A stretch of 64,000 nucleotides of DNA, taken from positions 287,563-351,562 of the forward strand of contig PHDD01000002.1 of NCBI GenBank assembly GCA_002840905.1, given 5' to 3'. Position 1 is the stretch's first letter, and every line of letters starts with the position of its first letter. The stretch is from Bacteroidetes bacterium HGW-Bacteroidetes-4 (GTDB taxonomy: Bacteria > Bacteroidota > Bacteroidia > Bacteroidales > SZUA-534). Positions 1 through 64,000 of the stretch are shown here, piece by piece. Made by a program: the position numbers and the translations under genes. The notes beneath the pieces are model-generated. The model did no database searches. It was not told the DNA's origin and saw only the letters and a program-made list of their open reading frames with translations.

Positions 1-221
1 TGCATTCCCAAGGTATCGGTATACATATCGATAGTAATTCCCAAAACAAAGGATAAAACCAAAACCAGCCATCCCGGAGTTTCAAAGGGTAGTAACATTA
101 TAAAAAGCAGATACATGTATGGGTTTACATATCCGCTAAACTGAATATTATTTAGAACCCAAACTTGCAGGAGCACCAAAAAAATAAAACGAAAAATATT
201 GCGTGGAACCAGTTTAATCAT
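1..221 (-). CDS. mreD: Rod shape-determining protein MreD (N-terminal part, cut by window edge)
   Basis: The reverse strand reads open from an ATG at 221 to the window edge for 73 codons (start MIKLVPRNIF). It begins inside the last codons of mreC (mreC stop at 214-216), a translationally coupled overlap. The visible part is hydrophobic, with segments such as QVWVLNNIQF followed by a run of Leu/Phe/Met, as expected for the polytopic inner-membrane protein MreD that works with MreB and MreC in directing lateral wall synthesis. The call rests mainly on hydrophobicity and on position directly after mreC; sequence conservation in MreD is weak, and the rest of the gene lies outside the window. Confidence 0.8.
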   Translation of the reverse strand, partial: MIKLVPRNIFRFIFLVLLQVWVLNNIQFSGYVNPYMYLLFIMLLPFETPGWLVLVLSFVLGITIDMYTDTLGM

Positions 222-1044
222 GACTGGCCTCCCTTTCAAGCATTAATTGCTCTTCTTTCAACAGATTTTTCACTACCATTACATGTGCCAGATTCTTAAA
301 ATTAACTGAAAGTTTAACCTGAACTTTTAAGAAATCGCCCCGTTCACTTTTTTCAACACCATCAACCAGACCAACCAGCTCTCCTTTTGGAAACATGGCT
401 GAATACCCACTGGTTATAACGGTATCACCTTTTCGTACTTCAACATGGCTGGGCAAATCAAAAAGAATTACACGTTGGTAATCAACCCCATCCCAGTTTA
501 TGGAACCAAAATACCCGTTACGTTTTATCATGCCGCTAACTCGCAGGTTTTGATTTAACAGGCTTATAACCGATGAATAATGCTCAGAAGACTCTTTTAC
601 TATACCAATAATCCCCATGGGCGAAATAACAGCCATGCCTTTATCAATTCCATGCTTTGTTCCCACATCGAGGGTAAGGTAATTGTTTTGCTTGTTTACT
701 GAATTATTAATAACCGTTGCCGGAATAAATTCATATTGCTGAATATAAACGGAATCGAGTACCTTAACCAACGATACCTGGTTATTTTTATAAGCATCTT
801 CGCTTATGTTACGGTATTTGGCTACGGCAATAACCAACTCTTGATTTTTTTTATTCAATCTCAAATATTGTGTAATATTCGAGAGTGATTTGTATACCCT
901 CCCTGAAAGGTTACTCGACGAATTCAGGTACGATGCCCGCTGATAATCGTTGTATTGAATCAACAAAAAGAATGAGAAAAACTCCAGTATAAGAAACAGA
1001 ATTACAAAATGAAAATTTAATAGAAAGTTTAATAAATTCCGCAT
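214..1044 (-). CDS. mreC: Rod shape-determining protein MreC
   Basis: 276 residues, a usual MreC length. An N-terminal membrane anchor (about residues 8-30) is followed by a helical/coiled stretch (about 60-95) and then the MreC beta-domain, recognisable by LDVGTKHGIDKGMAVISPMG, the GIVKESSEHYSSVISLL strand pair and the KGDTVITSGYSAMFPKGELVG segment. MreC is a periplasmic scaffold linking MreB filaments to the elongation synthases. It lies 37 nt after mreB and overlaps mreD by a few bases, so the three genes form one transcript on the minus strand with purH upstream. Confidence 0.96.
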   Translation of the reverse strand: MRNLLNFLLNFHFVILFLILEFFSFFLLIQYNDYQRASYLNSSSNLSGRVYKSLSNITQYLRLNKKNQELVIAVAKYRNISEDAYKNNQVSLVKVLDSVYIQQYEFIPATVINNSVNKQNNYLTLDVGTKHGIDKGMAVISPMGIIGIVKESSEHYSSVISLLNQNLRVSGMIKRNGYFGSINWDGVDYQRVILFDLPSHVEVRKGDTVITSGYSAMFPKGELVGLVDGVEKSERGDFLKVQVKLSVNFKNLAHVMVVKNLLKEEQLMLEREASHD

Positions 1045-1081
1045 GAAACCCCAGTGCTTATGAATTTTTCTTTATAACGAT

Positions 1082-2107
1082 TTATTTTATCAGGAATGAA
1101 AACTTGTCTGAATTTTTTAGAGCAATACCTGTTCCACGTGCTACTGCATGCAGGGGATCTTCTGCCACATGGAATGGAATTTTTGTTTTTTCGGTTAAAC
1201 GCTTGTCTAATCCGCGCAACAACGCCCCACCGCCTGCAAGGAATATTCCTTTTTGGTAAATATCGGCATAAAGTTCCGGTGGTGTATGTTCCAAAGTTGC
1301 CAAAATGGCTGCTTCAATTTTACTGATGGAACGGTCGAGGCAATGGGCAATTTCCTGATACGAAACCGGAATTTCAATAGGCAGAGCCGTCATTTGGTGC
1401 GGACCCCGTACAATATAATCAGCTGGTGGCTCATCGAGCTCGGGTAAAGCAGAACCCACATTAATTTTAATATCTTCAGCTGTGCGTTCGCCAATTTTTA
1501 TATTGTGCTGATGACGCATGTATTCGCGAATATCAGCCGTTAAATCATCTCCGGCAATACGTATGGACTGATTAGACACAATGCCACCCAGCGAAATTAC
1601 AGCAATCTCAGTGGTTCCACCCCCTATATCAACCACCATGTTTCCTTCAGGGGCTTCCACATCAACTCCCATTCCAATGGCAGCTGCCATGGGTTCATAA
1701 ATCATTAAAACCTCGCGGCCTCCGGCGTGTTCTGATGAATCGCGAACCGCACGAATTTCAACTTCAGTAGAACCCGATGGAATACAAATAACAATTTTCA
1801 ATGAAGGGCTAAATAATTGGTTTTTATTGTTATTCATCATTTTTATCATTCCACGAATCATTTTCTCTGCGGAATCAAAATCAGCTATAACTCCATCGCG
1901 TAAGGGACGAACTGTTTTTATATGCTCGTGGGTTTTCCCATGCATTTGCCGGGCTTTTTCTCCAATAGCAATCATCTTTCCGGTGGTTGTATCAATGGCA
2001 ACAATTGAAGGTTCGTCAACCACAATTTTATCGTTGTGAATTATTATTGTATTGGCTGTTCCAAGGTCAATAGCAATTTCCTGAGTTAAAAATGAAAATA
2101 GTCCCAT
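1082..2107 (-). CDS. mreB: Rod shape-determining protein MreB (actin-like ATPase)
   Basis: 341 residues, full length for MreB. The actin-fold nucleotide site is intact: phosphate-1 loop DLGTANT at 14-20, phosphate-2 loop DIGGGTTE at 160-167, and the adenosine loop GGGALLRGL near 290-300. The very N-terminal LFSFLTQEIAIDLG matches MreB rather than FtsA or DnaK. MreB polymers guide peptidoglycan synthesis along the cell cylinder, so the cell is probably rod-shaped. The gene sits 22 nt downstream of purH and upstream of mreC, an order that is common in Bacteroidota. Confidence 0.98.
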   Translation of the reverse strand: MGLFSFLTQEIAIDLGTANTIIIHNDKIVVDEPSIVAIDTTTGKMIAIGEKARQMHGKTHEHIKTVRPLRDGVIADFDSAEKMIRGMIKMMNNNKNQLFSPSLKIVICIPSGSTEVEIRAVRDSSEHAGGREVLMIYEPMAAAIGMGVDVEAPEGNMVVDIGGGTTEIAVISLGGIVSNQSIRIAGDDLTADIREYMRHQHNIKIGERTAEDIKINVGSALPELDEPPADYIVRGPHQMTALPIEIPVSYQEIAHCLDRSISKIEAAILATLEHTPPELYADIYQKGIFLAGGGALLRGLDKRLTEKTKIPFHVAEDPLHAVARGTGIALKNSDKFSFLIK

Positions 2108-2129
2108 TTAAATTTATATTAAAAGTATA

Positions 2130-3644
2130 TTAATGTTTAAAATGACGTACTCCTGTAAATACCATTGACATTCCATGCGTATTGCAATATTCTATTGATT
2201 CGTTATCGCGCATGGAGCCTCCGGGCTGAATCACACTGCTAATTCCGGCCTTATGTGCAATTTCTACTGAATCGGCAAATGGAAAAAAAGCATCGGAAGC
2301 CATTACCGAATCCTGCAAACTGTTGTTAAATGTAGTTGCTTTTTCAATGGCCTGCTTTAATGCGTCAACGCGCGATGTTTGTCCAACACCACTGGCTAGT
2401 AGTTTCTGATTTTTAACCAGAACTATAGCATTCGATTTTGTGTGCTTTACCACTTTAAGAGCAAAAGCTAAATCGTCGGTTTGGTTTGCTTTGGGTGCAG
2501 TTTTAGTTACCACTTGCATTTTTTCAACTCCCTCAACCGATGAATCGTAATCCTGAACCAAAACACCATTTAAAATTGATCGGAATTGTTTAGCAGGTTT
2601 GTTGCTTCGTTTATCGATTAAAACAATTCGTTTTTCTTTTTTCATCAAAAGTTCTAAGGCTTCATCGTCGTAAGACGGTGCAATTAGTACTTCATAAAAT
2701 AGTTTATCCATCTCGCGGGCCGTTTCTAAATCCAAGCGGGTATTGGTAACCAAAATGCCACCAAAAGCTGATACTGGATCACCGGAAAGTGCTTCTTTCC
2801 ATGCCTCAACTAAAACCGGACGTGAAGCAATTCCGCAGGCATTGTTATGTTTTAAAATCGCAAATGTCGTCTCGCTGAATTCATCAATCAGATTAACCGC
2901 GGCATCAATATCCAATAAATTATTATAGCTGATTGCTTTTCCACCCAACACCTCGAACGATTTTGATAAATCGCCATAAAATGCAGCATTTTGATGCGGG
3001 TTTTCGCCATAGCGTAAGGGCATCTTATCACTAATAGAAATTTTAAAAACGGTTTCTTCGTTATCGAAGTAGTTAAATATGGCTGTGTCGTAATGCGATG
3101 AATTTTGAAAAGCTTCACGGGCAAAAGTTTTCCTTTGTTCAAGGCTTGTAGCTCCGTTTTGTTCTTTCAATAAATTAAAAAGCCGGTTATACTGACTGCG
3201 GTTACTCACAATTAAAACATCTTTGTAATTTTTTGCAGCTGCACGAATAAGTGAAATTCCACCAATATCAATTTTTTCGATTATTGCGGCTTCGTCAGCT
3301 CCGCTGGCTACGGTATCTTCAAAAGGATACAAATCGACTATAACCAGATCGATTTCAGCTATATTATATTGTGAAAGTTGTTCTCTATCCTCAGTATTAT
3401 CTCTTCGGGTTAATATACCTCCAAAAATTTTCGGATGCAGGGTTTTAACTCTTCCTCCCAGGATTGCAGGATAATCGGTTATACTTTCAACTGCTGTTAC
3501 CGGTATATTTAACTGCTTAATAAAATCCTGCGTTCCACCAGTTGAAATCAATTGAACTCCCAAACGGTATAGCTCTTTAACAATAGGCTCCAATTGGTCT
3601 TTATGATAAACCGATATTAAGGCACTTTTTATTTGTTGCATCAT
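2130..3644 (-). CDS. purH: Bifunctional AICAR formyltransferase / IMP cyclohydrolase PurH
   Basis: 504 residues, catalysing the last two steps of purine synthesis (AICAR to FAICAR to IMP). The N-terminal MGS-like IMP cyclohydrolase domain shows STGGT at 34-38 and the LGGRVKTLHPKIFGGIL block at about 62-78. The transformylase domain has RYGENPHQ at 211-218 and the catalytic Lys-His pair in KHNNACG (K265, H266). The C-terminus ends in TGVRHFKH, a typical family ending. Two adjacent ATGs occur at the start (MMQQ); either is possible. It heads the purH-mreB-mreC-mreD operon, with a TAnnTTTG-type box about 63 nt upstream. Confidence 0.98.
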   Translation of the reverse strand: MMQQIKSALISVYHKDQLEPIVKELYRLGVQLISTGGTQDFIKQLNIPVTAVESITDYPAILGGRVKTLHPKIFGGILTRRDNTEDREQLSQYNIAEIDLVIVDLYPFEDTVASGADEAAIIEKIDIGGISLIRAAAKNYKDVLIVSNRSQYNRLFNLLKEQNGATSLEQRKTFAREAFQNSSHYDTAIFNYFDNEETVFKISISDKMPLRYGENPHQNAAFYGDLSKSFEVLGGKAISYNNLLDIDAAVNLIDEFSETTFAILKHNNACGIASRPVLVEAWKEALSGDPVSAFGGILVTNTRLDLETAREMDKLFYEVLIAPSYDDEALELLMKKEKRIVLIDKRSNKPAKQFRSILNGVLVQDYDSSVEGVEKMQVVTKTAPKANQTDDLAFALKVVKHTKSNAIVLVKNQKLLASGVGQTSRVDALKQAIEKATTFNNSLQDSVMASDAFFPFADSVEIAHKAGISSVIQPGGSMRDNESIEYCNTHGMSMVFTGVRHFKH

Positions 3645-3706
3645 AACTTAAATTCACACCCAATTTTTAATATTTTTTGGCTTTTACACTAAATAAGTGC
3701 TGTGCA

Positions 3707-3714
3707 CAAAGATA
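3707..3714 (-). promoter_or_regulatory. Candidate -7 box for purH-mre operon (TATCTTTG on minus strand)
   Basis: The plus strand reads CAAAGATA, which is TATCTTTG on the minus strand and fits the Bacteroidota -7 consensus TAnnTTTG. It is about 63 nt upstream of the purH ATG. I could not find a TTTG at the usual 17-23 nt upstream distance, so only the -7 half is supported. Confidence 0.45.
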
Positions 3715-3772
3715 ATTTTAAAAATAGTTAATTCTTTAAAACAACGGCATTAAAACAAAAAAAAACACAAAC

Positions 3773-3801
3773 AAAAAAGCCACTTGTGGAGTGGCTTTTT
3801 T
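3773..3801 (-). terminator. Intrinsic terminator after the Crp/Fnr-type regulator
   Basis: A hairpin with stem AAAAAGCCACT / AGTGGCTTTTT and loop TGTGG, flanked by A-runs on one side and T-runs on the other, so it can act in both directions. It lies immediately downstream of the regulator stop codon (3806) and upstream of the purH promoter region, separating the two minus-strand units. Confidence 0.85.
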
Positions 3802-3805
3802 GTTT

Positions 3806-4507
3806 TTATCCTAAAGAGCTGATTCGCTCTAGTTTTTTAATATCAAGTATCTTAATTTTTCGCCCGTTGATAGATATTACCCCCTCACTGGAAAAGGTTG
3901 ATAAAGTACGGATAGCATTTGAGGTGGTCATGTTCGATAAATTGGCAATATCCTCGCGTGAGAGATATATTTTAATAGTAGAATCGTCATCTTCTAATCC
4001 ATAGGTTTCTTTAAGAAACAAAATAGATTCCGCCAATCGCCCGCGAATGTGTTTTTGGGTTAGCGCTACGGTTCTGCGATTTGAGAAACCCAAGTCAGAT
4101 GCCAGCGAACGAATTAAGCCAATAGCAAAATCGCTGTTTTCACGGATAAGCTTCATTAAATCATCCTTATCGATAATACACAATACCGTATCTTCGAGAG
4201 CCATTGCAGTTGCTATATGATTTTCTTCGGCAAATAATGCTCTAAACCCCATTAACCCGAAGGGTTTTACCATTCTTACAATTTGTTCGCGGCGGCCAAC
4301 TCCTTCACGAAAAACTTTAACTTTTCCTTCGCACAAAACCAATAAGCCAATGGGTTCGTCTTCTTCTTTAAAAATTATGTCGTTTTTTTTATAGTGGGCA
4401 CACGAATGGCGCTCCCTAACAAAATTTAACTGTTCGGGTGTTAATTTTGTGAATATTACATCAGGAGATTCGAAGCATTTTTCACAATCAATATTCTTTT
4501 GCATCAT
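3806..4507 (-). CDS. Crp/Fnr family transcriptional regulator
   Basis: 233 residues. A cyclic-nucleotide-binding-like beta-barrel (about 20-130, with GLLVLCEGKVKVFREG) is followed by a long dimerisation helix and a winged HTH (about 150-226; recognition region LSREDIANLSNMTTSNAIRTLS). The position that binds cAMP phosphate in CRP is not conserved in the GRREQIVRM stretch, so it is unlikely to be a cAMP sensor. The N-terminus carries C8 and C11, with C36, C59 and C110 further on; this recalls Fnr iron-sulfur sensors, but the spacing differs from Fnr of E. coli, so oxygen sensing is only a possibility. It is transcribed alone and ends in a strong terminator. Target genes cannot be told from the sequence. 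Confidence 0.9.
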   Translation of the reverse strand: MMQKNIDCEKCFESPDVIFTKLTPEQLNFVRERHSCAHYKKNDIIFKEEDEPIGLLVLCEGKVKVFREGVGRREQIVRMVKPFGLMGFRALFAEENHIATAMALEDTVLCIIDKDDLMKLIRENSDFAIGLIRSLASDLGFSNRRTVALTQKHIRGRLAESILFLKETYGLEDDDSTIKIYLSREDIANLSNMTTSNAIRTLSTFSSEGVISINGRKIKILDIKKLERISSLG

Positions 4508-4603
4508 GTTAGTAGAGATTTTATGCTAAAAAACATAATTAGAACCAAAAATATAAAAACTAAACCAAATTGTATTCAATTCATCCTTTTTTTTACCTGA
4601 TTC

Positions 4604-6010
4604 TTACCAATGTTTCTCAAGTAAAACAATGTTTTCAACATGGTGGGTATGCGGAAACATATCGACCGGTTGAACCCGTGTAACTTTATATTGTGCATTG
4701 AGCAATTCCAAATCGCGCGCCTGTGTAGCCGGATTGCAGCTAACATAAACAATTTTGTCGGGACTGCAATAATTAATTGCTTCAATTACCGAAGCGTGCA
4801 TTCCCGCACGAGGCGGATCGGTAATTATAACATCGGCTTTCCCCAGCTTGTCGATGAATGCTTTATTAAGCACATCTTTCATATCGCCGGCAAAGAATTC
4901 AGTATTACTCAAATTGTTGAATTCGGCATTATGTTTGGCATCGGCAATAGCTTCCTCTACATATTCAACTCCAATTACTTTTTTTGCCAATTTTGCCACA
5001 AAACAGGCAATTGTGCCCGTTCCGGTATATAAATCGTAAACTGTTTCACTCCCGGTAAGTCCGGCAAATTCACGAACTACCTTATATAAATTATACGCCT
5101 GTTGCGAGTTGGTTTGATAAAATGATTTGGGACCCACTTTAAAACGGAGTCCTTCCATTTCTTCAAAAATAAAATCTCTTCCTTTAAAAAGATGCACCGG
5201 AAGATCGTTATAAGTATCGTTTACTTTTTGATTAACAATATACTGCAATGAAGTAATTTGCCGGCCAAATTGCCCGTCGAGAAACTGCATGGTTTCCTGA
5301 ATTGCTTCTGCATCGTTGCGACCAAAAACCACAATTACCATAACCTCGTTGGTAGATGCAGTGCGAATGACCAGATTTCGTAAAAAACCGGTATTGGTGC
5401 GTTGGCTATAAAACTCAAGTCCCTGTTCCGAGGCGAACTCTTTTAATGCCAAACGAATGGCATTACTCGGTTCGGGTTGCAAATAGCAACGTTCAATATC
5501 CAATATCTTATCGAAAAGTCCGGGTATATGGAATCCCAGCGCATTGGTATCTTTGGGTTCATCGCTCATTTCGTCGCGGCTTAACCAGCGATGTGTCGAA
5601 AAGGTATATTCCAGTTTATTGCGGTAATATTGGGTAAGTTCACTTCCTAATATGGGTTCTGCATCGGGTAATTCCACCTTTCCAATGCGGGTCAGGGCGT
5701 CTATTACCTGTTGATGCTTGAACTTAAGTTGCTCTCTATAGGGCAATGGTTGCCATTTACAGCCGCCACAAGTTCCGAAATGAGCGCAAAAAGGAGTTAC
5801 CCTGTTTTTTGCCAGTTGATGAAAATGCACCGCTTTGGCTTCCATGTAATTCTTTCGTTTTTTGGTAACCTGCAAATCAACCACATCGCCAGGAACAGCA
5901 AAAGGTACAAATACCACCACATCGTTATACCTGGCAATGGCTTTACCCTCAGCAGCTACTCCTTCGATGGTAATTTTTTCAATAAATGGTTTTGGCTTTC
6001 TACGACCCAC
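4604..6010 (-). CDS. rlmD: 23S rRNA (uracil-5-)-methyltransferase, RlmD/RumA family
   Basis: 468 residues. An N-terminal TRAM RNA-binding domain (about 8-63) is followed by the RumA core. The four 4Fe-4S ligands are visible as C75, C81, C84 (CGTCGGC-like cluster region CAHFGTCGGC) and C175. The SAM-binding DLYTGTGTIA motif is near 326-335, DPPRAGM near 398-404, the nucleophilic cysteine C425 in YVSCNPATQARDL, and the general base glutamate in HHVENIVLLEK. The family methylates C5 of a uracil in 23S rRNA (U1939 for RlmD, U747 for RlmC); which site this homologue modifies cannot be told. It is a single-gene unit between the regulator and gap. Confidence 0.93.
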   Translation of the reverse strand: MGRRKPKPFIEKITIEGVAAEGKAIARYNDVVVFVPFAVPGDVVDLQVTKKRKNYMEAKAVHFHQLAKNRVTPFCAHFGTCGGCKWQPLPYREQLKFKHQQVIDALTRIGKVELPDAEPILGSELTQYYRNKLEYTFSTHRWLSRDEMSDEPKDTNALGFHIPGLFDKILDIERCYLQPEPSNAIRLALKEFASEQGLEFYSQRTNTGFLRNLVIRTASTNEVMVIVVFGRNDAEAIQETMQFLDGQFGRQITSLQYIVNQKVNDTYNDLPVHLFKGRDFIFEEMEGLRFKVGPKSFYQTNSQQAYNLYKVVREFAGLTGSETVYDLYTGTGTIACFVAKLAKKVIGVEYVEEAIADAKHNAEFNNLSNTEFFAGDMKDVLNKAFIDKLGKADVIITDPPRAGMHASVIEAINYCSPDKIVYVSCNPATQARDLELLNAQYKVTRVQPVDMFPHTHHVENIVLLEKHW

Positions 6011-6080
6011 TTTTATAAAATTTGTGCAAAGATGCTAAGAAAAATTAAAATTGCAGCCTTATCTTATTTTTAAAAAGAAA

Positions 6081-6105
6081 AAAGGCGGTTTGAGCCGCCT
6101 TTTTA
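6081..6105 (-). terminator. Intrinsic terminator after gap
   Basis: Stem AAAGGCGG / CCGCCTTT with a 6-nt loop, flanked by A-rich and T-rich tracts. It lies between the gap stop codon (6123) and rlmD (start 6010) on the minus strand, so gap is probably monocistronic. Confidence 0.85.
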
Positions 6106-6122
6106 GATTTTATACTGATAGC

Positions 6123-7148
<1,026 letters not shown>

Positions 7149-7216
7149 TTAATTGTTAAGTTCTCAAGGTTTTTGCTATGAAATTTATTTATAAAAACAT
7201 GTTTTTAAAAGGCGCT

Positions 7217-7248
7217 CAAAGTTAAAAATTCGACACTCAAAAAACAAA
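7217..7248 (-). promoter_or_regulatory. Bacteroidota-type promoter of gap
   Basis: On the minus strand a TTTG (7248-7245) is followed by 20 nt and TAACTTTG (7224-7217), matching the -33/-7 consensus. Transcription would start near 7210, giving a leader of about 73 nt before the gap ATG at 7136. The leader has no obvious riboswitch fold. Confidence 0.7.
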
Positions 7249-7283
7249 AAAAAGCCATACAATCGCCCGGTTTATTTTAAATA

Positions 7284-8063
7284 TTACTTACTCTTCTTGT
7301 CTGACTTTGTTTGCCCGATGTTGTTCACCATTTTTGCCCTCGGATTGATAATTTTTCCGAATCGATAAACTATAAAAAGCGAAAAAAACAAGAAGTTCTC
7401 CTGATCGTTGGCCATAATTTTCATTTTTTTCGGAAAAACGTCGAGTCCAACACCCCCCTCTATGACATTTAAAAATTTTTCGCGTTGACTAAACTCAAAT
7501 CCTGAACCGGCTTTCAAATAAACTCCTGGTGTAACATTAAGTTCGTTGAATCCTTTAAAAAAAGAAGCTCCACCTAAAATATCGTAGGGACTATGGATGG
7601 CGGGATCAAATTTTTCCTCGACACGGGGAGATTCGCTGGTAATGTAATAAAGAGGTTTTAACACACCCACCGAAAGGCCTGTGTGATAAAAAAGTCGTAC
7701 TTCGATTCCACCCCGGTCTTTTTTATCGAACAAATTAAATTGTTGTCCTAGTCCGAATCGGAAATTGTACATTTCGTTGGCTTTACCAAAAACAAAACGT
7801 CGCAAATCGGGATAGTAAGGGTGGCTAACGCGATATTCCTTGGGATCTTTTATACTAACAAACTCAACATTCCACAATTGTTTGCGGTAAATGTTTTTCA
7901 TTTTTCCGTACATAAACCCTCCTCCCCAACCATTACTGTTCAGCATCAGGTGAAAGGTGCGTTCATTTCGAATGAATTCCTTTTTTTCTTCAGAAATATC
8001 GCCTTGAGCGTGTAATGAATGAAAAGTACTATACAAGAGGAAGATTAGTACCCATTTTTTCAT
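7284..8063 (-). CDS. Putative outer-membrane beta-barrel protein, function unknown
   Basis: 259 residues with an N-terminal signal peptide (MKKWVLIFLLYSTFHSLHAQ, cleavage near 19). The remainder alternates polar and hydrophobic residues with many aromatic residues, and repeats strand-like stretches such as MYNFRFGLGQQFNLF, VYLKAGSGFEF and ENFLFFSLFIVYRFG, which is what a small outer-membrane barrel looks like. The C-terminus carries a basic tail (KSDKKSK) after the last strand, so the classical terminal aromatic residue is not at the very end. I recognise it only as a conserved Bacteroidota type. It follows a tiny lipoprotein gene on the same strand, from which it is separated by a hairpin. 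Confidence 0.7.
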   Translation of the reverse strand: MKKWVLIFLLYSTFHSLHAQGDISEEKKEFIRNERTFHLMLNSNGWGGGFMYGKMKNIYRKQLWNVEFVSIKDPKEYRVSHPYYPDLRRFVFGKANEMYNFRFGLGQQFNLFDKKDRGGIEVRLFYHTGLSVGVLKPLYYITSESPRVEEKFDPAIHSPYDILGGASFFKGFNELNVTPGVYLKAGSGFEFSQREKFLNVIEGGVGLDVFPKKMKIMANDQENFLFFSLFIVYRFGKIINPRAKMVNNIGQTKSDKKSK

Positions 8064-8076
8064 TATTAAAAAATAA

Positions 8077-8097
8077 AACCTCTAATAAAAGAGGTTT
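8077..8097 (-). terminator. Hairpin terminator after the small lipoprotein gene
   Basis: Stem AAACCTCT / AGAGGTTT with a 5-nt AT loop; on the minus strand it is followed by TATTTTTTAAT. It lies between the 41-residue lipoprotein gene (stop at 8121) and the start of the barrel-like gene (8063). Confidence 0.65.
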
Positions 8098-8120
8098 AAG
8101 AGTTAAGCTTTTAAAACCAA

Positions 8121-8246
8121 TTAAGCAGGTTGTTCAACCTGAATTTGATCAGCTTGCGAATAGGCGGGGCAATCGACAGTTTTACATGAGCTAAACAAAG
8201 CCACTCCAAACAACGCTACCACAACCAATACTAAAAATCTTTTCAT
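8121..8246 (-). CDS. Very small lipoprotein (41 residues)
   Basis: A 41-residue reading frame starts at ATG 8246 and stops at TAA 8121. It opens with MKRFLVLVVVALFGVALFSS followed by C21, a signal peptide and lipobox (FSSC) of the type II kind. The mature peptide would be only 21 residues, CKTVDCPAYS and an acidic/Gln-rich tail. Short lipoproteins with a CPAYS-like motif occur in Bacteroidota; no function is known to me. It is followed at once by a hairpin terminator, which supports it being a real transcribed unit. It lies between two larger minus-strand genes and is easily missed because of its size. Confidence 0.72.
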   Translation of the reverse strand: MKRFLVLVVVALFGVALFSSCKTVDCPAYSQADQIQVEQPA

Positions 8247-8318
8247 GCGTTCCAAATTATTAAAAATTTACACTCTGACAATCGGCTAAAAATACATAAA
8301 TTCATTTAATTACAGAAA

Positions 8319-10424
8319 TTATTTTCCAACCTCAGCTAATAAAACTTCTTTAAAAGTAGAATTTGCCTGCTGTACCTTAACAAATGTGGCTTCAATTTTG
8401 TTTTCATCGGCTATCCAATCTTTAAGTTTTGGAATGTCACAGGAATCGGACAAAGAAATAGCATAACGCTTGCTAATAGTAAGCATGGTTTCTTTAAATT
8501 TTTCGGGATTATTTTTTTGCTCAGCAGGAATACGTAAAATATACTCCATTGATTCTTCAAATTCATTTAAATTGTAATGTACGATGGCTGTATTCATCAA
8601 AACTTCTTTATAACGGGGCGAAATTTCAAGAGCCTTTTTGTAATACTCTAATGCTTCCCGCTTGTTGCCGGTTAAATCGAAACTGGTTCCTAAGTTATTT
8701 AGAACCTGTAAATGAAAAGGATGAATTGCATAAGCCTGACTGAATGCCTCTTTAGCCTCGTCCATTTGTTTTAGGGCCGATAAGGCCACTCCTTGATGAT
8801 AACTCATGGGAGTGGTAAATGGATCCATGGTGTAGATTGTATTTTGAACACTACGGGCTGCCCGAAGCACCATTTGAAAATTCTTTTTCCCAGTCCCATA
8901 GCGGACGGCCCTGGCAGCCTGTTCGCCATGAAAAACCTGCCAGGCTAACACCAAATTGACAAGAGTAAAGCATAATAAAAGTAAACCGATCAACCATTTA
9001 ACCCAAACATTATTCAGCGTAAGTTTTTTAACTGTGTCAACAGGAACTGTATTTAATACTAAAGCAAACATCGATAAAAAAAGCATATTATGACTGACCC
9101 GCTCCCTTGGAAACGACACAAACAAGTTAATCATAAACCCTATTAAGAAGGCAAAGGAAAATAAGGCCAACAAACGATCTTTTTTCGATTTACTTCGGTA
9201 AAACATACGAAAAGCAGTAACCAAAATTCCTATATATATAATTATATATGTAATCAAGCCTAAAAACCCAGTTTCACCCAAAATCCAAAGAAAATCGTTG
9301 TGCGGACGTTGAAAATGCTTCAATCCATTTCGAATATCGTGTTCAAAACCATCAACTCCGTATTTGGCATAAACAATACGCCATTGCCCTGGACCAACAC
9401 CAAAAAGTGGATTATCGCGTGCCATTTGAATGGTATTGGCCCAAACCAAAGTACGGGTTTGTGCACTTGTAGGGTTATCTGTATTGTATATTGAATGCAA
9501 GCTCTTTTCGGGACTTAGAACCTGTTGCACCTTTTCACTTATAATTTTTACTACTTTTATGTCGGTTTTCTGCACAAAATACAGACCTGCTATTCCCATA
9601 ATAATCGGAAAAAGAATAACAGAAACAGTTCCATATAAAGACAACTTCTGTCCGGTTTCACGTGGCATTACCACAAATAAATAAACGTAGAGACAAACAA
9701 TCAACACCAGTATTGCCATTGCAAGTGCTCCCCACGAAGCTTTTGAGGCCAGAATAAAAATAAAGAACAGGCTTAAACCAGTAACAATACCTGCAAAAAC
9801 TTTCCAGTACTTATTATAAAAAAGTAAACTATACACACTAAAAGGTAAGCTCAACACCAAAAACGATGCAAAGGGGTTTACGTTCGCCAAGGTGGATTTA
9901 ACTTCTGAAATGGCCTGCCTGAAATAATATCCGTAATGTTGGGTTGCTGCTTTAAATTGGGTGAAATCGGCTCCGGCCAGTTGAATAAGTGCAATTGTTA
10001 AAAAAACAAAAGTCATAATGACAATTGATTTTATCAACACATCTTTTCCTTGAGGCGTGTTACGTAAAAGCTGATAAAGCAGAAAAAACACAAGAGCCAA
10101 AATGCCTTCGCGGACGGTATGAAAAATAGCCTCCTTAACATTATAAACCCCTATCGATGAGAAAATATTTACTATGACAAACAATAGAAGGGCTCCAAAA
10201 ATAATTTTATCGGTCCGGCTAAAGAAAAACACAAAACGATTGCGAATTATCCTTATACCAACAATCAGCGAAAGTACTACCATAAAAAAACCAAGGTATA
10301 AATACCTTGAATAAAGCACCGGATCGAGTATTTTCTTGGTAAATATTAAAGGTAAGGTAATTAAGAACAGCGCAAGTAAAAGCCAGGCTACACTTCCAAA
10401 ATATTTCTCAAAATATTGCTTCAT
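8319..10424 (-). CDS. O-antigen ligase family membrane protein with C-terminal TPR repeats
   Basis: 701 residues from the ATG at 10424 (start MKQYFEKYFG); a TTG at 10445 would add seven residues. Residues 1 to about 480 contain a dozen or so membrane segments, with the large periplasmic loop of the Wzy/WaaL family carrying GVGPGQWRIVYAKYG and, later, HNDFLWILGETGFLGL. The family moves or polymerises lipid-linked sugar units at the periplasmic face. The last 190 residues are soluble and helical with TPR units (MDEAKEAFSQAYAIHPFHLQ, NKREALEYYKKALEISPRY, FEESMEYILRIP). WaaL/PglL-type enzymes with TPR tails exist; some glycosylate proteins instead of lipid A, and that cannot be excluded. Confidence 0.85.
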   Translation of the reverse strand: MKQYFEKYFGSVAWLLLALFLITLPLIFTKKILDPVLYSRYLYLGFFMVVLSLIVGIRIIRNRFVFFFSRTDKIIFGALLLFVIVNIFSSIGVYNVKEAIFHTVREGILALVFFLLYQLLRNTPQGKDVLIKSIVIMTFVFLTIALIQLAGADFTQFKAATQHYGYYFRQAISEVKSTLANVNPFASFLVLSLPFSVYSLLFYNKYWKVFAGIVTGLSLFFIFILASKASWGALAMAILVLIVCLYVYLFVVMPRETGQKLSLYGTVSVILFPIIMGIAGLYFVQKTDIKVVKIISEKVQQVLSPEKSLHSIYNTDNPTSAQTRTLVWANTIQMARDNPLFGVGPGQWRIVYAKYGVDGFEHDIRNGLKHFQRPHNDFLWILGETGFLGLITYIIIYIGILVTAFRMFYRSKSKKDRLLALFSFAFLIGFMINLFVSFPRERVSHNMLFLSMFALVLNTVPVDTVKKLTLNNVWVKWLIGLLLLCFTLVNLVLAWQVFHGEQAARAVRYGTGKKNFQMVLRAARSVQNTIYTMDPFTTPMSYHQGVALSALKQMDEAKEAFSQAYAIHPFHLQVLNNLGTSFDLTGNKREALEYYKKALEISPRYKEVLMNTAIVHYNLNEFEESMEYILRIPAEQKNNPEKFKETMLTISKRYAISLSDSCDIPKLKDWIADENKIEATFVKVQQANSTFKEVLLAEVGK

Positions 10425-10445
10425 ACCAGGTAAATTAATCAACAA

Positions 10446-10623
10446 AACGGGTAAAATTATTAAAATCAGGCCAAAGATGTAGATTTTTAGTGAAAAATTA
10501 AGCAGTAAGTCTGAAATATTTGACCGCTGTATTTATAACATTTTTTTTTAAAGCAATACCCATTACCTTTGCAAATACGCAGCTTACTGCTGTTGAAATA
10601 TTAATTTATTAATTGAACTAATT
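10446..10623. other. Divergent intergenic region
   Basis: 178 bases between the O-antigen-ligase-like gene (minus) and the nitroreductase gene (plus). It is AT-rich and holds a TACCTTTG box for the plus-strand gene. I see no small ORF or RNA structure in it. Confidence 0.5.
10564..10571 (+). promoter_or_regulatory. Candidate -7 box of the nitroreductase gene (TACCTTTG)
   Basis: TACCTTTG matches TAnnTTTG exactly, 52 nt upstream of the ATG at 10624. The -33 region at the expected distance is a T-run without a clear TTTG, so the assignment is partial. Confidence 0.5.
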
Positions 10624-11367
10624 ATGCAAACCTTATTTGAACACCGCTCCATTCGAAAATATAAAAACATTCCGGTTAATGCCGAACTGCTTGAAAAAAT
10701 TTTACTTGCTGGTACCCGAGCTTCGAACACAGGAAATATGCAGGTTTACAGCATTATTGTTACGCAAGAGCCTGAAATACGAACGAAACTGTGGGAAGTA
10801 CATTTTAAACAAAACATGGTTCTGGAAGCCCCGGTTCACCTTACTTTTTGTGCCGACATTAACCGCTTTAACCAATGGTGCCAATTAAACAATGCTGAAC
10901 CTGGTTACGATAATTTTTTGTGGTTTTATAACGCCAGCATCGATGCTGTGTTGGCCAGCCAAAATGTTTGTATCGAAGCTGAGAATAATGGTTTAGGCAT
11001 ATGCTATCTGGGAACTACCACCTACATGGCCGACAAGATTATCGAAATACTTAAGCTCCCCAAAGGTGTGGTTCCGGTTACGGCAATAACACTGGGATAT
11101 CCCAACGAGGAGCCTTCGTTAACCGACCGTCTTCCCCTGGAAAGTGTAGTGCACTATGAGAAATACGAGGATTACTATCCGGAGAAAATTACCCGTTTGT
11201 ATTCCGAAAAAGACCATTCGGAATTAACTCATAAACTGGTAGCTGAAAATCAAACGCAAAATCTGGCCCAGATTTTTACCGAAAAACGCTACAAAAAAAC
11301 AGACAACATTCATTTTTCCAAATCATTTTTAGAAACAATTAAAAAACAAGGATTTATGAATCAATAA
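10624..11367 (+). CDS. Nitroreductase family protein (FMN-dependent NAD(P)H oxidoreductase)
   Basis: 247 residues. The N-terminal HRSIRKYKNIPV is the FMN phosphate-contacting motif of the nitroreductase superfamily; ASNTGNMQ follows at about 33-40, and GICYLGTTTYMADKIIEILKLP (about 122-143) is the second flavin-contacting block. The length and the C-terminal extension (MTEKRYKK-like segment near 225) place it with the NfsA/FRP branch. Such enzymes reduce nitroaromatics, flavins or quinones; the natural substrate here is unknown. It is a single gene with its own -7 box. Confidence 0.9.
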   Translation: MQTLFEHRSIRKYKNIPVNAELLEKILLAGTRASNTGNMQVYSIIVTQEPEIRTKLWEVHFKQNMVLEAPVHLTFCADINRFNQWCQLNNAEPGYDNFLWFYNASIDAVLASQNVCIEAENNGLGICYLGTTTYMADKIIEILKLPKGVVPVTAITLGYPNEEPSLTDRLPLESVVHYEKYEDYYPEKITRLYSEKDHSELTHKLVAENQTQNLAQIFTEKRYKKTDNIHFSKSFLETIKKQGFMNQ

Positions 11368-11474
11368 ACCAATTAAGGGAATCATCGGTAAATAAGGAAA
11401 ACTCTATCAAATAAAACGAGAATCAGGCATTATATGGGTATAACAACTCACAACAAGGTAGTAAATTGTTACAC

Positions 11475-13163
11475 ATGATAAAACAAAACAAGAAGGGTTT
11501 AAATTTTTATATTATTGGTAAACTATTCTTGCTTTTCATAATCATGATTGCCTTTAAACCCCAACTTTTTCCCCAGCAAAAAAAAATACCGGTTTACTTT
11601 ACCAATAATCAGATAAAAAAAAGCAAACACCAAATAACCATTGACTCAATCGAACAATTAAACTCATTAATAAAGGAAATCCAAAATAAAAATATCGAAA
11701 AAGGCTTTTTGTCCTTCTCTGTCGATTCAATAATCAGGATGCCTTCGCAGATAATGGTTTACAGCAATCAAGGTGCGCAATTTTACTTCGGCAGGTTAAC
11801 ACTAAACGATTCCATTCAAGTAAACCAAGGCCGCATAAAACCCGGCAAACCCTTTTCCATCAAAGGAATGCATCAACTTGAAAAGCAACTACTTCAAAAT
11901 GTAAAAAACCAAGGTTTTCCGTTGGCTCACCTCAATAAGGAAACCCGTTTTGCCAACAGCTTAATTCATATAAAATACACCTTTGAAAAAGGAAATTATT
12001 ACGAATTCGACACGCTAAAACAGGTTGGAGAACACCCTATCAGCTTAAGTTATCTGGAACATAAAACCGGAATCAAACCCGGAAAAGCATACAATTCCTT
12101 ACTGTTAAACCAACTTACCGCAACAATTAATCGAACCGGATTTTTAAAACTCGACAGCCTTTCGGTAATTCATGAGAACAACCGCGCCAGGGTTTTATTA
12201 AAGATAGCGAAACACCAGCAAAATTCATTTTCAGGAATTTTAGGACTAATGACCAACGCAGAACTAAAAACCGAAATTACCGGCCAGGTTAATTTCAATT
12301 TGGTTAATTTATTTAAAAAAGGCGAAACCATCCGAATCGACTGGCAAAAATTCGCTTCCCAATCGCAGGATTTAAACGCCTTTTTAAAAGCACCCTATAT
12401 TTTTAAAACTCCGCTGGGATTACTTGCCGAAATAAAATTCTACAAACAGGATTCTTCCTATGCAAACACCGATTTGTTAGCCGGTTTGCTTATCGACCTG
12501 GGAAAAAATTGCGAATTGGCAGTAACTGCTCATAAGAACATTTCAACAACAACTTTAAGCTCAAACGATAATTATTTGAACAGCGAGAACCTGCTTTATG
12601 GCTTACGCGTTGAATACAATACCGTTAACAACAGGGCTAATCCCACTAAAGGAATTTTTTTTCAAGCATCGGTCGAAACAGGGAATAACACCCACAATAT
12701 CAACACTGAAAATCGATACAATTCGCTTTTTACCCAAGCTAATAGTCAGGCAATATATTTTATAAAAGTTCCGCTGGGAACATTAAAATTAAAGAACGAA
12801 ACCGCTCTGGTTATTAACGACTCGCTGTCATTGAATGCTTATCAGCGTCTGGGGGGATTCTCCGGTTTCAGGGGAGTAAACGAAAAAAGTATTTTTGCCC
12901 AAGCATTCAGTTTTTTCACTGTTGAATATCGCTTTGTTATAGGAGGTGAATCGTATGTTTACCTTTTTACCGATGCCGGTTGGTTTAACGAACCGCAAAC
13001 AATCAAGAACAAACTTATTGTGAGACAGGCTGCCGGTGCAGGAATAAACCTAAAAACAAAAGCAGGAACTGTTTCGGTAGCTTATGCGCTGGCAAACTCA
13101 TCGAACGAAACCTTCAATATTCAAAATGCCAAAATACACATTGGATACACCAACCGCTTTTAA
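11475..13163 (+). CDS. Omp85/BamA-like outer-membrane protein (surface antigen D15 family)
   Basis: 562 residues from the ATG at 11475; a TTG nine bases upstream would add three residues. A hydrophobic N-terminus (about 8-33, ending FPQQ) serves as signal sequence. The next 200 residues contain POTRA-like pieces (MHQLEKQLLQNVKNQGFPLA; YEFDTLKQVGEHPIS). The C-terminal part is a beta-barrel with the Omp85 loop-6 region GGFSGFRGVNE, where FRG stands in place of the usual VRGF/LRGY, followed by FFTVEYRFVIG and YVYLFTDAGWF. At this size it is smaller than BamA and resembles the TamA/ShlB-sized Bacteroidota paralogues. Its cargo is unknown. Confidence 0.8.
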   Translation: MIKQNKKGLNFYIIGKLFLLFIIMIAFKPQLFPQQKKIPVYFTNNQIKKSKHQITIDSIEQLNSLIKEIQNKNIEKGFLSFSVDSIIRMPSQIMVYSNQGAQFYFGRLTLNDSIQVNQGRIKPGKPFSIKGMHQLEKQLLQNVKNQGFPLAHLNKETRFANSLIHIKYTFEKGNYYEFDTLKQVGEHPISLSYLEHKTGIKPGKAYNSLLLNQLTATINRTGFLKLDSLSVIHENNRARVLLKIAKHQQNSFSGILGLMTNAELKTEITGQVNFNLVNLFKKGETIRIDWQKFASQSQDLNAFLKAPYIFKTPLGLLAEIKFYKQDSSYANTDLLAGLLIDLGKNCELAVTAHKNISTTTLSSNDNYLNSENLLYGLRVEYNTVNNRANPTKGIFFQASVETGNNTHNINTENRYNSLFTQANSQAIYFIKVPLGTLKLKNETALVINDSLSLNAYQRLGGFSGFRGVNEKSIFAQAFSFFTVEYRFVIGGESYVYLFTDAGWFNEPQTIKNKLIVRQAAGAGINLKTKAGTVSVAYALANSSNETFNIQNAKIHIGYTNRF

Positions 13164-13300
13164 TCAAACACAAAAAAATAACATCCATAAATACAGTTTT
13201 GAGCAGAAATAAGTATCTTCACAAAATTATAAAACCACAATGTTGAATGTTTAACATACATCAACCACACATTGCGTTGATTTACAAAACAGAATAAATA
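13164..13300. other. Intergenic region with no recognised element
   Basis: 137 AT-rich bases upstream of the GAF/PAS receptor. It includes an imperfect dyad ATGTTTAACAT near 13244-13256 inside GTTGA...TCAAC, too weak to call an operator. Confidence 0.3.
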
Positions 13301-15295
13301 ATGAAAGCCCGTTTTACAGTTACAAATAAATTGGTAGTCGGATTTGGCGTTTTACTTTTTGCTACGGTAATAAATGGTGTTTTTACTTACTCAACCCTGA
13401 ACCAGAGTCAGGAATTGAATGAGAAAATATTAACCATTTATAACCCATCCACCACAAAGCTGCAAGAGTTGGTTTCAATCATTAATAACTCCTACATGTT
13501 AACCAAAAACTGGGTGTTTATCGAAAAGCAATCCGACACTCCCGATAAAGTTAAACTGACAGAGATTCACAAAACCGACTTTCCTAAATTAAAAGAAGAA
13601 ATCGCTAAGCTTTCAGTTAACTGGGAACCCGCATTTAAAAACAATATTGACTCACTGATTAACCTGGTCGAAACCAATTTATTTGTTCAGCAAAAGGGCA
13701 TTATGGAAATGCTGAGCAGTTTTGAAAGCTACGACGATTTTATGGTTTTGGTCGAAGTAAACCCCAAAGTGGAAGAAGGTGGTGAAATAACTGTACTTAC
13801 TAAACAATTGTTAGACAAATTGGGTCAGTTAAAAGCCCAGATGGATGAACAAGCCAATAGCATCAATCTCGAGATGAGCGATTCCTTCCGCTGGTTTCAG
13901 CGCTTTGTGCTATTTACTGTATTTTTTGTTTCCATTTTTGTTGCATTAACTGGTTTCCTTACCACACGCAGTATTGTTTTCCCAATACAAAAACTTAAGG
14001 AATTCCTGTTTACCATGACCAAAGGAATTTTGCCCAAAGAAAAAATGCAAACCAACAACGACGAAATCGGTGACATGGCCGATGCATTAAATCTTTACAT
14101 CGATAATATGCGGAAAACCTCGGAATTTGCTGTTGAAATTGGACAGGGAAAATACGAAGCTAAATTTGAGGCTTTAAGTGAAGAAGATATTTTGGGTAAC
14201 GCCTTGCTTGAGATGCGCCAAAACCTAAAGAATGCCGAAGAAACGAATAAGCAGCGGGCAAAAGCCGACGAAATACGAAACTGGATAACCAAAGGATTGG
14301 CCGATTTTGGCGATATTTTACGACAGAATTCCGATAACATGGAACGCTTATCAAAAAATGTAATCAACCACATGATTGATTACATTGGAGCCAACCAGGG
14401 AGCCATCTACATTCTTAATGAACACGACGAAACGCACCCCTACTTTGAGATGAAAGCTGCCGTAGCCTACGAACGGGAGAAATTCCTGAAAAAGAATTTC
14501 GAATTAAAAGAAGGGTTGGTTGGTCGTTGTGCTTTTGAAAAATTACCGGTTTATCTGAAAGAAATTCCGGAAGAATACATCAAACTTACCTCAGGCTTAG
14601 GAACAGCAGAACCTGATTTTCTGTTGCTGGTTCCGCTCATTATCAACGAAAATGTATTGGGTGTAATTGAACTGGCATCGTTTAAAGAATTTGAAAAATA
14701 TCAGATTGAATTTGTTGAATCGGTTGGTGAGAACATTGCCTCAACTATATCGAACGTTCGCATTAACGAACAAACCAAATACCTGCTCGAGGAATCGAAA
14801 GTACGAGGCGACGAACTTTCGGCTCAGGAAGAAGAATTGCGCCAAAACATGGAAGAACTTCAGGCCACACAGGAAGAAGCTGCACGTCGTGAAATTGAAA
14901 TGATGAATACCATTGCAGCAATTAACAATACCATGGGAACCATCGACATCGATAAAAACGGGAATATTATCACCGTAAACGATAGTTTTTTAAACAAAAT
15001 TAAAGCCGATGCAGGTTCACTCGTTGGCAAATCGTTCCAGGAATTTTTCGCGCCGGGAAATGAACCGGAACGCCAATTCGTTGAAATATGGTCAGGCCTT
15101 CAATTGGGCGAAAGCGGCTCAATGATTACCAATTACATTACTCAGGACGGTGAACTTTGGTTCCGGCACACTTTTACACCGTTTAAAAACGAAAAAGGCG
15201 AACTGCAAAAAGCCATCGATTTAATTATCGACATTACAGAACAAAAAATACTCGAAAAAGAATTGCAAAGCGTAAACCCAAACACTTTGTTGTAA
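13301..15295 (+). CDS. Membrane receptor with HAMP, GAF and PAS domains and no output domain
   Basis: 664 residues. Order of parts: membrane helix (about 10-30); helical periplasmic region resembling the 4-helix-bundle MCP sensor (about 31-200); second membrane helix (about 202-224); HAMP (about 225-280) followed by a further HAMP-like/linker stretch (LYIDNMRKTSEFAVEIGQGK); GAF domain (about 345-500, with GANQGAIYILNEHDE and LGVIELASF); a coiled coil rich in Glu/Gln (about 505-545, LSAQEEELRQNMEELQATQEEAARRE); and a PAS/PAC domain (about 548-655). No histidine kinase, GGDEF, phosphatase or MCP signalling tip is seen, and the chain stops soon after the PAC motif. It therefore probably signals through a separate protein. 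No obvious partner kinase lies next door. Confidence 0.85.
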   Translation: MKARFTVTNKLVVGFGVLLFATVINGVFTYSTLNQSQELNEKILTIYNPSTTKLQELVSIINNSYMLTKNWVFIEKQSDTPDKVKLTEIHKTDFPKLKEEIAKLSVNWEPAFKNNIDSLINLVETNLFVQQKGIMEMLSSFESYDDFMVLVEVNPKVEEGGEITVLTKQLLDKLGQLKAQMDEQANSINLEMSDSFRWFQRFVLFTVFFVSIFVALTGFLTTRSIVFPIQKLKEFLFTMTKGILPKEKMQTNNDEIGDMADALNLYIDNMRKTSEFAVEIGQGKYEAKFEALSEEDILGNALLEMRQNLKNAEETNKQRAKADEIRNWITKGLADFGDILRQNSDNMERLSKNVINHMIDYIGANQGAIYILNEHDETHPYFEMKAAVAYEREKFLKKNFELKEGLVGRCAFEKLPVYLKEIPEEYIKLTSGLGTAEPDFLLLVPLIINENVLGVIELASFKEFEKYQIEFVESVGENIASTISNVRINEQTKYLLEESKVRGDELSAQEEELRQNMEELQATQEEAARREIEMMNTIAAINNTMGTIDIDKNGNIITVNDSFLNKIKADAGSLVGKSFQEFFAPGNEPERQFVEIWSGLQLGESGSMITNYITQDGELWFRHTFTPFKNEKGELQKAIDLIIDITEQKILEKELQSVNPNTLL

Positions 15296-15316
15296 AACTG
15301 ATAAATTGATTGAGCT

Positions 15317-15640
15317 TTGCTTGGTGGGCAAATTGGAATTTTCAGCAAACTGATTGAATGGATTGACAAACACAGTCAACCCTGCTTTTACAAAAAGCAT
15401 TTCGGGTTCGAATGCCCGGGTTGTGGTTTTCAACGGGCTTTTGTTGAATTGCTGAAAGGAAATATCTGGGAGAGTTTCAAACTTTATCCGGCTCTGATCC
15501 CCATAATATTTTTGATAATACTGTTACTTTTACACCTAAAGATTCGTTTTAAATATGGAGCTGTTTTTATAAAACTTTGGTTTATTTTTACCATTACATT
15601 ATTGGTAGGAAACTATTTTTATAAACTCATAATAAATTAA
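15317..15640 (+). CDS. DUF2752 membrane protein
   Basis: 107 residues. The family signature ECPGCGFQRAFVELLKGN (C33, C36) is present, followed by two membrane helices (about 58-75 and 83-103). The frame opens just after a TGA at 15311 and contains no ATG at all, so the TTG at 15317 is the only ordinary start codon that keeps the signature; ATT is the alternative. Function is unknown; the CxxC could bind metal. It is seven bases upstream of a CCC-motif membrane protein gene, a pairing I know from other Bacteroidota. Confidence 0.82.
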   Translation: MLGGQIGIFSKLIEWIDKHSQPCFYKKHFGFECPGCGFQRAFVELLKGNIWESFKLYPALIPIIFLIILLLLHLKIRFKYGAVFIKLWFIFTITLLVGNYFYKLIIN

Positions 15641-15646
15641 ACCCTC

Positions 15647-16003
15647 ATGGAAAGTGAATCGACCATTCAAAATCAGATGCAATTACCCAATGCCACTGGT
15701 GTGTTGGTAATGGGAATCTTAAGTATAGTTTGTTTTTGCTGCCTGGCAGCCGGTTTTATAGGTATTACACTTGGAATTCTGGCTTTGGTTTTAGGAAATA
15801 AAGCCCTTAAAATGTATGAGGAAAACCCGCAACTTTATACCGAAGCTTCGTTTAAAAACGCCAAAGCCGGAAAAGTTTGTGGAATTATCGGCCTTTCGAT
15901 TGGCTCACTTTGGATTATTGGTGTACTTATTTATTTATCGATAGTGGGTTGGGTTGTTGGAAGCATTTTTACCATGTTACCCTGGAATATGTTTTGTCAG
16001 TAA
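15647..16003 (+). CDS. CCC-motif membrane protein (DUF4190-like)
   Basis: 118 residues with two membrane helices. The first (about 18-48) contains the cysteine motif CFCC (C29, C31, C32), the second lies at about 76-102; between them is NKALKMYEENPQLYTEASFKNAKAGKVCGIIGL, the loop typical of DUF4190-like proteins. It starts seven bases after the DUF2752 gene and is surely cotranscribed. Function unknown. A hairpin with a T-tract follows 23 bases after its stop. Confidence 0.82.
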   Translation: MESESTIQNQMQLPNATGVLVMGILSIVCFCCLAAGFIGITLGILALVLGNKALKMYEENPQLYTEASFKNAKAGKVCGIIGLSIGSLWIIGVLIYLSIVGWVVGSIFTMLPWNMFCQ

Positions 16004-16009
16004 ATTTAT

Positions 16010-16017
16010 TAATTTTG
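16010..16017 (+). promoter_or_regulatory. Candidate -7 box (TAATTTTG) for the acyl-CoA reductase operon
   Basis: TAATTTTG fits TAnnTTTG and lies 65 nt upstream of the ATG at 16082. A TTTG occurs upstream but only 13 nt away, shorter than usual. If used, transcription would begin just before the hairpin at 16027-16063. Confidence 0.4.
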
Positions 16018-16026
16018 CACCACCTT

Positions 16027-16063
16027 GCCTGATTGGTGTTAAACCATCGTATCAGGCTTTTTT
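16027..16063 (+). terminator. Hairpin terminator between CCC-motif gene and acyl-CoA reductase gene
   Basis: Outer stem GCCTGAT / ATCAGGC and inner stem TGGT / ACCA with loop GTTAA and a four-base bulge, followed by TTTTTT. It fits an intrinsic terminator for the DUF2752/CCC pair. Because a -7-like box precedes it and the next ATG lies 19 bases after it, a leader role for the downstream operon is also possible. Confidence 0.7.
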
Positions 16064-16081
16064 ATTTGAAAATACATCACA

Positions 16082-17116
16082 ATGAGTGTCGCAAAAATTA
16101 CTTCCGATTTAGCCAAACTGGGGAACCAAATGCTTGAGTTGGCCCATAATTTCGAAAACAGTGACTACGCTCCTGCCTTTGAAAAAGCCATGCAGGAAAA
16201 TGCCTGGTTCACACCCGACTCCATTCGCCTTTCATTCCAATCCATTGGTCGCTCTTTGTCTGCTGAAAAAATCACACATTGGCTTGCGAACTACACCATC
16301 GAAAAACCAAAAAAAATTAAAACCATTGGACTGGTTCTTGCCGGAAATTTACCTTTGGTGGGGTTACACGACATTCTTTGTGTTTTGGTTAGCGGTAATA
16401 GGGCCAGAGTTAAACTTTCGTCGAAAGACCAGCATTTGTACCAAATAGTGAGTGAACTGCTGGTAAAAATCGACGCATCGTACCAAAACCAAATTACTTT
16501 TACCGACCACACCATAAAAGAGGTTGATGCCATAATTGCCACAGGAAGCGATAACAGTGCCCGTTATTTTGAATATTATTTTGAAAAATATCCGCACATT
16601 ATCCGCAAAAACAGAAACGCTGTTGCACTGCTTACCGGAAACGAAACCCAGCACGATTTAGAACATCTGGCTACCGATATTTTCTCGTATTTTGGACTGG
16701 GTTGCCGGAATGTTTCATTCCTGATGATTCCTAAAAACTTTGATATAAACCGGCTATTCGAAAGTTTTGCCAAATTCAGTAAGGTAATTCAACATAACAA
16801 ATACGCCAACAACTACGATTATCAAAAAGCACTGCTCCTATTAAATCAGGAACCTTTTCTCGACAACGGACTGGTTTTATTAAAAGAAGATGCATCACTT
16901 TCGTCTCCCATCGCAGTGCTCCATTATCAGTATTATTCCGACATAAAGCAGATTAACAATTTTGTTACACTAAACAAAACTAAAATTCAATGCCTCGTTA
17001 GTAAAACAAAATGGCCCTTTGCAACGTATGAGTTGGGTGAAGCACAGCACCCTGAATTATGGGATTATGCTGATAATGTAGACACTTTGGACTTTTTACT
17101 GAATTTAAACAGCTGA
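16082..17116 (+). CDS. Acyl-CoA reductase (LuxC-type, aldehyde dehydrogenase fold)
   Basis: 344 residues. The LuxC domain is recognisable by KKIKTIGLVLAGNLPLVGLHD (about 78-98), the nucleotide-loop region VDAIIATGSDNSARYFEYYF and the active-site segment YFGLGCRNVSFL, whose Cys (about 206) would form the acyl-thioester. LuxC-family enzymes reduce fatty acyl-CoA to aldehyde with NADPH. There are no lux genes here; in Bacteroidota this protein is a common stand-alone type whose physiological aldehyde is not established. It is the first gene of a plus-strand run that continues with a pRiA4b ORF-3-like gene two bases later and miaA. Confidence 0.88.
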   Translation: MSVAKITSDLAKLGNQMLELAHNFENSDYAPAFEKAMQENAWFTPDSIRLSFQSIGRSLSAEKITHWLANYTIEKPKKIKTIGLVLAGNLPLVGLHDILCVLVSGNRARVKLSSKDQHLYQIVSELLVKIDASYQNQITFTDHTIKEVDAIIATGSDNSARYFEYYFEKYPHIIRKNRNAVALLTGNETQHDLEHLATDIFSYFGLGCRNVSFLMIPKNFDINRLFESFAKFSKVIQHNKYANNYDYQKALLLLNQEPFLDNGLVLLKEDASLSSPIAVLHYQYYSDIKQINNFVTLNKTKIQCLVSKTKWPFATYELGEAQHPELWDYADNVDTLDFLLNLNS

Positions 17117-17118
17117 TT

Positions 17119-17646
17119 ATGATTTATACCTTCCGGTTTATTTCCGACGAGGAAGAAAGCTTTATTATGGACGTGAACATCAATCACGATCAAACCTTTT
17201 TACAATTACACCAAATTATCCAGGAACGTTTGGGATTTGATCCCGGCCAACTCACTTCATTTTTCGTGTCGAACGAATCGTGGGAAAAGTTGGAAGAAAT
17301 TACCCTGCTCGATATGGGAACCGAACAAGCACATATTATGGAAAACACCCCAATCGAAATGTTTTACCACCAAAAAAACGAACGCTTACTTTATGTTTTC
17401 GATTACCTGGCAGAACGTTTATTGTTTGGCAGCATTGTCCGGCTGATAGATGCCGAGTCGCCAATCCCACTGCCCACGGTTTCAAAACTTGAGGGCATTA
17501 CGCCGGAACAATCCCTGCATTGCGACTTTGAAGATGACGAGTTTTTAATGTCGGACCACGACGAAGACAGCGAAGCTTTTGGCTACGAGGATGAACTACC
17601 CGAAGATTTAGAAGATTTTAATCCTGAACCCGGCAATGACTATTAA
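17119..17646 (+). CDS. Plasmid pRiA4b ORF-3-like protein
   Basis: 175 residues. The N-terminal YTFRFISDEEESFIMDVNI, followed by FLQLHQIIQERLGFD and the segment ending LLYVFDYLAERLL, fits the pRiA4b ORF-3 / IS1096 TnpR-passenger family (MM3350-like fold). The last 45 residues are very acidic (DDEFLMSDHDEDSEAFGYED) and probably disordered. The family name is historical: there is no transposon here, and homologues sit in many Bacteroidota chromosomes. It starts two bases after the acyl-CoA reductase stop and overlaps miaA by 11 bases, so translation of the three is coupled. Function is unknown. Confidence 0.8.
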   Translation: MIYTFRFISDEEESFIMDVNINHDQTFLQLHQIIQERLGFDPGQLTSFFVSNESWEKLEEITLLDMGTEQAHIMENTPIEMFYHQKNERLLYVFDYLAERLLFGSIVRLIDAESPIPLPTVSKLEGITPEQSLHCDFEDDEFLMSDHDEDSEAFGYEDELPEDLEDFNPEPGNDY

Positions 17647-18547
17647 AGACACTTCAAATACTTTAATAGTTATTTTGGGACCCACTGGAATTGGAAAAAC
17701 AAACCTGAGTATAAAAATTGCCCAGGCATTAAAAACAGAAATTGTATCGTGCGATAGTCGCCAAATGTATCGCGAACTGAAAATTGGAACCGCCGTACCC
17801 GAACCCATGCAATTGGCAACTGTTCAACATCATTTTATTGGGAACCTTACAATTCACGATTATTACAACGCCAGCAAATTCGAATCAGAAGCGCTTCATG
17901 TACTGAATAATATTTTTAAACATACTAAATACGCAGTTTTAACAGGCGGTTCAGGACTTTACCTCGACGCTTTGGTGAAAGGAATCGACGACTTACCAAC
18001 CATCGACCCCAATTTGCGTGAGAATTTAATTAAGCGTTTACAAACAGAAGGATTGGAAGCCTTACAAAACGAATTGCAAAAAATTGATCCGGATTATTAC
18101 AATTTGGCAGATTTGAAAAACAGCAAACGCGTGTTAAAAGCACTTGAGGTTTATTACATGACCGGCAAGCCTTACTCCGTTTTAAGAACCGAACAGGTAA
18201 AACCCCGGCCTTTTAAAATTATTCAAATCGGTTTAAAAATGGAACGGGCCGAACTTTACCAACGTATCGATCAGCGTGTCGACGGAATGATTAAGGCAGG
18301 CCTGGTTGACGAAGCCCGAAAATTCTACCCCTACAAACAACTAAACGCTTTAAATACCGTAGGCTATAAAGAACTTTTTGGACATTTTGATGGAACATAT
18401 GATTTGGAAGAAGCCATACGCTTGATTAAACGCAACTCGCGCCGCTACGCCAAACGACAAATTACCTGGTGGAACCGCGACAAAAACATTCACTGGTTTC
18501 ATCCCGAACAAACTGCTGAAATTCTTGACTTCATTCATAAGTCTTAA
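17636..18547 (+). CDS. miaA: tRNA dimethylallyltransferase MiaA
   Basis: 303 residues. The P-loop GPTGIGKTNLS lies at 15-25, the DSRQMYRELKIGTA substrate motif at 40-53, TGGSGLYLDALV near 101-112, and the C-terminal RRYAKRQITWWNRD motif near 280-293. MiaA transfers a dimethylallyl group to N6 of A37 in tRNAs reading UNN codons. The ATG lies inside the end of the upstream gene (11-base overlap). Confidence 0.97.
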   Translation: MTIKDTSNTLIVILGPTGIGKTNLSIKIAQALKTEIVSCDSRQMYRELKIGTAVPEPMQLATVQHHFIGNLTIHDYYNASKFESEALHVLNNIFKHTKYAVLTGGSGLYLDALVKGIDDLPTIDPNLRENLIKRLQTEGLEALQNELQKIDPDYYNLADLKNSKRVLKALEVYYMTGKPYSVLRTEQVKPRPFKIIQIGLKMERAELYQRIDQRVDGMIKAGLVDEARKFYPYKQLNALNTVGYKELFGHFDGTYDLEEAIRLIKRNSRRYAKRQITWWNRDKNIHWFHPEQTAEILDFIHKS

Positions 18548-18650
18548 CCACACATAAACTATTGTTCCTATTATTCGCCTCGTGGCAATAAACACAAGGA
18601 AGTTTCCTCATAAATTTATACTTTTACGCATATTCAAAAAGATAAGTATT

Positions 18651-19811
18651 TTGGCACAAAAAATATGCATACTGGGAACTGCTTACCCTTATCGGGGAGG
18701 ACTTGCTGTTTATAACGAACGGCTGGCAAACGCTTTTCAGGACGAAGGGGCTAGCATAAAAATCGAAACATTTACCCTCCAATATCCGGGTTTTCTGTTT
18801 CCGGGTAAAACTCAGTTTGCCGATTGGGAAGCACCTAAAAGCCTATGTATTGAACAGTCGGTAAATTCCATCAACCCACTGAACTGGATTAAAGTTGGGA
18901 TAAAAATAAAGAAACAAAAACCCGATTTGCTTATTATTAAATACTGGCTGCCTTTTATGGCCCCCTGCTTTGGAACCATTGCTCGTATTGCAAAGCAAAA
19001 CAAACACACCAAAGTTATTTCAATTCTCGATAACATTATTCCTCACGAAAAACGTCCTGGCGACACGGTATTTTCAAACTATTTTTCGAAAAGTGCTGAT
19101 GCCTTTGTTGCCATGTCGAAAAGTGTACTGAGCGATTTAAACCACTTCGACACTTCAAAACCACGGGCATTTTGTCCGCACCCCTTGTACGACAACTTTG
19201 GTCCAAAAGTAGAACGCCATACCGCTTTAAAAAACCTGAACCTTAATCCCGAATTCCAATACATTTTATTCTTTGGCTTAATACGCGATTACAAAGGATT
19301 AGATTTACTCATCGAGGCTTTTGCCGATGAACGTTTTCGCCAATTAAAAATTAAACTGATAATTGCCGGCGAATTTTATTCCGATGAGGAAAAATATACT
19401 CAACAAATCAATAAACACAGGCTTCAGGAAAACATAGTACTGCATAACCGTTTTGTTCCCGATCCTGAAGTAGGAGATTACTTTGGAGCAGCCGATATTA
19501 TTGCGCAACCTTATAAAACAGCTACACAAAGTGGGGTTACACAAATCGGGTATCATTTTGAAAAACCCATGCTGGTAACCAATGTTGGCGGTCTGGCTGA
19601 AATTATTCCCGACCAAAAAGTGGGTTATGTAGTAGAACCAAATCCAAAAGCTATTGCCGATAAGCTCGTCGATTTTTTTGAACACAAAAAGGCAAGCCTC
19701 TTTCATAAAAATATTTTAGAAGAAAAGAAAAAGTACACCTGGAACACCATGACATCGACTATTCAGCAACTTTACAAACAACTAATTGAAAACCATGCTA
19801 ATCAGAAGTAA
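18651..19811 (+). CDS. Glycosyltransferase family 4
   Basis: 386 residues from the TTG at 18651 (LAQKICILGTAYPYRGG), which puts the first beta-strand at the N-terminus as in homologues; a GTG at 18582 would give 23 extra, unconvincing residues. The GT-B fold is shown by the N-terminal glycine-rich TAYPYRGGLAVYNERLA and the C-terminal domain with YILFFGLIRDYKGLDLLIEAF, ADIIAQPYKTATQSGVTQIG and the nucleotide-site PMLVTNVGGLAEII. Placed directly upstream of, and overlapping, hddA, it may use the GDP-heptose made by the following genes, but acceptor and donor are not shown by the sequence. Confidence 0.88.
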   Translation: MAQKICILGTAYPYRGGLAVYNERLANAFQDEGASIKIETFTLQYPGFLFPGKTQFADWEAPKSLCIEQSVNSINPLNWIKVGIKIKKQKPDLLIIKYWLPFMAPCFGTIARIAKQNKHTKVISILDNIIPHEKRPGDTVFSNYFSKSADAFVAMSKSVLSDLNHFDTSKPRAFCPHPLYDNFGPKVERHTALKNLNLNPEFQYILFFGLIRDYKGLDLLIEAFADERFRQLKIKLIIAGEFYSDEEKYTQQINKHRLQENIVLHNRFVPDPEVGDYFGAADIIAQPYKTATQSGVTQIGYHFEKPMLVTNVGGLAEIIPDQKVGYVVEPNPKAIADKLVDFFEHKKASLFHKNILEEKKKYTWNTMTSTIQQLYKQLIENHANQK

Positions 19812-20820
19812 AGCCCCACTCCGTTTGGGATTAGCCGGCGGCGGCTCCGATGTTTCGCCATTTAGCGATTTGTACGGTGGAGCCATTTTAAACGCTACCA
19901 TAAACATGTACGCCTATGCAACCATTGAACCCCGCGATGATAATAAAATTGTTCTCAATGCCGTTGACAAAGGCGAATATTACGAATTGAACAGCGAATA
20001 CCAACTTGAAATTAATGGTCAGCTCGACTTACCAAAAGGAATTTACAACCGTGTGGTTCGCGATTATTCAAAAAAACCCCTGGCCTTTACCTTAACTACT
20101 TATGTAGATGCACCCCCGGGTTCAGGACTTGGAACCTCGTCGACTTTAGTTACGGCCATTTTGGGAGCATTTGCTGAATGGTTAAATCTGCCGTTGGGCG
20201 AGTACGATTTAGCTCATCTGGCCTACGAAATTGAACGTATTGACCTCGATATGGCGGGTGGCAAACAGGACCAATACGCTGCAACCTTTGGCGGGGTAAA
20301 TTTTATGGAATTTTATGACAACGATAAAGTAATTGTTAACCCCCTTCGGATTAAACCAAAAATACTTAACGAACTGGCTTATAATTTGGTACTTTATTAT
20401 ACCGGAACCAGTCGCATATCGGCTCAAATTATTGATGCACAAAGGCAAAACGTTACTCAAAAAAAAGAAAGCTCGATTGAGGCCATGCAAAAAATAAAAC
20501 AACAGGCTTCAACCATGAAAGAGGCTCTGCTAAAAGGTGAATTGCATCAAATTGGCGAAATTCTCGATTTTGGCTGGCAACAAAAAAAACAAATGGCCGA
20601 TAATATTACCAATCCCGAAATTGATGAATTATACCGGAAGGTTCTTGCGGCCGGAGCCACCGGTGGAAAAATATCAGGAGCCGGTGGTGGCGGTTTCATG
20701 TTTTTTTATTGCCCCGGAAATTCGCGACATCGGGTAATAAAAATGCTCGAAGAAAATGGCGGACAGGTAAAACGTTACGAATTTGTAACCAGCGGACTTC
20801 AAACCTGGACCATCGATTAA
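19795..20820 (+). CDS. hddA: D-glycero-alpha-D-manno-heptose 7-phosphate kinase (HddA-type GHMP kinase)
   Basis: 341 residues from the ATG at 19795, 17 bases inside the upstream glycosyltransferase gene. The start RSKAPLRLGLAGGGSDVSPF is the first GHMP-kinase motif in the form seen in heptose kinases, followed by the ATP loop PPGSGLGTSS (about 109-118) and the C-terminal ISGAGGGGFMFFYC. HddA phosphorylates heptose 7-phosphate at the anomeric carbon. With gmhA and hddC downstream it supplies GDP-D-glycero-alpha-D-manno-heptose; specificity for heptose rather than fucose is inferred from this context. Confidence 0.9.
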   Translation: MLIRSKAPLRLGLAGGGSDVSPFSDLYGGAILNATINMYAYATIEPRDDNKIVLNAVDKGEYYELNSEYQLEINGQLDLPKGIYNRVVRDYSKKPLAFTLTTYVDAPPGSGLGTSSTLVTAILGAFAEWLNLPLGEYDLAHLAYEIERIDLDMAGGKQDQYAATFGGVNFMEFYDNDKVIVNPLRIKPKILNELAYNLVLYYTGTSRISAQIIDAQRQNVTQKKESSIEAMQKIKQQASTMKEALLKGELHQIGEILDFGWQQKKQMADNITNPEIDELYRKVLAAGATGGKISGAGGGGFMFFYCPGNSRHRVIKMLEENGGQVKRYEFVTSGLQTWTID

Positions 20821-20897
20821 GCAGTTTACAAACAGTTCTATTTACAAGGTTTGCCAAAAATAAAAATGTATTTTAGCACGAAAATGTAGATGCAAAC

Positions 20898-21482
20898 ATG
20901 AAAAAGATAAATGTACAACAGATTATTGAGAGCTCCATAGCTACCAAACAACAGATTATAAACGATGTTACTTTAATGGACACCGTAGAAAAAATTGCCC
21001 AGGCAATTATTGCCTGTTACCAAAACGGAGGCAAAGTACTTTTTTGTGGCAATGGTGGAAGTGCAGCCGATGCTCAGCATTTAGCCGCTGAATTATCGGG
21101 ACGTTTCTACTTCGATCGTCCACCACTTGAAGCTGAAGCACTACATGTAAATTCATCGTATGTTACCGCTGTAGCCAACGACTATTCGTACAACGATATT
21201 TATTCGCGTTACGTGAATGGTGTGGGAAAACCCGGTGATGTAATTATTGGTTTTTCCACCTCGGGAAATAGCGAAAACATAGTAAGGGCACTTAAAATAG
21301 CCCGCGATAAAAAAATGATTACGGTTGGTATGACCGGTGCCATGGGCGGAAAACTACGTGAACTCTCCGATTTTCTATTAAACGTTCCTTCGCTCGACAC
21401 ACCAAGAATTCAGGAATCACATATTATGCTGGGTCATATTTTTTGCGAAATAGTTGAAGAAGGTTTATTTGGAATAAAATGA
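20898..21482 (+). CDS. gmhA: Sedoheptulose 7-phosphate isomerase GmhA
   Basis: 194 residues with one SIS domain: FCGNGGSAADAQHLAAELSG (about 50-69) is the GmhA signature, GDVIIGFSTSGNSENIVRAL the second phosphate-binding loop, and the C-terminal QESHIMLGHIFCEIVE supplies active-site residues. It converts sedoheptulose 7-phosphate to D-glycero-D-manno-heptose 7-phosphate, the first committed step for ADP- and GDP-heptose. It overlaps hddC by four bases (ATGA). Confidence 0.94.
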   Translation: MKKINVQQIIESSIATKQQIINDVTLMDTVEKIAQAIIACYQNGGKVLFCGNGGSAADAQHLAAELSGRFYFDRPPLEAEALHVNSSYVTAVANDYSYNDIYSRYVNGVGKPGDVIIGFSTSGNSENIVRALKIARDKKMITVGMTGAMGGKLRELSDFLLNVPSLDTPRIQESHIMLGHIFCEIVEEGLFGIK

Positions 21483-22177
21483 CCGATGAAGTAATAATTT
21501 TAGCCGGAGGATTGGGAACCCGGTTAAAAGAAGCGGTAAAAGATGTTCCAAAACCCATGGCTCCCATTGGTAACTTACCGTTTTTAGCCTACTTATTCCT
21601 ATACCTTAAAAAGTTTCCCATTAATAGGGTTGTTTTAGCTGTTGGACACAAGCACGAAAGTATTTCAGACTATTTCAGGAACAAATATCAGGGAATGGAG
21701 ATCGATTACGCCATAGAAAAAGAACCTTTGGGCACAGGTGGTGCTATTGTCAATGCATTAAAACTCACAAAAAACAACACTGCTTTTCTGCTCAATGGCG
21801 ATACCTTTTTTAAAGTTGATTTACTGCAACTATTTCAGCATCATCAAAAATCAAAGGCTCAGCTTACACTGGCTTTAAAGCCCATGCAACAATTCAACCG
21901 TTATGGAACAGTTGAAACCAGCGATTCGCGAATCATTAAATTCAACGAAAAAAAACCGGTTAACAAAGGATTAATTAATGGAGGTGTTTATGTAATCGAA
22001 AAACAAAGCTTTGAATTATTAAACTTACCTGTAAAGTTTTCATTCGAAAAAGAAATACTTGAAAAAGAAACGTTGCAATGGAACATGCAAGCCTTAATTT
22101 GTGAAGGCTACTTTATCGATATAGGAATTCCCGACGACTTTAAAAAGGCACAACAGGAATTACCGAATCAAATTTAA
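21479..22177 (+). CDS. hddC: Heptose 1-phosphate guanylyltransferase (HddC-type nucleotidyltransferase)
   Basis: 232 residues. The nucleotidyltransferase N-terminus ILAGGLGTRLKEAVKDVPKPMAPI is intact, LGTGGAIVNAL and the metal-binding FLLNGDTFF follow. The short, single-domain length fits HddC/MurU-type enzymes rather than bifunctional pyrophosphorylases. In this operon the likely reaction is heptose 1-phosphate plus GTP to GDP-heptose; the nucleotide is inferred from the hddA neighbour. Ends just before a strong two-way terminator. Confidence 0.87.
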   Translation: MTDEVIILAGGLGTRLKEAVKDVPKPMAPIGNLPFLAYLFLYLKKFPINRVVLAVGHKHESISDYFRNKYQGMEIDYAIEKEPLGTGGAIVNALKLTKNNTAFLLNGDTFFKVDLLQLFQHHQKSKAQLTLALKPMQQFNRYGTVETSDSRIIKFNEKKPVNKGLINGGVYVIEKQSFELLNLPVKFSFEKEILEKETLQWNMQALICEGYFIDIGIPDDFKKAQQELPNQI

Positions 22178-22200
22178 ATTTAAAAAAAACATCACTACAA

Positions 22201-22232
22201 AAAAAGCCCCAAGCGTTGCTTGGGGCTTTTTT
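22201..22232. terminator. Bidirectional terminator between hddC and rpsT
   Basis: A near-perfect hairpin, AAAAAGCCCCAAGC / GCTTGGGGCTTTTT with loop GTT (14-bp stem), with T-tracts on both strands. It ends the plus-strand heptose operon and the minus-strand tRNA-Glu-rpsT unit. Confidence 0.92.
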
Positions 22233-22248
22233 ATATAGTAATAATTGA

Positions 22249-22500
22249 TTACAGACCGCTTACATGGTTTGCTAAACCTGACTTTAAATTGGCAGCTTTA
22301 TTCTTATGAATAACACTGGTTTTAGCCAATTTATCAAGCATTGAAGCTACTTTTGGGAATAACGCTTCAGCTTCAGCTTTTTCAGTAGTAGCACGCAACA
22401 TTTTTACTGCATTCCGGGCAGTTTTAGCATAATATTTATTGTGCAACCTGCGCTCTTCGTTCTGACGTATCCTTTTCTTAGCTGATTGATGATTTGCCAT
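22249..22500 (-). CDS. rpsT: 30S ribosomal protein S20
   Basis: 83 residues, rich in Lys, Arg and Ala, with the S20 opening [21 protein letters not shown] and the family's helical pattern ([31 protein letters not shown]). S20 binds 16S rRNA helices 9 and 44 early in 30S assembly. The gene begins 28 nt after the 3' end of a tRNA-Glu gene on the same strand, and no separate promoter is evident, so the two are probably transcribed together. Confidence 0.97.
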
Positions 22501-22528
22501 GTTATTAATGTGTAAAATAAATTTATAG

Positions 22529-22600
22529 TACTCCGTAGGGGAATCGAACCCCTGCTACCAGGATGAAAACCTGGCGTCCTAACCGCTAGACGAACGGAGC
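22529..22600 (-). tRNA. tRNA-Glu (anticodon UUC)
   Basis: The minus strand folds into a full cloverleaf: acceptor GCTCCGT / ACGGAGT (first pair G-U), D arm with AGCGGTTAGGA, anticodon stem CCAGG / CCTGG with loop TTTTCAT giving UUC, and T arm AGGGG TTCGATT CCCCT. Discriminator A; CCA is not encoded, as is usual in this phylum. The body closely matches the common bacterial tRNA-Glu. Confidence 0.97.
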
Positions 22601-22616
22601 GTTTGTTTTCGGACTG

Positions 22617-22646
22617 CAAAAGTAATTAATTTTTTATATCTGCAAA
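22617..22646 (-). promoter_or_regulatory. Bacteroidota-type promoter of tRNA-Glu-rpsT
   Basis: On the minus strand TTTG (22646-22643) is followed by 18 nt and TACTTTTG (22624-22617), an excellent -33/-7 pair. Transcription would start about 10 nt before the tRNA 5' end at 22600. Confidence 0.78.
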
Positions 22647-22968
22647 AATATCTTTCAAAAAAATTACTTTTTCTCATCCTTCCTCAGAACCTTACAAAAA
22701 ACGTTTCCTTTTTTTGCGGTGCAAACATAACACATAATTTTTATATTTTCTATAGCTAATGCAAAAAAAGAACTCAAAAATTAAAAAGCATATAACATTA
22801 AATATAGACACATAAAAGCAAATCACGCCTGCTTCAGATTAAACCGCTGAATTGTTGTTGCTTAAACTTTCGGAGCTACCTTGAAAATTTAAAATCACCT
22901 GATAAAACATTCGCTTGCACTGTTTATTATTTGGTGGATTTGAGTTACCCTGATTCAATAAATAAAAA
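22647..22968. other. AT-rich intergenic region, no gene seen
   Basis: About 320 bases between the tRNA-Glu promoter and the plus-strand promoter at 22969. Many short A and T runs; no credible ORF with a sensible start, no RNA-like fold, no long repeat. A frame upstream of the next gene can be extended to about 22931, but the added residues lie across the promoter box and look non-coding. Confidence 0.5.
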
Positions 22969-22976
22969 TACCTTTG
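22969..22976 (+). promoter_or_regulatory. Candidate -7 box (TACCTTTG) upstream of the small membrane protein and mutL
   Basis: TACCTTTG fits TAnnTTTG, 24 nt upstream of the ATG at 23000, implying a very short leader. No convincing TTTG lies at the expected -33 distance. Confidence 0.5.
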
Positions 22977-22999
22977 TAGCATTAAACAAATGGAATTTT

Positions 23000-23269
23000 A
23001 TGGCAAGATTTTTTAGCTTACCCAAAAACAAACGATTTACCTTTACACCTCGTTATTACGACGAAAGGGCTGAAATGAGAAAGGAACGAAACGAGCAAAT
23101 CAAACGTGAGGTTGACGCCGAAAAGGAAGGAAAAAAAAGCCGTATCACGAAAGAAGAAATGGCGAATTACATTAAAATGAGTCGCCGTACGCAAAAAAAA
23201 TCGAACATGCGCTTGTTGGTTATTCTGGCCTTACTTTTAGCCATTTTCTATTTTTTTCTAATTAAATAG
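23000..23269 (+). CDS. Small membrane protein, function unknown
   Basis: 89 residues from the ATG at 23000 (MARFFSLPKNKRFTFTPRYYDER). A highly charged N-terminal two-thirds (RAEMRKERNEQIKREVDAEKEG and a basic stretch) precedes one C-terminal membrane helix (about 68-87). The pattern KNKRFxFxPRYYDE is a conserved opening that I recall in Bacteroidota proteins upstream of mutL, but no function is assigned. It ends 12 bases before mutL, so the two are cotranscribed. Topology predicts a tail-anchored cytoplasmic protein. Confidence 0.75.
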   Translation: MARFFSLPKNKRFTFTPRYYDERAEMRKERNEQIKREVDAEKEGKKSRITKEEMANYIKMSRRTQKKSNMRLLVILALLLAIFYFFLIK

Positions 23270-23281
23270 TTTCTGTTTTTC

Positions 23282-25141
23282 ATGCCCGATATTATTCAGT
23301 TATTACCCGATAGTGTTGCAAACCAGATTGCAGCTGGCGAAGTGGTTCAGCGACCTGCATCGGTTTTAAAAGAGCTGGTAGAAAATTCTATTGACGCCGG
23401 CAGCACTAAAATTCAGGTTGTGGTTAAAGATGCAGGCAAAACCCTGCTTCAGGTAATCGATAATGGCTGTGGAATGTCAGAAACCGATGCCCGCATGTGT
23501 TTTGAAAGGCATGCTACCTCAAAAATACGGAAAGCAAACGATTTATTCGATATCCGAACAATGGGTTTCCGCGGCGAAGCCATGGCTGCAATTGCTGCAA
23601 TTGCTACGGTTGAATTAAAAACAAAGAAATACGATGCCGAATTGGGAACCTACCTGCATATTTCAGGTTCCACTTTTGAAGAGCAGAAACCCGTCAACTG
23701 TCAGATTGGCACTAATATTTCGGTAAAAAACTTGTTTTTCAACGTTCCGGCCCGTCGCAAGTTTTTAAAAACGAACAGCACCGAATTAAAACACCTTATG
23801 GAGGAGTTTCAGCATGTTGCCCTTGGGTTTCCTGAAATTGAAATGCAACTTATTCATAACGATGTTGAAATCTACAACCTCCCCGCATCAAAAATATACA
23901 ATCGAATAATAAATGTACTGGGGCGCTCGGCCACTCAGAATCTGGTTCCCATACAATCGGAAACCACTATTGCTAAAATAAAAGGTTATGTTGGCAAACC
24001 CGAACATGCCCGAAAAAGTCCCGGTGAACAGTTTTTCTTTGTAAATAACCGCTACATGAAGCATCCGTACTTTTACAAGGCGGTTCTTTCAGCTTATGAA
24101 AACATTATTCCACAAGGAATGCTCCCCTCATTTTTTATTTATTTTGATGTCAATCCCAACAGCATCGACATTAATATTCACCCCACAAAAACTGAGATAA
24201 AGTTTGAAAACGAACGCGAATTGTGGGCCATTGTACAAGCCACGGTAAAAGAAGGACTGGGAAAACACAGCCTGGTCCCGAGCATCGATTTTAACCAGGA
24301 ACAAGCCTTTGATATTCCCAACCTGCGCAAAGGAGAACCGGTTGAACCGCCGCAAATAAAAATAAATCCCAATTACAATCCCTTCGATTCGCAAAGGCAT
24401 TCAAAATCATCCATTCATAACCCATCAGGCGGAAATGCTTCTTTCCAAAAACCACCACTCGACTGGCAGGCGCTTTACAATGGATTTGATGCAGCGCCCA
24501 AAGAACATTTTAAACCTGAAAACCAGTTTCCACAGAGTCCAATTCAACAAACGTTTACCTCGAATCACCCGAGCGAACCGGGGCGTTATTTCCAGCTTAA
24601 AGGGCGTTACATATTAACTGCCGTAAAGTCAGGCCTGATGGTAATTGACCAAAAAAGAGCGCACGAGCGAATATTATTCGACGAATACATTTATAAAATA
24701 GGAACCCAGGCCGGACTTGGTCAAAAACTGTTGTATCCTCAAAAAGTGGAACTGGACACTATGGACGCAGAACTTTTTCGTTCGGTAATTTCAGAGGTAA
24801 ACCGCCTGGGATTTGAGGTAGAAGCTTTTGGCGCCAACACCTTTGTTGTAAACAGCATTCCGGCCGAATTCCCCGACAGCGACGTTGGAGTGTGGGTTAC
24901 TCAGATAATTGACAACCTGAAAGAAAATCAAAAAGATTTTAAAGAAGCCTTGCGTGAAAACATGGTTCGCTCGTTGGCAAAGTTTTTGTCAATCCCTTAC
25001 GGAAAAATTTTAAGTCAGGAGGAAATGGCACACATAAACGACAAATTATTTGTTTCGCCAATGCCCAATTTAACCCCCGACGGAAAAAACATTGTTACCA
25101 TTATTGGGATGGACGAAATTGAAAAAAAATTAAAACAGTAA
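23282..25141 (+). CDS. mutL: DNA mismatch repair protein MutL
   Basis: 619 residues. The GHKL ATPase is intact: ENSIDAGSTKI (about 36-46, catalytic E and Mg-binding N), DNGCGM (about 60-65), GFRGEAMAAIAAI (about 97-109), and the transducer domain with FFFVNNRYMKHPYFY and DININIHPTKTEIKF-like segment (about 298-312). A Pro/Gln/Asn-rich linker (about 365-430) leads to the C-terminal dimerisation domain. The metal-binding endonuclease motif DQHAxxExxxxE appears as DQKRAHERILFDE (about 455), with the His replaced, and the CPHGRP motif is replaced by NLTPDGKN, so nuclease activity is doubtful. First of a run mutL-rhomboid-rhomboid. Confidence 0.97.
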   Translation: MPDIIQLLPDSVANQIAAGEVVQRPASVLKELVENSIDAGSTKIQVVVKDAGKTLLQVIDNGCGMSETDARMCFERHATSKIRKANDLFDIRTMGFRGEAMAAIAAIATVELKTKKYDAELGTYLHISGSTFEEQKPVNCQIGTNISVKNLFFNVPARRKFLKTNSTELKHLMEEFQHVALGFPEIEMQLIHNDVEIYNLPASKIYNRIINVLGRSATQNLVPIQSETTIAKIKGYVGKPEHARKSPGEQFFFVNNRYMKHPYFYKAVLSAYENIIPQGMLPSFFIYFDVNPNSIDINIHPTKTEIKFENERELWAIVQATVKEGLGKHSLVPSIDFNQEQAFDIPNLRKGEPVEPPQIKINPNYNPFDSQRHSKSSIHNPSGGNASFQKPPLDWQALYNGFDAAPKEHFKPENQFPQSPIQQTFTSNHPSEPGRYFQLKGRYILTAVKSGLMVIDQKRAHERILFDEYIYKIGTQAGLGQKLLYPQKVELDTMDAELFRSVISEVNRLGFEVEAFGANTFVVNSIPAEFPDSDVGVWVTQIIDNLKENQKDFKEALRENMVRSLAKFLSIPYGKILSQEEMAHINDKLFVSPMPNLTPDGKNIVTIIGMDEIEKKLKQ

Positions 25142-25145
25142 CAAG

Positions 25146-25976
25146 ATGCAATCGTATAGAGCACCCTTATTTGGAAACTTACCACCGGTGATTAAAAACC
25201 TGTTGATTATTAATATTCTTGTGTTTTTAGCCGACTATATTTTACCAACTGTTGGATTTGATTTAACTCGGCTATTAGCCTTACATAACATTCAATCGGA
25301 TTATTTTAAGCCATTCCAGTTTGTTACTCACATGTTTATGCACGGTAGCCTAACCCACATTTTTTTCAATATGTTTGCCCTGGTTATGTTTGGCCGGATG
25401 TTGGAACTGGTATGGGGGGCAAAACGTTTTTTAATTTTTTATTTTGTTACCGGAATTGGAGCTGCAGCCTTACACAGTGCAGTAAATTATTATAGTTTAT
25501 CGGGAATGCGTGAAGCTATTGTGGCTTTTGCCAACACCCCTTCGCCCGAATTGTTTTTAGGCTACATACGCGAATACCTACCCAATGCAAGTGCCGGAAT
25601 AAATGATTTTATCTCGTCGTTCAGTTCTCAACCCAATAACCCGGGTTATATTAACGAAGCCACAGCCATTATGGCAAAAGTTTTTGAAATGCATATAAAC
25701 ATACCAACAGTTGGAGCCTCAGGTGCTGTTTTTGGGGTATTGTTGGCTTTTGGAATGCTATTCCCAAACACACAACTTATGTTGTTGTTTCCACCCATCC
25801 CCATCCGGGCTAAATACTTTGTAATAATTTATGGAGCTATTGAACTTTTTGCTGCTGTTATTCCACAACCGGGCGATAACGTAGCTCATTTTGCCCACCT
25901 GGGAGGTATGATATTTGGCTTTTTCTTAATAAAATACTGGAACAGTAAAGGAATTGGAAAATACGATCGTTTTTAA
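25146..25976 (+). CDS. Rhomboid family intramembrane serine protease
   Basis: 276 residues, about seven membrane helices. The catalytic serine lies in VGASGAVFGVLLAFG (about residue 190) and the catalytic histidine in HFAHLGGMIFGF (about 250); the upstream HGSLTHIFFNMFAL supplies the oxyanion Asn/His. An insertion of about 70 residues between helices (about 115-185) is longer than in GlpG. It would cleave membrane-embedded substrates; none can be named. Four bases after mutL and ten before a second rhomboid gene. Confidence 0.92.
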   Translation: MQSYRAPLFGNLPPVIKNLLIINILVFLADYILPTVGFDLTRLLALHNIQSDYFKPFQFVTHMFMHGSLTHIFFNMFALVMFGRMLELVWGAKRFLIFYFVTGIGAAALHSAVNYYSLSGMREAIVAFANTPSPELFLGYIREYLPNASAGINDFISSFSSQPNNPGYINEATAIMAKVFEMHINIPTVGASGAVFGVLLAFGMLFPNTQLMLLFPPIPIRAKYFVIIYGAIELFAAVIPQPGDNVAHFAHLGGMIFGFFLIKYWNSKGIGKYDRF

Positions 25977-25986
25977 GTAATATGCT

Positions 25987-26880
25987 ATGATGACAGGAAA
26001 CGGAATTTTTGATGAATTAAAAGATACGTTTAAGCATGGCAGCATGCTTACCCGCTTGATATATGTAAATCTGGGCGTTTTTGTTCTGGTAAAACTGGTC
26101 GATGCCGCCTACCTGCTATTTGCCATACAGGGAAGCAACTTTTTGATTGACTGGTTAGCTGCACCCGCACAATTCAGCCAATTGCTTTATAAGCCCTGGA
26201 CAATTTTCACCTATATGTTTTTGCATCAGCAATTTTTGCATATTCTTTTTAATCTGTTGTGGCTCTATTGGCTGGGTAAAATATTTTTGGAATACCTTAC
26301 TGGTAAACAACTGCTTAACGTTTACCTGCTAGGCGGATTAAGTGGTGCTTTTTTTTATGTGCTGGCTTATAATGTTTTTCCGGGATTCGAAAACGCATTG
26401 CCCTTTTCCTATGCCCTGGGCGCATCGGCCGGAGTATTAGCCATTGTGATAGCCACTGCCGTTTATGTCCCCAATTACACCATTTATTTACTGTTTATTG
26501 GCCCGGTAAAACTCAAATACATTGCGTTGGTTTCGGTATTGCTCGATTTGATATTAATTACCGATGGCAATGCAGGCGGTCATTTGGCTCACCTGGGCGG
26601 AGCGCTGTTTGGTTATTTGTATAGTTCACAATTAAAAAACGGTAATGATCTGTCGCAAGGATTCGGAAAAATTATGGATACGCTTGCAGGTTGGTTCAAA
26701 CCCAAAAGTAAATTAAAAGTAACCTACCGAAGGGGAGAAACGGAAATTGAATACAATGCCCGAAAACAAACCGAACAAAAAGAAATAGATGTCATTTTGG
26801 AAAAAATTGCCAAATCGGGTTACGAAAGCTTAAGCAGCAAGGAAAAAGAAATTTTATTCCGGCAAAGCCGTAAAAATTAA
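25987..26880 (+). CDS. Rhomboid family protein, divergent active-site loop
   Basis: 297 residues. HQQFLHILFNLLWLYWLGK corresponds to the HxxxN region and GGHLAHLGGALFGYLY to the catalytic His helix; the serine loop reads LGASAGVLAIV, GASA in place of GASG. Six or so membrane helices are followed by a charged cytoplasmic tail of 70 residues (KLKVTYRRGETEIEYNARKQ) that ends ...ILFRQSRKN, as in other Bacteroidota DUF6576-type tails. Probably active, but the loop change leaves doubt. ATG at 25987; a second ATG overlaps at the next codon. Confidence 0.88.
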   Translation: MMTGNGIFDELKDTFKHGSMLTRLIYVNLGVFVLVKLVDAAYLLFAIQGSNFLIDWLAAPAQFSQLLYKPWTIFTYMFLHQQFLHILFNLLWLYWLGKIFLEYLTGKQLLNVYLLGGLSGAFFYVLAYNVFPGFENALPFSYALGASAGVLAIVIATAVYVPNYTIYLLFIGPVKLKYIALVSVLLDLILITDGNAGGHLAHLGGALFGYLYSSQLKNGNDLSQGFGKIMDTLAGWFKPKSKLKVTYRRGETEIEYNARKQTEQKEIDVILEKIAKSGYESLSSKEKEILFRQSRKN

Positions 26881-26970
26881 GGTTAAAAGCTTTGTTACAT
26901 TTAAGGTTCTGAACGCTTTTTTTTTTAAGTTCTGCTTTGCTATTTGTATCTTTCGGCGAATTAATATCCT

Positions 26971-28062
26971 ATGATTAACCGCCTGGCAAAACAAATTCTT
27001 TTATTTTTCAATGTAATAGTTATTGTGTTTTTACTATTGGGATTTTTCGGTGGTAAAATATCTCCGGCTTTACTTCCCGGATTAGCAATCTTTACCTTGT
27101 TTTTCCATATTTTGGCCTTTGTTAACCTGGGTTTTATATTTTTTTGGTTTGTTTTTAAGAAGTACTACTTTTTATTTTCACTTCTTGCGCTGTTGCTGGT
27201 ATACAAACCCCTGCTTGAAACTTTTCATTTGATTCCACCACGCGAGATCAAACAATTCAACACTCCTTTTTCTGTATTGTCGTACAATGTAAAAGTTTTC
27301 GATTTGTATAACTGGCGAAAAAACAAACAATCGCTGGGTGAGTTTTATCGGTTTATTCGAACCGTTTCACCTGATGTAGCATGTTTTCAGGAATACTTTA
27401 CTTCGACCAACGGTACGTTTCCCGTTCACGATTCCCTGATACAAAATCAGGGTTTTACCCAGGCTCACATCGCCTTCAGCAGTCAGTTAAACAACGGCCA
27501 CAACTTTGGAATTGCTACTTACAGTCGTTTTCCAATTATAAATAAAAGCGACATTCATTTTCCGAATACCCATAACATGGCCATTGTTACCGATGTGAAA
27601 ATTGAAGACGACACCCTGCGAATAATAAACTGTCATTTGGAATCGGTAAAATTTTTAAAAGAAGATTATATCTTTATCGACAGCCTTCCGGTTTTGAATG
27701 ATAAAGCAAGAATAAAAGGAGCCAAAGGCGTAATGCACCGCTTAAAAAACGCCTCGCAAATAAGGGCCGTACAAACCCGGGAAATAATCCGAATGGTTGA
27801 AGAATCGCCATACCCGATAATACTTTGCGGCGATTTTAACGATGTACCGGCATCGTACACTTACCAATCGCTAAGTAAAGATTTTACCGATTCATTTAAA
27901 CAATTACATATTGGCATGGGCGGAACTTTTCCCCGTTTTTTCCCAGCTTTACGCATCGATTACATACTTTATCAGAAACCGCTGCAGTGCACGCATTTTA
28001 CTTTATTTCGAAATAATCTGTCTGATCATTATCCGGTTTACGGCATCTATACCTTACCTTAG
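26971..28062 (+). CDS. Endonuclease/exonuclease/phosphatase (EEP) family membrane protein
   Basis: 363 residues. Three N-terminal membrane helices (about 8-30, 34-57, 62-85) anchor an EEP domain: SYNVKVFDLYNW, FQEYF (catalytic Glu), FGIATYSRFPI, INCHLES, LCGDFNDVPASYTYQ (DxN) and the final LSDHYPVYG (catalytic Asp-His). The fold cuts phosphodiesters or phosphomonoesters; with membrane anchoring the substrate could be a phospholipid, sphingolipid or nucleic acid. Commonly found after the rhomboid pair in this phylum. Confidence 0.9.
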   Translation: MINRLAKQILLFFNVIVIVFLLLGFFGGKISPALLPGLAIFTLFFHILAFVNLGFIFFWFVFKKYYFLFSLLALLLVYKPLLETFHLIPPREIKQFNTPFSVLSYNVKVFDLYNWRKNKQSLGEFYRFIRTVSPDVACFQEYFTSTNGTFPVHDSLIQNQGFTQAHIAFSSQLNNGHNFGIATYSRFPIINKSDIHFPNTHNMAIVTDVKIEDDTLRIINCHLESVKFLKEDYIFIDSLPVLNDKARIKGAKGVMHRLKNASQIRAVQTREIIRMVEESPYPIILCGDFNDVPASYTYQSLSKDFTDSFKQLHIGMGGTFPRFFPALRIDYILYQKPLQCTHFTLFRNNLSDHYPVYGIYTLP

Positions 28063-28078
28063 CAAAAAAACACACTTT

Positions 28079-29179
28079 ATGGATAAACGCGTTCGTTACA
28101 TAATAGGATTTATTGGAATTGCTTTATTGGTAGCCGGCCTTTGGTATTTTCGTTCGTTGGTTGCCTATGTACTGATAGCAGCGGCCATTTCCATTTTAGG
28201 TCAGCCCTTGTTAAAACTTCTGACAAAACTTAAAATCAAAAAAAAATCGATGCCCCAAAGTTTGGCTGCCGCCATTACTTTAATTTTGATTTGGGGAGCC
28301 ATCATCTTATTTTTCAGCTTGTTTATACCACTGGTTATACACGAAGCCAATATACTTTCACAAATCGATGTCAACACCCTGTATTCCCGAATCCAGGAAC
28401 CATTGGAACACATTCAACAGGCTTTACTTAACCTGGGTTTATTCGAAAACAGTGTTGATTTCCAGAATTACATAACCACCCGGCTCATGTCGGTATTAAA
28501 CGTTACGTATTTATCAAATATTTTTTCAGGATTAACCGCCACCCTGGGAAATTTACTAATTGCTTTTTTTGCTATTTCTTTTATCACCTTTTTCTTTTTA
28601 AAAGACGCGTCACTTTTTTCCGATGGGCTTATGCTGGTTATCCCCGACCAGTTTTCGGATGAGATTAAACACATATTAAACTCGATAAAATCGTTGTTAA
28701 CCCGCTACCTGGGCGGAATAATTATTGAAGTTATTCTGGTAATGATTCTGGTTACCCTGGGATTATGGCTGGTGGGCATTGGTTTTGAACATGCCGTCCT
28801 GTGTGGTTTATTCAGCGGCATTCTGAACGTAATTCCTTACATTGGGCCATGGATTGGTGCTGCATTCAGTATTCTGATTGGTGTGGCAACAAACATCGAC
28901 TTACCTTTTCAATCGGAATTATTGCCCCTGATTGGGTGGATGGTTTTGGTATTTGCCACCGTACAAACCATCGACAATGTACTGTTTCAACCCCTGATTT
29001 ACAGCAGTAGCGTTAATGCGCATCCTTTAGAAATTTTTCTGATAATTATGATGGCTGGTAGTTTGGCCGGAATTGGCGGAATGGTTCTGGCCATTCCAAC
29101 TTATACCGTTTTGCGGGTAATAGCCAAAGAATTTCTGAGCAGTTTTAAAGTGGTACAGAAACTCACCAAAAACATTTAA
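28079..29179 (+). CDS. AI-2E family transporter (PerM-like)
   Basis: 366 residues from the ATG at 28079 (MDKRVRYIIGFIG); longer readings into the previous gene add out-of-frame residues. About eight membrane helices, with the helical segment ...INVIPYIGPWIGAAFSILIG and the characteristic NVLFQPLIYSSSVNAHPLEIF block near the C-terminus (about 300-325). The family includes TqsA and Na+/H+ antiporter-like members; substrate unknown. It lies 16 bases after the EEP gene. Confidence 0.9.
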   Translation: MDKRVRYIIGFIGIALLVAGLWYFRSLVAYVLIAAAISILGQPLLKLLTKLKIKKKSMPQSLAAAITLILIWGAIILFFSLFIPLVIHEANILSQIDVNTLYSRIQEPLEHIQQALLNLGLFENSVDFQNYITTRLMSVLNVTYLSNIFSGLTATLGNLLIAFFAISFITFFFLKDASLFSDGLMLVIPDQFSDEIKHILNSIKSLLTRYLGGIIIEVILVMILVTLGLWLVGIGFEHAVLCGLFSGILNVIPYIGPWIGAAFSILIGVATNIDLPFQSELLPLIGWMVLVFATVQTIDNVLFQPLIYSSSVNAHPLEIFLIIMMAGSLAGIGGMVLAIPTYTVLRVIAKEFLSSFKVVQKLTKNI

Positions 29180-29291
29180 TCGCTCCTTTGTAAATAATTT
29201 GCTAACTTCAATCCAATCTTTTTTCGTTGCATCCATAATTTTTTTATGTTTGTAAGAAGGAATATACTCCTGAAAAATCAACGTAAGAACC
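29180..29291. other. Intergenic region with no recognised element
   Basis: 112 AT-rich bases between the AI-2E-type transporter and the T9SS type B gene. No terminator hairpin and no clear promoter seen. Confidence 0.3.
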
Positions 29292-30107
29292 ATGCATAAA
29301 TACCTTTTATTACTATTTATACCGCTTCTATTTAATGGTGTTTTTGCACAAGCCGACTTTACCATTCAGGGAAATCTTTGCCAGGGAAATACCTTAAGCT
29401 TTACCGATGCCTCGGTTGTTGCCGACAGCTGGACCTGGGATTTTGGTGATACCGAAGGGAGTAACGAACAAAATACGACCCACAGTTATGCCGACAGTGG
29501 AACTTATACCGTAACACTCTCCATTGTTAGCGGAGCCAACACCTACAGTAAAAGCAGAACCTATCAAATCTCAAAAAATCCAACTGCCGATTTTCTGATC
29601 GACACCACCCGATACTCCAGCTATAGCCGAATATTTACTGACTCATCGACGCTTTACAATACTTTTTCCCAAAACATCTGGAACTTTGGCGACAACAATG
29701 CAGCTGTTGAAACCCAAAACCGAAACTACTTATACAAATACCTGGCTGCAGGCAGTTACACGGTTAAAATGCGGGTTATTGATTCAAAAGGATGCACAGA
29801 CTCTATAAGCAAAAACCTTGAAATATACGACCGCTTTAAGGTTCCCAATGTGTTTACACCAAATGAAGATTTGGTAAACGATGAATTTATTGTAACATCG
29901 AACGGAGTGAGTCGGTTTTCAATAGAAATATACAGTCGCTGGGGTAATTTACTGTTTAAACGAAGTGGCCAGGAGCAAATAGTCTGGGATGGCAGGTTGC
30001 CCGATGGAACAATAGTTAATCCGGGAACCTACTATTATGTTATAACTCCCCAGGACGACACCGATAACTACGAGACGGAACAAGGATTTGTAACTGTATT
30101 TTATTAA
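29292..30107 (+). CDS. PKD-repeat surface protein with T9SS type B (gliding-motility-associated) C-terminal domain
   Basis: 271 residues. Signal peptide 1-19 (ending NGVFAQ), then two PKD-like domains: residues about 25-100 (SWTWDFGDTEGSN, THSYADSGTYTVTLSIV) and about 101-190 (NIWNFGDNNAAVETQ, LAAGSYTVKMRVIDSKG). The last 80 residues are a type B sorting domain (VPNVFTPNEDLVNDEF, IEIYSRWGNLLFK, WDGRLPDGTIVNPGTYYYVI), normally handled by the T9SS with SprF/PorP partners. It is short for this class, so it may be an adhesin or structural unit. Six bases before an O-antigen ligase gene, in the same transcript. Confidence 0.92.
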   Translation: MHKYLLLLFIPLLFNGVFAQADFTIQGNLCQGNTLSFTDASVVADSWTWDFGDTEGSNEQNTTHSYADSGTYTVTLSIVSGANTYSKSRTYQISKNPTADFLIDTTRYSSYSRIFTDSSTLYNTFSQNIWNFGDNNAAVETQNRNYLYKYLAAGSYTVKMRVIDSKGCTDSISKNLEIYDRFKVPNVFTPNEDLVNDEFIVTSNGVSRFSIEIYSRWGNLLFKRSGQEQIVWDGRLPDGTIVNPGTYYYVITPQDDTDNYETEQGFVTVFY

Positions 30108-30113
30108 TCAGCT

Positions 30114-31712
30114 ATGGCATTTACTAATCTTCAAATGCTGGAAGCCTTAAATTTTAAAAATCCCGGAAGATCGCTTTTGGTATTGTCTCTACTTTTGCTA
30201 TCGGCTGGCTTGCCACTTTCTCCTTTTTTGGTAGGGGCATCACAGTTTTTTTTATTACTGAGCTGGTTCATCGAGGGTGATTTTAAAAACAAATGGCAAC
30301 GCCTGAAAAGCAATCGTGTATTACATGTATTTCTGATTCTGCCTTTGCTTCATGTTTTGTGGCTTTTTAATACCTCCGATTATGCATATGCACTTCACGA
30401 TATCAAAATAAAGTTACCCTTGTTAGTGTTTCCCATATTATTAGGGACCACAAACCCCATAACAAAAAAAGAGTTGAATTTAATACTCGCTGTGTTTGTT
30501 CTGGCTGTTTTCAGTGGAACCATGGTTACCATGTCCATACTCACAGGCGTTTACCCCTATCATTATACCGACATACGTGAAGCTTCCATTTTTATTTCGC
30601 ACATCCGTTTTGGTTTAATGATAGCCTTCGTGTTGGTTGTCCTTGGTAAATTTATTACCGAAGCACTTCACTTAAATCAAAAAAATAAGGCCCTGGCTTT
30701 ATCTGCCTTATTCATATGGATGCTCTTTTTTCTGGTAATTTTACAGTCGGTAACCAGTTGGGTCATTTTGTTTTTTCTGGTTTTCTTCCTTTTCTTTTTT
30801 TATTACAAACAAATTACAAAAGCTTTCTTAAAAATAGCAGGGTGGCTGGTACTTATATTACTTGTAGTAGGTACAAGCACCTTGTTTGGCGTTTTGATAT
30901 ATAATTTTTACTTTAAAGAAACCATTGCCTTTAACGAACTCCCAAACAAAACTCCCCGAGGCAACCTGTATTTAAACGACACCACTACACGTACCAAAGA
31001 AAACGGTCATTATGTGCGGGTTTTAATTAGTTACAAAGAACTGGGACAAACCTGGCCCACTTTAAGTCAAATTCCGTTTAATGGAAAAGATGCCAATGGT
31101 TATTCAATTTGGGCTACCATGATTCGTTACCTTACTTCAAAGGGGCTGCCAAAAGATCAGGATGGATTACTTGCGTTAGAACCCGAAGACATTCAAATGA
31201 TTGAAAAAGGATTTGCCAGTTGTGTGTATCGCAGCAAATTTATTCCCTACATAAAAGCCTATAGCATTTTATGGGAACTCGACCGATATTTTAAAAGTGG
31301 AGACGCCAATAACAAATCGGTGGCTCAGCGTATTGAATACCTTAAAGCAGCCGGACACTTAATTTCAAAACATTTTTGGTTTGGTGTGGGCACCGGCGAT
31401 TTAAACAACGATTACAAAAAAGCTTTTGCAGAAATTAACAGCCGCTTGCATCCTGAAAATCAACACCGCGCACACAATCAATACCTTACCTTTTTTGTGG
31501 CTTTTGGTATTTTTGGATTTATGCTGGCCTTGAGCAGTATGTTTTTGCCCCTTATTTGGCAGGGAAACAAACATAATCTGATGCTTATTTCATTTGTATT
31601 TATAACTTTTATAAGCATGTTAAACGAAGACACTTTAGAAACGCAAGCCGGTGTTTCGTTTTACATTTTTTTCTATACCTTGTTATTATTCTCATCAAGC
31701 AATAAAAAATGA
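30114..31712 (+). CDS. O-antigen ligase / polymerase family membrane protein
   Basis: 532 residues with about eleven membrane helices in the first half (1-260) and three near the C-terminus. A soluble loop of about 170 residues (about 265-430, with ETIAFNELPNKTPRG) sits before the ligase motif HFWFGVGTGDLNNDY and HNQYLTFFVAFGIFGFM, which mark the Wzy/WaaL family. No TPR tail, unlike the homologue at 8319-10424. Its stop overlaps the start of the next glycosyltransferase (ATGA), so they form one operon. Confidence 0.87.
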   Translation: MAFTNLQMLEALNFKNPGRSLLVLSLLLLSAGLPLSPFLVGASQFFLLLSWFIEGDFKNKWQRLKSNRVLHVFLILPLLHVLWLFNTSDYAYALHDIKIKLPLLVFPILLGTTNPITKKELNLILAVFVLAVFSGTMVTMSILTGVYPYHYTDIREASIFISHIRFGLMIAFVLVVLGKFITEALHLNQKNKALALSALFIWMLFFLVILQSVTSWVILFFLVFFLFFFYYKQITKAFLKIAGWLVLILLVVGTSTLFGVLIYNFYFKETIAFNELPNKTPRGNLYLNDTTTRTKENGHYVRVLISYKELGQTWPTLSQIPFNGKDANGYSIWATMIRYLTSKGLPKDQDGLLALEPEDIQMIEKGFASCVYRSKFIPYIKAYSILWELDRYFKSGDANNKSVAQRIEYLKAAGHLISKHFWFGVGTGDLNNDYKKAFAEINSRLHPENQHRAHNQYLTFFVAFGIFGFMLALSSMFLPLIWQGNKHNLMLISFVFITFISMLNEDTLETQAGVSFYIFFYTLLLFSSSNKK

Positions 31713-32470
31713 TAAAATTATCGGTTGTTATCATAACCCTGAACGAAGAAAAAAACATTGCCCGCTGCATAAAATCTGTGGCTCCCATTGCCGACGAAGT
31801 TTTAGTGGTTGATTCCTACTCAAGCGATAACACAAAAACCATTTGCCATGAGCTGGGCGTGAATTTTGTGGAGCATCCTTTCGACAACTTTGTTGCTCAG
31901 AAAAATTTTGCCGATCAATCGGCCCGGTACAATCATATTTTATCGATTGATGCCGATGAAGAACTTTCGGAACAGTTGCTGGCATCTATTAAAAAAGTAA
32001 AAGAAAACTTTACAGCCGATGCCTACGAATTTAACCGGCTTAACAATTATTGCGGCAAATGGATAAAACATTCGGGCTGGTATCCCGACCGTAAACTCCG
32101 ACTGTACGACAGAACAAAAGGACATTGGGGCGGTGTAAAAATTCATGAGAAAATTGAAATGCAGGCCGGCACCTCAACGGCATTTTTAAACGGCAATTTA
32201 CTGCATTACTCGTACACATCAGTTCAGGATCATATTTCCCAGGCCAACCGTTTTTCGACGCTGGGCGCCGAAAGTTCCATTAACAAAGGCCGCAAAGCAA
32301 ACCTTATTAAGGTTGTTCTGTTTCCCTTTTGGCGCTTTATTCGTAACTACCTGTTAAAACTTGGTTTTTTAGATGGTTATTATGGTTTTGTGGTTTGTAT
32401 AATTATTAGCCACGAAAACTTTTTAAAATATGTAAAGATGCTAGAATTACAAAAAAACAAAAACGTTTGA
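31709..32470 (+). CDS. Glycosyltransferase family 2 (LPS core type)
   Basis: 253 residues. GT-A fold: LSVVIITLNEEKNIARCIKS at the N-terminus, DEVLVVDSYSSDNT, and the metal-binding ILSIDADEELSEQL (about 84-92). The C-terminal part with RNYLLKLGFLDGYYGFVVC matches the WaaE/KdtX-like beta-1,4-glucosyltransferase group that modifies the inner core of LPS, so a Kdo- or heptose-linked sugar transfer is plausible. Overlaps the O-antigen ligase gene by four bases and the following GT gene is three bases downstream of its stop. Confidence 0.9.
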   Translation: MIKLSVVIITLNEEKNIARCIKSVAPIADEVLVVDSYSSDNTKTICHELGVNFVEHPFDNFVAQKNFADQSARYNHILSIDADEELSEQLLASIKKVKENFTADAYEFNRLNNYCGKWIKHSGWYPDRKLRLYDRTKGHWGGVKIHEKIEMQAGTSTAFLNGNLLHYSYTSVQDHISQANRFSTLGAESSINKGRKANLIKVVLFPFWRFIRNYLLKLGFLDGYYGFVVCIIISHENFLKYVKMLELQKNKNV

Positions 32471-32472
32471 CC

Positions 32473-33354
32473 ATGCTCAATCAATTAAAAAAAGTAAATC
32501 GCGAACACTCCACCTCATTAAAATATTCCTTACTAATTCCCAGCTGGAACAACCTTGAGTACCTTCAGCTTTGCATAAACAGCATCCGAAAAAATTCCAG
32601 TTTTACCCATCAACTTATTGTTTTGATTAACGAAGGAAACGACGGAACTTTAAATTGGGTTGAATCGCAGTCTGATATAGATTATGTGTACAGCCCTAAA
32701 AACATTGGCATTTGCTATGGATTGAACGCCTGTCGCTCATTGGTTAAAACTGATTTTATGGTTTACATAAACGACGACATGTATTTACTTCCCGGGTGGG
32801 ATTCGGCTTTTGACAACGAAATAAAACAATTAAACCATCGTCTTTTTATGCTCTCGGCAACAATGATTGAACCCGTTGAAACCGGAAACCCCTGCGTTTT
32901 AGTGCAGAACTACGGACGCGATATGGTGACTTTTCGTGAGGCGGATTTACTTAACAATGTGGTTCAGCTAAACAAAGACGATTGGTTTGGAAGCACCTGG
33001 CCTCCCAATATTTTACCCACAGAACTTTGGGATTTGGTAGGTGGAATGAGCATTGAATTTTCACCCGGTTTTTACTCCGATCCCGATTTGTCGATGAAAC
33101 TCTGGAAAGCAGGAGTCAGGCATTTTAAAGGATTAGGAAACAGCAAAGTATATCATTTCGGTTCCAAGTCGACCAAAAGAGTACGAATCAACAAGGGTAG
33201 CGATCAGTTCCTGATGAAATGGGGGCTTAGCTCTAATACTTTTGTAGTAAAATTCCTTAAACGTGGAGAAAAATATTCAGGAATACTGAATGAACCAAAG
33301 CTAAGTAAACTTCTGAAGTGGAAAAACAAACTTAAACGAATGCTAAAGGCTTAA
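32473..33354 (+). CDS. Glycosyltransferase family 2
   Basis: 293 residues from the ATG at 32473; a TTG six bases upstream overlaps the previous stop. GT-A fold: YSLLIPSWNNLEYLQLCINSI, then NIGICYGLNACRSLVKTDFMVYINDDMYLLPGW with the DD metal motif, and a C-terminal FSPGFYSDPDLSMKLWKAG acceptor-domain block. Basic C-terminus (KWKNKLKRMLKA). Third and last sugar gene of the operon beginning at 29292. It meets the minus-strand yciO-like gene tail to tail with a four-base overlap. Confidence 0.88.
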   Translation: MLNQLKKVNREHSTSLKYSLLIPSWNNLEYLQLCINSIRKNSSFTHQLIVLINEGNDGTLNWVESQSDIDYVYSPKNIGICYGLNACRSLVKTDFMVYINDDMYLLPGWDSAFDNEIKQLNHRLFMLSATMIEPVETGNPCVLVQNYGRDMVTFREADLLNNVVQLNKDDWFGSTWPPNILPTELWDLVGGMSIEFSPGFYSDPDLSMKLWKAGVRHFKGLGNSKVYHFGSKSTKRVRINKGSDQFLMKWGLSSNTFVVKFLKRGEKYSGILNEPKLSKLLKWKNKLKRMLKA

Positions 33355-33965
33355 TAAAGTAGCACTCCTTTTCCCTGACGAAGAATTACAAACTCCTCAG
33401 TAGTGCAATCAACAACGGTTGATGGTTCATTGTCTCCATAACCTCCGTCGATAACCACATCGACCAGGTGTTCGTACTTTTCATGAATCAACTCGGGATC
33501 GGTGGTGTATTCAATAATTTCATCCTCATCGTGAATGGAAGAAGTTAAAATGGGATTGCCCAATTCTTTTATTATGGTGCGGATAATCTCGTTGTCGGGC
33601 ACCCGGATGCCAACGGTTTTTTTACGGGCTTTAAAAATCCGGGGAATCTTGTTATTGGCTTCAACCACAAAAGTAAAGGGGCCAGGAAAATTTCGCTTCA
33701 TTAGTTTAAATACATCGTTGGCCAAATGACTGGTATAATCGGCAATTTGGCTTAAATCGTAAAAAAGAAACGAAAAGTGGGCTTTTTCCAAATCGATTCC
33801 GCGAATACGTGCCACCCGGTTTACTGCCTTGGGTTTGTTAATATCGCATCCTATACCATAAACCGTATCGGTCGGAAAAATAACCACACCGCCATTACGC
33901 AAAATATCAACTATTTTTTGAACTTCGCGTTGGTTCGGGTTCTCAGGATAAATTTTTATCAACAT
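33351..33965 (-). CDS. L-threonylcarbamoyladenylate synthase-like protein, YciO branch (Sua5/YrdC/YciO family)
   Basis: 204 residues. The fold is shown by GGVVIFPTDTVYGIGCD (about 25-41), the nucleotide-contacting GPFTFVV, the KTVGIRVPDN loop, and the C-terminal STVVDCTTEEFVILRQGKG. The TSAN motif of TsaC is TSSI here, and the overall layout follows YciO rather than TsaC/Sua5, including a short form without the Sua5 C-terminal domain. TsaC makes threonylcarbamoyl-AMP for tRNA t6A; YciO has only weak or different activity. Which applies is open. Confidence 0.85.
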   Translation of the reverse strand: MLIKIYPENPNQREVQKIVDILRNGGVVIFPTDTVYGIGCDINKPKAVNRVARIRGIDLEKAHFSFLFYDLSQIADYTSHLANDVFKLMKRNFPGPFTFVVEANNKIPRIFKARKKTVGIRVPDNEIIRTIIKELGNPILTSSIHDEDEIIEYTTDPELIHEKYEHLVDVVIDGGYGDNEPSTVVDCTTEEFVILRQGKGVLLY

Positions 33966-34056
33966 AGGCTTTACCTTAAAAATACAGTATTCCTTTATTG
34001 TAATTGCCTATAAACATACAAACAACAAAGCAATACTGCACAAAAAAAAGTGAAAA

Positions 34057-34713
34057 TTAGCCGTTTAATTTATGGTAATCTTCTAAAAACTTCTTTAATC
34101 CACTTTCGGTTAAGGGGTGTTTCAGCAAACCAAGAATAGGCTCCAGCGGACAAGTAGCTATATCGGCTCCCAGTTCAATACATTTTATAATATGCATGGT
34201 ATTGCGGATAGAAGCAGCCAAAACCTGAGTTCCCATACCATAATAATTAAACATATCAACAATCTGGCCTATCAGCTCCATGCCGTCGTGCGAAATATCG
34301 TCGAGGCGACCTACAAATGGTGAAACATAGGTGGCTCCGGCTTTAGCAGCCAGCAAAGCTTGTCCGGTAGTAAATACCAGGGTACAATTGGTTCGAATCC
34401 CTTTTTTCGATAAATACTTAATGGCTTTAATTCCCTCTTTTATTACAGGAACTTTTACCACAATCTGTGGATGCAAAGCTGCCAGTTTTTCACCTTCGGC
34501 AATCATACCCTCATAATCGGTTGAAATAACTTCAGCGCTTACGTCACCATCAACAATCTCACAAATATCAACATAATGCTTTAAGATATTTGCTTCGCCT
34601 TTTATGCCTTCTTTTGCCATTAGCGAAGGATTGGTAGTTACTCCATCAATTATGCCCAGTTCCTGAGCTTCTTTTATTTGAGCCAGGTTTGCAGTGTCGA
34701 GAAAAAATTTCAT
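34057..34713 (-). CDS. Transaldolase-like protein / fructose-6-phosphate aldolase (TalC/MipB family)
   Basis: 218 residues from the ATG at 34713 (MKFFLDTANL), the usual short length for the TalC/FSA group. DGVTTNPSL (about 23-31), the Schiff-base lysine K87 in IVVKVPV, and CTLVFTTGQALLAAKAGATYVSPFVGR (about 119-145) are all present. It may act as a transaldolase or as fructose-6-phosphate aldolase; the short form alone does not decide this. The promoter-like pair lies in its upstream region at 34740-34767; the longer frame upstream of the ATG crosses it and is non-coding. Confidence 0.93.
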   Translation of the reverse strand: MKFFLDTANLAQIKEAQELGIIDGVTTNPSLMAKEGIKGEANILKHYVDICEIVDGDVSAEVISTDYEGMIAEGEKLAALHPQIVVKVPVIKEGIKAIKYLSKKGIRTNCTLVFTTGQALLAAKAGATYVSPFVGRLDDISHDGMELIGQIVDMFNYYGMGTQVLAASIRNTMHIIKCIELGADIATCPLEPILGLLKHPLTESGLKKFLEDYHKLNG

Positions 34714-34739
34714 GATTTGTTGTTTTAAATTAGTCGATA

Positions 34740-34767
34740 CAAAAATAGGAATAAGCAACTGAATCAA
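34740..34767 (-). promoter_or_regulatory. Candidate Bacteroidota promoter of the transaldolase gene
   Basis: Minus strand: TTG (34767-34765), 17 nt, then TATTTTTG (34747-34740). The leader to the ATG at 34713 would be about 20 nt. Confidence 0.6.
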
Positions 34768-34900
34768 CGGCCCAAAGCACTTATTTTAATCATACTTTGC
34801 AACATGAGTAAAATTGTATGGTCGTTACAGAAGCTCACGATGGCCGGCAATTAAATTCATTACAAGGTAAACTCTCGAGACAAAAAAATGTTCTGTACAA

Positions 34901-34930
34901 AAAAAGGGAGACCATATTTCCTCCCTTTTT
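34901..34930 (-). terminator. Intrinsic terminator after pepT
   Basis: Stem AAAAAGGGAG / CTCCCTTTTT (10 bp) with a 10-nt loop, flanked by A/T runs. It follows the pepT stop codon at 34952 by 21 bases on the minus strand. Confidence 0.88.
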
Positions 34931-34951
34931 AACCTTGTATTGGTTTGAATT

Positions 34952-36193
34952 TTATTGAGCGGGTTCATTTTTCTGAACGTAAAGCGTTACTATTTTCAAC
35001 ATGGTTTCGCTGGCTTTTTCCATACTTTGTACCGGAACAAATTCGTATCGGCTGTGGAAATTATGTCCACCGCTAAAAATATTAGGTGTGGGCAGTCCCA
35101 TATACGAAAGCCGTGCACCATCGGTTCCTCCGCGAATGGGCTTTATGTTGGGAACAATTCCAAGCTGCTCCATGGCTTCTTTAGCTGTTTCAACAATGTG
35201 ATAGTATGGTTCAATCATTTTTTTCATATTGAAATACTGATCCTCAATCTCCAGCGTAATGTAATTGTTGCCGTATTCCTGATTCAAAGCGTTTACCACT
35301 TGCTTTAAACGTTCTTTTTTCTCGTTAAATTTGTCGGTATCGTGGTCGCGTATTAACAATTCAGCCTCGGAACCTTCCACATTGCCCGAGGCGTGCAACA
35401 CATGGTAAAATCCCTGATAACCTTCGGTATATCGGGGTGTTTCCTCAACAGGCAAAGCGCCAATTACACGGTTTAAAATTAAAATGGCATTCACCATCTT
35501 GTTCTTTGCCTCACCCGGATGAACATTTTTACCGACAATGCTTATTTTAGCATGAGCCGCATTAAAATTTTCGTATTCCAACTCGCCAATAGCTCCCCCA
35601 TCGATTGTGTAGGCAAAATCGGCTCCGAATTTCTTCACATTAAACAGGTTTGCACCGCGTCCAATTTCTTCGTCGGGTGTAAAAGCAATTTTAATAGGCC
35701 CGTGCTTAAACTCCGGGTTTTCCGAAATGTACTGTGCCATTTGCATGATGGCTGAAATTCCTGCTTTATCGTCAGCTCCCAACAGGGTATTGCCGTCGGT
35801 TACAACCAAATCCTGATTTACATAGTTTAGCAACTCCGGAAATTCCGAAGGAGAAAGCACTATGTTTTTTTCCAGGTTCAAAATAATTTCTTTTCCCGAA
35901 TAGTTTTTAACGATAATAGGTTTCACATTATCAGCAGGCATATCTGGACTGGTGTCTAAATGAGCAATAAAACCAATCGCTGGTACTTTAAAATTAACAT
36001 TCGATGGAATGGTAGCGTATAAATAGGAATTCTCATCGAGTTCGTTTTTATTTATTCCCATTTGTTCCAACTCTTCTTTTAACTGTTTTGCTAAATTAAA
36101 TTGTTTGTTGGTACTCGGGCAGGTGGTCGATTTTTCGTTCGATTGCGTATCAATTTTAGCGTAGCGAATAAAACGTTCGGTTATTTTCTCCAT
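34952..36193 (-). CDS. pepT: Peptidase T (tripeptide aminopeptidase)
   Basis: 413 residues. M20 family zinc sites: H78 and D80 in GFIAHLDTSPD, the bridging Asp in LLGADDKAGI (about 141), the EE pair in TPDEEIGRG (about 172-173), and the final zinc-ligand region IFSGGHNFHSRYEFVPV. PepT removes N-terminal residues from tripeptides in the cytosol. It is the second gene after the YgjP-type protease (three bases apart). Confidence 0.95.
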   Translation of the reverse strand: MEKITERFIRYAKIDTQSNEKSTTCPSTNKQFNLAKQLKEELEQMGINKNELDENSYLYATIPSNVNFKVPAIGFIAHLDTSPDMPADNVKPIIVKNYSGKEIILNLEKNIVLSPSEFPELLNYVNQDLVVTDGNTLLGADDKAGISAIMQMAQYISENPEFKHGPIKIAFTPDEEIGRGANLFNVKKFGADFAYTIDGGAIGELEYENFNAAHAKISIVGKNVHPGEAKNKMVNAILILNRVIGALPVEETPRYTEGYQGFYHVLHASGNVEGSEAELLIRDHDTDKFNEKKERLKQVVNALNQEYGNNYITLEIEDQYFNMKKMIEPYYHIVETAKEAMEQLGIVPNIKPIRGGTDGARLSYMGLPTPNIFSGGHNFHSRYEFVPVQSMEKASETMLKIVTLYVQKNEPAQ

Positions 36194-36196
36194 ATA

Positions 36197-36913
36197 TTAA
36201 TATTGTGTGCTGTATTTTTTAAGTTCTTTGTTTAATGCCTTTTCATTCCTACATAGTTTATTCAACAATGCGTGAAACTGTGTTCCATGATTCCGATGTA
36301 CGGTGTGGCATAATTCATGCAAAATTACAAAGTCTGACAAATGTTCAGGCAGACGCATCAAATGAATATTCAAATTGATGTTATTTTTTGACGAACAACT
36401 GCCCCAGCGTGACTTAAGGTTCTTTACTCTTATATCATTTATAGTAAATCCAAATTTATCGGCCATCCATTGGGTTCTTTTGGGTAAATAGGCTTTGGCT
36501 TCTGTCCGCAAAACACCGGTAACAAACTTCATTAACAGTTTCTGGTTTTGTTCCCCTGTAATATCGGTCGTTTCGGGAAAAATTACCGTAATTAAATCAC
36601 CCTCTTTTTTACTTCCTACATGTGCTGCTTTGTGCCTGCCAATTTGAATTTTATGGAAACGGGTAACTATAACAGATTCGTTGGTATAGCGGGGACTCGC
36701 ATCTTTTTTTTCCTTAAGTATTTTTGCGTGCTTAATAATCCAGTTGGTTTTCTCCACCGCAAAACGAAATCCCATGGAATAAGTCATCAGCATGGGAATA
36801 ACTACTTTGGGTGGTTCATTTGGTCTTAGTTTTATCGACAAATGTTTGGCATTGTGATGTTTGTAAATTAACACCTCACCCACTTGCGGTAAATTGAAGA
36901 CTTTGGATTTCAT
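36197..36913 (-). CDS. YgjP-type M48-like metallopeptidase (DUF45)
   Basis: 238 residues. The zinc motif HELCH (H199, E200, H203) sits in DFVILHELCHTVHRNHG, and SRWGSCSSKNNINLN (168-182) is the family signature; a second basic N-terminal domain precedes it. The family is the YgjP/WLM-like group whose members are often next to restriction or DNA repair genes, but here it is followed by pepT. Substrate unknown. Its ATG lies only 10 bases after the T-tract of the SRP RNA terminator, so its transcription must come by read-through or from a promoter within ffs. Confidence 0.88.
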   Translation of the reverse strand: MKSKVFNLPQVGEVLIYKHHNAKHLSIKLRPNEPPKVVIPMLMTYSMGFRFAVEKTNWIIKHAKILKEKKDASPRYTNESVIVTRFHKIQIGRHKAAHVGSKKEGDLITVIFPETTDITGEQNQKLLMKFVTGVLRTEAKAYLPKRTQWMADKFGFTINDIRVKNLKSRWGSCSSKNNINLNIHLMRLPEHLSDFVILHELCHTVHRNHGTQFHALLNKLCRNEKALNKELKKYSTQY

Positions 36914-36923
36914 GAGTTTTTCT

Positions 36924-37031
36924 AAAAAAAACGGGTAAGCTACTTACATCGCACCGCTCAACCACCTACCCTTGCTTCCTTCCGGACCTGGGGGGTTTCA
37001 GCAGGAGCTGGTCGTATAAGACTTACCCGCG
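36924..37031 (-). ncRNA. ffs: Signal recognition particle RNA (small bacterial type, ffs)
   Basis: The minus strand contains the SRP apical-loop core CCAGGTCCGGAAGGAAGCA (around 36966-36990) with the GGAA tetraloop and asymmetric internal loop that bind Ffh. The ends pair: CGGGTAAG / CTTACCCG (37022-37029 with 36932-36939), closing an RNA of about 100 nt, and a T8 tract (36931-36924) follows as terminator. A promoter with -33 and -7 boxes lies immediately upstream. It directs ribosomes making membrane and secreted proteins to the translocon together with Ffh. Confidence 0.95.
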
Positions 37032-37033
37032 CA

Positions 37034-37064
37034 CAAAAGTAGTAATAATTCAAAAACCTGCAAA
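37034..37064 (-). promoter_or_regulatory. Bacteroidota-type promoter of ffs
   Basis: Minus strand: TTTG (37064-37061), 19 nt, TACTTTTG (37041-37034); transcription would begin at or near the start of the closing stem at about 37029-37031. A textbook case of the -33/-7 promoter. Confidence 0.85.
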
Positions 37065-37184
37065 CACGCAGCTAAAAATTATCAAGCATTCCAACAAACA
37101 ACATACCAGACAATTAACACACTGAAACCTTAAAATTACTTTTCTTAACCATTAGTTATAAGCGCTTTAGATTCGATGCAAAAA

Positions 37185-37218
37185 TTTGATGAATAATAGT
37201 TACAAAAAAGTATCTTTG
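37185..37218 (+). promoter_or_regulatory. Bacteroidota-type promoter of the DUF4199-glycosyltransferase operon
   Basis: TTTG (37185-37188), 22 nt, TATCTTTG (37211-37218), 18 nt upstream of the ATG at 37237. Confidence 0.75.
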
Positions 37219-37236
37219 CCTCATAAGTAAAAAAAC

Positions 37237-37776
37237 ATGACAACGAGCAACAACAACCTGGTTAAATATACCATGACTATCGGGCTTTATTTGGGCATCA
37301 TCTGCTCGGCCAGTGTATTTCTTTTCCATGTAATGAGTAGGATACACATTCCCGGTGACTCTATAGGTGTGGTAAATACAGCAATAATGGCTTTTTTAAT
37401 GCTTTTTTATGGCCGTAAATACCGCGACACGATGCACCAAGGAGTTTTTATCTACCGCCAGGCCTATAAGTTTTGTCTATTGCTGGTGCTTTTCTCCGGA
37501 TTTATATACGCTTTTTTTTCTTATATTTATTATGCCATTATTCAACCACAGGGCATTAGTTATTATATCGATCAGATAAAATTAATTTATTCACAACAAC
37601 CCGGGCTAACTCCGGAGCAGGTTGATACACTGATTACCCTTTACAAAAGCACCATCACACCGGGTATGATGGCATTTGTTGTTTTTTTATCACATGTATT
37701 CATGGGTGCTTTGGTTAGTTTGCTGGCTGCAGTATTCATTAAAAGCCCGGTACAATTTACTCAGGAAAACAATTAA
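37237..37776 (+). CDS. DUF4199 membrane protein
   Basis: 179 residues, four membrane helices (about 10-32, 44-58, 78-102, 145-168). The layout (YTMTIGLYLGIICS, GRKYRDTMHQGVFIYRQAYKFC between helices 2 and 3, then a soluble helical segment LIYSQQPGLTPEQVDTL) matches DUF4199 of Bacteroidota. Function unknown. It regularly precedes a polyprenyl-phosphate glycosyltransferase, as here (10 bases apart), so a role in that sugar-lipid step is possible. Confidence 0.85.
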   Translation: MTTSNNNLVKYTMTIGLYLGIICSASVFLFHVMSRIHIPGDSIGVVNTAIMAFLMLFYGRKYRDTMHQGVFIYRQAYKFCLLLVLFSGFIYAFFSYIYYAIIQPQGISYYIDQIKLIYSQQPGLTPEQVDTLITLYKSTITPGMMAFVVFLSHVFMGALVSLLAAVFIKSPVQFTQENN

Positions 37777-37786
37777 ACCCCAACGT

Positions 37787-38734
37787 ATGAACTTAAGTAT
37801 AGTTGTTCCCTTATATAATGAAGAAGAATCGCTTAGCGAGTTGGTTGCCTGGATTGCCAAGGTGATGTACGAAAAAAGCCTGAGCTACGAAATTTTGCTT
37901 ATCGACGACGGAAGTACCGACAAATCGTGGCACGAGATTGAGATGCTGGCCCAGGAATACGGCTCGGTACGTGGTATTAAATTCCGCAGGAATTATGGCA
38001 AATCAGCTGCATTACACTCAGGGTTTCAGGCTGCCGAAGGCGATGTAATAATCACCATGGATGCTGACCTGCAGGATAGACCCGACGAAATTCCCGGTCT
38101 TTTCTATATGATAACCAAAGAAGACTACGATATGGTTTCGGGTTGGAAGAAAAAACGCTACGACCCCATAACCAAAACCATTCCCAGCAAATTTTACAAC
38201 TGGACTGCCCGCAAAGCCACCGGCATAAAACTGCATGATTTTAACTGTGGACTGAAAGCCTACAAAAACGAAGTGGTTAAATCGATTGAGGTTTATGGCG
38301 AAATGCATCGCTACATTCCTGTTCTGGCAAAACAAGCGGGATTTACCAAAATTGGTGAACGAGTAGTAAAACATCAGGCACGCAAATATGGGGTTACCAA
38401 ATTCGGACTGGAACGCTTTGTAAATGGGTTTCTCGACTTAATGTCTATTATATTTATGACCCGTTTCGGCAAAAAACCCATGCACCTTTTCGGAACCCTC
38501 GGCATTCTTGTGTTTTTGTTTGGATTTTTTGCGGCCGTTGCTGTTGGAGCAAAAAAACTGATTGCCATTGCCAAAGGAGTCAGCGCCATTTTGGTAACCG
38601 ACAATCCCTATTTTTACCTTTCATTGGTATGTATGATTATCGGAACCCAGCTTTTCCTGAGCGGTTTCCTTGGCGAACTGGTATCACGCAGCTCATCAGA
38701 CAGAAACCATTATCAGATAGATAAAGAAATTTAA
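37787..38734 (+). CDS. Polyprenyl-phosphate glycosyltransferase (family 2, DPM1/GtrB-like)
   Basis: 315 residues from the ATG at 37787 (MNLSIVVPLYNEEESL). GT-A domain with LLIDDGSTDKSW, MDADLQDRPDEIP (DxD), and GLKAYKNEVVKSIEVYGEMHRYIP, followed by two C-terminal membrane helices (about 235-262 and 275-300). This is the layout of enzymes that charge undecaprenyl phosphate with glucose, arabinose derivative or mannose for later use on the periplasmic face. Sugar unknown. Followed by a terminator. Confidence 0.9.
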   Translation: MNLSIVVPLYNEEESLSELVAWIAKVMYEKSLSYEILLIDDGSTDKSWHEIEMLAQEYGSVRGIKFRRNYGKSAALHSGFQAAEGDVIITMDADLQDRPDEIPGLFYMITKEDYDMVSGWKKKRYDPITKTIPSKFYNWTARKATGIKLHDFNCGLKAYKNEVVKSIEVYGEMHRYIPVLAKQAGFTKIGERVVKHQARKYGVTKFGLERFVNGFLDLMSIIFMTRFGKKPMHLFGTLGILVFLFGFFAAVAVGAKKLIAIAKGVSAILVTDNPYFYLSLVCMIIGTQLFLSGFLGELVSRSSSDRNHYQIDKEI

Positions 38735-38752
38735 TTTTTCCTTACAAAAAAT

Positions 38753-38790
38753 AAACAGCTATCAGCTCAGATGAGCCGGTGGCTGTTTTT
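38753..38790 (+). terminator. Intrinsic terminator after the DUF4199-glycosyltransferase operon
   Basis: Long hairpin: AAACAGC / GCTGTTT, a wobble-paired middle section and GCTC / GAGC around an AGAT loop, ending in TTTTT. Nineteen bases after the stop codon at 38734. Confidence 0.8.
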
Positions 38791-38852
38791 AATATCCATT
38801 TACCCATACTTTTTCAAATAAAATACCCTGCCATAATTTGCCCACTATTTTG

Positions 38853-38860
38853 TAAATTTG
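38853..38860 (+). promoter_or_regulatory. Candidate -7 box (TAAATTTG) of radC
   Basis: TAAATTTG fits TAnnTTTG, 16 nt before the radC ATG. The nearest upstream TTTG is only 12 nt away, so the -33 half is not supported. Confidence 0.45.
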
Positions 38861-38876
38861 TTCAAAACGTGGGTCC

Positions 38877-39569
38877 ATGAAAAGCTATCAGAACCTTACT
38901 ATCAAGCAATGGGCAGTTGAAGACCGACCCCGGGAAAAGCTTCTCAGCAAAGGAATTGCTTCGCTTAGCGATGCCGAACTTATTGCCATACTGCTGGCAA
39001 CCGGAACTAAAAACCTCTCGGCTGTCGATTTGGCAAAAAACATTCTGGCCAATGCTGAAAACAACCTACACCTGTTGGGAAAACAAAATGTAAACGATTT
39101 AAAAAAAGTAAACGGCATAGGCGAAGCTAAAGCCATAACCATTATAGCAGCACTGGAATTAGGCAAGCGCCGGAAACTGGCCGATCTGAACCGGAAAAAA
39201 ATTACATGCAGTAACGATGCCTTTGAATTGTTTCAACCTCTTTTAGGCGATTTACCCCACGAGGAATTTTGGGTAGCTTACCTGAACCGGGCTAACGCAC
39301 TTATCGATAAAGAGCGCATCAGCACCGGTGGAATCACCGGGACAGTTATCGATGTAAAAATAATTCTAAAACACGGCATCGAAAAACTGGCCAGCAGTCT
39401 GATTCTTGTGCACAATCATCCGTCGGGAAACATACAACCCAGTCAAAACGATAAAACCATCACAGAAAAAATAAAAACAGCAGCCCTCCCACTCGACATT
39501 CAGGTAATAGACCATCTGATAATTGGCGATACAAGCTATTTAAGTTTTGCCGACGAAGGGTTATTGTAA
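38877..39569 (+). CDS. radC: DNA repair-like protein RadC (JAB/MPN domain)
   Basis: 230 residues. N-terminal helix-hairpin-helix part (VNDLKKVNGIGEAKAITIIAALELG) and C-terminal JAMM metal site (GTVIDVKIILKHGIEKLASSLILVHNHPSGN, HNHPSG with the downstream Asp). The LGKRRKLADLN linker is typical. RadC's role in repair is disputed; some homologues work in competence or anti-phage islands, but here it sits among core genes. Confidence 0.95.
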   Translation: MKSYQNLTIKQWAVEDRPREKLLSKGIASLSDAELIAILLATGTKNLSAVDLAKNILANAENNLHLLGKQNVNDLKKVNGIGEAKAITIIAALELGKRRKLADLNRKKITCSNDAFELFQPLLGDLPHEEFWVAYLNRANALIDKERISTGGITGTVIDVKIILKHGIEKLASSLILVHNHPSGNIQPSQNDKTITEKIKTAALPLDIQVIDHLIIGDTSYLSFADEGLL

Positions 39570-39684
39570 TTATTTAAAAACCTGTTGACAAATACCTTTA
39601 AGATTTTAAAAAGCTTTTTCCTCACATACCACTTTTTACAGATATTTTTCGCACTTTTACAACATAATTTAAACGGCAGGAGAA

Positions 39685-40335
39685 ATGGTGATAAACATTG
39701 GCGAGAACAACTCACTATTTAACCAATACATTGCAGAAATCAGGGATCAGGAAGTTCAGCAGGATAGCATGCGCTTTCGCCGGAACCTGGAGCGTGTTGG
39801 TGAAATCTTTGCTTATGAAATAAGCAAAAAGATGGAATTTTATTCCACAGAAGTTACAACCCCGCTGGGAATTGCAGAAGTTCCGGTTCTTAGTGCGCAA
39901 CCGGTAATTGCCAGCATTATGCGGGCCGGCTTACCCATTCATCAGGGTTTCCTGAATTCATTCGACAAAGCAGAGAATATTTTTATTACGGCCTATAGGA
40001 AGTACGAAAAAGACGGAACCTTTCAGATTAATTTTGAACACATTTCGGGGCCTACGGTCGATGAAAAAGAAGTTATTCTGGTCGACCCGATGCTGGCTAC
40101 TGGCGCTTCAATGGTTTTGGCTTATAACGCGCTTTTGCGCAAAGGAACTCCCAGGCACACCCATATTGTTTCAGTAATTGCCAGCAAAGAAGGTATTGAG
40201 TACATGCAAAAACATCTGGTGGGCAAGAAATATACCCTATGGACCGGCGCCATTGACTCAGAGTTAACTGTAAAATCGTATATTGTTCCCGGCTTGGGCG
40301 ATGCCGGCGATTTAGCCTACGGAGCCAAAGAATAA
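39685..40335 (+). CDS. upp: Uracil phosphoribosyltransferase
   Basis: 216 residues. ILVDPMLATGASMVLAYNAL (about 132-151) is the PRPP loop, RAGLPIHQGFL the other ribose-phosphate site, and the C-terminal IVPGLGDAGDLAYGAKE the uracil-binding flap. It salvages uracil to UMP. Start: an AGGAG at 39678-39682 lies only two bases before the ATG (39685) but five before a GTG (39688, second codon), so the GTG may be the true start. Canonical Shine-Dalgarno sites are uncommon in this phylum. Confidence 0.95.
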   Translation: MVINIGENNSLFNQYIAEIRDQEVQQDSMRFRRNLERVGEIFAYEISKKMEFYSTEVTTPLGIAEVPVLSAQPVIASIMRAGLPIHQGFLNSFDKAENIFITAYRKYEKDGTFQINFEHISGPTVDEKEVILVDPMLATGASMVLAYNALLRKGTPRHTHIVSVIASKEGIEYMQKHLVGKKYTLWTGAIDSELTVKSYIVPGLGDAGDLAYGAKE

Positions 40336-40363
40336 AATACCGCATTACTGATTTTTAAACACC

Positions 40364-40855
40364 TCAATCCTTAGAAAACTTAAGGCATTTGGATTCATCG
40401 CTGCACGCAGCCAATAATTCTGCTATATTCTTTTTTAGTACCGGATGTACAAAATCCGGATCAATTTCACACAGGGGAAGTAAAACAAAATTCCGCAGGT
40501 GCAAACGCGGATGCGGGACCTGAAGGTTATCAGTCTGTAAAACCCGGTTTCCATAAAACAATAAATCAATATCCATACTGCGCGATGCATATTGCTGTGC
40601 TTCCCGCACACGTCCCAGGGAACGTTCAATTAGCTGCAACTCCTGAATCAAAGCTACGGGTTCCAATGGGGTAATAACCTGAATTACCTGATTTAAAAAA
40701 AAGTCCCTGCTCTCGAATCCCCAGGGGGGTGTTTCATAAACCGACGACTGCCCAACAATAGTCCCTACCCTATCGCCAATGAGCTTTATGGCATCGGCCA
40801 GCAACTGCCAGCGATCGCCCTGATTACCTCCCAGTTCAAGAAATACCTTTTCCAT
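40364..40855 (-). CDS. folK: 2-amino-4-hydroxy-6-hydroxymethyldihydropteridine pyrophosphokinase FolK
   Basis: 163 residues. LELGGNQGDRWQLLADAI at the start, ETPPWGFESRDFFLNQVI (about 43-60), the active-site RSMDIDLLFYGN (about 90-101) and VPHPRLHLRNFVLLPLCEI (about 108-126) are all family blocks. It pyrophosphorylates 6-hydroxymethyl-dihydropterin in folate synthesis. Faces upp tail to tail with a 28-base gap and no visible hairpin. Confidence 0.95.
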   Translation of the reverse strand: MEKVFLELGGNQGDRWQLLADAIKLIGDRVGTIVGQSSVYETPPWGFESRDFFLNQVIQVITPLEPVALIQELQLIERSLGRVREAQQYASRSMDIDLLFYGNRVLQTDNLQVPHPRLHLRNFVLLPLCEIDPDFVHPVLKKNIAELLAACSDESKCLKFSKD

Positions 40856-40974
40856 TTCATTCGAATTGATACATCAGGCAAAATTAAAAAAATTAATTTG
40901 TGCCTATAATTTTACTTCAAGTTCTAAACGAATGTAAATTTTCTTAAATTTAATCCCTATTAAACCAAATTATT

Positions 40975-43900
40975 ATGAGTGAGTCAGTACTTAAAGCCCT
41001 GATGCAGCTATTTGCCATAATTGCACATGTAAATAAAGACGGCGTATCAACCAAGTCGCGCTCCATAGTCGAAAGTTATTTAAAGATGCAACTCAGCCAA
41101 ACGCAGGTTGAGGAATATCTGGAACTTTTTGGTGATTATGTAGAGATTCACCAGGGAGGAGCATCGTCGCGTGATGGAAACCGCGACCGTAAGCGCACCT
41201 CGTCGAACTCCGTTAAAGTACTGCGTATATGCCAGCAGATTAACGAGGAACTGCAACAGGACCAAAAAATTTTGGTGGTGCTGCAGTTACTTGAATTTAT
41301 TAGTTACGGCGAAGTAATTTCAGAAAAAGAACTCGATTTTGTAAAAACGGTTTCCGATGTATTCAATATTCCTGAAGATGAATACCAAAACAGCTTTAAC
41401 TTTATTCTGGACGGAAACATCGATAAAATTCCTTTTAAAAAACAGGTTCTAATTCTCGACAGCAATGCCCAGGCTCCATCGGAAAGCTTTAAACACATAC
41501 CGTTTAAACAACTGAGCGGACGTATTGTGATGCTAAACCTTCCGTCAATAAACATGTTCGCTTTTCGCTATGTAGGCGAAACCGATTTGTACCTGAACGG
41601 CCACAGTATTTTATTGAACCGCACCTATATTTTACCCAAAGGTTCGGCCATACGCAGTTCGCGACTGGGAACCATCTATTACAGCGATATTGCTGCCAAA
41701 TTTATTGATTCACACCTGGAACAAAAAGTGGTGTTTACTGCCAAAGATGTAGAGTTTCGCTTTAAAAACAGCACAAACGGCATCCATAAATTTAACTTTA
41801 GTGAACACGGCGGCGAACTGATTGGCATCATGGGCGGAAGTGGCGTGGGCAAATCAACCCTGCTCAATGTATTGAATGGAAACCTGATGCCTCAAAGCGG
41901 TCAAATTCTCATTAACGGATACGACCTGCACAAGGACAAAAAAAAGCTGGAAGGCGTCATTGGTTTTGTGCCGCAGGACGATTTGCTGATTGAAGAGCTG
42001 AGTGTTTACCAAAACCTTTATTACAATGCCAGGCTGTGTTTTAAAGATTACAGCGAAGCTGAGATTGAAGAGGCAGTAAACAAAATATTGGACGATTTGG
42101 ATTTGCGCGAAACCAAGGATCTGATTGTGGGAAATCCGCTGAAAAAGACCATCAGCGGAGGACAACGCAAAAGGCTTAACATTGCACTGGAACTTATCCG
42201 CGAGCCTTTGGTCCTATTTGTGGATGAACCTACTTCGGGACTTTCATCGATGGATTCGGAAATGGTGATGGACCTGCTTAAAGAGGTTACCCTGAAAGGA
42301 AAACTGGTGATAGTGAACATCCACCAACCCTCGTCCGATATTTTTAAAATGTTTGACAAACTGCTTATCATGGATCGGGGTGGTTACCTGATTTATTATG
42401 GGAACCCGGTCGATTCGGTAGTTTATTTTAAAACCATGAGCAACCATGTGAATGCCATGGAAGCCGAATGTTACCATTGCGGAAATATCAACCCCGAAAA
42501 AGTATTGCAAATTGTTGAGTCGAAGGTAGTAGACGAATACGGGCGGGTAACCCGAACACGAAAAACATCACCACAGGAATGGGCTGGACTGTACCTGAAG
42601 AATATTTCATCGAAAAATAAAATGGATTTCGAAAAACAGGAACTTCCCAAAAATAATTTTGCTATTCCGGGGGTGTTCAAACAATTTCGGATTTTCTCGG
42701 TACGTAACATCCTTTCAAAACTATCGAACCGACAGTATATTTTAATTAATTTTCTCGAAGCTCCCCTGCTGGCAGCAATTCTGGCATATTTTACCAAATA
42801 CATCGAAGGCACAAGCGACAATCCCAATGCTTATGTTTTTAGCGCCAACGAGAATGTCCCCATTTACCTTTTTATGGCTGTGGTAGTGGCCATCTTTATT
42901 GGTCTTACGGTAAGTGCCGAAGAGATTATTAAAGACCGGCAACTGCTGAAACGCGAAAAATTTCTGAACCTGAGCCGTTTCAGTTACCTCAACAGCAAAA
43001 TACTGATACTCTTTCTTATATCGGCCATACAAACCCTAAGCTTTGTACTCATTGGCCACAGCATTATGGAACTAAACGGGCTTACCCTGGCACACTGGCT
43101 GATGCTTTTTTCAGCCGCTTGCGCATCGAACATGATTGGCTTGAATATTTCTGCGGCACTCGATTCGGTAATCACCATTTACATTATGATTCCTTTTCTG
43201 GTGGTTCCACAACTCCTTTTTAGCGGTACTATGGTTAAATTTGAGAAGCTGAACCGCTCCATCAGCTCGTACGAGCATGTTCCGCTTCTGGGCGATTTAA
43301 TGGTCTCGCGATGGGCTTATGAAGGCATTGCGGTGAAGCAGTTTCGCGATAACGAATACCAAAAACATTTTTATTTCCTCGAAAAAAAGAAAAGTGAAGC
43401 CAGCTATATTGCCTCATACCTGATTCCTGCTTTAGCGGCTCGCATCTCAAAGATTCAATATACCGAAGACAATGTAGCGCGGGCGCATCATGTGGAGATT
43501 CTGCACAAAGAATTGCTGAAACTGAATCAGCGAACACCCAAATATCCGTTCAAAGCGGTTTCGCAGGTGCAACCCGATAAGATTAACGATGCCCTGATAA
43601 AGCAAATTCAGGAACACCTGCAACTGGTTACCCAATATTATCAGAAGATTCAAAACAAGGCCATCAGCATGCTCGATGAACAAGTAAATGAATTAACCAA
43701 TCAACTGGGCAGTAAAGAGGCTTTGGTTGAGCTAAAAAAGAACTACTACAACGATTTTTTAGCCGATTTGGTTATGAATCGTAACGAATTACACAAGATT
43801 CACGACACCGGCGAAGGCTATGTGCAACTTTCGGATCCCATTTATCGCGACCCGGTCAGCTCAAACGGCCGTGCACATTTCTATGCCCCGGTTAAAAAAA

Positions 43901-44043
43901 TGGGTTCGCTCGAAATTGATACCTATATCTTTAACCTAAGTATTATCTGGCTTTTCTCATTGCTTATGTACGTGCTTTTAATAACCGATGCCTTCCGTAA
44001 ATTGATTGAATCGGTTTCGGTACTGAAAAGGAAAGGGAATTGA
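40975..44043 (+). CDS. ABCG/White-type ABC transporter with N-terminal TerB-like region
   Basis: 1022 residues, one chain. Residues 1 to about 155 are helical and acidic, of the TerB/DjlA type (ELDFVKTVSDVFNIPEDEYQ). A middle region of about 100 residues (LNGHSILLNRTYILPKGSAIR) precedes the nucleotide-binding domain: Walker A MGGSGVGKST (about 286-296), signature ISGGQRKRLNIALEL (about 390-405), Walker B LVLFVDEPTSGL (about 410-422). The ABC-2 membrane domain follows (about 590-770: membrane helices with NEIV-rich loops), then a soluble, partly coiled stretch of about 210 residues and a final helix near 985-1005. Order NBD-TMD in one chain is that of ABCG half-transporters. Substrate unknown. 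Confidence 0.85.
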   Translation: MSESVLKALMQLFAIIAHVNKDGVSTKSRSIVESYLKMQLSQTQVEEYLELFGDYVEIHQGGASSRDGNRDRKRTSSNSVKVLRICQQINEELQQDQKILVVLQLLEFISYGEVISEKELDFVKTVSDVFNIPEDEYQNSFNFILDGNIDKIPFKKQVLILDSNAQAPSESFKHIPFKQLSGRIVMLNLPSINMFAFRYVGETDLYLNGHSILLNRTYILPKGSAIRSSRLGTIYYSDIAAKFIDSHLEQKVVFTAKDVEFRFKNSTNGIHKFNFSEHGGELIGIMGGSGVGKSTLLNVLNGNLMPQSGQILINGYDLHKDKKKLEGVIGFVPQDDLLIEELSVYQNLYYNARLCFKDYSEAEIEEAVNKILDDLDLRETKDLIVGNPLKKTISGGQRKRLNIALELIREPLVLFVDEPTSGLSSMDSEMVMDLLKEVTLKGKLVIVNIHQPSSDIFKMFDKLLIMDRGGYLIYYGNPVDSVVYFKTMSNHVNAMEAECYHCGNINPEKVLQIVESKVVDEYGRVTRTRKTSPQEWAGLYLKNISSKNKMDFEKQELPKNNFAIPGVFKQFRIFSVRNILSKLSNRQYILINFLEAPLLAAILAYFTKYIEGTSDNPNAYVFSANENVPIYLFMAVVVAIFIGLTVSAEEIIKDRQLLKREKFLNLSRFSYLNSKILILFLISAIQTLSFVLIGHSIMELNGLTLAHWLMLFSAACASNMIGLNISAALDSVITIYIMIPFLVVPQLLFSGTMVKFEKLNRSISSYEHVPLLGDLMVSRWAYEGIAVKQFRDNEYQKHFYFLEKKKSEASYIASYLIPALAARISKIQYTEDNVARAHHVEILHKELLKLNQRTPKYPFKAVSQVQPDKINDALIKQIQEHLQLVTQYYQKIQNKAISMLDEQVNELTNQLGSKEALVELKKNYYNDFLADLVMNRNELHKIHDTGEGYVQLSDPIYRDPVSSNGRAHFYAPVKKMGSLEIDTYIFNLSIIWLFSLLMYVLLITDAFRKLIESVSVLKRKGN

Positions 44044-44094
44044 TTCTTTATTAATACTGGATGTAAGATTATAAAAGATTAGATTTTTGAACCT

Positions 44095-44147
44095 GACAAC
44101 TGCCTGACATTAGTTTGGGAAGCCCAAACTAATGTCAGGCAGTTGTC
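44095..44147. repeat. Perfect 25-bp inverted repeat with 3-nt loop
   Basis: Left arm 44095-44119 (begins GACAACTGCC, ends TTTGGG), loop AAG (44120-44122), right arm 44123-44147, exact reverse complement; two further outer pairs (T-G and C-G) are possible. It lies 51 bases after the ABC transporter stop codon, between convergent genes. No T-tract follows on either strand, so it is not a classical terminator. Could be a REP-like or MITE-derived element, or an mRNA 3'-end stabiliser. Only one copy seen in this window. Confidence 0.9.
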
Positions 44148-44283
44148 GGCTAATTGTTAATTATTAAATGCAGATTGCTCACTGTTTAATGTTGTGCTCA
44201 GTATAATTTTAAGTAAAACATAAAATTCCTGAATCTATTCAATAAACAGGCCGGTTGAGAGAAGAAAACTGTGATAAAAACAG
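44148..44283. other. Intergenic DNA with no recognised element
   Basis: Between the long inverted repeat and the terminator at 44284. AT-rich, no ORF of note, no clear promoter; may be the 3' side of the ABC transporter transcript. Confidence 0.3.
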
Positions 44284-44320
44284 AAAAAGCTACCCTGAAC
44301 AAACAAGGTAGCTTTTTTTT
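44284..44320. terminator. Bidirectional terminator between the ABC transporter and DUF2723 gene
   Basis: Stem AAAAAGCTACC / GGTAGCTTTTT with a 12-nt loop, T-runs on both strands. It can end transcription of the plus-strand ABC gene and of the minus-strand DUF2723 gene (stop at 44337). Confidence 0.9.
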
Positions 44321-44336
44321 TACATTTTATTTTGGG

Positions 44337-47300
44337 TTATTGCATGTTTCCCTGCATGAATAAACCATACATTTCTTCAAAAGTCTGATTCAGTTTTTGA
44401 CTGAGGTCTTTCTCTCCATAGCGTTGCGCCATCTCGTTCAGCCATTGCACGGTAGCAAAACATATTTGTTTGTCTTGTTCAGCCTGATTTGGGAACCGAC
44501 GGTCGAGTTTGGTATAATAGCGCAAATCGTTTAAGGCATCGGCAGCCATTTTTTCAACCAACTCACGTCCCTGCTCCTGTAAGCCGGCTTCGAACAAGGC
44601 TTCTACAAAATGGGAATCCCAAAATTCCAAAGACATTTTCTCGATCGGTAACACCTCAAGTCCACGTAGCATAACCTGTTTGGCCGAATCCTTTTTATTT
44701 TCGGCAACGAGTGCTTTTGCCAGTCGTCCAAAATTATTGCGGATTTTAACAATACGAATGGTACGCCTGATGTTTTCGTCGAGGTAAACATGAGGATCGG
44801 CCATATTGCCCCAGCGAAATTTATTCATCAGGTTATCGTACAAAATATCGGTATCGATGCGTCCAATGGATTGATAGTCGAATGGAGTTTTAATGGGAAC
44901 AAAACGATAGGCAAATCCTTCGAGCTGAAAGTAATCGCGCATATTGGTTTCGTTTCCGGTGCCTACAGTTACAAAATAAATGGGGCGTTCCCAGTTGGCC
45001 GAGGCCAGCAAATCGAGTATCATTAAATCGTTTTTAAGAATGTAGTTTGAGCCAATGTTCCAACGAATCTCATCCACAATTTCTCCGGCATTTTCTTCTT
45101 TAACAACTTTTTCTGCCAACACTTTTTCTTTATCAACCGTAATTTTGAATTTTTTAGTCGGGAAATAGTCCGTTTTCTCACCCATGGTGGTTTGAACCTG
45201 GGTTCGGGCATCGTCACTTGCAACAAAATCAATCACTTGTTTCAGTTCCACAGCATCGTTCACTCGTTCAAAAACAGGTACCTGATCGCGTTTGCCCAAT
45301 ACATATTGGTTTTTATTTAAACTAAATGGAACCGGTTCCGATTCGTAATATTTTGATTTCATTTGATCGATGTACCAATCGGTAATCAGGTAAGGAAGGC
45401 AAATCACACGAACATCGGTTCGTACCTCTTCAACTTCCTGTATGTACCAAAGCGGGAAGGTGTCGTTATCGCCGTTGGTAAATATTACCCCGTCTTTTTC
45501 TACAGAATTCAGGTAGTTATAGGCAAAGTCGCGGGCAATGTAACGGTCAGAACGGTCGTGATCGTCCCAGTTTTCGGCCGCCATTAGTGCGGGAATGAAC
45601 AGGGTAACTACTGTTGCCATAACTGCCGATGGCGTTTCGCTCAGGTATTTTTTCAATGATTCGTAAATTCCAAGTACGCCCAATCCTATCCAGATGGCAA
45701 AAGCGTAAAACGATCCGGCATAAGCATAATCGCGTTCACGGGGTTGTTGCGGCGACTGGTTGAGGTACACTACAATGGCCAAGCCGGTAAGAATAAACAA
45801 TGACATTACTATCCAGAAATTCTTTTTGTCTTTTCCCAGCTGATAAACAAGCCCGATGATTCCCAAAATAAAAGGAAGCAGGTAATATTTATTGTTTGCC
45901 CTATTGTTAGCATAAGTTGTGGGCAGATTGTCCTGTGGGCCTAAACGGGCTTCGTCGAGGAATTTGATGCCCGAAATCCAGTTGCCTTGTAATACGCCAC
46001 CATGCCCCTGAATGTCGTTTTGTCGTCCGGCATAATTCCACATAAAATACCGCCAGTACATATGCCCTATCTGATAACGGATAAAAAAGCGCATGTTCTC
46101 CACAAAGGTGGGTTTGTTGAACGTTTCCAGTTCGCCCCGGTTATTTTCGGCTTTAATTTTATAACCTTTAACTTTTGCCCAGCTTTTGTAATCCTGAATG
46201 TGTTCTGGTTTCGATGAGTACATTCTAGGGAAAAACATGGTCAGCTTGGGATTGTAGTTGTATGAAATTTTGGGTTTTCCTTCTTCGTATCGTTCTTCAC
46301 CTTTCATCCAGGTTTTGCCACCTTCTTTATAGGGGTCTTTTAGGTTTAAAGGCGTGTCGTAATACTGGCCAAACATCAGGGGGCGTTCACCATATTGTTC
46401 CCGGTTCAGGTAACCCAACAGCGAATAGGCATCTTCCGGATCGTTCTGGTCAATAGGAGGCGTAGCGTTTGAACGAATAATAATAACTCCGTACGACGAA
46501 TAACCAATCATCATTACGGTAAAGGCAAGAATGATGGTATTCAATATCACCTGATGTTTTTTACGGGTATAATAGATACCTAAAGCCAATACGGCAGCCA
46601 TAAGAAGCACAAAAAATATAACTCCCGAGTTAAAGGGCAGACCAAATGAATTTACAAATAGTAAATCAAAGACAAAGGCCACTTTAACCACTCCAGGAAC
46701 TATAATCCACATAATGGTTCCCAGTATTATACCCGATAGAACCAAGGACCATATAACTCCTTTTACCGTAACCTGATATTTGCGGAAATAATAAACAAGA
46801 ACCATGGCTGGTATGGCCAGCAGGTTCAAAAGGTGAACACCAATGGAAAGCCCAACAATAAAGGCAATAAGTATAATCCAACGGTTGCTGTGTGGTTCGT
46901 CGGCAATGTTTTCCCATTTTAGAATGGCCCAAAAAACAAAGGCGGTAATCAGCGAGGACGTTGCATAAACTTCGCCTTCGACAGCCGAAAACCAAAAAGT
47001 ATCGGAAAAAGTATAAGCCAGGGCACCAATCATACCGCTTCCAATTATGGCAATGGTTTGCCCCAGCGACAATTCATTTTTGTTGATAATTTTCCGGGCC
47101 AGATGCGTGATGCTCCAGAACAAAAATAAAATGGTAAAGGCACTGGCCAGGGCCGACATAATATTGGCCATTACCGGAACCATTTCCAGGTTATTCCCGG
47201 CAAACAGTGTAAAGAAACGGGTTAAAAGCATAAATACCGGTGCCCCGGGAGGATGTCCTACCTCTAATTTAAAGCCGGTAGCAATAAATTCGCCACAATC

Positions 47301-47399
47301 CCAGAAACTTGCTGTGGGTTCAATGGTGCTTATGTAAACAAAAGCCGAAATGGCAAATGCCAGCCAACCAAAAATAACATTAAGTTTTTGATATCTCAT
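44337..47399 (-). CDS. DUF2723 membrane protein (GT117-like), large
   Basis: 1020 residues. The first about 560 residues contain about a dozen membrane helices with the DUF2723 opening FGWLAFAISAFVYISTIEPTASFWDCGEFIATGFKLEVGHPPGAP (read in pieces: TASFWDCGEFIA and GHPPGAPVF). Later come FVTYLNQSPQQPRERDYAYAG-like segment VYLNQSPQQPRERDYAYAGS, GDNDTFPLWYIQE, and a C-terminal soluble part with NWERPIYFVTVG and TPR-like helices. Bacteroidota-specific family proposed to act as protein O-mannosyltransferase-like enzymes; activity here not shown. Confidence 0.87.
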   Translation of the reverse strand: MRYQKLNVIFGWLAFAISAFVYISTIEPTASFWDCGEFIATGFKLEVGHPPGAPVFMLLTRFFTLFAGNNLEMVPVMANIMSALASAFTILFLFWSITHLARKIINKNELSLGQTIAIIGSGMIGALAYTFSDTFWFSAVEGEVYATSSLITAFVFWAILKWENIADEPHSNRWIILIAFIVGLSIGVHLLNLLAIPAMVLVYYFRKYQVTVKGVIWSLVLSGIILGTIMWIIVPGVVKVAFVFDLLFVNSFGLPFNSGVIFFVLLMAAVLALGIYYTRKKHQVILNTIILAFTVMMIGYSSYGVIIIRSNATPPIDQNDPEDAYSLLGYLNREQYGERPLMFGQYYDTPLNLKDPYKEGGKTWMKGEERYEEGKPKISYNYNPKLTMFFPRMYSSKPEHIQDYKSWAKVKGYKIKAENNRGELETFNKPTFVENMRFFIRYQIGHMYWRYFMWNYAGRQNDIQGHGGVLQGNWISGIKFLDEARLGPQDNLPTTYANNRANNKYYLLPFILGIIGLVYQLGKDKKNFWIVMSLFILTGLAIVVYLNQSPQQPRERDYAYAGSFYAFAIWIGLGVLGIYESLKKYLSETPSAVMATVVTLFIPALMAAENWDDHDRSDRYIARDFAYNYLNSVEKDGVIFTNGDNDTFPLWYIQEVEEVRTDVRVICLPYLITDWYIDQMKSKYYESEPVPFSLNKNQYVLGKRDQVPVFERVNDAVELKQVIDFVASDDARTQVQTTMGEKTDYFPTKKFKITVDKEKVLAEKVVKEENAGEIVDEIRWNIGSNYILKNDLMILDLLASANWERPIYFVTVGTGNETNMRDYFQLEGFAYRFVPIKTPFDYQSIGRIDTDILYDNLMNKFRWGNMADPHVYLDENIRRTIRIVKIRNNFGRLAKALVAENKKDSAKQVMLRGLEVLPIEKMSLEFWDSHFVEALFEAGLQEQGRELVEKMAADALNDLRYYTKLDRRFPNQAEQDKQICFATVQWLNEMAQRYGEKDLSQKLNQTFEEMYGLFMQGNMQ

Positions 47400-47507
47400 T
47401 TCTAATCAATTTTACTGTTCGGTTTTTTTTAAAATACAGCTTGTTCCAAACTTTTTTAATGAAACTGCTGGTTTTATTTATTTAACTTAAAATATATTGT
47501 CTGAACG

Positions 47508-48950
47508 CTATTGTTCACTTTTAATTATCTGGTAAATATCTTTAATGCGTATGATACCAATGCCAAAAGCCAGCGTAACACTCAAAACTACCATTATACC
47601 TGCCTGAATTAGCCAGTTGTAGGGTAAATCGTTACTAATTATCCCTATGAGCAGTACGCCAGATGCAAATATCAATAATAAAATTAAAAGTTTATAATTA
47701 ATCTGAAATTTAAAGATTTTAATGGCAATTATTACCTGAATAAGCGCGGTAATCGATTGGGTAATCAGACTGGCTACTGCCGAACCCAAAGCCTGAAAAC
47801 GGGGAATAAGCACTAAATTCAATGAAATATTCAGAATCATTCCTGCAAAAGCCATAAGGTTTAACGCTTTTAAACTACCGTTGGCTGTTAGCAGGGTTCC
47901 AAATATGTAAGTAGTGCCAATTGCTATGAAACCAAACATAAGTACAGCAAATATCGATGCCGATGATTCCACGTGATGGTGGTACAATAAGTCCATAATC
48001 TCAGCCCGGTAAAAGGCACTTACCATGGCTACAACAATTGCTGGCACTACAATAAGAATAAACGAGAGTTGTGCCAATTGGCCAACAGCATCGCCCTGTT
48101 TAATCATTTTTGAAAAAATGGGAAGCAACAATCCGGCAAAAAGGAGGGCAAACATGGCCGCTGCATCTAAAATACGGAAAGCCTGTGCGTAAATGCCCGC
48201 CTGTGTGCTACCGTCAGCGAGCATGCGTTCCAGCATAACCGAATCAATACGGTTGTAAAATGCCATGAGTAGGGTAAGCAAGGCATAAGGATAGCTTTTT
48301 TTAAGGATGGCTTTAGAGAATTGCCAGTCGAATCGAAGCTTGATGCGTCCGCTGCGGAAAAGAACCAGCAAAAACGAAACCAGTGCTGTAAATAAGTAGG
48401 CTGTAGTTTGTGCATAAACAAACCATTTTATTTTGAAAGGTTCATCAGTCAGGTTGCCCCAAAGCAAAAAACTGCATATAATAATCATCAATGCCCGGTC
48501 GAGTACCGAAATAATACTATCAGTTTTAAACAGATGCAAGCCGGCCAGGTTCGAGCGAAAGTACAGAATGGTTGAAGCCAGGAACTGATTGAAAACCAAA
48601 AACAGCAGCAACTTCAATTGGTCCCAGCTGTAATCCCAAATCCAGGCTACGCCCATACTAATTACAAGGTAAAACACACCCAATATAAGGCGTAAACCTA
48701 TAATGTTCGAAAAGTGTTTGTTTAATAAATGACTGTTTTGTGCAATGTTGCGGTTGTTAAAATTGGTGATGCCCAAATCGAGCAACATGTTTAAGATGAG
48801 CGAGAAATTAAAAAGCGCAAAGTAAAATCCGTATTGTTCAGCACCTACCACATTTTGAACCGTGCGGTCGATACCAAATATCCAAAAAGGCTTAATCAAT
48901 AAATTAAGCGATAAAACTAAAGCCAGATTGGTTATAAATTTCTTTTTCAA
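47508..48950 (-). CDS. Oligosaccharide flippase family protein (Wzx-like)
   Basis: 480 residues, about fourteen membrane helices, consistent with the MATE/MOP superfamily. ITNFNNRNIAQNSH, GIYAQAFRILDAAAMFALLFAGLLLPIFSKM and GIGIIRIKDIYQ are in the expected places. It would flip lipid-linked sugars to the periplasm. It starts 17 bases after the methyltransferase stop on the same strand, so they share a transcript, and both lie next to a divergent glycosyltransferase gene. No terminator seen before the DUF2723 gene. Confidence 0.88.
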   Translation of the reverse strand: MKKKFITNLALVLSLNLLIKPFWIFGIDRTVQNVVGAEQYGFYFALFNFSLILNMLLDLGITNFNNRNIAQNSHLLNKHFSNIIGLRLILGVFYLVISMGVAWIWDYSWDQLKLLLFLVFNQFLASTILYFRSNLAGLHLFKTDSIISVLDRALMIIICSFLLWGNLTDEPFKIKWFVYAQTTAYLFTALVSFLLVLFRSGRIKLRFDWQFSKAILKKSYPYALLTLLMAFYNRIDSVMLERMLADGSTQAGIYAQAFRILDAAAMFALLFAGLLLPIFSKMIKQGDAVGQLAQLSFILIVVPAIVVAMVSAFYRAEIMDLLYHHHVESSASIFAVLMFGFIAIGTTYIFGTLLTANGSLKALNLMAFAGMILNISLNLVLIPRFQALGSAVASLITQSITALIQVIIAIKIFKFQINYKLLILLLIFASGVLLIGIISNDLPYNWLIQAGIMVVLSVTLAFGIGIIRIKDIYQIIKSEQ

Positions 48951-48967
48951 AATATTTTGTATAAGAA

Positions 48968-49729
48968 CTATTTATTTGTATTGAACGGCTCGCTGGCTTC
49001 AATCAGAACAAACCAGGCCTGTTTGCGCATAAAAGGGAAAACTGCAAAAATACAGCGATCAATTCCATGCAGGCATTTCAACAGGGGTTTAAAAACAAAG
49101 GTATTTCTAAAAGCGATGGCTGCCAGCGAACTGAAAAAAAAGTACGAAAGTTTTACTTTCCCAAAATAGCGGTTCAACGCTGTTAAATCGGGTTTAAGTA
49201 AGGGATGTTCATCTTCGGTACGCAAATGTGGTGTTCGGTTACGGTACCAGTTTATCAGCGGGTTATGTCCCAGTGGTTCCATAAAAATGGCTTTTCCTGA
49301 GGGGTTTAAAACCCTTGAAATTTCGTGGTACGATTTTTCAATATCCAAATGGTGAATAATTCCCGAACCACAAACCATATCGAACGACTGATTTTCGAAT
49401 TCCAATGCTTCAGCATTCATTTGTTTGAATGTGATGGGCAGATTCATTTTTTCAGCCTTACCATGGGCTTGTTCAATAGCGTAATCTGATATATCGATTC
49501 CGGTAACCTGTCCGCCATTTTGTGCAATAAGGTAAGCCGAGCTGCCCTCGCCGCAACCGTATTCCAGAATCTTCAAGCCCTCAACATGGTGCGTTAAAAG
49601 GGTTGTATAGAGCTTTTCAATCAGTGAAAAGATGGAATAAAACTTATCGGTAACCTTGCGACTTTTATCATTAAATATTTGGTTGTGAAATTCCCTTTCT
49701 TTTTTAATTCTATCACTTGTAGTTGTCAT
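48968..49729 (-). CDS. SAM-dependent methyltransferase (class I)
   Basis: 253 residues from the ATG at 49729 (MTTTSDRIKKEREFHN); a longer reading adds 11 residues across the promoter area. SAM site GLKILEYGCGEGSSAYLIAQ (about 60-79), GIDISDYAIEQA, FDMVCGSGIIHHLD (about 122-135). Similar to UbiE/SmtA-type enzymes, with a C-terminal part that differs. Likely methylates a sugar in the adjacent glycan pathway, which is inference. Confidence 0.85.
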   Translation of the reverse strand: MTTTSDRIKKEREFHNQIFNDKSRKVTDKFYSIFSLIEKLYTTLLTHHVEGLKILEYGCGEGSSAYLIAQNGGQVTGIDISDYAIEQAHGKAEKMNLPITFKQMNAEALEFENQSFDMVCGSGIIHHLDIEKSYHEISRVLNPSGKAIFMEPLGHNPLINWYRNRTPHLRTEDEHPLLKPDLTALNRYFGKVKLSYFFFSSLAAIAFRNTFVFKPLLKCLHGIDRCIFAVFPFMRKQAWFVLIEASEPFNTNK

Positions 49730-49773
49730 AAGTACTAAAATCTGAAATGCAAAAATAACCATTATAGGCTTGG

Positions 49774-49807
49774 TTTGGCAGAAATCGTTACAATTTCTTT
49801 ACTTTTG
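49774..49807 (+). promoter_or_regulatory. Bacteroidota-type promoter of the family-4 glycosyltransferase-rnhB operon
   Basis: TTTG (49774-49777), 22 nt, TACTTTTG (49800-49807), 27 nt upstream of the ATG at 49835. A second box, TATTTTTG on the minus strand at 49757-49750, could serve the divergent methyltransferase gene. Confidence 0.72.
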
Positions 49808-49834
49808 AGAGCGAATAGCTGAATACTTCTATTT

Positions 49835-50956
49835 ATGAAAATTGCAGTTAACACACAACACCTTTTAAAAGACCGGCTCGAAGGACTTGGCCGGTTCACT
49901 TTTGAAACCCTCAAACGGATAACCCGGCAGCATCCGGAACATCAGTTTGTGTTTATTTTTGATCGTCCCTGGAACGAGCAGTTTATTTTTTCGGATAATA
50001 TTATTCCTATTAAAACCCTGATTCCTTCAAGACACCCTTTACTTTGGTATTTGAGGTTTGAGCAAGCAATTCCCGTTTTGTTAAAAAAACACAAGGCCGA
50101 TTTATTTCTTTCGACCGATGGATGGAGTACTCTTAATACGAAAGTTAAACGATATACTGTGATTCACGATCTCGATTTTGTGCATCATCCTGAAAATTTT
50201 TCCTGGCTTAAGCAAAAGTATTTCAACACCTATTTTCCAAAATTTGCCCGCCGGGCCACCCGGTTGGGAACGGTTTCAGAGTATTCACGAAACGATATGG
50301 TTAAAACATGGAATCTTTCAGCCAATTCCATCGATGTGATTTACAACGGGAGCAACGCCCTTTATAAACCGGTGGCTCCTGAAGTAGCGGAACAAGCCCG
50401 AAAAGAATTTACGCAGGGCAAACCTTATTTTATTTATGTGGGCTCCTTAAATCCCCGCAAAAACATTGAGGGAATGATGCAGAGTTTTGATGCTTTTAAG
50501 CAACAAAGCGGCTTGACTCATCAGTTAGTAATTGTAGGCGAAAAAATGTGGGGCAACTCCGAAATCGAAAATGTATATGAAAACATGCTGCATAAAAACG
50601 ATGTGCTTTTTACCGGAAGACTTTCGGACGAGAAATTGCATATTTTACTAGCCAGTGCCCATGCTCTGGTATTGGTTTCACATCTCGAGGGATTTGGAAT
50701 TCCTTTGTTGGAAGCCATGTGCTGCGATGTGCCGGTACTTTGTTCCAATGTTACTGCTTTACCCGAAGTGGCTGGTAATGCCGGCCATTTGGTGAATCCC
50801 AATTCGGTAGATTCCATAGCTCAGGGATTTGCAAAACTGGCTGGCGACGAAAATTACAGACAAAGCTTAATAAGCAACGCCAGGATTCAACGGGTTAAAT
50901 TTAACTGGGACCAATCGGCAGAACGTTTGTGGAATGGCATTGAAAAATGTTTTTAA
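49835..50956 (+). CDS. Glycosyltransferase family 4
   Basis: 373 residues. N-terminal AVNTQHLLKDRLEGLGRFTFETLKR, middle GTVSEYSRNDMVKTW, C-terminal domain with YFIYVGSLNPRKNIEGMMQSF, LVSHLEGFGIPLLEAMCCDVPVLCSNV (EX7E-type nucleotide site) and ALPEVAGNAG. Probably acts on a surface glycan with the flippase and methyltransferase encoded divergently. Followed by rnhB three bases after its stop. Confidence 0.9.
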   Translation: MKIAVNTQHLLKDRLEGLGRFTFETLKRITRQHPEHQFVFIFDRPWNEQFIFSDNIIPIKTLIPSRHPLLWYLRFEQAIPVLLKKHKADLFLSTDGWSTLNTKVKRYTVIHDLDFVHHPENFSWLKQKYFNTYFPKFARRATRLGTVSEYSRNDMVKTWNLSANSIDVIYNGSNALYKPVAPEVAEQARKEFTQGKPYFIYVGSLNPRKNIEGMMQSFDAFKQQSGLTHQLVIVGEKMWGNSEIENVYENMLHKNDVLFTGRLSDEKLHILLASAHALVLVSHLEGFGIPLLEAMCCDVPVLCSNVTALPEVAGNAGHLVNPNSVDSIAQGFAKLAGDENYRQSLISNARIQRVKFNWDQSAERLWNGIEKCF

Positions 50957-50959
50957 CGT

Positions 50960-51565
50960 ATGGCAACTCTTTTACCTTTTTACAAATCCGGGTTGTTGGA
51001 AGCCGGCTGCGACGAAGCGGGGCGTGGTTGTTTGGCAGGACCTGTTTTTGCTGCGGCAGTTATTCTTACCCCCGATTTTAGACACGAACTGTTGAACGAT
51101 TCCAAGCAATTAAGCGAAAAGCGCCGTTACCTTTTGCGTGAGTATATTGAAAAGCATGCGCTGACTTACGCAGTGGCCAGTTATTCACCGCAGGAAATTG
51201 ATCAAGTGAATATTCTGAATGCATCCATTTATTCAATGCACCGTGCTTTAGAGCAACTAAAAATTCAGCCTGAACACATTATTGTCGATGGAAACCGTTT
51301 TAAAAACTACGGAACAATCCCTTCCCAAACGATTGTAAAAGGCGATGGCAAATATTTATCTATTGCAGCAGCATCGGTGCTTGCAAAAACCTATCGCGAC
51401 GATTACATGCTGGAGCTACACAAGCAGTTTCCACGCTATGGTTGGGATAAAAACAAAGGCTACCCAACCAAAGACCATCGTGAAGCGATAAAACTTTATG
51501 GCATTACACCGCATCACCGCAGGAGCTTTCGGTTACTGGATGAGCAACTCATGTTAGACCTATAA
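50960..51565 (+). CDS. rnhB: Ribonuclease HII
   Basis: 201 residues. [19 protein letters not shown] gives D18 and E19 of the active site; further acidic residues lie in IIVDGNRF and [12 protein letters not shown]. The [18 protein letters not shown] block completes the HII pattern. It removes RNA primers and single ribonucleotides from DNA. Its position directly after a glycosyltransferase looks like chance, sharing its promoter. Confidence 0.96.
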
Positions 51566-51568
51566 AAA

Positions 51569-51598
51569 AGAAGGCTGCCCAAACGAGCAGCCTTTCTT
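51569..51598. terminator. Terminator after rnhB, possibly bidirectional
   Basis: Stem AAGGCTGC / GCAGCCTT with 8-nt loop, A-run before and T-rich tract after. Between the rnhB stop (51565) and the stop codon of the minus-strand receptor gene (51611). Confidence 0.85.
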
Positions 51599-51610
51599 AT
51601 CAATATTAGA

Positions 51611-54600
51611 TTAGTTAAACTTATATCTTATGCCAATCTGAATACTCCATAAATCGGTATAAGAATACCTGGTTGAGAAGGTTTCGGTTGGATAAACATT
51701 GTTTCCATTTTCATCTTCAATCATTGGAACTGAGAAAACGGGTTCATTATTCCCATTTACTCCTTCGTATCTCAGAATTTGTCCATTATTGGCTGATGAC
51801 ATGTTTTTATAAGTTCCCCACTCGCTATTCAACATATTTCCAAAATTCAGAATGTCTAAACTAAGCTGAAGCGTGTTTAAACTCTTACCCGCTTTGATTT
51901 TGAAATCCTGTGCTAATCTAAGGTCTATGTTGCTAACCCAGGGTGCACGTACATCGTTAGCCCCCGCATATTCTCCTTTGTGCTTTTTCAGGTATTTATC
52001 CTGATCCATGAATTTAAAAAATGCATCTTCGTCGGCCTGGGTTGCAAAATTAATATCACCCCTACCTGTTGGAATGTAGATTAAATCGGTTCCCCATCCG
52101 TCACCGTTCATGTCGTTGGCATAGGTATAGCTATAACCAAGAGTTGCCCCGGTATAGAACATGCTAAAAGTAGTAGCCATCATGTTGTTAGCGTAGGGTA
52201 TGGTGTACGATAACGATGCTATAACTTTATTGGGAACAACATACTGTGATGTTTGTAAAGTTGGTAAATGAGGGCCATCTATAGCCAAAAGACCACCATA
52301 AGCTGAACCAGCATTACTACCCGGCATTCCAGTTATTTCCTTCGACATGGTATAAGTATAGGCTGCCATAAGATTCAGATTTTCAATAGGAGTTGCTGTC
52401 AAGGTAATGTTGGCAATAGTCGCCCAGCCTTCATTCGTATTTGACAAAACATATGCATTTCTATTATTGTATTTATAAGTAGTCGGATAGATGTATCTAT
52501 CGTCCGGGCCATTGAATCGCTGCCATGTTGCATCAGGCTCCATTAAGTCCCAGTTTTTCAGCATTACACCATTAATGGTTTTAGTAAAAATCCCTTCGAC
52601 AGTCGCTTGCATTGGAAAAGAAGCAGGAACCTGGTAATCGACAGCAGCGGATGTTTTCCATACCTGTGGCATTTTAAAGTCGGGGTCTACGCCATTAATG
52701 TCTCTTGGAAGAGCCCCATCCTCGGGAGTAACCGATCGTAATAAACCAAAAGGTTCTAATGCGTCAATCATGTCATCCACATTGGTTATCATTCCTCCAT
52801 TAAAAATGGAAAGGGCAGCATAGTTAGAGCCTGGAATAGGGGTATTGCCGTTTGCAGCATCATATCTTGTTGTTGCGGCAAAACTTCCCTGAACCATACC
52901 CGCATTGGTTGGCATATTGGTGAAGAACACTAAGGGCAAACGGCCTGTAAAAATACCAGTTCCTCCACGTACTTTAAGCGACTGGTCACCATTAACATCC
53001 CAGGTAAAACCTATACGGGGTGATAATAAAAGTTTTGGATCAGGCCATGTACCTACATCAATACTTCTTCCTCCAAAATCAAGAGCACTTATTGCATTGT
53101 TGCCCATAAGGTTATCGGCAAATTTAATAAGGTCGGCACGGAGCCCGTAAGTAAGTTTAATGTTATTAATAGTCCACTCATCCTGTGCATAGGCTCCATA
53201 CTGATTAAAAGCAACCTCGGCTGCTGGGTTTTCTTCCCCATCATAACCATAGGTCAACGCAAAATCAATGGGGGTTGCATCGTTAAGAAAATCTGATACA
53301 CTGGCATAGCGATAATATCCGGTACCATTGCGCATGTAGGCATTGTTAGCCATTTGATATTCAAAACTCAAACCACCAGTAAGCTTATGGTTGTTTAGGT
53401 TATAAGTAAAGTTGTCAGTAACGGTTAATACATTATTATGAACTCCGTTATTCCAGGTAAACAACTCATAACCAGCAGAAATATAAGGTTCAATGCTTGT
53501 GGGATAGGCATCGCCATAAAGAATATCAATAAAAGGAAATTTATCGGAAGTGGAACCACGCACATCATCTATTTTGGTATAGGTAACCAGTAACTGATTA
53601 TGAATTTTATCAGTAAAACGGCTGTTCAATTCAGCAGTGAATGAATTCACAATATTATCCATGGAATACAACGAATTGGCAAAAGCCATACCATATTGAG
53701 ATATTCTATCCATACTGCGGTTTCTATACCCGGCATCGGTTGAATTCCCGTTGGTTGGATTCCAAGCCTGATTTTTTGTATAGTTGTAACGAAGGTTAAG
53801 CCTGTTCCTGCTATTAATATTCCAGTCGATTCGGGCTAAAAGCTTTATGTTAGACTCGTCGCCAGGAAAATCGGTAAATGAACCAGCATCATATCCATAC
53901 CTGGTTTGCAAGTGGTTTTTTACTGCCTCCATATCGGCAATACTGGTACGCGAGATGGTTGCTCCGTCGCTAATTCCGTCAGTAGAAGCTTTCCAGGTAA
54001 CTACCTGACCGGGTTCTTTTTCCATTTCAGCATTTACAAAAAAGAATAATTTATTCTTGATGATTGGACCTCCAAGGGTAACTCCATAGGTGGTTTTTGA
54101 ATAGTCCTCGCGTTCACCAAAATCATAATCTCCAAGTTTGTTACCGCGCATACTTTGATTTCTAAAATAGCTATAAGCTGTTCCTTTTAAAGTGTTTGTA
54201 CCCGATTTAGTAATGGCATTGATACCGCCTCCAATAAAATTGGATTGACGTACGTCAAAAGGAGTAATTACAACCTGAACTTCTTCAATAGCTTCTAACG
54301 AGATGGGGTTTCCACCTCCTGGAAGATTCGAAGAAAGTCCAAAATTATTGTTAAAGTTTGCCCCATCAATTGTAAAATTTGTGGAACGTCCATCACTGCC
54401 TGAAAAACTCATGTTATTGGCATAGGGTGACAGGCGGGCAATATCAGAAATACTTCTGCTAATAGTAGGCATACGATCAAGATCCTGGTTCGAAATGTTG
54501 GTAGTAGCGCCTGTTTTATCAGATTGAAAAGCTGATCCTCTTTTCACAACTACAGTGATTTCTCCAACCTCCAGCGCACCTTCTTTAAGAGACAGATTTA

Positions 54601-54910
54601 GTACAAAATATTCTCCCAAATTTAAGGTAATGTCTGTAAATGTTTCTGTAGAATAACCTACAAATGAAACTTCAACTTTATACGGTCCTCCCGGACGTAA
54701 CCCCTGTAGGTCAAATAGACCTTCAACGTTGGTTGCTGTGCCATACTGCGTGCCCGAAGGCTCATGGATGGCCAAAATAGTTGCTCCTGGCAGGCCTTCA
54801 TTATCGGTGCCAATTACCCTTCCTTTAAGTCCGGAGGTAGTAACCTGTGCATAGCTTGTAAAAAGCATAACAAAGCAACTTAAAACTAAACTCAGTAGTG
54901 TTTTTTTCAT
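51611..54910 (-). CDS. TonB-dependent receptor, Oar-like, with N-terminal carboxypeptidase-regulatory-like domain
   Basis: 1099 residues. Signal peptide 1-21 (ends TSYAQ), carboxypeptidase-regulatory-like domain (about 28-115: LKGRVIGTDNEGLPGATI, GLFDLQGLRPGGPYKVEVSFVGY), plug domain (about 130-250: ISDIARLSPYANNMSF, GGGINAITKSGTNTLKGTAY), then a large barrel with many Asn/Tyr-rich strands and ending WSIQIGIRYKFN, a terminal Phe-Asn. The layout is that of Oar proteins, which secrete or import large substrates. It is the first gene of the right-end block; no neighbour SusD was found, so it is not a SusCD pair. Confidence 0.9.
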   Translation of the reverse strand: MKKTLLSLVLSCFVMLFTSYAQVTTSGLKGRVIGTDNEGLPGATILAIHEPSGTQYGTATNVEGLFDLQGLRPGGPYKVEVSFVGYSTETFTDITLNLGEYFVLNLSLKEGALEVGEITVVVKRGSAFQSDKTGATTNISNQDLDRMPTISRSISDIARLSPYANNMSFSGSDGRSTNFTIDGANFNNNFGLSSNLPGGGNPISLEAIEEVQVVITPFDVRQSNFIGGGINAITKSGTNTLKGTAYSYFRNQSMRGNKLGDYDFGEREDYSKTTYGVTLGGPIIKNKLFFFVNAEMEKEPGQVVTWKASTDGISDGATISRTSIADMEAVKNHLQTRYGYDAGSFTDFPGDESNIKLLARIDWNINSRNRLNLRYNYTKNQAWNPTNGNSTDAGYRNRSMDRISQYGMAFANSLYSMDNIVNSFTAELNSRFTDKIHNQLLVTYTKIDDVRGSTSDKFPFIDILYGDAYPTSIEPYISAGYELFTWNNGVHNNVLTVTDNFTYNLNNHKLTGGLSFEYQMANNAYMRNGTGYYRYASVSDFLNDATPIDFALTYGYDGEENPAAEVAFNQYGAYAQDEWTINNIKLTYGLRADLIKFADNLMGNNAISALDFGGRSIDVGTWPDPKLLLSPRIGFTWDVNGDQSLKVRGGTGIFTGRLPLVFFTNMPTNAGMVQGSFAATTRYDAANGNTPIPGSNYAALSIFNGGMITNVDDMIDALEPFGLLRSVTPEDGALPRDINGVDPDFKMPQVWKTSAAVDYQVPASFPMQATVEGIFTKTINGVMLKNWDLMEPDATWQRFNGPDDRYIYPTTYKYNNRNAYVLSNTNEGWATIANITLTATPIENLNLMAAYTYTMSKEITGMPGSNAGSAYGGLLAIDGPHLPTLQTSQYVVPNKVIASLSYTIPYANNMMATTFSMFYTGATLGYSYTYANDMNGDGWGTDLIYIPTGRGDINFATQADEDAFFKFMDQDKYLKKHKGEYAGANDVRAPWVSNIDLRLAQDFKIKAGKSLNTLQLSLDILNFGNMLNSEWGTYKNMSSANNGQILRYEGVNGNNEPVFSVPMIEDENGNNVYPTETFSTRYSYTDLWSIQIGIRYKFN

Positions 54911-55191
54911 TTTACTTCTAGATTGATTAATAATATATTAATGATTCTTTGTGAAAATAAAAGGTATATCTATTGTTTGCGTTATAAATTTAACACTAAT
55001 ATGTTAAAAAAAGGTTAAGGGCTATACGTGTTTTACATGCATGTTGATAAATTGTGTTAGCATAAATTCTCTATACTCCTATTATTAAGGACAAAAAAAA
55101 CGTAAAGAAATTGCTTGTTGATAACTAATAAAAGAAACCGTTAATCTTTTGTAAAAATCAACGGTTATAGTTTTTAGTTGGTTTTTATTTA
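54911..55191. other. Intergenic region between PLD gene terminator and receptor gene
   Basis: 281 bases, very AT-rich. Apart from the hairpin at 55136-55166 (below), no ORF or promoter of the -7 type was recognised. Upstream signals of the receptor gene must lie here. Confidence 0.4.
55136..55166 (-). terminator. Hairpin terminator after the phospholipase D-like gene
   Basis: Stem AACCGTT / AACGGTT plus an inner AT stem, and on the minus strand a TCTTTTATTAG tract follows. Located 25 bases after the stop of the PLD-like gene (55192). Confidence 0.6.
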
Positions 55192-57366
55192 CTAATACAC
55201 ACTTATTTTTTTAGTCATTTGTTTTGAGCCGGCAGTTACCATTATCAGGTAAATGCCCTTTTGAGAGAAGTTTAATTTGGCTTGTTTTCCATTTAAATGG
55301 ATGGTTTGAATCGATTTACCCATTACATCGAAGATATTAATTAAATAAGAGTCCGATTCGCCCATAAGAATATTTATCTGACCATTGGTCGGATTTGGAT
55401 ACAAACTGTAGTCGATTGTATTCGTTTTGTCCAAAATGTTGTTGTCAAGCAAATAGGCTTTTATTTTATTGTATTCGGCTGTAAATGCTTCAGCTATATC
55501 AATATTATAAATGAATAAAGTGTTTTCATCATTTTTGCTTTCAGCTGAGGCGGTCCAGTTGTGTGTGCCTGAAATCACCAGAGGATTTTCTGTACCTGCA
55601 TCTATAACACAAAACTTGTGGTGTAAAGTGCTTCCATTGGGCCAGCCAGATCCATCCGGATTTGCAAAATCATAAACTTCAACACCGCTGTTTTTCAAAT
55701 AATCGAATTCACTTCCCGAATATTCTATATAATCAATAATACCTTGTGTAGCAACACTTCTGTTGTGAGCTGTTACGATGGCATTTCCCAAAACATCTTC
55801 GGTAAAAGCCATCATGGCAAAACATATATTGCTTTCTGCATGTTCGATGGCTTTAGCAATTTTTTGGGTAGTGTTGTCCGATGGTGAAAAATACAATTCG
55901 ACCATGGAATTATTTATATTGAAATAATGGGGTGTGTTATCGGTTTTTGCCGCCCCAAATTTTGCATTTGAATTATCAGGGATTAACGAGGAACTTCCCC
56001 ACATTTCATTAAATTCCAATAAGTACGCTTTTGCCAACGATTGATCCTGGATGCAGATCATGTTATTAAAATCCATGTTTAGGTTGTTGTAAGTCCAGTT
56101 GGTAGAACCTGTTACAACCCATGCATGGGAGGCGCTGGCAGCATCAATTATTAAAAATTTATGGTGCATGATGCCCTCGGTATTTCCTTTGAGTACTGTA
56201 ATATTGGGATTCAGACTGTCTAAAGCCGGATTTAATACAGCATCGTCGGTAATAAATCGAATAGCGATGCCTTTGTTGTATTGATTGTTTATTGCTTGTA
56301 TAATTCGGTAATTGGAGCTGTCGCTTTGCGGGGCAAAATTGGTTAAATCGTAAAGGGCAATGTCTAAAGTGCTGGTAGCTTTATCAATGTAAAAAATAAT
56401 GGTATCTATAATCGCTCCACTTGCGGCACTTTTTGTTAGGATGTTAACCTGAGGGTCAGTAAAATAGGTTTTAATTTGGCCGCTCGATTCACTTTGGGTG
56501 ACATAAACTCCTTTATAAATGGGGGTAGTGTCGTTGGTGTTGTTCACAGCATAACAATTGGCATAGTAAATTGTACCCGCATCTAAATTTCTTAAATTTA
56601 TGGTATGTAGGGTACTACTCACTGTTGAAAATGCTTTTCCCATTTCAAGTGTGGTACTTAGTCCATATTCAACATAAGCCGAAGCATTTTCGTTGGTTTC
56701 CCAGCTTAAATCGAAACTGGTTTTTGTTATGTTTTCGGGTTTGGGATTTTCAACAAAATAAAGTGCTAAATCCTGAAAAATATCATCGGCATTCCGGGGC
56801 TCAATTTTATAGAACGAAAATGAATAATCAAGCGGACCGGTAATGGCATAAGAAACGTCCAAAATTGGAGTGTAAGCAATTCCCAAATCGTTTACAACAA
56901 TCGGACCTGTTCCGTCATTTACTTCCCATTCGCCATAACCTAAATCTACGTTGGTACATGTTGCATTACTCACTTTTATAAGTACACTTTCCCATTGTTC
57001 CTTATCGGTACCGGTGCTTATTAAAACCGGCTCAGGTAGCTTATTGCCTGATGAAAGAATTGTAAATGCAGTAATTGTTTTTAATTCGGTCATGTCGAAA
57101 TATTCATCAACAAGGCCGGTAAGTTGAACGCTGTCGCCCAAAGCGGGTTTATTTGTTTGATCATAAATATAAAGTCCAGACCAGGCTCCGTCGCCATCCT
57201 GAATAAAGTAGGAATTGCTGTAGATGGCGGTAACAATACCTTTTGTAGTTACTGTTTGGCCTTTAAACGGAGATGCCGGAGATTGGCCTTGAATTTGATA
57301 AATAGTTTGGGCATTAAGTTGTAGTGCAATTACAACACAGAAAAGGAGGATAATTAGTTTTTTCAT
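55192..57366 (-). CDS. Secreted phospholipase D-fold protein (two HKD motifs) with OB-fold, Fn3 and T9SS tail
   Basis: 724 residues. Signal peptide 1-19 (ends LQLNAQ), OB-fold module (about 20-190, KGQTVTTKGIVTAIYSNSYF, GDSVQLTGLVDEY), Fn3-like domain (about 205-290), then a PLD pair: HHKFLIIDAASASH near 400 and HHKFCVIDAGTENP near 583, each an HxKxxxxD motif, with GSTNWT and GTHNWT after them. The C-terminus (PNPTNGQINILMG ... GIYLIMVTAGSKQMTKKISVY) is a T9SS type A sorting domain. PLD-fold enzymes with two HKDs cut phosphodiesters; with the OB module and neighbours a nuclease (Nuc type) is likely. Confidence 0.88.
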   Translation of the reverse strand: MKKLIILLFCVVIALQLNAQTIYQIQGQSPASPFKGQTVTTKGIVTAIYSNSYFIQDGDGAWSGLYIYDQTNKPALGDSVQLTGLVDEYFDMTELKTITAFTILSSGNKLPEPVLISTGTDKEQWESVLIKVSNATCTNVDLGYGEWEVNDGTGPIVVNDLGIAYTPILDVSYAITGPLDYSFSFYKIEPRNADDIFQDLALYFVENPKPENITKTSFDLSWETNENASAYVEYGLSTTLEMGKAFSTVSSTLHTINLRNLDAGTIYYANCYAVNNTNDTTPIYKGVYVTQSESSGQIKTYFTDPQVNILTKSAASGAIIDTIIFYIDKATSTLDIALYDLTNFAPQSDSSNYRIIQAINNQYNKGIAIRFITDDAVLNPALDSLNPNITVLKGNTEGIMHHKFLIIDAASASHAWVVTGSTNWTYNNLNMDFNNMICIQDQSLAKAYLLEFNEMWGSSSLIPDNSNAKFGAAKTDNTPHYFNINNSMVELYFSPSDNTTQKIAKAIEHAESNICFAMMAFTEDVLGNAIVTAHNRSVATQGIIDYIEYSGSEFDYLKNSGVEVYDFANPDGSGWPNGSTLHHKFCVIDAGTENPLVISGTHNWTASAESKNDENTLFIYNIDIAEAFTAEYNKIKAYLLDNNILDKTNTIDYSLYPNPTNGQINILMGESDSYLINIFDVMGKSIQTIHLNGKQAKLNFSQKGIYLIMVTAGSKQMTKKISVY

Positions 57367-57408
57367 CAGAAATAGATTTTAATACAAACTAAATTATATT
57401 TTAAAAAC

Positions 57409-57439
57409 AAAAAGCACTCGTTTTATTGAGTGCCTTTTA
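57409..57439 (-). terminator. Hairpin terminator after the endonuclease I gene
   Basis: Stem GCACTC / GAGTGC extended by A-T pairs, loop of eight bases, T-run on the minus strand after it. Fifteen bases after the stop codon at 57454, it separates the endonuclease unit from the PLD gene. Confidence 0.72.
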
Positions 57440-57453
57440 AATTCTTTTCAGGT

Positions 57454-59619
57454 TTATTCAAGAATAATTTTACTGGTGTATTTCGTTTTATTATTATCAA
57501 TTTGGATAATATAATATCCTTTTGTTAAGTTGTTGCCCAGGTAAATCTGGTGGTTGTATTTTCCTTCAACTAAATGTTCCTGATGAATCACCCGTCCGTT
57601 AATATCAAACAAGCGAAAGATACTGTTTTGATTGGAGCGTTCATCTAAAGATATGGTTACCAAACCACGAGTTGGATTAGGAAAAAGTTCCAATGTTTTT
57701 ATGCTGCTTTCATTTTTTATTGAAGAAAAATTAGATGTAAAAGCAAAAGTTGCATTCTGAGTAATATTACCATATAAATCTTCAACTCCATTCACGGTCA
57801 ATGTGTATTCTTTCTGTTGAATACCACTTACTAACAAATAAACCTGAGTTGTTGGGTAATAATAGGCACCTATAATTGTTACTCCTTCGATAGAAAATGC
57901 TGAAGGAACCACAGAAGATTCTTTTATTTTTTCGTTAAACGAAACTTCGATATAGCTGGCATCAGTAACATTAACCGCAGCTATTACTGGTGCAGTAACA
58001 TCAACTCCTTGCTCAATCCAGCCAATATTATCGATAAGCAATTGGTAGGTGGTTTGATATTGGCTTACAACAGCCGTTACATCAACCGTTCCATTTGGAA
58101 TTCTCGTGCCACAAAGTCTGGAATTGAAACGCACATAAACAGTAATCGAATTTGTTCCATCCATAATAGTATAGGAACCTCCATCAGCTGGAATTAATAC
58201 GTCCGCATTTGAGAAGTTAACATCGCTAAGTTTTACTAACATCCCTTCGTAGCTTTCGTTTATTGCAGTGGCCGATAGTTCCATTGGAACCGGTGTTTCC
58301 TTGTGACCGTAATTGAAAACCATAGTTACTTCGCTAATTTCGGTAAGATTTTGGTATTCTACCACTTTACCGGTAACAGCCACAGAGTCACCAATTTTAC
58401 CCCTCCAGTTACTATAAACACATATTCCGGAGTATTTATCCCCGCTGGTAGTTTGCATGTAAAATGAATTATCCAGATTGGCTGTAACAATTCCAGCCAC
58501 GGTAACGGTTTGGTTAACCATGGGTGATGTATTTCCTGTTCCTTGAACGGCTGTAATTTCTGTTAAGTTTAATTCCGGGGCAACAACAAAAGTGTTATAC
58601 CAGACTTCACCAGTCGATGCAACAGTCTTTAAATAGACTAATTCATTTTCATTAAATCCTACTAATGAAAAAGTTGCTGTCAAGGTTTCTGTACCAGCAA
58701 AGTCAGCCACGTTTGTTTCGCTATTAAAGCTTTTTCCCCAATAAATTTTTGCCGTTGGGGAGCCCTCTGCAGCGGTAAGGTTTATCGATATTTCAACCTC
58801 TTCACCTGCTTTTGGAAATGTAGGAGTCATTGACACATTACTTATTTGAACTTGAGGTAAACTGCTGTTGTCCCAAATTAAATCGGCAAACTGTGGGTTA
58901 TCAATGAACGGGTTCCGGTTGAGTTGTGACTGAAAAACACGTTCGTTGCGTCGTCTTTCAAATTCAGTGGGAGGAAAGTCACGGTTCCATTGCAGTAAAG
59001 TCGAAAGTTTTCCATGCTCTGCCACATCTGTTGATGCCGTATTAATGGCATCAACCATTTTTAAATCCAACTCGCCATCGGTTCCCTCATAGCGAACTGC
59101 CATGTAGAAAATTGTGCGGGCAACAGCTCCCTTATCTCTGTCGGCAGGTTCAAAAGCCTCACCTAAGTAATAAGCATCTGCTTCTTCAATATAGGTACCT
59201 CCGGTAACTTCATCAAAGTCGGAGTTGCTTCGCAATACATTTACCGATGCATCAGCTGCATGTAAGTTGTGTGCATCTCCGTCCATAGGACGAATATCAA
59301 CAAAGTTCCCATGCGATTTAGCCCAAATGTGTTCACGATTGGTTTCATTACCACCTGTTCCCCATGATTCTTTACTTACCGATCGGTTGGTGTAAAATTG
59401 AATCAGGTTGTTTGTGTTATTTGGATCTTCTTCAGCATAATTTAATATATATTTTGCATCATTATAACTAAAGTCAACATGAGCTTTAATAATATGATGT
59501 AATGCTGTTTTTAATTCTTCCCCACTTTTATTTTCAGTTCCATTATAATAACCCGGCTTTTGGGCATGAATTGTTATGCTAAGGAATGCTAAAAATATAA
59601 TTAGATAGAGTTTTTTCAT
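57454..59619 (-). CDS. Secreted endonuclease I (NucM/EndA family) with OB-fold modules and T9SS tail
   Basis: 721 residues. Signal peptide 1-19 (ITIHAQ). Endonuclease I domain about 22-260 with the His-Me catalytic stretch NREHIWAKSHG (about 92-102) and DAHNLHAAD (about 110-118). A short immunoglobulin-like part (about 260-345) follows, then an OB-fold module (about 350-535, NQTVTVAGIVTANLDNSFYM, GDSVAVTGKVVEYQN), another beta domain (about 545-630), and a type A T9SS sorting domain (LFPNPTRGLVTISL ... KGYYIIQIDNN). Non-specific DNA/RNA degradation outside the cell is expected. It begins 16 bases after the TonB receptor gene, same transcript. Confidence 0.92.
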   Translation of the reverse strand: MKKLYLIIFLAFLSITIHAQKPGYYNGTENKSGEELKTALHHIIKAHVDFSYNDAKYILNYAEEDPNNTNNLIQFYTNRSVSKESWGTGGNETNREHIWAKSHGNFVDIRPMDGDAHNLHAADASVNVLRSNSDFDEVTGGTYIEEADAYYLGEAFEPADRDKGAVARTIFYMAVRYEGTDGELDLKMVDAINTASTDVAEHGKLSTLLQWNRDFPPTEFERRRNERVFQSQLNRNPFIDNPQFADLIWDNSSLPQVQISNVSMTPTFPKAGEEVEISINLTAAEGSPTAKIYWGKSFNSETNVADFAGTETLTATFSLVGFNENELVYLKTVASTGEVWYNTFVVAPELNLTEITAVQGTGNTSPMVNQTVTVAGIVTANLDNSFYMQTTSGDKYSGICVYSNWRGKIGDSVAVTGKVVEYQNLTEISEVTMVFNYGHKETPVPMELSATAINESYEGMLVKLSDVNFSNADVLIPADGGSYTIMDGTNSITVYVRFNSRLCGTRIPNGTVDVTAVVSQYQTTYQLLIDNIGWIEQGVDVTAPVIAAVNVTDASYIEVSFNEKIKESSVVPSAFSIEGVTIIGAYYYPTTQVYLLVSGIQQKEYTLTVNGVEDLYGNITQNATFAFTSNFSSIKNESSIKTLELFPNPTRGLVTISLDERSNQNSIFRLFDINGRVIHQEHLVEGKYNHQIYLGNNLTKGYYIIQIDNNKTKYTSKIILE

Positions 59620-59635
59620 CTTAACTGATTATGTA

Positions 59636-62281
59636 TTAAAAATACCACTGAATCGATACATTATACCTACGGCCAATTCCCATAAATACCGAAGCAGACC
59701 GCGCATCATTGGTGTTGAATTTTTGACCATTAAATTGATCATTGTTTTGTGCAGTGGCTATGTATTTTTCATCAAATGCATTTAAGATACTTCCTCTGAG
59801 TTGAAAGTTGTTTTTAAAAGCTTTAAATTTATATCCGGCATGGATATCAAAAAGAAGGTAACTGGGTATTTGCCATGATTCATCGGGTGAATCATCGGTT
59901 AAAGTGAAAGGATCGAATTGAGCAAAATAGCGATCAAAATAGGTGCCTCTGACTTTCAGGTAAAGCTTTTCAATAGGCTCATACCTAATTTCACCTGAAA
60001 ATTGAGTTTGGGCTGAATTTCCTACGTGTACACCAATGGCGTTGAAATATCTTTTTTGTACCAGGTTATTGTAATTGTCATAAATATAAACCGTGTCTTT
60101 GCTATTCCACTTCCAATCACCAATAGATATCAATCCCTGGAAATCTAATTGTTTGTTTATTTTGTATATAAAATCAAACTCAATCCCCTTGTGTAAAGCA
60201 TTCATTCCTTTAATATTTGCAGAATACTCTTCACCAGTTATTTCATCAGTTATTGTAACACCAGAATCTGCGGGTTTATTTTTCCAGATAGTATAATAAC
60301 TATTAACACTTGCGCTAAAAGCAGAGCTTTTATAGGAAAGACCTACCTCAGCAGCAATAATATTTTCATTATCAATGTTGTTCCAAAGCAAGTTGCTATA
60401 GTCATAAACATTATTGAAACGTGGCGCTTTATCAAGGTACCCTAAGTTAGCGAACACATTAAACCTATCTGTTAATAGAAAGTTAGCTCCTGATTTAATC
60501 GTGTAACCAGGTATATATTTCCAATCGGTTTCTTTTTTTGCGATACTAGCTTTTATGCCATAAAAATAGTCAATTCTTTTATACCCTGTTACAGAAGATG
60601 TTATATTCAAAAATGTATTAAACCTTCCTAAATCTAATTCTCCTAACAAAAATAAGCCTCCCCAGCGAACCAATCCATCGTTATGAAAGTTGTTTATGTC
60701 GCCTTTTTTTAATCTGAAATCTTGTAAAGGATATTGCTCAGCCCAGTTAACTTGGCTGCTATTATAAAAATCGGGTTGGGCATAATCTGCACCCAGCAAA
60801 TCATAAACTTCTTCATAGTGTTCTCCCTTATAACTTCTTAAATCGAGACCCCCAGAAATGTTTAATAAAGGTGTGGCTTTGTAATTTACAGTGGAAACCA
60901 ATCCATACCACATGTGTTCATTGCGAAGGTTACGCATGTAATTTGTTGCAATGCGCTCTGTGGGATGATAAAGCGGATTAGGATCGTTGCTTGTATTTCG
61001 ATCGTAAATACCCTGGAAATTCATTTGGCTCGTACTATCCATAGTAGGAGTTGCCTTTGCCCGAATACCTCCACCGCGACCTATTGACATGTATAAAATA
61101 TTCGAAATAAATAATTTATCATTAACAGTCCATGAATCTTTTAAAGTGAATTGTGGTTTATGGTATTTATTTACACGCTCATTAAAAGGTTCTCCATTCA
61201 AATTTCCCCAGTGTTGGTTGTATTGTAGCCCTTTGTCCCATTGACCTACGTAACCTGAATTGTCTAAATCGTTCTGCGTTACGCCCAGGTCTTTAGCGTA
61301 AGCTTCGTCATAAGCGGCAATGGGTAACTGGTATGAACGCTGTCCGTGGGATTGAGGCGCTCCAAAACCAGATAAAGAAAACAAGTGATTGCCTATTTTT
61401 TTATCCACTTTTAAATAGTAAAAGTAACCCTCTGTCCAGGTTTGATCCACCCAACCATTTCCTCTTTTATAGGAACCGGCTAATGATACTGACCAATTGT
61501 TTTTAAGTTTTCCGGTATTATAACCAAAAGTAGATCGCAGGTATCCATCCTGACCAACTTCCTGTTTAAATTCACCGCCTTTTTTATTGTCATAACCTTT
61601 GGTAATGATATTAATCGTTCCTCCTACTGAAGGTAAAGCCAGCTTAGATGCTCCCAAACCTCGTTGAACCTGAATGGAACGGGTCGCGATATCCAAACCA
61701 AACCAGTTTGACCAATAAACATGTCCGGTTTCCATATCGTTTACCGGAACTCCGTCTAAAAGTACACCCACGTTTCGGGAACTAAAACCACGTATGGTTA
61801 TTTGCGCATCACCATCGCCACCACCTTCCTGGGTAGCGTATACTCCGGGTGTTGAGTTAAGTATCATAGGAATATCCTGCGAGGCAAGATTTTCCTGTAA
61901 TTGCTTTGGCTCAATGTTGGTAAACGCAATAGGAGTTTTGCGGGCAATAGCTACATCAGCCACAACTCTAACTTCATCCAATACTATGGCATTAAGCTGA
62001 AAGTTAAGTTGAGTAGGTTGTTTAACGGTAACTGTTTTAGTTAATTTATCATACCCTACGTAGGACACCAATATATTGTAGGTGCCAGCTTCGATGGAAA
62101 AGTTATAATTTCCATCAAAATCAGTAACAACACCAACCCCATCTTTAAAAAGTATATTCACGCCAATTAAAGATTCACCTGTCGCTGCGTCAATAACTTT
62201 TCCTGTTATCGGAAGTTTTTGGGCAAAAGCCGATGTTGCAAAAACCAGGATGAGCAAGGTAAAAAATATGCGGTTTTTCAT
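59636..62281 (-). CDS. TonB-dependent receptor with carboxypeptidase-regulatory-like domain, partner of endonuclease I
   Basis: 881 residues. Signal peptide 1-20 (ATSAFAQ), carboxypeptidase-regulatory-like domain about 24-105 (ITGKVIDAATGESLIGVNI, NYNFSIEAGTYNILVSYVG), plug about 115-235 (IPMILNSTPGVYATQEGGGDGDAQITIRGF, GVPVNDMETGHVYW), then a barrel that ends YNVSIQWYF. No SusD gene nearby. It precedes the endonuclease I gene by 16 bases, so uptake of digestion products (oligonucleotides, nucleosides or phosphate-bearing pieces) is a reasonable inference; the substrate is not shown. Confidence 0.92.
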   Translation of the reverse strand: MKNRIFFTLLILVFATSAFAQKLPITGKVIDAATGESLIGVNILFKDGVGVVTDFDGNYNFSIEAGTYNILVSYVGYDKLTKTVTVKQPTQLNFQLNAIVLDEVRVVADVAIARKTPIAFTNIEPKQLQENLASQDIPMILNSTPGVYATQEGGGDGDAQITIRGFSSRNVGVLLDGVPVNDMETGHVYWSNWFGLDIATRSIQVQRGLGASKLALPSVGGTINIITKGYDNKKGGEFKQEVGQDGYLRSTFGYNTGKLKNNWSVSLAGSYKRGNGWVDQTWTEGYFYYLKVDKKIGNHLFSLSGFGAPQSHGQRSYQLPIAAYDEAYAKDLGVTQNDLDNSGYVGQWDKGLQYNQHWGNLNGEPFNERVNKYHKPQFTLKDSWTVNDKLFISNILYMSIGRGGGIRAKATPTMDSTSQMNFQGIYDRNTSNDPNPLYHPTERIATNYMRNLRNEHMWYGLVSTVNYKATPLLNISGGLDLRSYKGEHYEEVYDLLGADYAQPDFYNSSQVNWAEQYPLQDFRLKKGDINNFHNDGLVRWGGLFLLGELDLGRFNTFLNITSSVTGYKRIDYFYGIKASIAKKETDWKYIPGYTIKSGANFLLTDRFNVFANLGYLDKAPRFNNVYDYSNLLWNNIDNENIIAAEVGLSYKSSAFSASVNSYYTIWKNKPADSGVTITDEITGEEYSANIKGMNALHKGIEFDFIYKINKQLDFQGLISIGDWKWNSKDTVYIYDNYNNLVQKRYFNAIGVHVGNSAQTQFSGEIRYEPIEKLYLKVRGTYFDRYFAQFDPFTLTDDSPDESWQIPSYLLFDIHAGYKFKAFKNNFQLRGSILNAFDEKYIATAQNNDQFNGQKFNTNDARSASVFMGIGRRYNVSIQWYF

Positions 62282-62322
62282 TTTTGAGTATTTTTCGAAC
62301 TAAATTTAAGTATGGTATAAAA

Positions 62323-62355
62323 GATAAAACTTAGCCGATTAAGCTAAGTTTTATC
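62323..62355 (-). terminator. Strong terminator after the lamin-tail protein gene
   Basis: Perfect 13-bp stem GATAAAACTTAGC / GCTAAGTTTTATC with a 7-nt loop and a T-rich tract on the minus strand after it. Eighteen bases after the stop codon at 62373 and 42 before the TonB receptor ATG. Confidence 0.88.
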
Positions 62356-62372
62356 CTAATGTGAATGGTTTA

Positions 62373-63662
62373 TTATTTTAAAATTACTTTCTGTACAGCA
62401 ACAGAATTGTCTTCCATTTCTACGACAATAACATAAACTCCTTTTGCTGTTTCTGAGATATTTGCTGCATAGGTGTTTGAACCAATTAGCTTAGCGCTAA
62501 AAACTTCCTGTCCTAAAAGGTTTGTTAGTTTAACGGTAGCAATTCTTTTGTTAGCAGTGATATTAATATTATTATCATTAACCGGATTTGGCCATACAGA
62601 GATGGTGCTCTCTGATTGCTTTTCTTTAACGCCGATCTCAATATCAACCAATACCCGAACTAACACTTCATTTGTTTGTGAGAAACCATCCGTAGCAACT
62701 ACTTTAATATCAAAGGTGTCTTTAATGGCAGGATCTAAGCCAGATTTGTCAACCAATGTCAGTTTTCCATCAGTTTTTCCAATTGCAAAAGGCTCTATCC
62801 TAAGATCATTAATATAAACAAAGTTTCCGTAATTAATATAATATTTGACGGCATCTCCTTCATTATCCGTGCTGGTAATGGTGCCAATTTCCAATCCGTT
62901 TTCTGAATCGCTGCTAATTGAATACAGGTATTGAGTTTGCCCAAATACTGGGGTCTCGTTTGTAGGAGCCACATCACTCTTATGCCATCCTAAGGTATAA
63001 AATGTGTTTGCGGGTAAAGTATCCCAAGCAGCTAAAGGATTCCAAATGGTAGGGTTCGTTGTTACTCCTGATACTACAGCTGGTTTTTTAATCATGGTGT
63101 GTTCTGCAGTTATACCAACGCCACTTCCATCAAAATAAGGAGCTGTATTGGTCCAGCATCTTAACACCACTGTTGAACCTCCAACAGTAGCTTCTGCAGG
63201 TCTGGGTGCACCCCAGCGACCAAAGATGTCTACTACAGTTCCATTTGTTTTTTCAAGTGTAACGGCATCATCACCATTAAAATACATTGCTTTGCTTGTA
63301 TTGTAATCGGGACAAAGAAACACATCAGCTCTTTCGGCTAATTGTTTCCAAACAGGAGCTTCTTGGCCTTCTCCGGCAGGATCTCTTTTATCCAAAACTA
63401 CTACGTATGATTTGTATGCTTCCAATGAGAAATCAGGCAAAGCTATGGTCCACTGAGCATCAGCCGGAGGAACATCGGTTCCATTTGAATAGCGTGTAAT
63501 GCGATAAGCGCTTAGGTTTATCGCAGCGTTTGTGGGATTATAAATTTCGAGCGCTTTGTTGTTCGACCAACCTTCAACCATTTCCGAAATGATAAGGTCG
63601 GTTTGGGCTTTTGCACTAATGATAAGTGCTACAAAGGATAGAATAAGTAAAAGTTTTTTCAT
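62373..63662 (-). CDS. Secreted lamin-tail and cadherin-domain protein with T9SS tail
   Basis: 429 residues. Signal peptide 1-19 (ISAKAQ). Lamin-tail domain about 22-230: DLIISEMVEGWSNNKALEIYNP, GDDAVTLEKTNGTVVDIFG, and the HTMIKKPAVVSGVTTNP strand. A cadherin-like repeat about 240-345 (TPVFGQTQYLYSISSDSENG, STDNEGDAVKYYIN, KDTFDIKVVATDGF) follows, then a type A T9SS sorting domain from about 355 (VWPNPVNDNNINI ... KGVYVIVVEMEDNSVAVQKVILK). Such lamin-tail proteins are common partners of secreted nucleases in this phylum and may hold nucleic acid or cell-surface matter; no enzyme site is seen. Confidence 0.9.
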   Translation of the reverse strand: MKKLLLILSFVALIISAKAQTDLIISEMVEGWSNNKALEIYNPTNAAINLSAYRITRYSNGTDVPPADAQWTIALPDFSLEAYKSYVVVLDKRDPAGEGQEAPVWKQLAERADVFLCPDYNTSKAMYFNGDDAVTLEKTNGTVVDIFGRWGAPRPAEATVGGSTVVLRCWTNTAPYFDGSGVGITAEHTMIKKPAVVSGVTTNPTIWNPLAAWDTLPANTFYTLGWHKSDVAPTNETPVFGQTQYLYSISSDSENGLEIGTITSTDNEGDAVKYYINYGNFVYINDLRIEPFAIGKTDGKLTLVDKSGLDPAIKDTFDIKVVATDGFSQTNEVLVRVLVDIEIGVKEKQSESTISVWPNPVNDNNINITANKRIATVKLTNLLGQEVFSAKLIGSNTYAANISETAKGVYVIVVEMEDNSVAVQKVILK

Positions 63663-63871
63663 AATTTAAGTTTAAGTTGTTTCAAAATAATAATTTACAA
63701 ATGTATGAATTTCAAACTAATTCTGAAGTATTTTATTTGTTAAAAAAGAATAAAAAAACAAAGGATAATGGAAAATTAACCTTAAAATAACAAAATACAC
63801 AGGAATTAAGACAAGGTTCTGGATGCGAGCTTAGGATTATTGATAAGCCCAAATGAGATGTTTTTTTATTG
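63663..63871. other. Intergenic DNA between kdsB and the lamin-tail gene
   Basis: 209 AT-rich bases. No gene, tRNA or terminator recognised; it must carry the promoter of the lamin-tail gene, but no perfect TAnnTTTG box was identified. Confidence 0.35.
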
Positions 63872-64000
63872 TCACATCTGTTTTTTCACCACCGCCTCCA
63901 AATCCTCCGGGGTATCCACACTCAAACCCTCAATATGGGTTATGGCTGTATGGATGCTATAGCCGTGCTCAAGCCAGCGCAATTGTTCCAGCGATTCGGT
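63872..64000 (-). CDS. kdsB: 3-deoxy-manno-octulosonate cytidylyltransferase KdsB (C-terminal end only)
   Basis: The last 42 codons and TGA stop (63874-63872) are visible; the frame runs off the window. [20 protein letters not shown] and [13 protein letters not shown] match the C-terminal end of KdsB (ESLEQLR...GVDTPEDLE). KdsB activates Kdo as CMP-Kdo for LPS inner core synthesis, which agrees with the LPS-related genes elsewhere in the window. Confidence 0.9.

Follow-up and report, generated by a model that had tools for sequence, protein, structure and literature searches.

In Riemerella anatipestifer, natural transformation requires an operon (RA0C_RS04915/RS04920) that encodes an outer-membrane protein with a carboxypeptidase-regulatory domain and a DUF5689-DUF5017 protein, and a markerless mutant of either gene transforms at a level below detection (PMC8459023). 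Transformation is also reduced in the absence of tonBA or tonBB (PMC8383284), an effect that may be caused by iron supply. In Flavobacterium johnsoniae, phosphate depletion induces Fjoh_4721 and Fjoh_4723 (EndA1/EndA2) by 4 to 4.7 log2 units; their secreted products combine fn3 with LTD and endonuclease I domains and are associated with phosphate scavenging (PMC8115612). The two genes are classed as orphans, with no receptor, and in the PUS loci of the same species the TonB receptors are SusCD-like pairs or other TonB transporters, alongside phosphatases (PMC8115612). In the DNA-degradation loci of Ca. Izemoplasmatales, genes for extracellular nucleases lie together with those for importers and for an LTD protein that binds nucleic acid; these cells have no outer membrane, and the importers are ABC transporters (PMC8289736). 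The exported DNases ExeM/NucH combine LTD and OB-like regions with an endonuclease/exonuclease/phosphatase catalytic domain in a single protein, with no receptor.

The locus described here resembles each of these in part. Like the R. anatipestifer pair, it has an outer-membrane barrel with a carboxypeptidase-regulatory domain adjoining a DUF5689 surface protein, but that pair lacks an LTD gene and a nuclease domain, and has DUF5017 where the module has endonuclease I or PLD. It shares secreted endonuclease I and LTD with the F. johnsoniae genes, but has a receptor beside them, and it shares co-located nucleases, LTD protein and importer with Ca. Izemoplasmatales, the importer being a TonB receptor. 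A literature search, in which subscription journals were thinly covered, did not find such a locus described in Bacteroidota. The design itself, a surface enzyme with a TonB receptor, is known, and the module is a variant on it.

Five minus-strand genes occupy this part of the window (the whole stretch of DNA analysed, 64,000 nucleotides), and the ORF list and Pfam searches agree with the original prediction in their coordinates, domains and order. The features, all on the minus strand, are as follows:

62373-63662, minus: LTD protein, 429 aa, with signal peptide (Pfam LTD and Por_Secre_tail)
63219-63614, 62640-62969 and 62382-62597, minus: lamin tail domain, cadherin-like domain and T9SS type A tail of the LTD protein
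62321-62357, minus: hairpin between the LTD and receptor genes, terminator- or attenuator-like (-18.7 kcal/mol, z -5.7)
59636-62281, minus: TonB-dependent receptor TBDR1, 881 aa (Pfam CarbopepD_reg_2 and Plug; nuclease-linked clade, support 100/100)
61964-62209 and 61631-61942, minus: CarbopepD_reg_2 domain and plug of TBDR1, the other part being the barrel
57454-59619, minus: exported endonuclease I, 721 aa (Pfam Endonuclease_1, 1.1e-35, with DUF5689, Big_5 and Por_Secre_tail)
58894-59523, minus: catalytic domain of endonuclease I
59329-59337, minus: R95-E96-H97 of endonuclease I, the presumed general-base motif (invariant in 21 of 21 aligned proteins)
58303-58569 and 58000-58293, minus: two OB folds (DUF5689-like) of endonuclease I
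57718-57996 and 57463-57687, minus: Ig-like domain and T9SS tail of endonuclease I
57408-57439, minus: terminator-like hairpin 3′ of endonuclease I (z -3.5)
55192-57366, minus: exported PLD-fold protein, 724 aa (two Pfam PLDc_2 stretches and Por_Secre_tail)
56767-57312, minus: N-terminal OB/DUF5689-like region of the PLD protein
56143-56166 and 55600-55623, minus: HKD motifs of the PLD protein
55198-55404, minus: T9SS tail of the PLD protein
55136-55166, minus: terminator-like hairpin 3′ of the PLD gene (z -4.3)
51611-54910, minus: Oar-like receptor, 1099 aa (Pfam OMP_b-brl_4 and CarboxypepD_reg), adjacent and judged to lie outside the module

The type A T9SS tails expected on three of the five proteins score 41.1, 47.6 and 46.8 bits against the Pfam Por_Secre_tail cut-off of 27, 16 bases separate the receptor stop from the start of endonuclease I, as proposed, and both HKD motifs of the PLD-fold protein are intact (residues 401-408 and 582-589). 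The cadherin assignment within the LTD protein is backed by a predicted structure of residues 232-341 (Z 14.7, rmsd 2.1 over 105). Pfam scans of the five proteins found neither SusD nor any carbohydrate-enzyme family, so that the locus falls outside the SusCD polysaccharide utilization loci, as had been anticipated, while sharing their logic of surface enzyme and TonB receptor.

Strong hairpins follow the LTD, endonuclease I, PLD and Oar genes (z -4.7 for the last), so there are probably four transcription units, namely LTD, receptor-endonuclease I, PLD and Oar, and a single transcript for all five genes is unlikely. The hairpins were identified by folding the four intergenic stretches, because promoter and terminator consensus scans of the whole region gave site numbers no higher than in shuffles. 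Elsewhere in the window (44094-44148), the sequence TGTCAGGCAGTTGTC is present in inverted orientation at 44094-44109 (minus) and 44133-44148 (plus) between converging genes, perhaps as a shared terminator.

The closest receptors in 60 related genomes (43-71% identical) have an LTD gene upstream and an exported nuclease downstream. A profile built from eight such receptors was used alone as the query over 84,980 genomes, and the best 80 loci (L061-L140) were analysed; the nuclease and LTD genes thus had no part in the search. An exported nuclease is the next gene after the receptor in 70 of the 74 loci where this position is visible, and in a further nine of nine, the median gap being 19.5 bases. 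LTD lies upstream of the receptor in 68 of 73 visible loci and in a further eight of eight. Among control receptors from other clades of the same family, a nuclease was the next gene in none of 49 (35 visible receptors in or near the lipoprotein-linked clade, plus 14 from the competence-type clade), and LTD was upstream in none of 51. The linkage of receptor, nuclease and LTD is far beyond chance, and the association of nuclease and receptor, on which the original prediction stood or fell, is present. Receptors whose family-profile score lies below about 820 bits do not have a nuclease as the next gene; endonuclease I is found two or three genes away from such lower-scoring receptors in L046, L051, L200 and L206.

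Two of the four loci without an adjacent nuclease end at contig boundaries, and in the other two (L095, at 11871-12761, and L116) the receptor is followed by an exported protein of about 297 aa that consists of the DUF5689-like region alone, without a nuclease domain. Locus L067 also has LTD, beyond the 68 of 73, running into the receptor via an apparent frameshift. A fusion of LTD and receptor was considered for this locus and rejected as read-through, since a second signal peptide comes after an incomplete T9SS tail within the ORF.

The PLD gene is likewise the fourth gene in L062, L066, L036 and L037. The Oar-like receptor, included in the locus by the original prediction, does not belong to it: none of the 31 related loci in which 5 kb or more is visible on both sides has an Oar homologue. 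The first proposal, that exported nucleases linked to a TonB receptor would act on external nucleic acid, has good comparative support once the Oar receptor is left out.

By taxonomy, the 80 top loci are spread over Bacteroidales, Flavobacteriales, Marinilabiliales, Prolixibacteraceae, Saprospirales and bins labelled Chlorobiota. Most are environmental metagenome bins, and some of these are close relatives of one another. The module stands beside a GT2 glycosyltransferase in 44 and a dihydroorotase gene in 39 of the 80. This placement recurs in several orders and suggests an old chromosomal position; the window's copy lies elsewhere. An Exo_endo_phos_3 gene is near the module in 15 of 80 loci. 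Secreted DNases of the ExeM type often target biofilm or extracellular traps, and the enzymes could accordingly clear biofilm, trap or phage DNA, protecting the cell or dispersing the biofilm, with the receptor taking up a metal or cofactor or anchoring the complex. This is improbable given that the receptor is the constant partner, with a nuclease next to it in 79 of 83 loci at a short gap, and that the carriers are mostly environmental bins.

The 70 next-gene nucleases are of two types, 44 with the PLD fold and 26 with endonuclease I. The type changes 10 times on a tree of 78 receptors, and at least nine of these changes are forced by well-supported branches. For example, endonuclease I follows the window's receptor, and a PLD enzyme follows the 71% identical receptor of a congener (G001/L035). 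Because the endonuclease I and PLD folds are unrelated, a shared substrate, probably nucleic acid, would be the simplest reason for their exchange. The catalytic residues are intact in both. The window's endonuclease I matches PF04231 at 123.9 bits (cut-off 25), with REH and N127 invariant in 21 of 21 aligned proteins, while both HKD motifs (HxKx4D) are invariant in 49 of 49 PLD proteins. In some Flavobacteriales (L093, L119, L129, L135 and L139), the usual endonuclease I is replaced by a divergent form of 713 aa with the catalytic domain near its C-terminus. A DUF5689-like region is carried by nearly all module nucleases, the exception being this divergent group.

PLD-fold enzymes can act on lipids, which counts against a nucleic-acid substrate for the module. 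The locus might then scavenge phospholipids or other phosphodiesters, with the PLD enzymes cleaving lipids or teichoic-type phosphodiesters and endonuclease I being incidental. PLD is indeed the commoner partner (44 of 70), and solved relatives include a protein named mitochondrial cardiolipin hydrolase. Such a role is very unlikely, as endonuclease I substitutes for PLD beside receptors of the same clade and with the same OB region, and the NCBIfam matches of the window's PLD protein are to nuclease NucT (below threshold) and ExeM/NucH.

Residues 245-640 of endonuclease I were modelled at a pLDDT of 86.5, and the model shows two OB folds (model residues 107-195 and 199-296) flanked by Ig-like domains. 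The first matches Stn1/Ten1 of CST (6w6w_D, Z 10.8), RPA (8oej, Z 8.8) and the HIN domains of p204, IFI16 and murine relatives (5z7d, 2oq0, 4jbm; Z 9.2-10.0), and the second matches Teb1 (3u58, Z 9.5). The plain OB protein YgiW matches as well as HIN (Z 10.3), so the modelled fold suggests, but does not prove, that endonuclease I binds nucleic acid through these domains; both OB and LTD domains also exist without this activity. The LTD region of the first gene and, in both nucleases, the OB regions align to ExeM/NucH in its N-terminal parts only, scoring 43.8 and 31.4 bits against a whole-protein threshold of 300, and 64.6 against 1300. In make-up, the module is like an ExeM split between an LTD gene and an OB-nuclease gene, with a different catalytic domain and with the addition of a receptor.

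The locus is probably a surface module of LTD protein, receptor and OB-fold nuclease, here joined by a second, PLD-type nuclease, that binds extracellular nucleic acid, cuts it and imports the fragments. The LTD protein and nucleases, judging from their tails, would leave the cell by the type IX system and then stay attached to its surface or be released. The OB folds would bind nucleic acid, perhaps with help from the LTD protein, and set the nuclease beside the receptor, the polymer would be cut by endonuclease I or the PLD enzyme, and the oligonucleotides would be imported by the receptor under TonB. Periplasmic enzymes, such as the 5′-nucleotidase encoded in the window's genome, could complete the breakdown to phosphate and nucleosides. 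A nuclease adjoining a receptor is no proof that the receptor imports its products, and nuclease-linked receptors are rare across the phylum: in a sample of 392 genomes, the wider receptor family was found in 81 and nuclease-linked members in about three.

Phosphate or nucleoside nutrition is a reasonable inference for the role of the module. Two observations weigh against it. The search for a Pho box, suggested as a check, gave no excess, with 11 matches to an E. coli-type box (the Bacteroidota box is not well defined) against 18 expected from shuffles, and no CNT-type nucleoside transporter was found in the window's genome. Aligned upstream regions shared no motif. Also encoded in the window's genome is an exported protein of 1,085 aa, similar to Fjoh_4721/4723, that combines endonuclease I, LTD, fn3 and GEVED domains (contig C20, L058:5820-9077). 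On contig C2 of this genome (L145:4301-11248), a long LTD/DUF5689 repeat protein is spread over three overlapping ORFs, probably because of a frameshift or misassembly.

Receptor-DUF5689 neighbours of the R. anatipestifer make-up occur in sampled Flavobacteriaceae and relatives. In two trees, these DUF5689-paired receptors form one clade and the window's nuclease-linked receptors another; a lipoprotein-linked clade is sister to the latter, and the DUF5689-paired clade is next nearest. The three clades together are set apart from eight other receptors of the window's genome (support 100/100). The competence-type clade was identified by gene arrangement and domains, since the tree does not contain the R. 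anatipestifer sequences themselves. Genome-wide searches showed that the homology of the DUF5689-paired receptors reaches into the barrel, whereas most other receptors match in the N-terminal 180 residues only. Among close relatives of the window's receptor, no siderophore or peptide receptor with a known substrate was found.

This kinship raises the alternative of a natural-transformation apparatus, in which the receptor passes long DNA over the outer membrane for recombination via ComEC and the nuclease trims it. The wider clade (100/100) includes TonB-dependent receptors adjoining DUF5689 proteins, the genetic signature of the R. anatipestifer pair, and no separate receptor-DUF5689 pair was found in the window's genome. 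That genome has ComEC, which says little because ComEC is present in 10 of 14 control genomes. The nuclease-linked receptors, however, form their own clade apart from the competence type, the window's partner protein joins DUF5689 to Endonuclease_1, and an exported nuclease with intact catalytic residues would destroy transforming DNA, making this role unlikely. Under the preferred reading of a module for using extracellular nucleic acid, the receptor can tentatively be seen as a nutritional cousin of the natural-transformation receptor of Bacteroidota, driven by TonB and importing nucleic-acid polymers or oligonucleotides. An ancestral receptor-DUF5689 pair might then have given rise to a recombination branch and a food branch with exchangeable nuclease domains.

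The conserved receptor-nuclease module without SusD provides a named candidate importer for nucleic acid across the outer membrane of Bacteroidota, of relevance to both nutrition and natural transformation. If this is correct, nucleic acid would join the polymers taken up by Bacteroidota via dedicated TonB loci, and the module would be a marker for DNA-consuming lineages of sediment and marine habitats.

The partners of sister-clade receptors (L041, L044, L047, L048, L050 and L051) are repetitive lipoproteins about 380-690 aa long, with no Pfam match in those scanned. In L206, the gene order is receptor, repetitive lipoprotein, endonuclease I.
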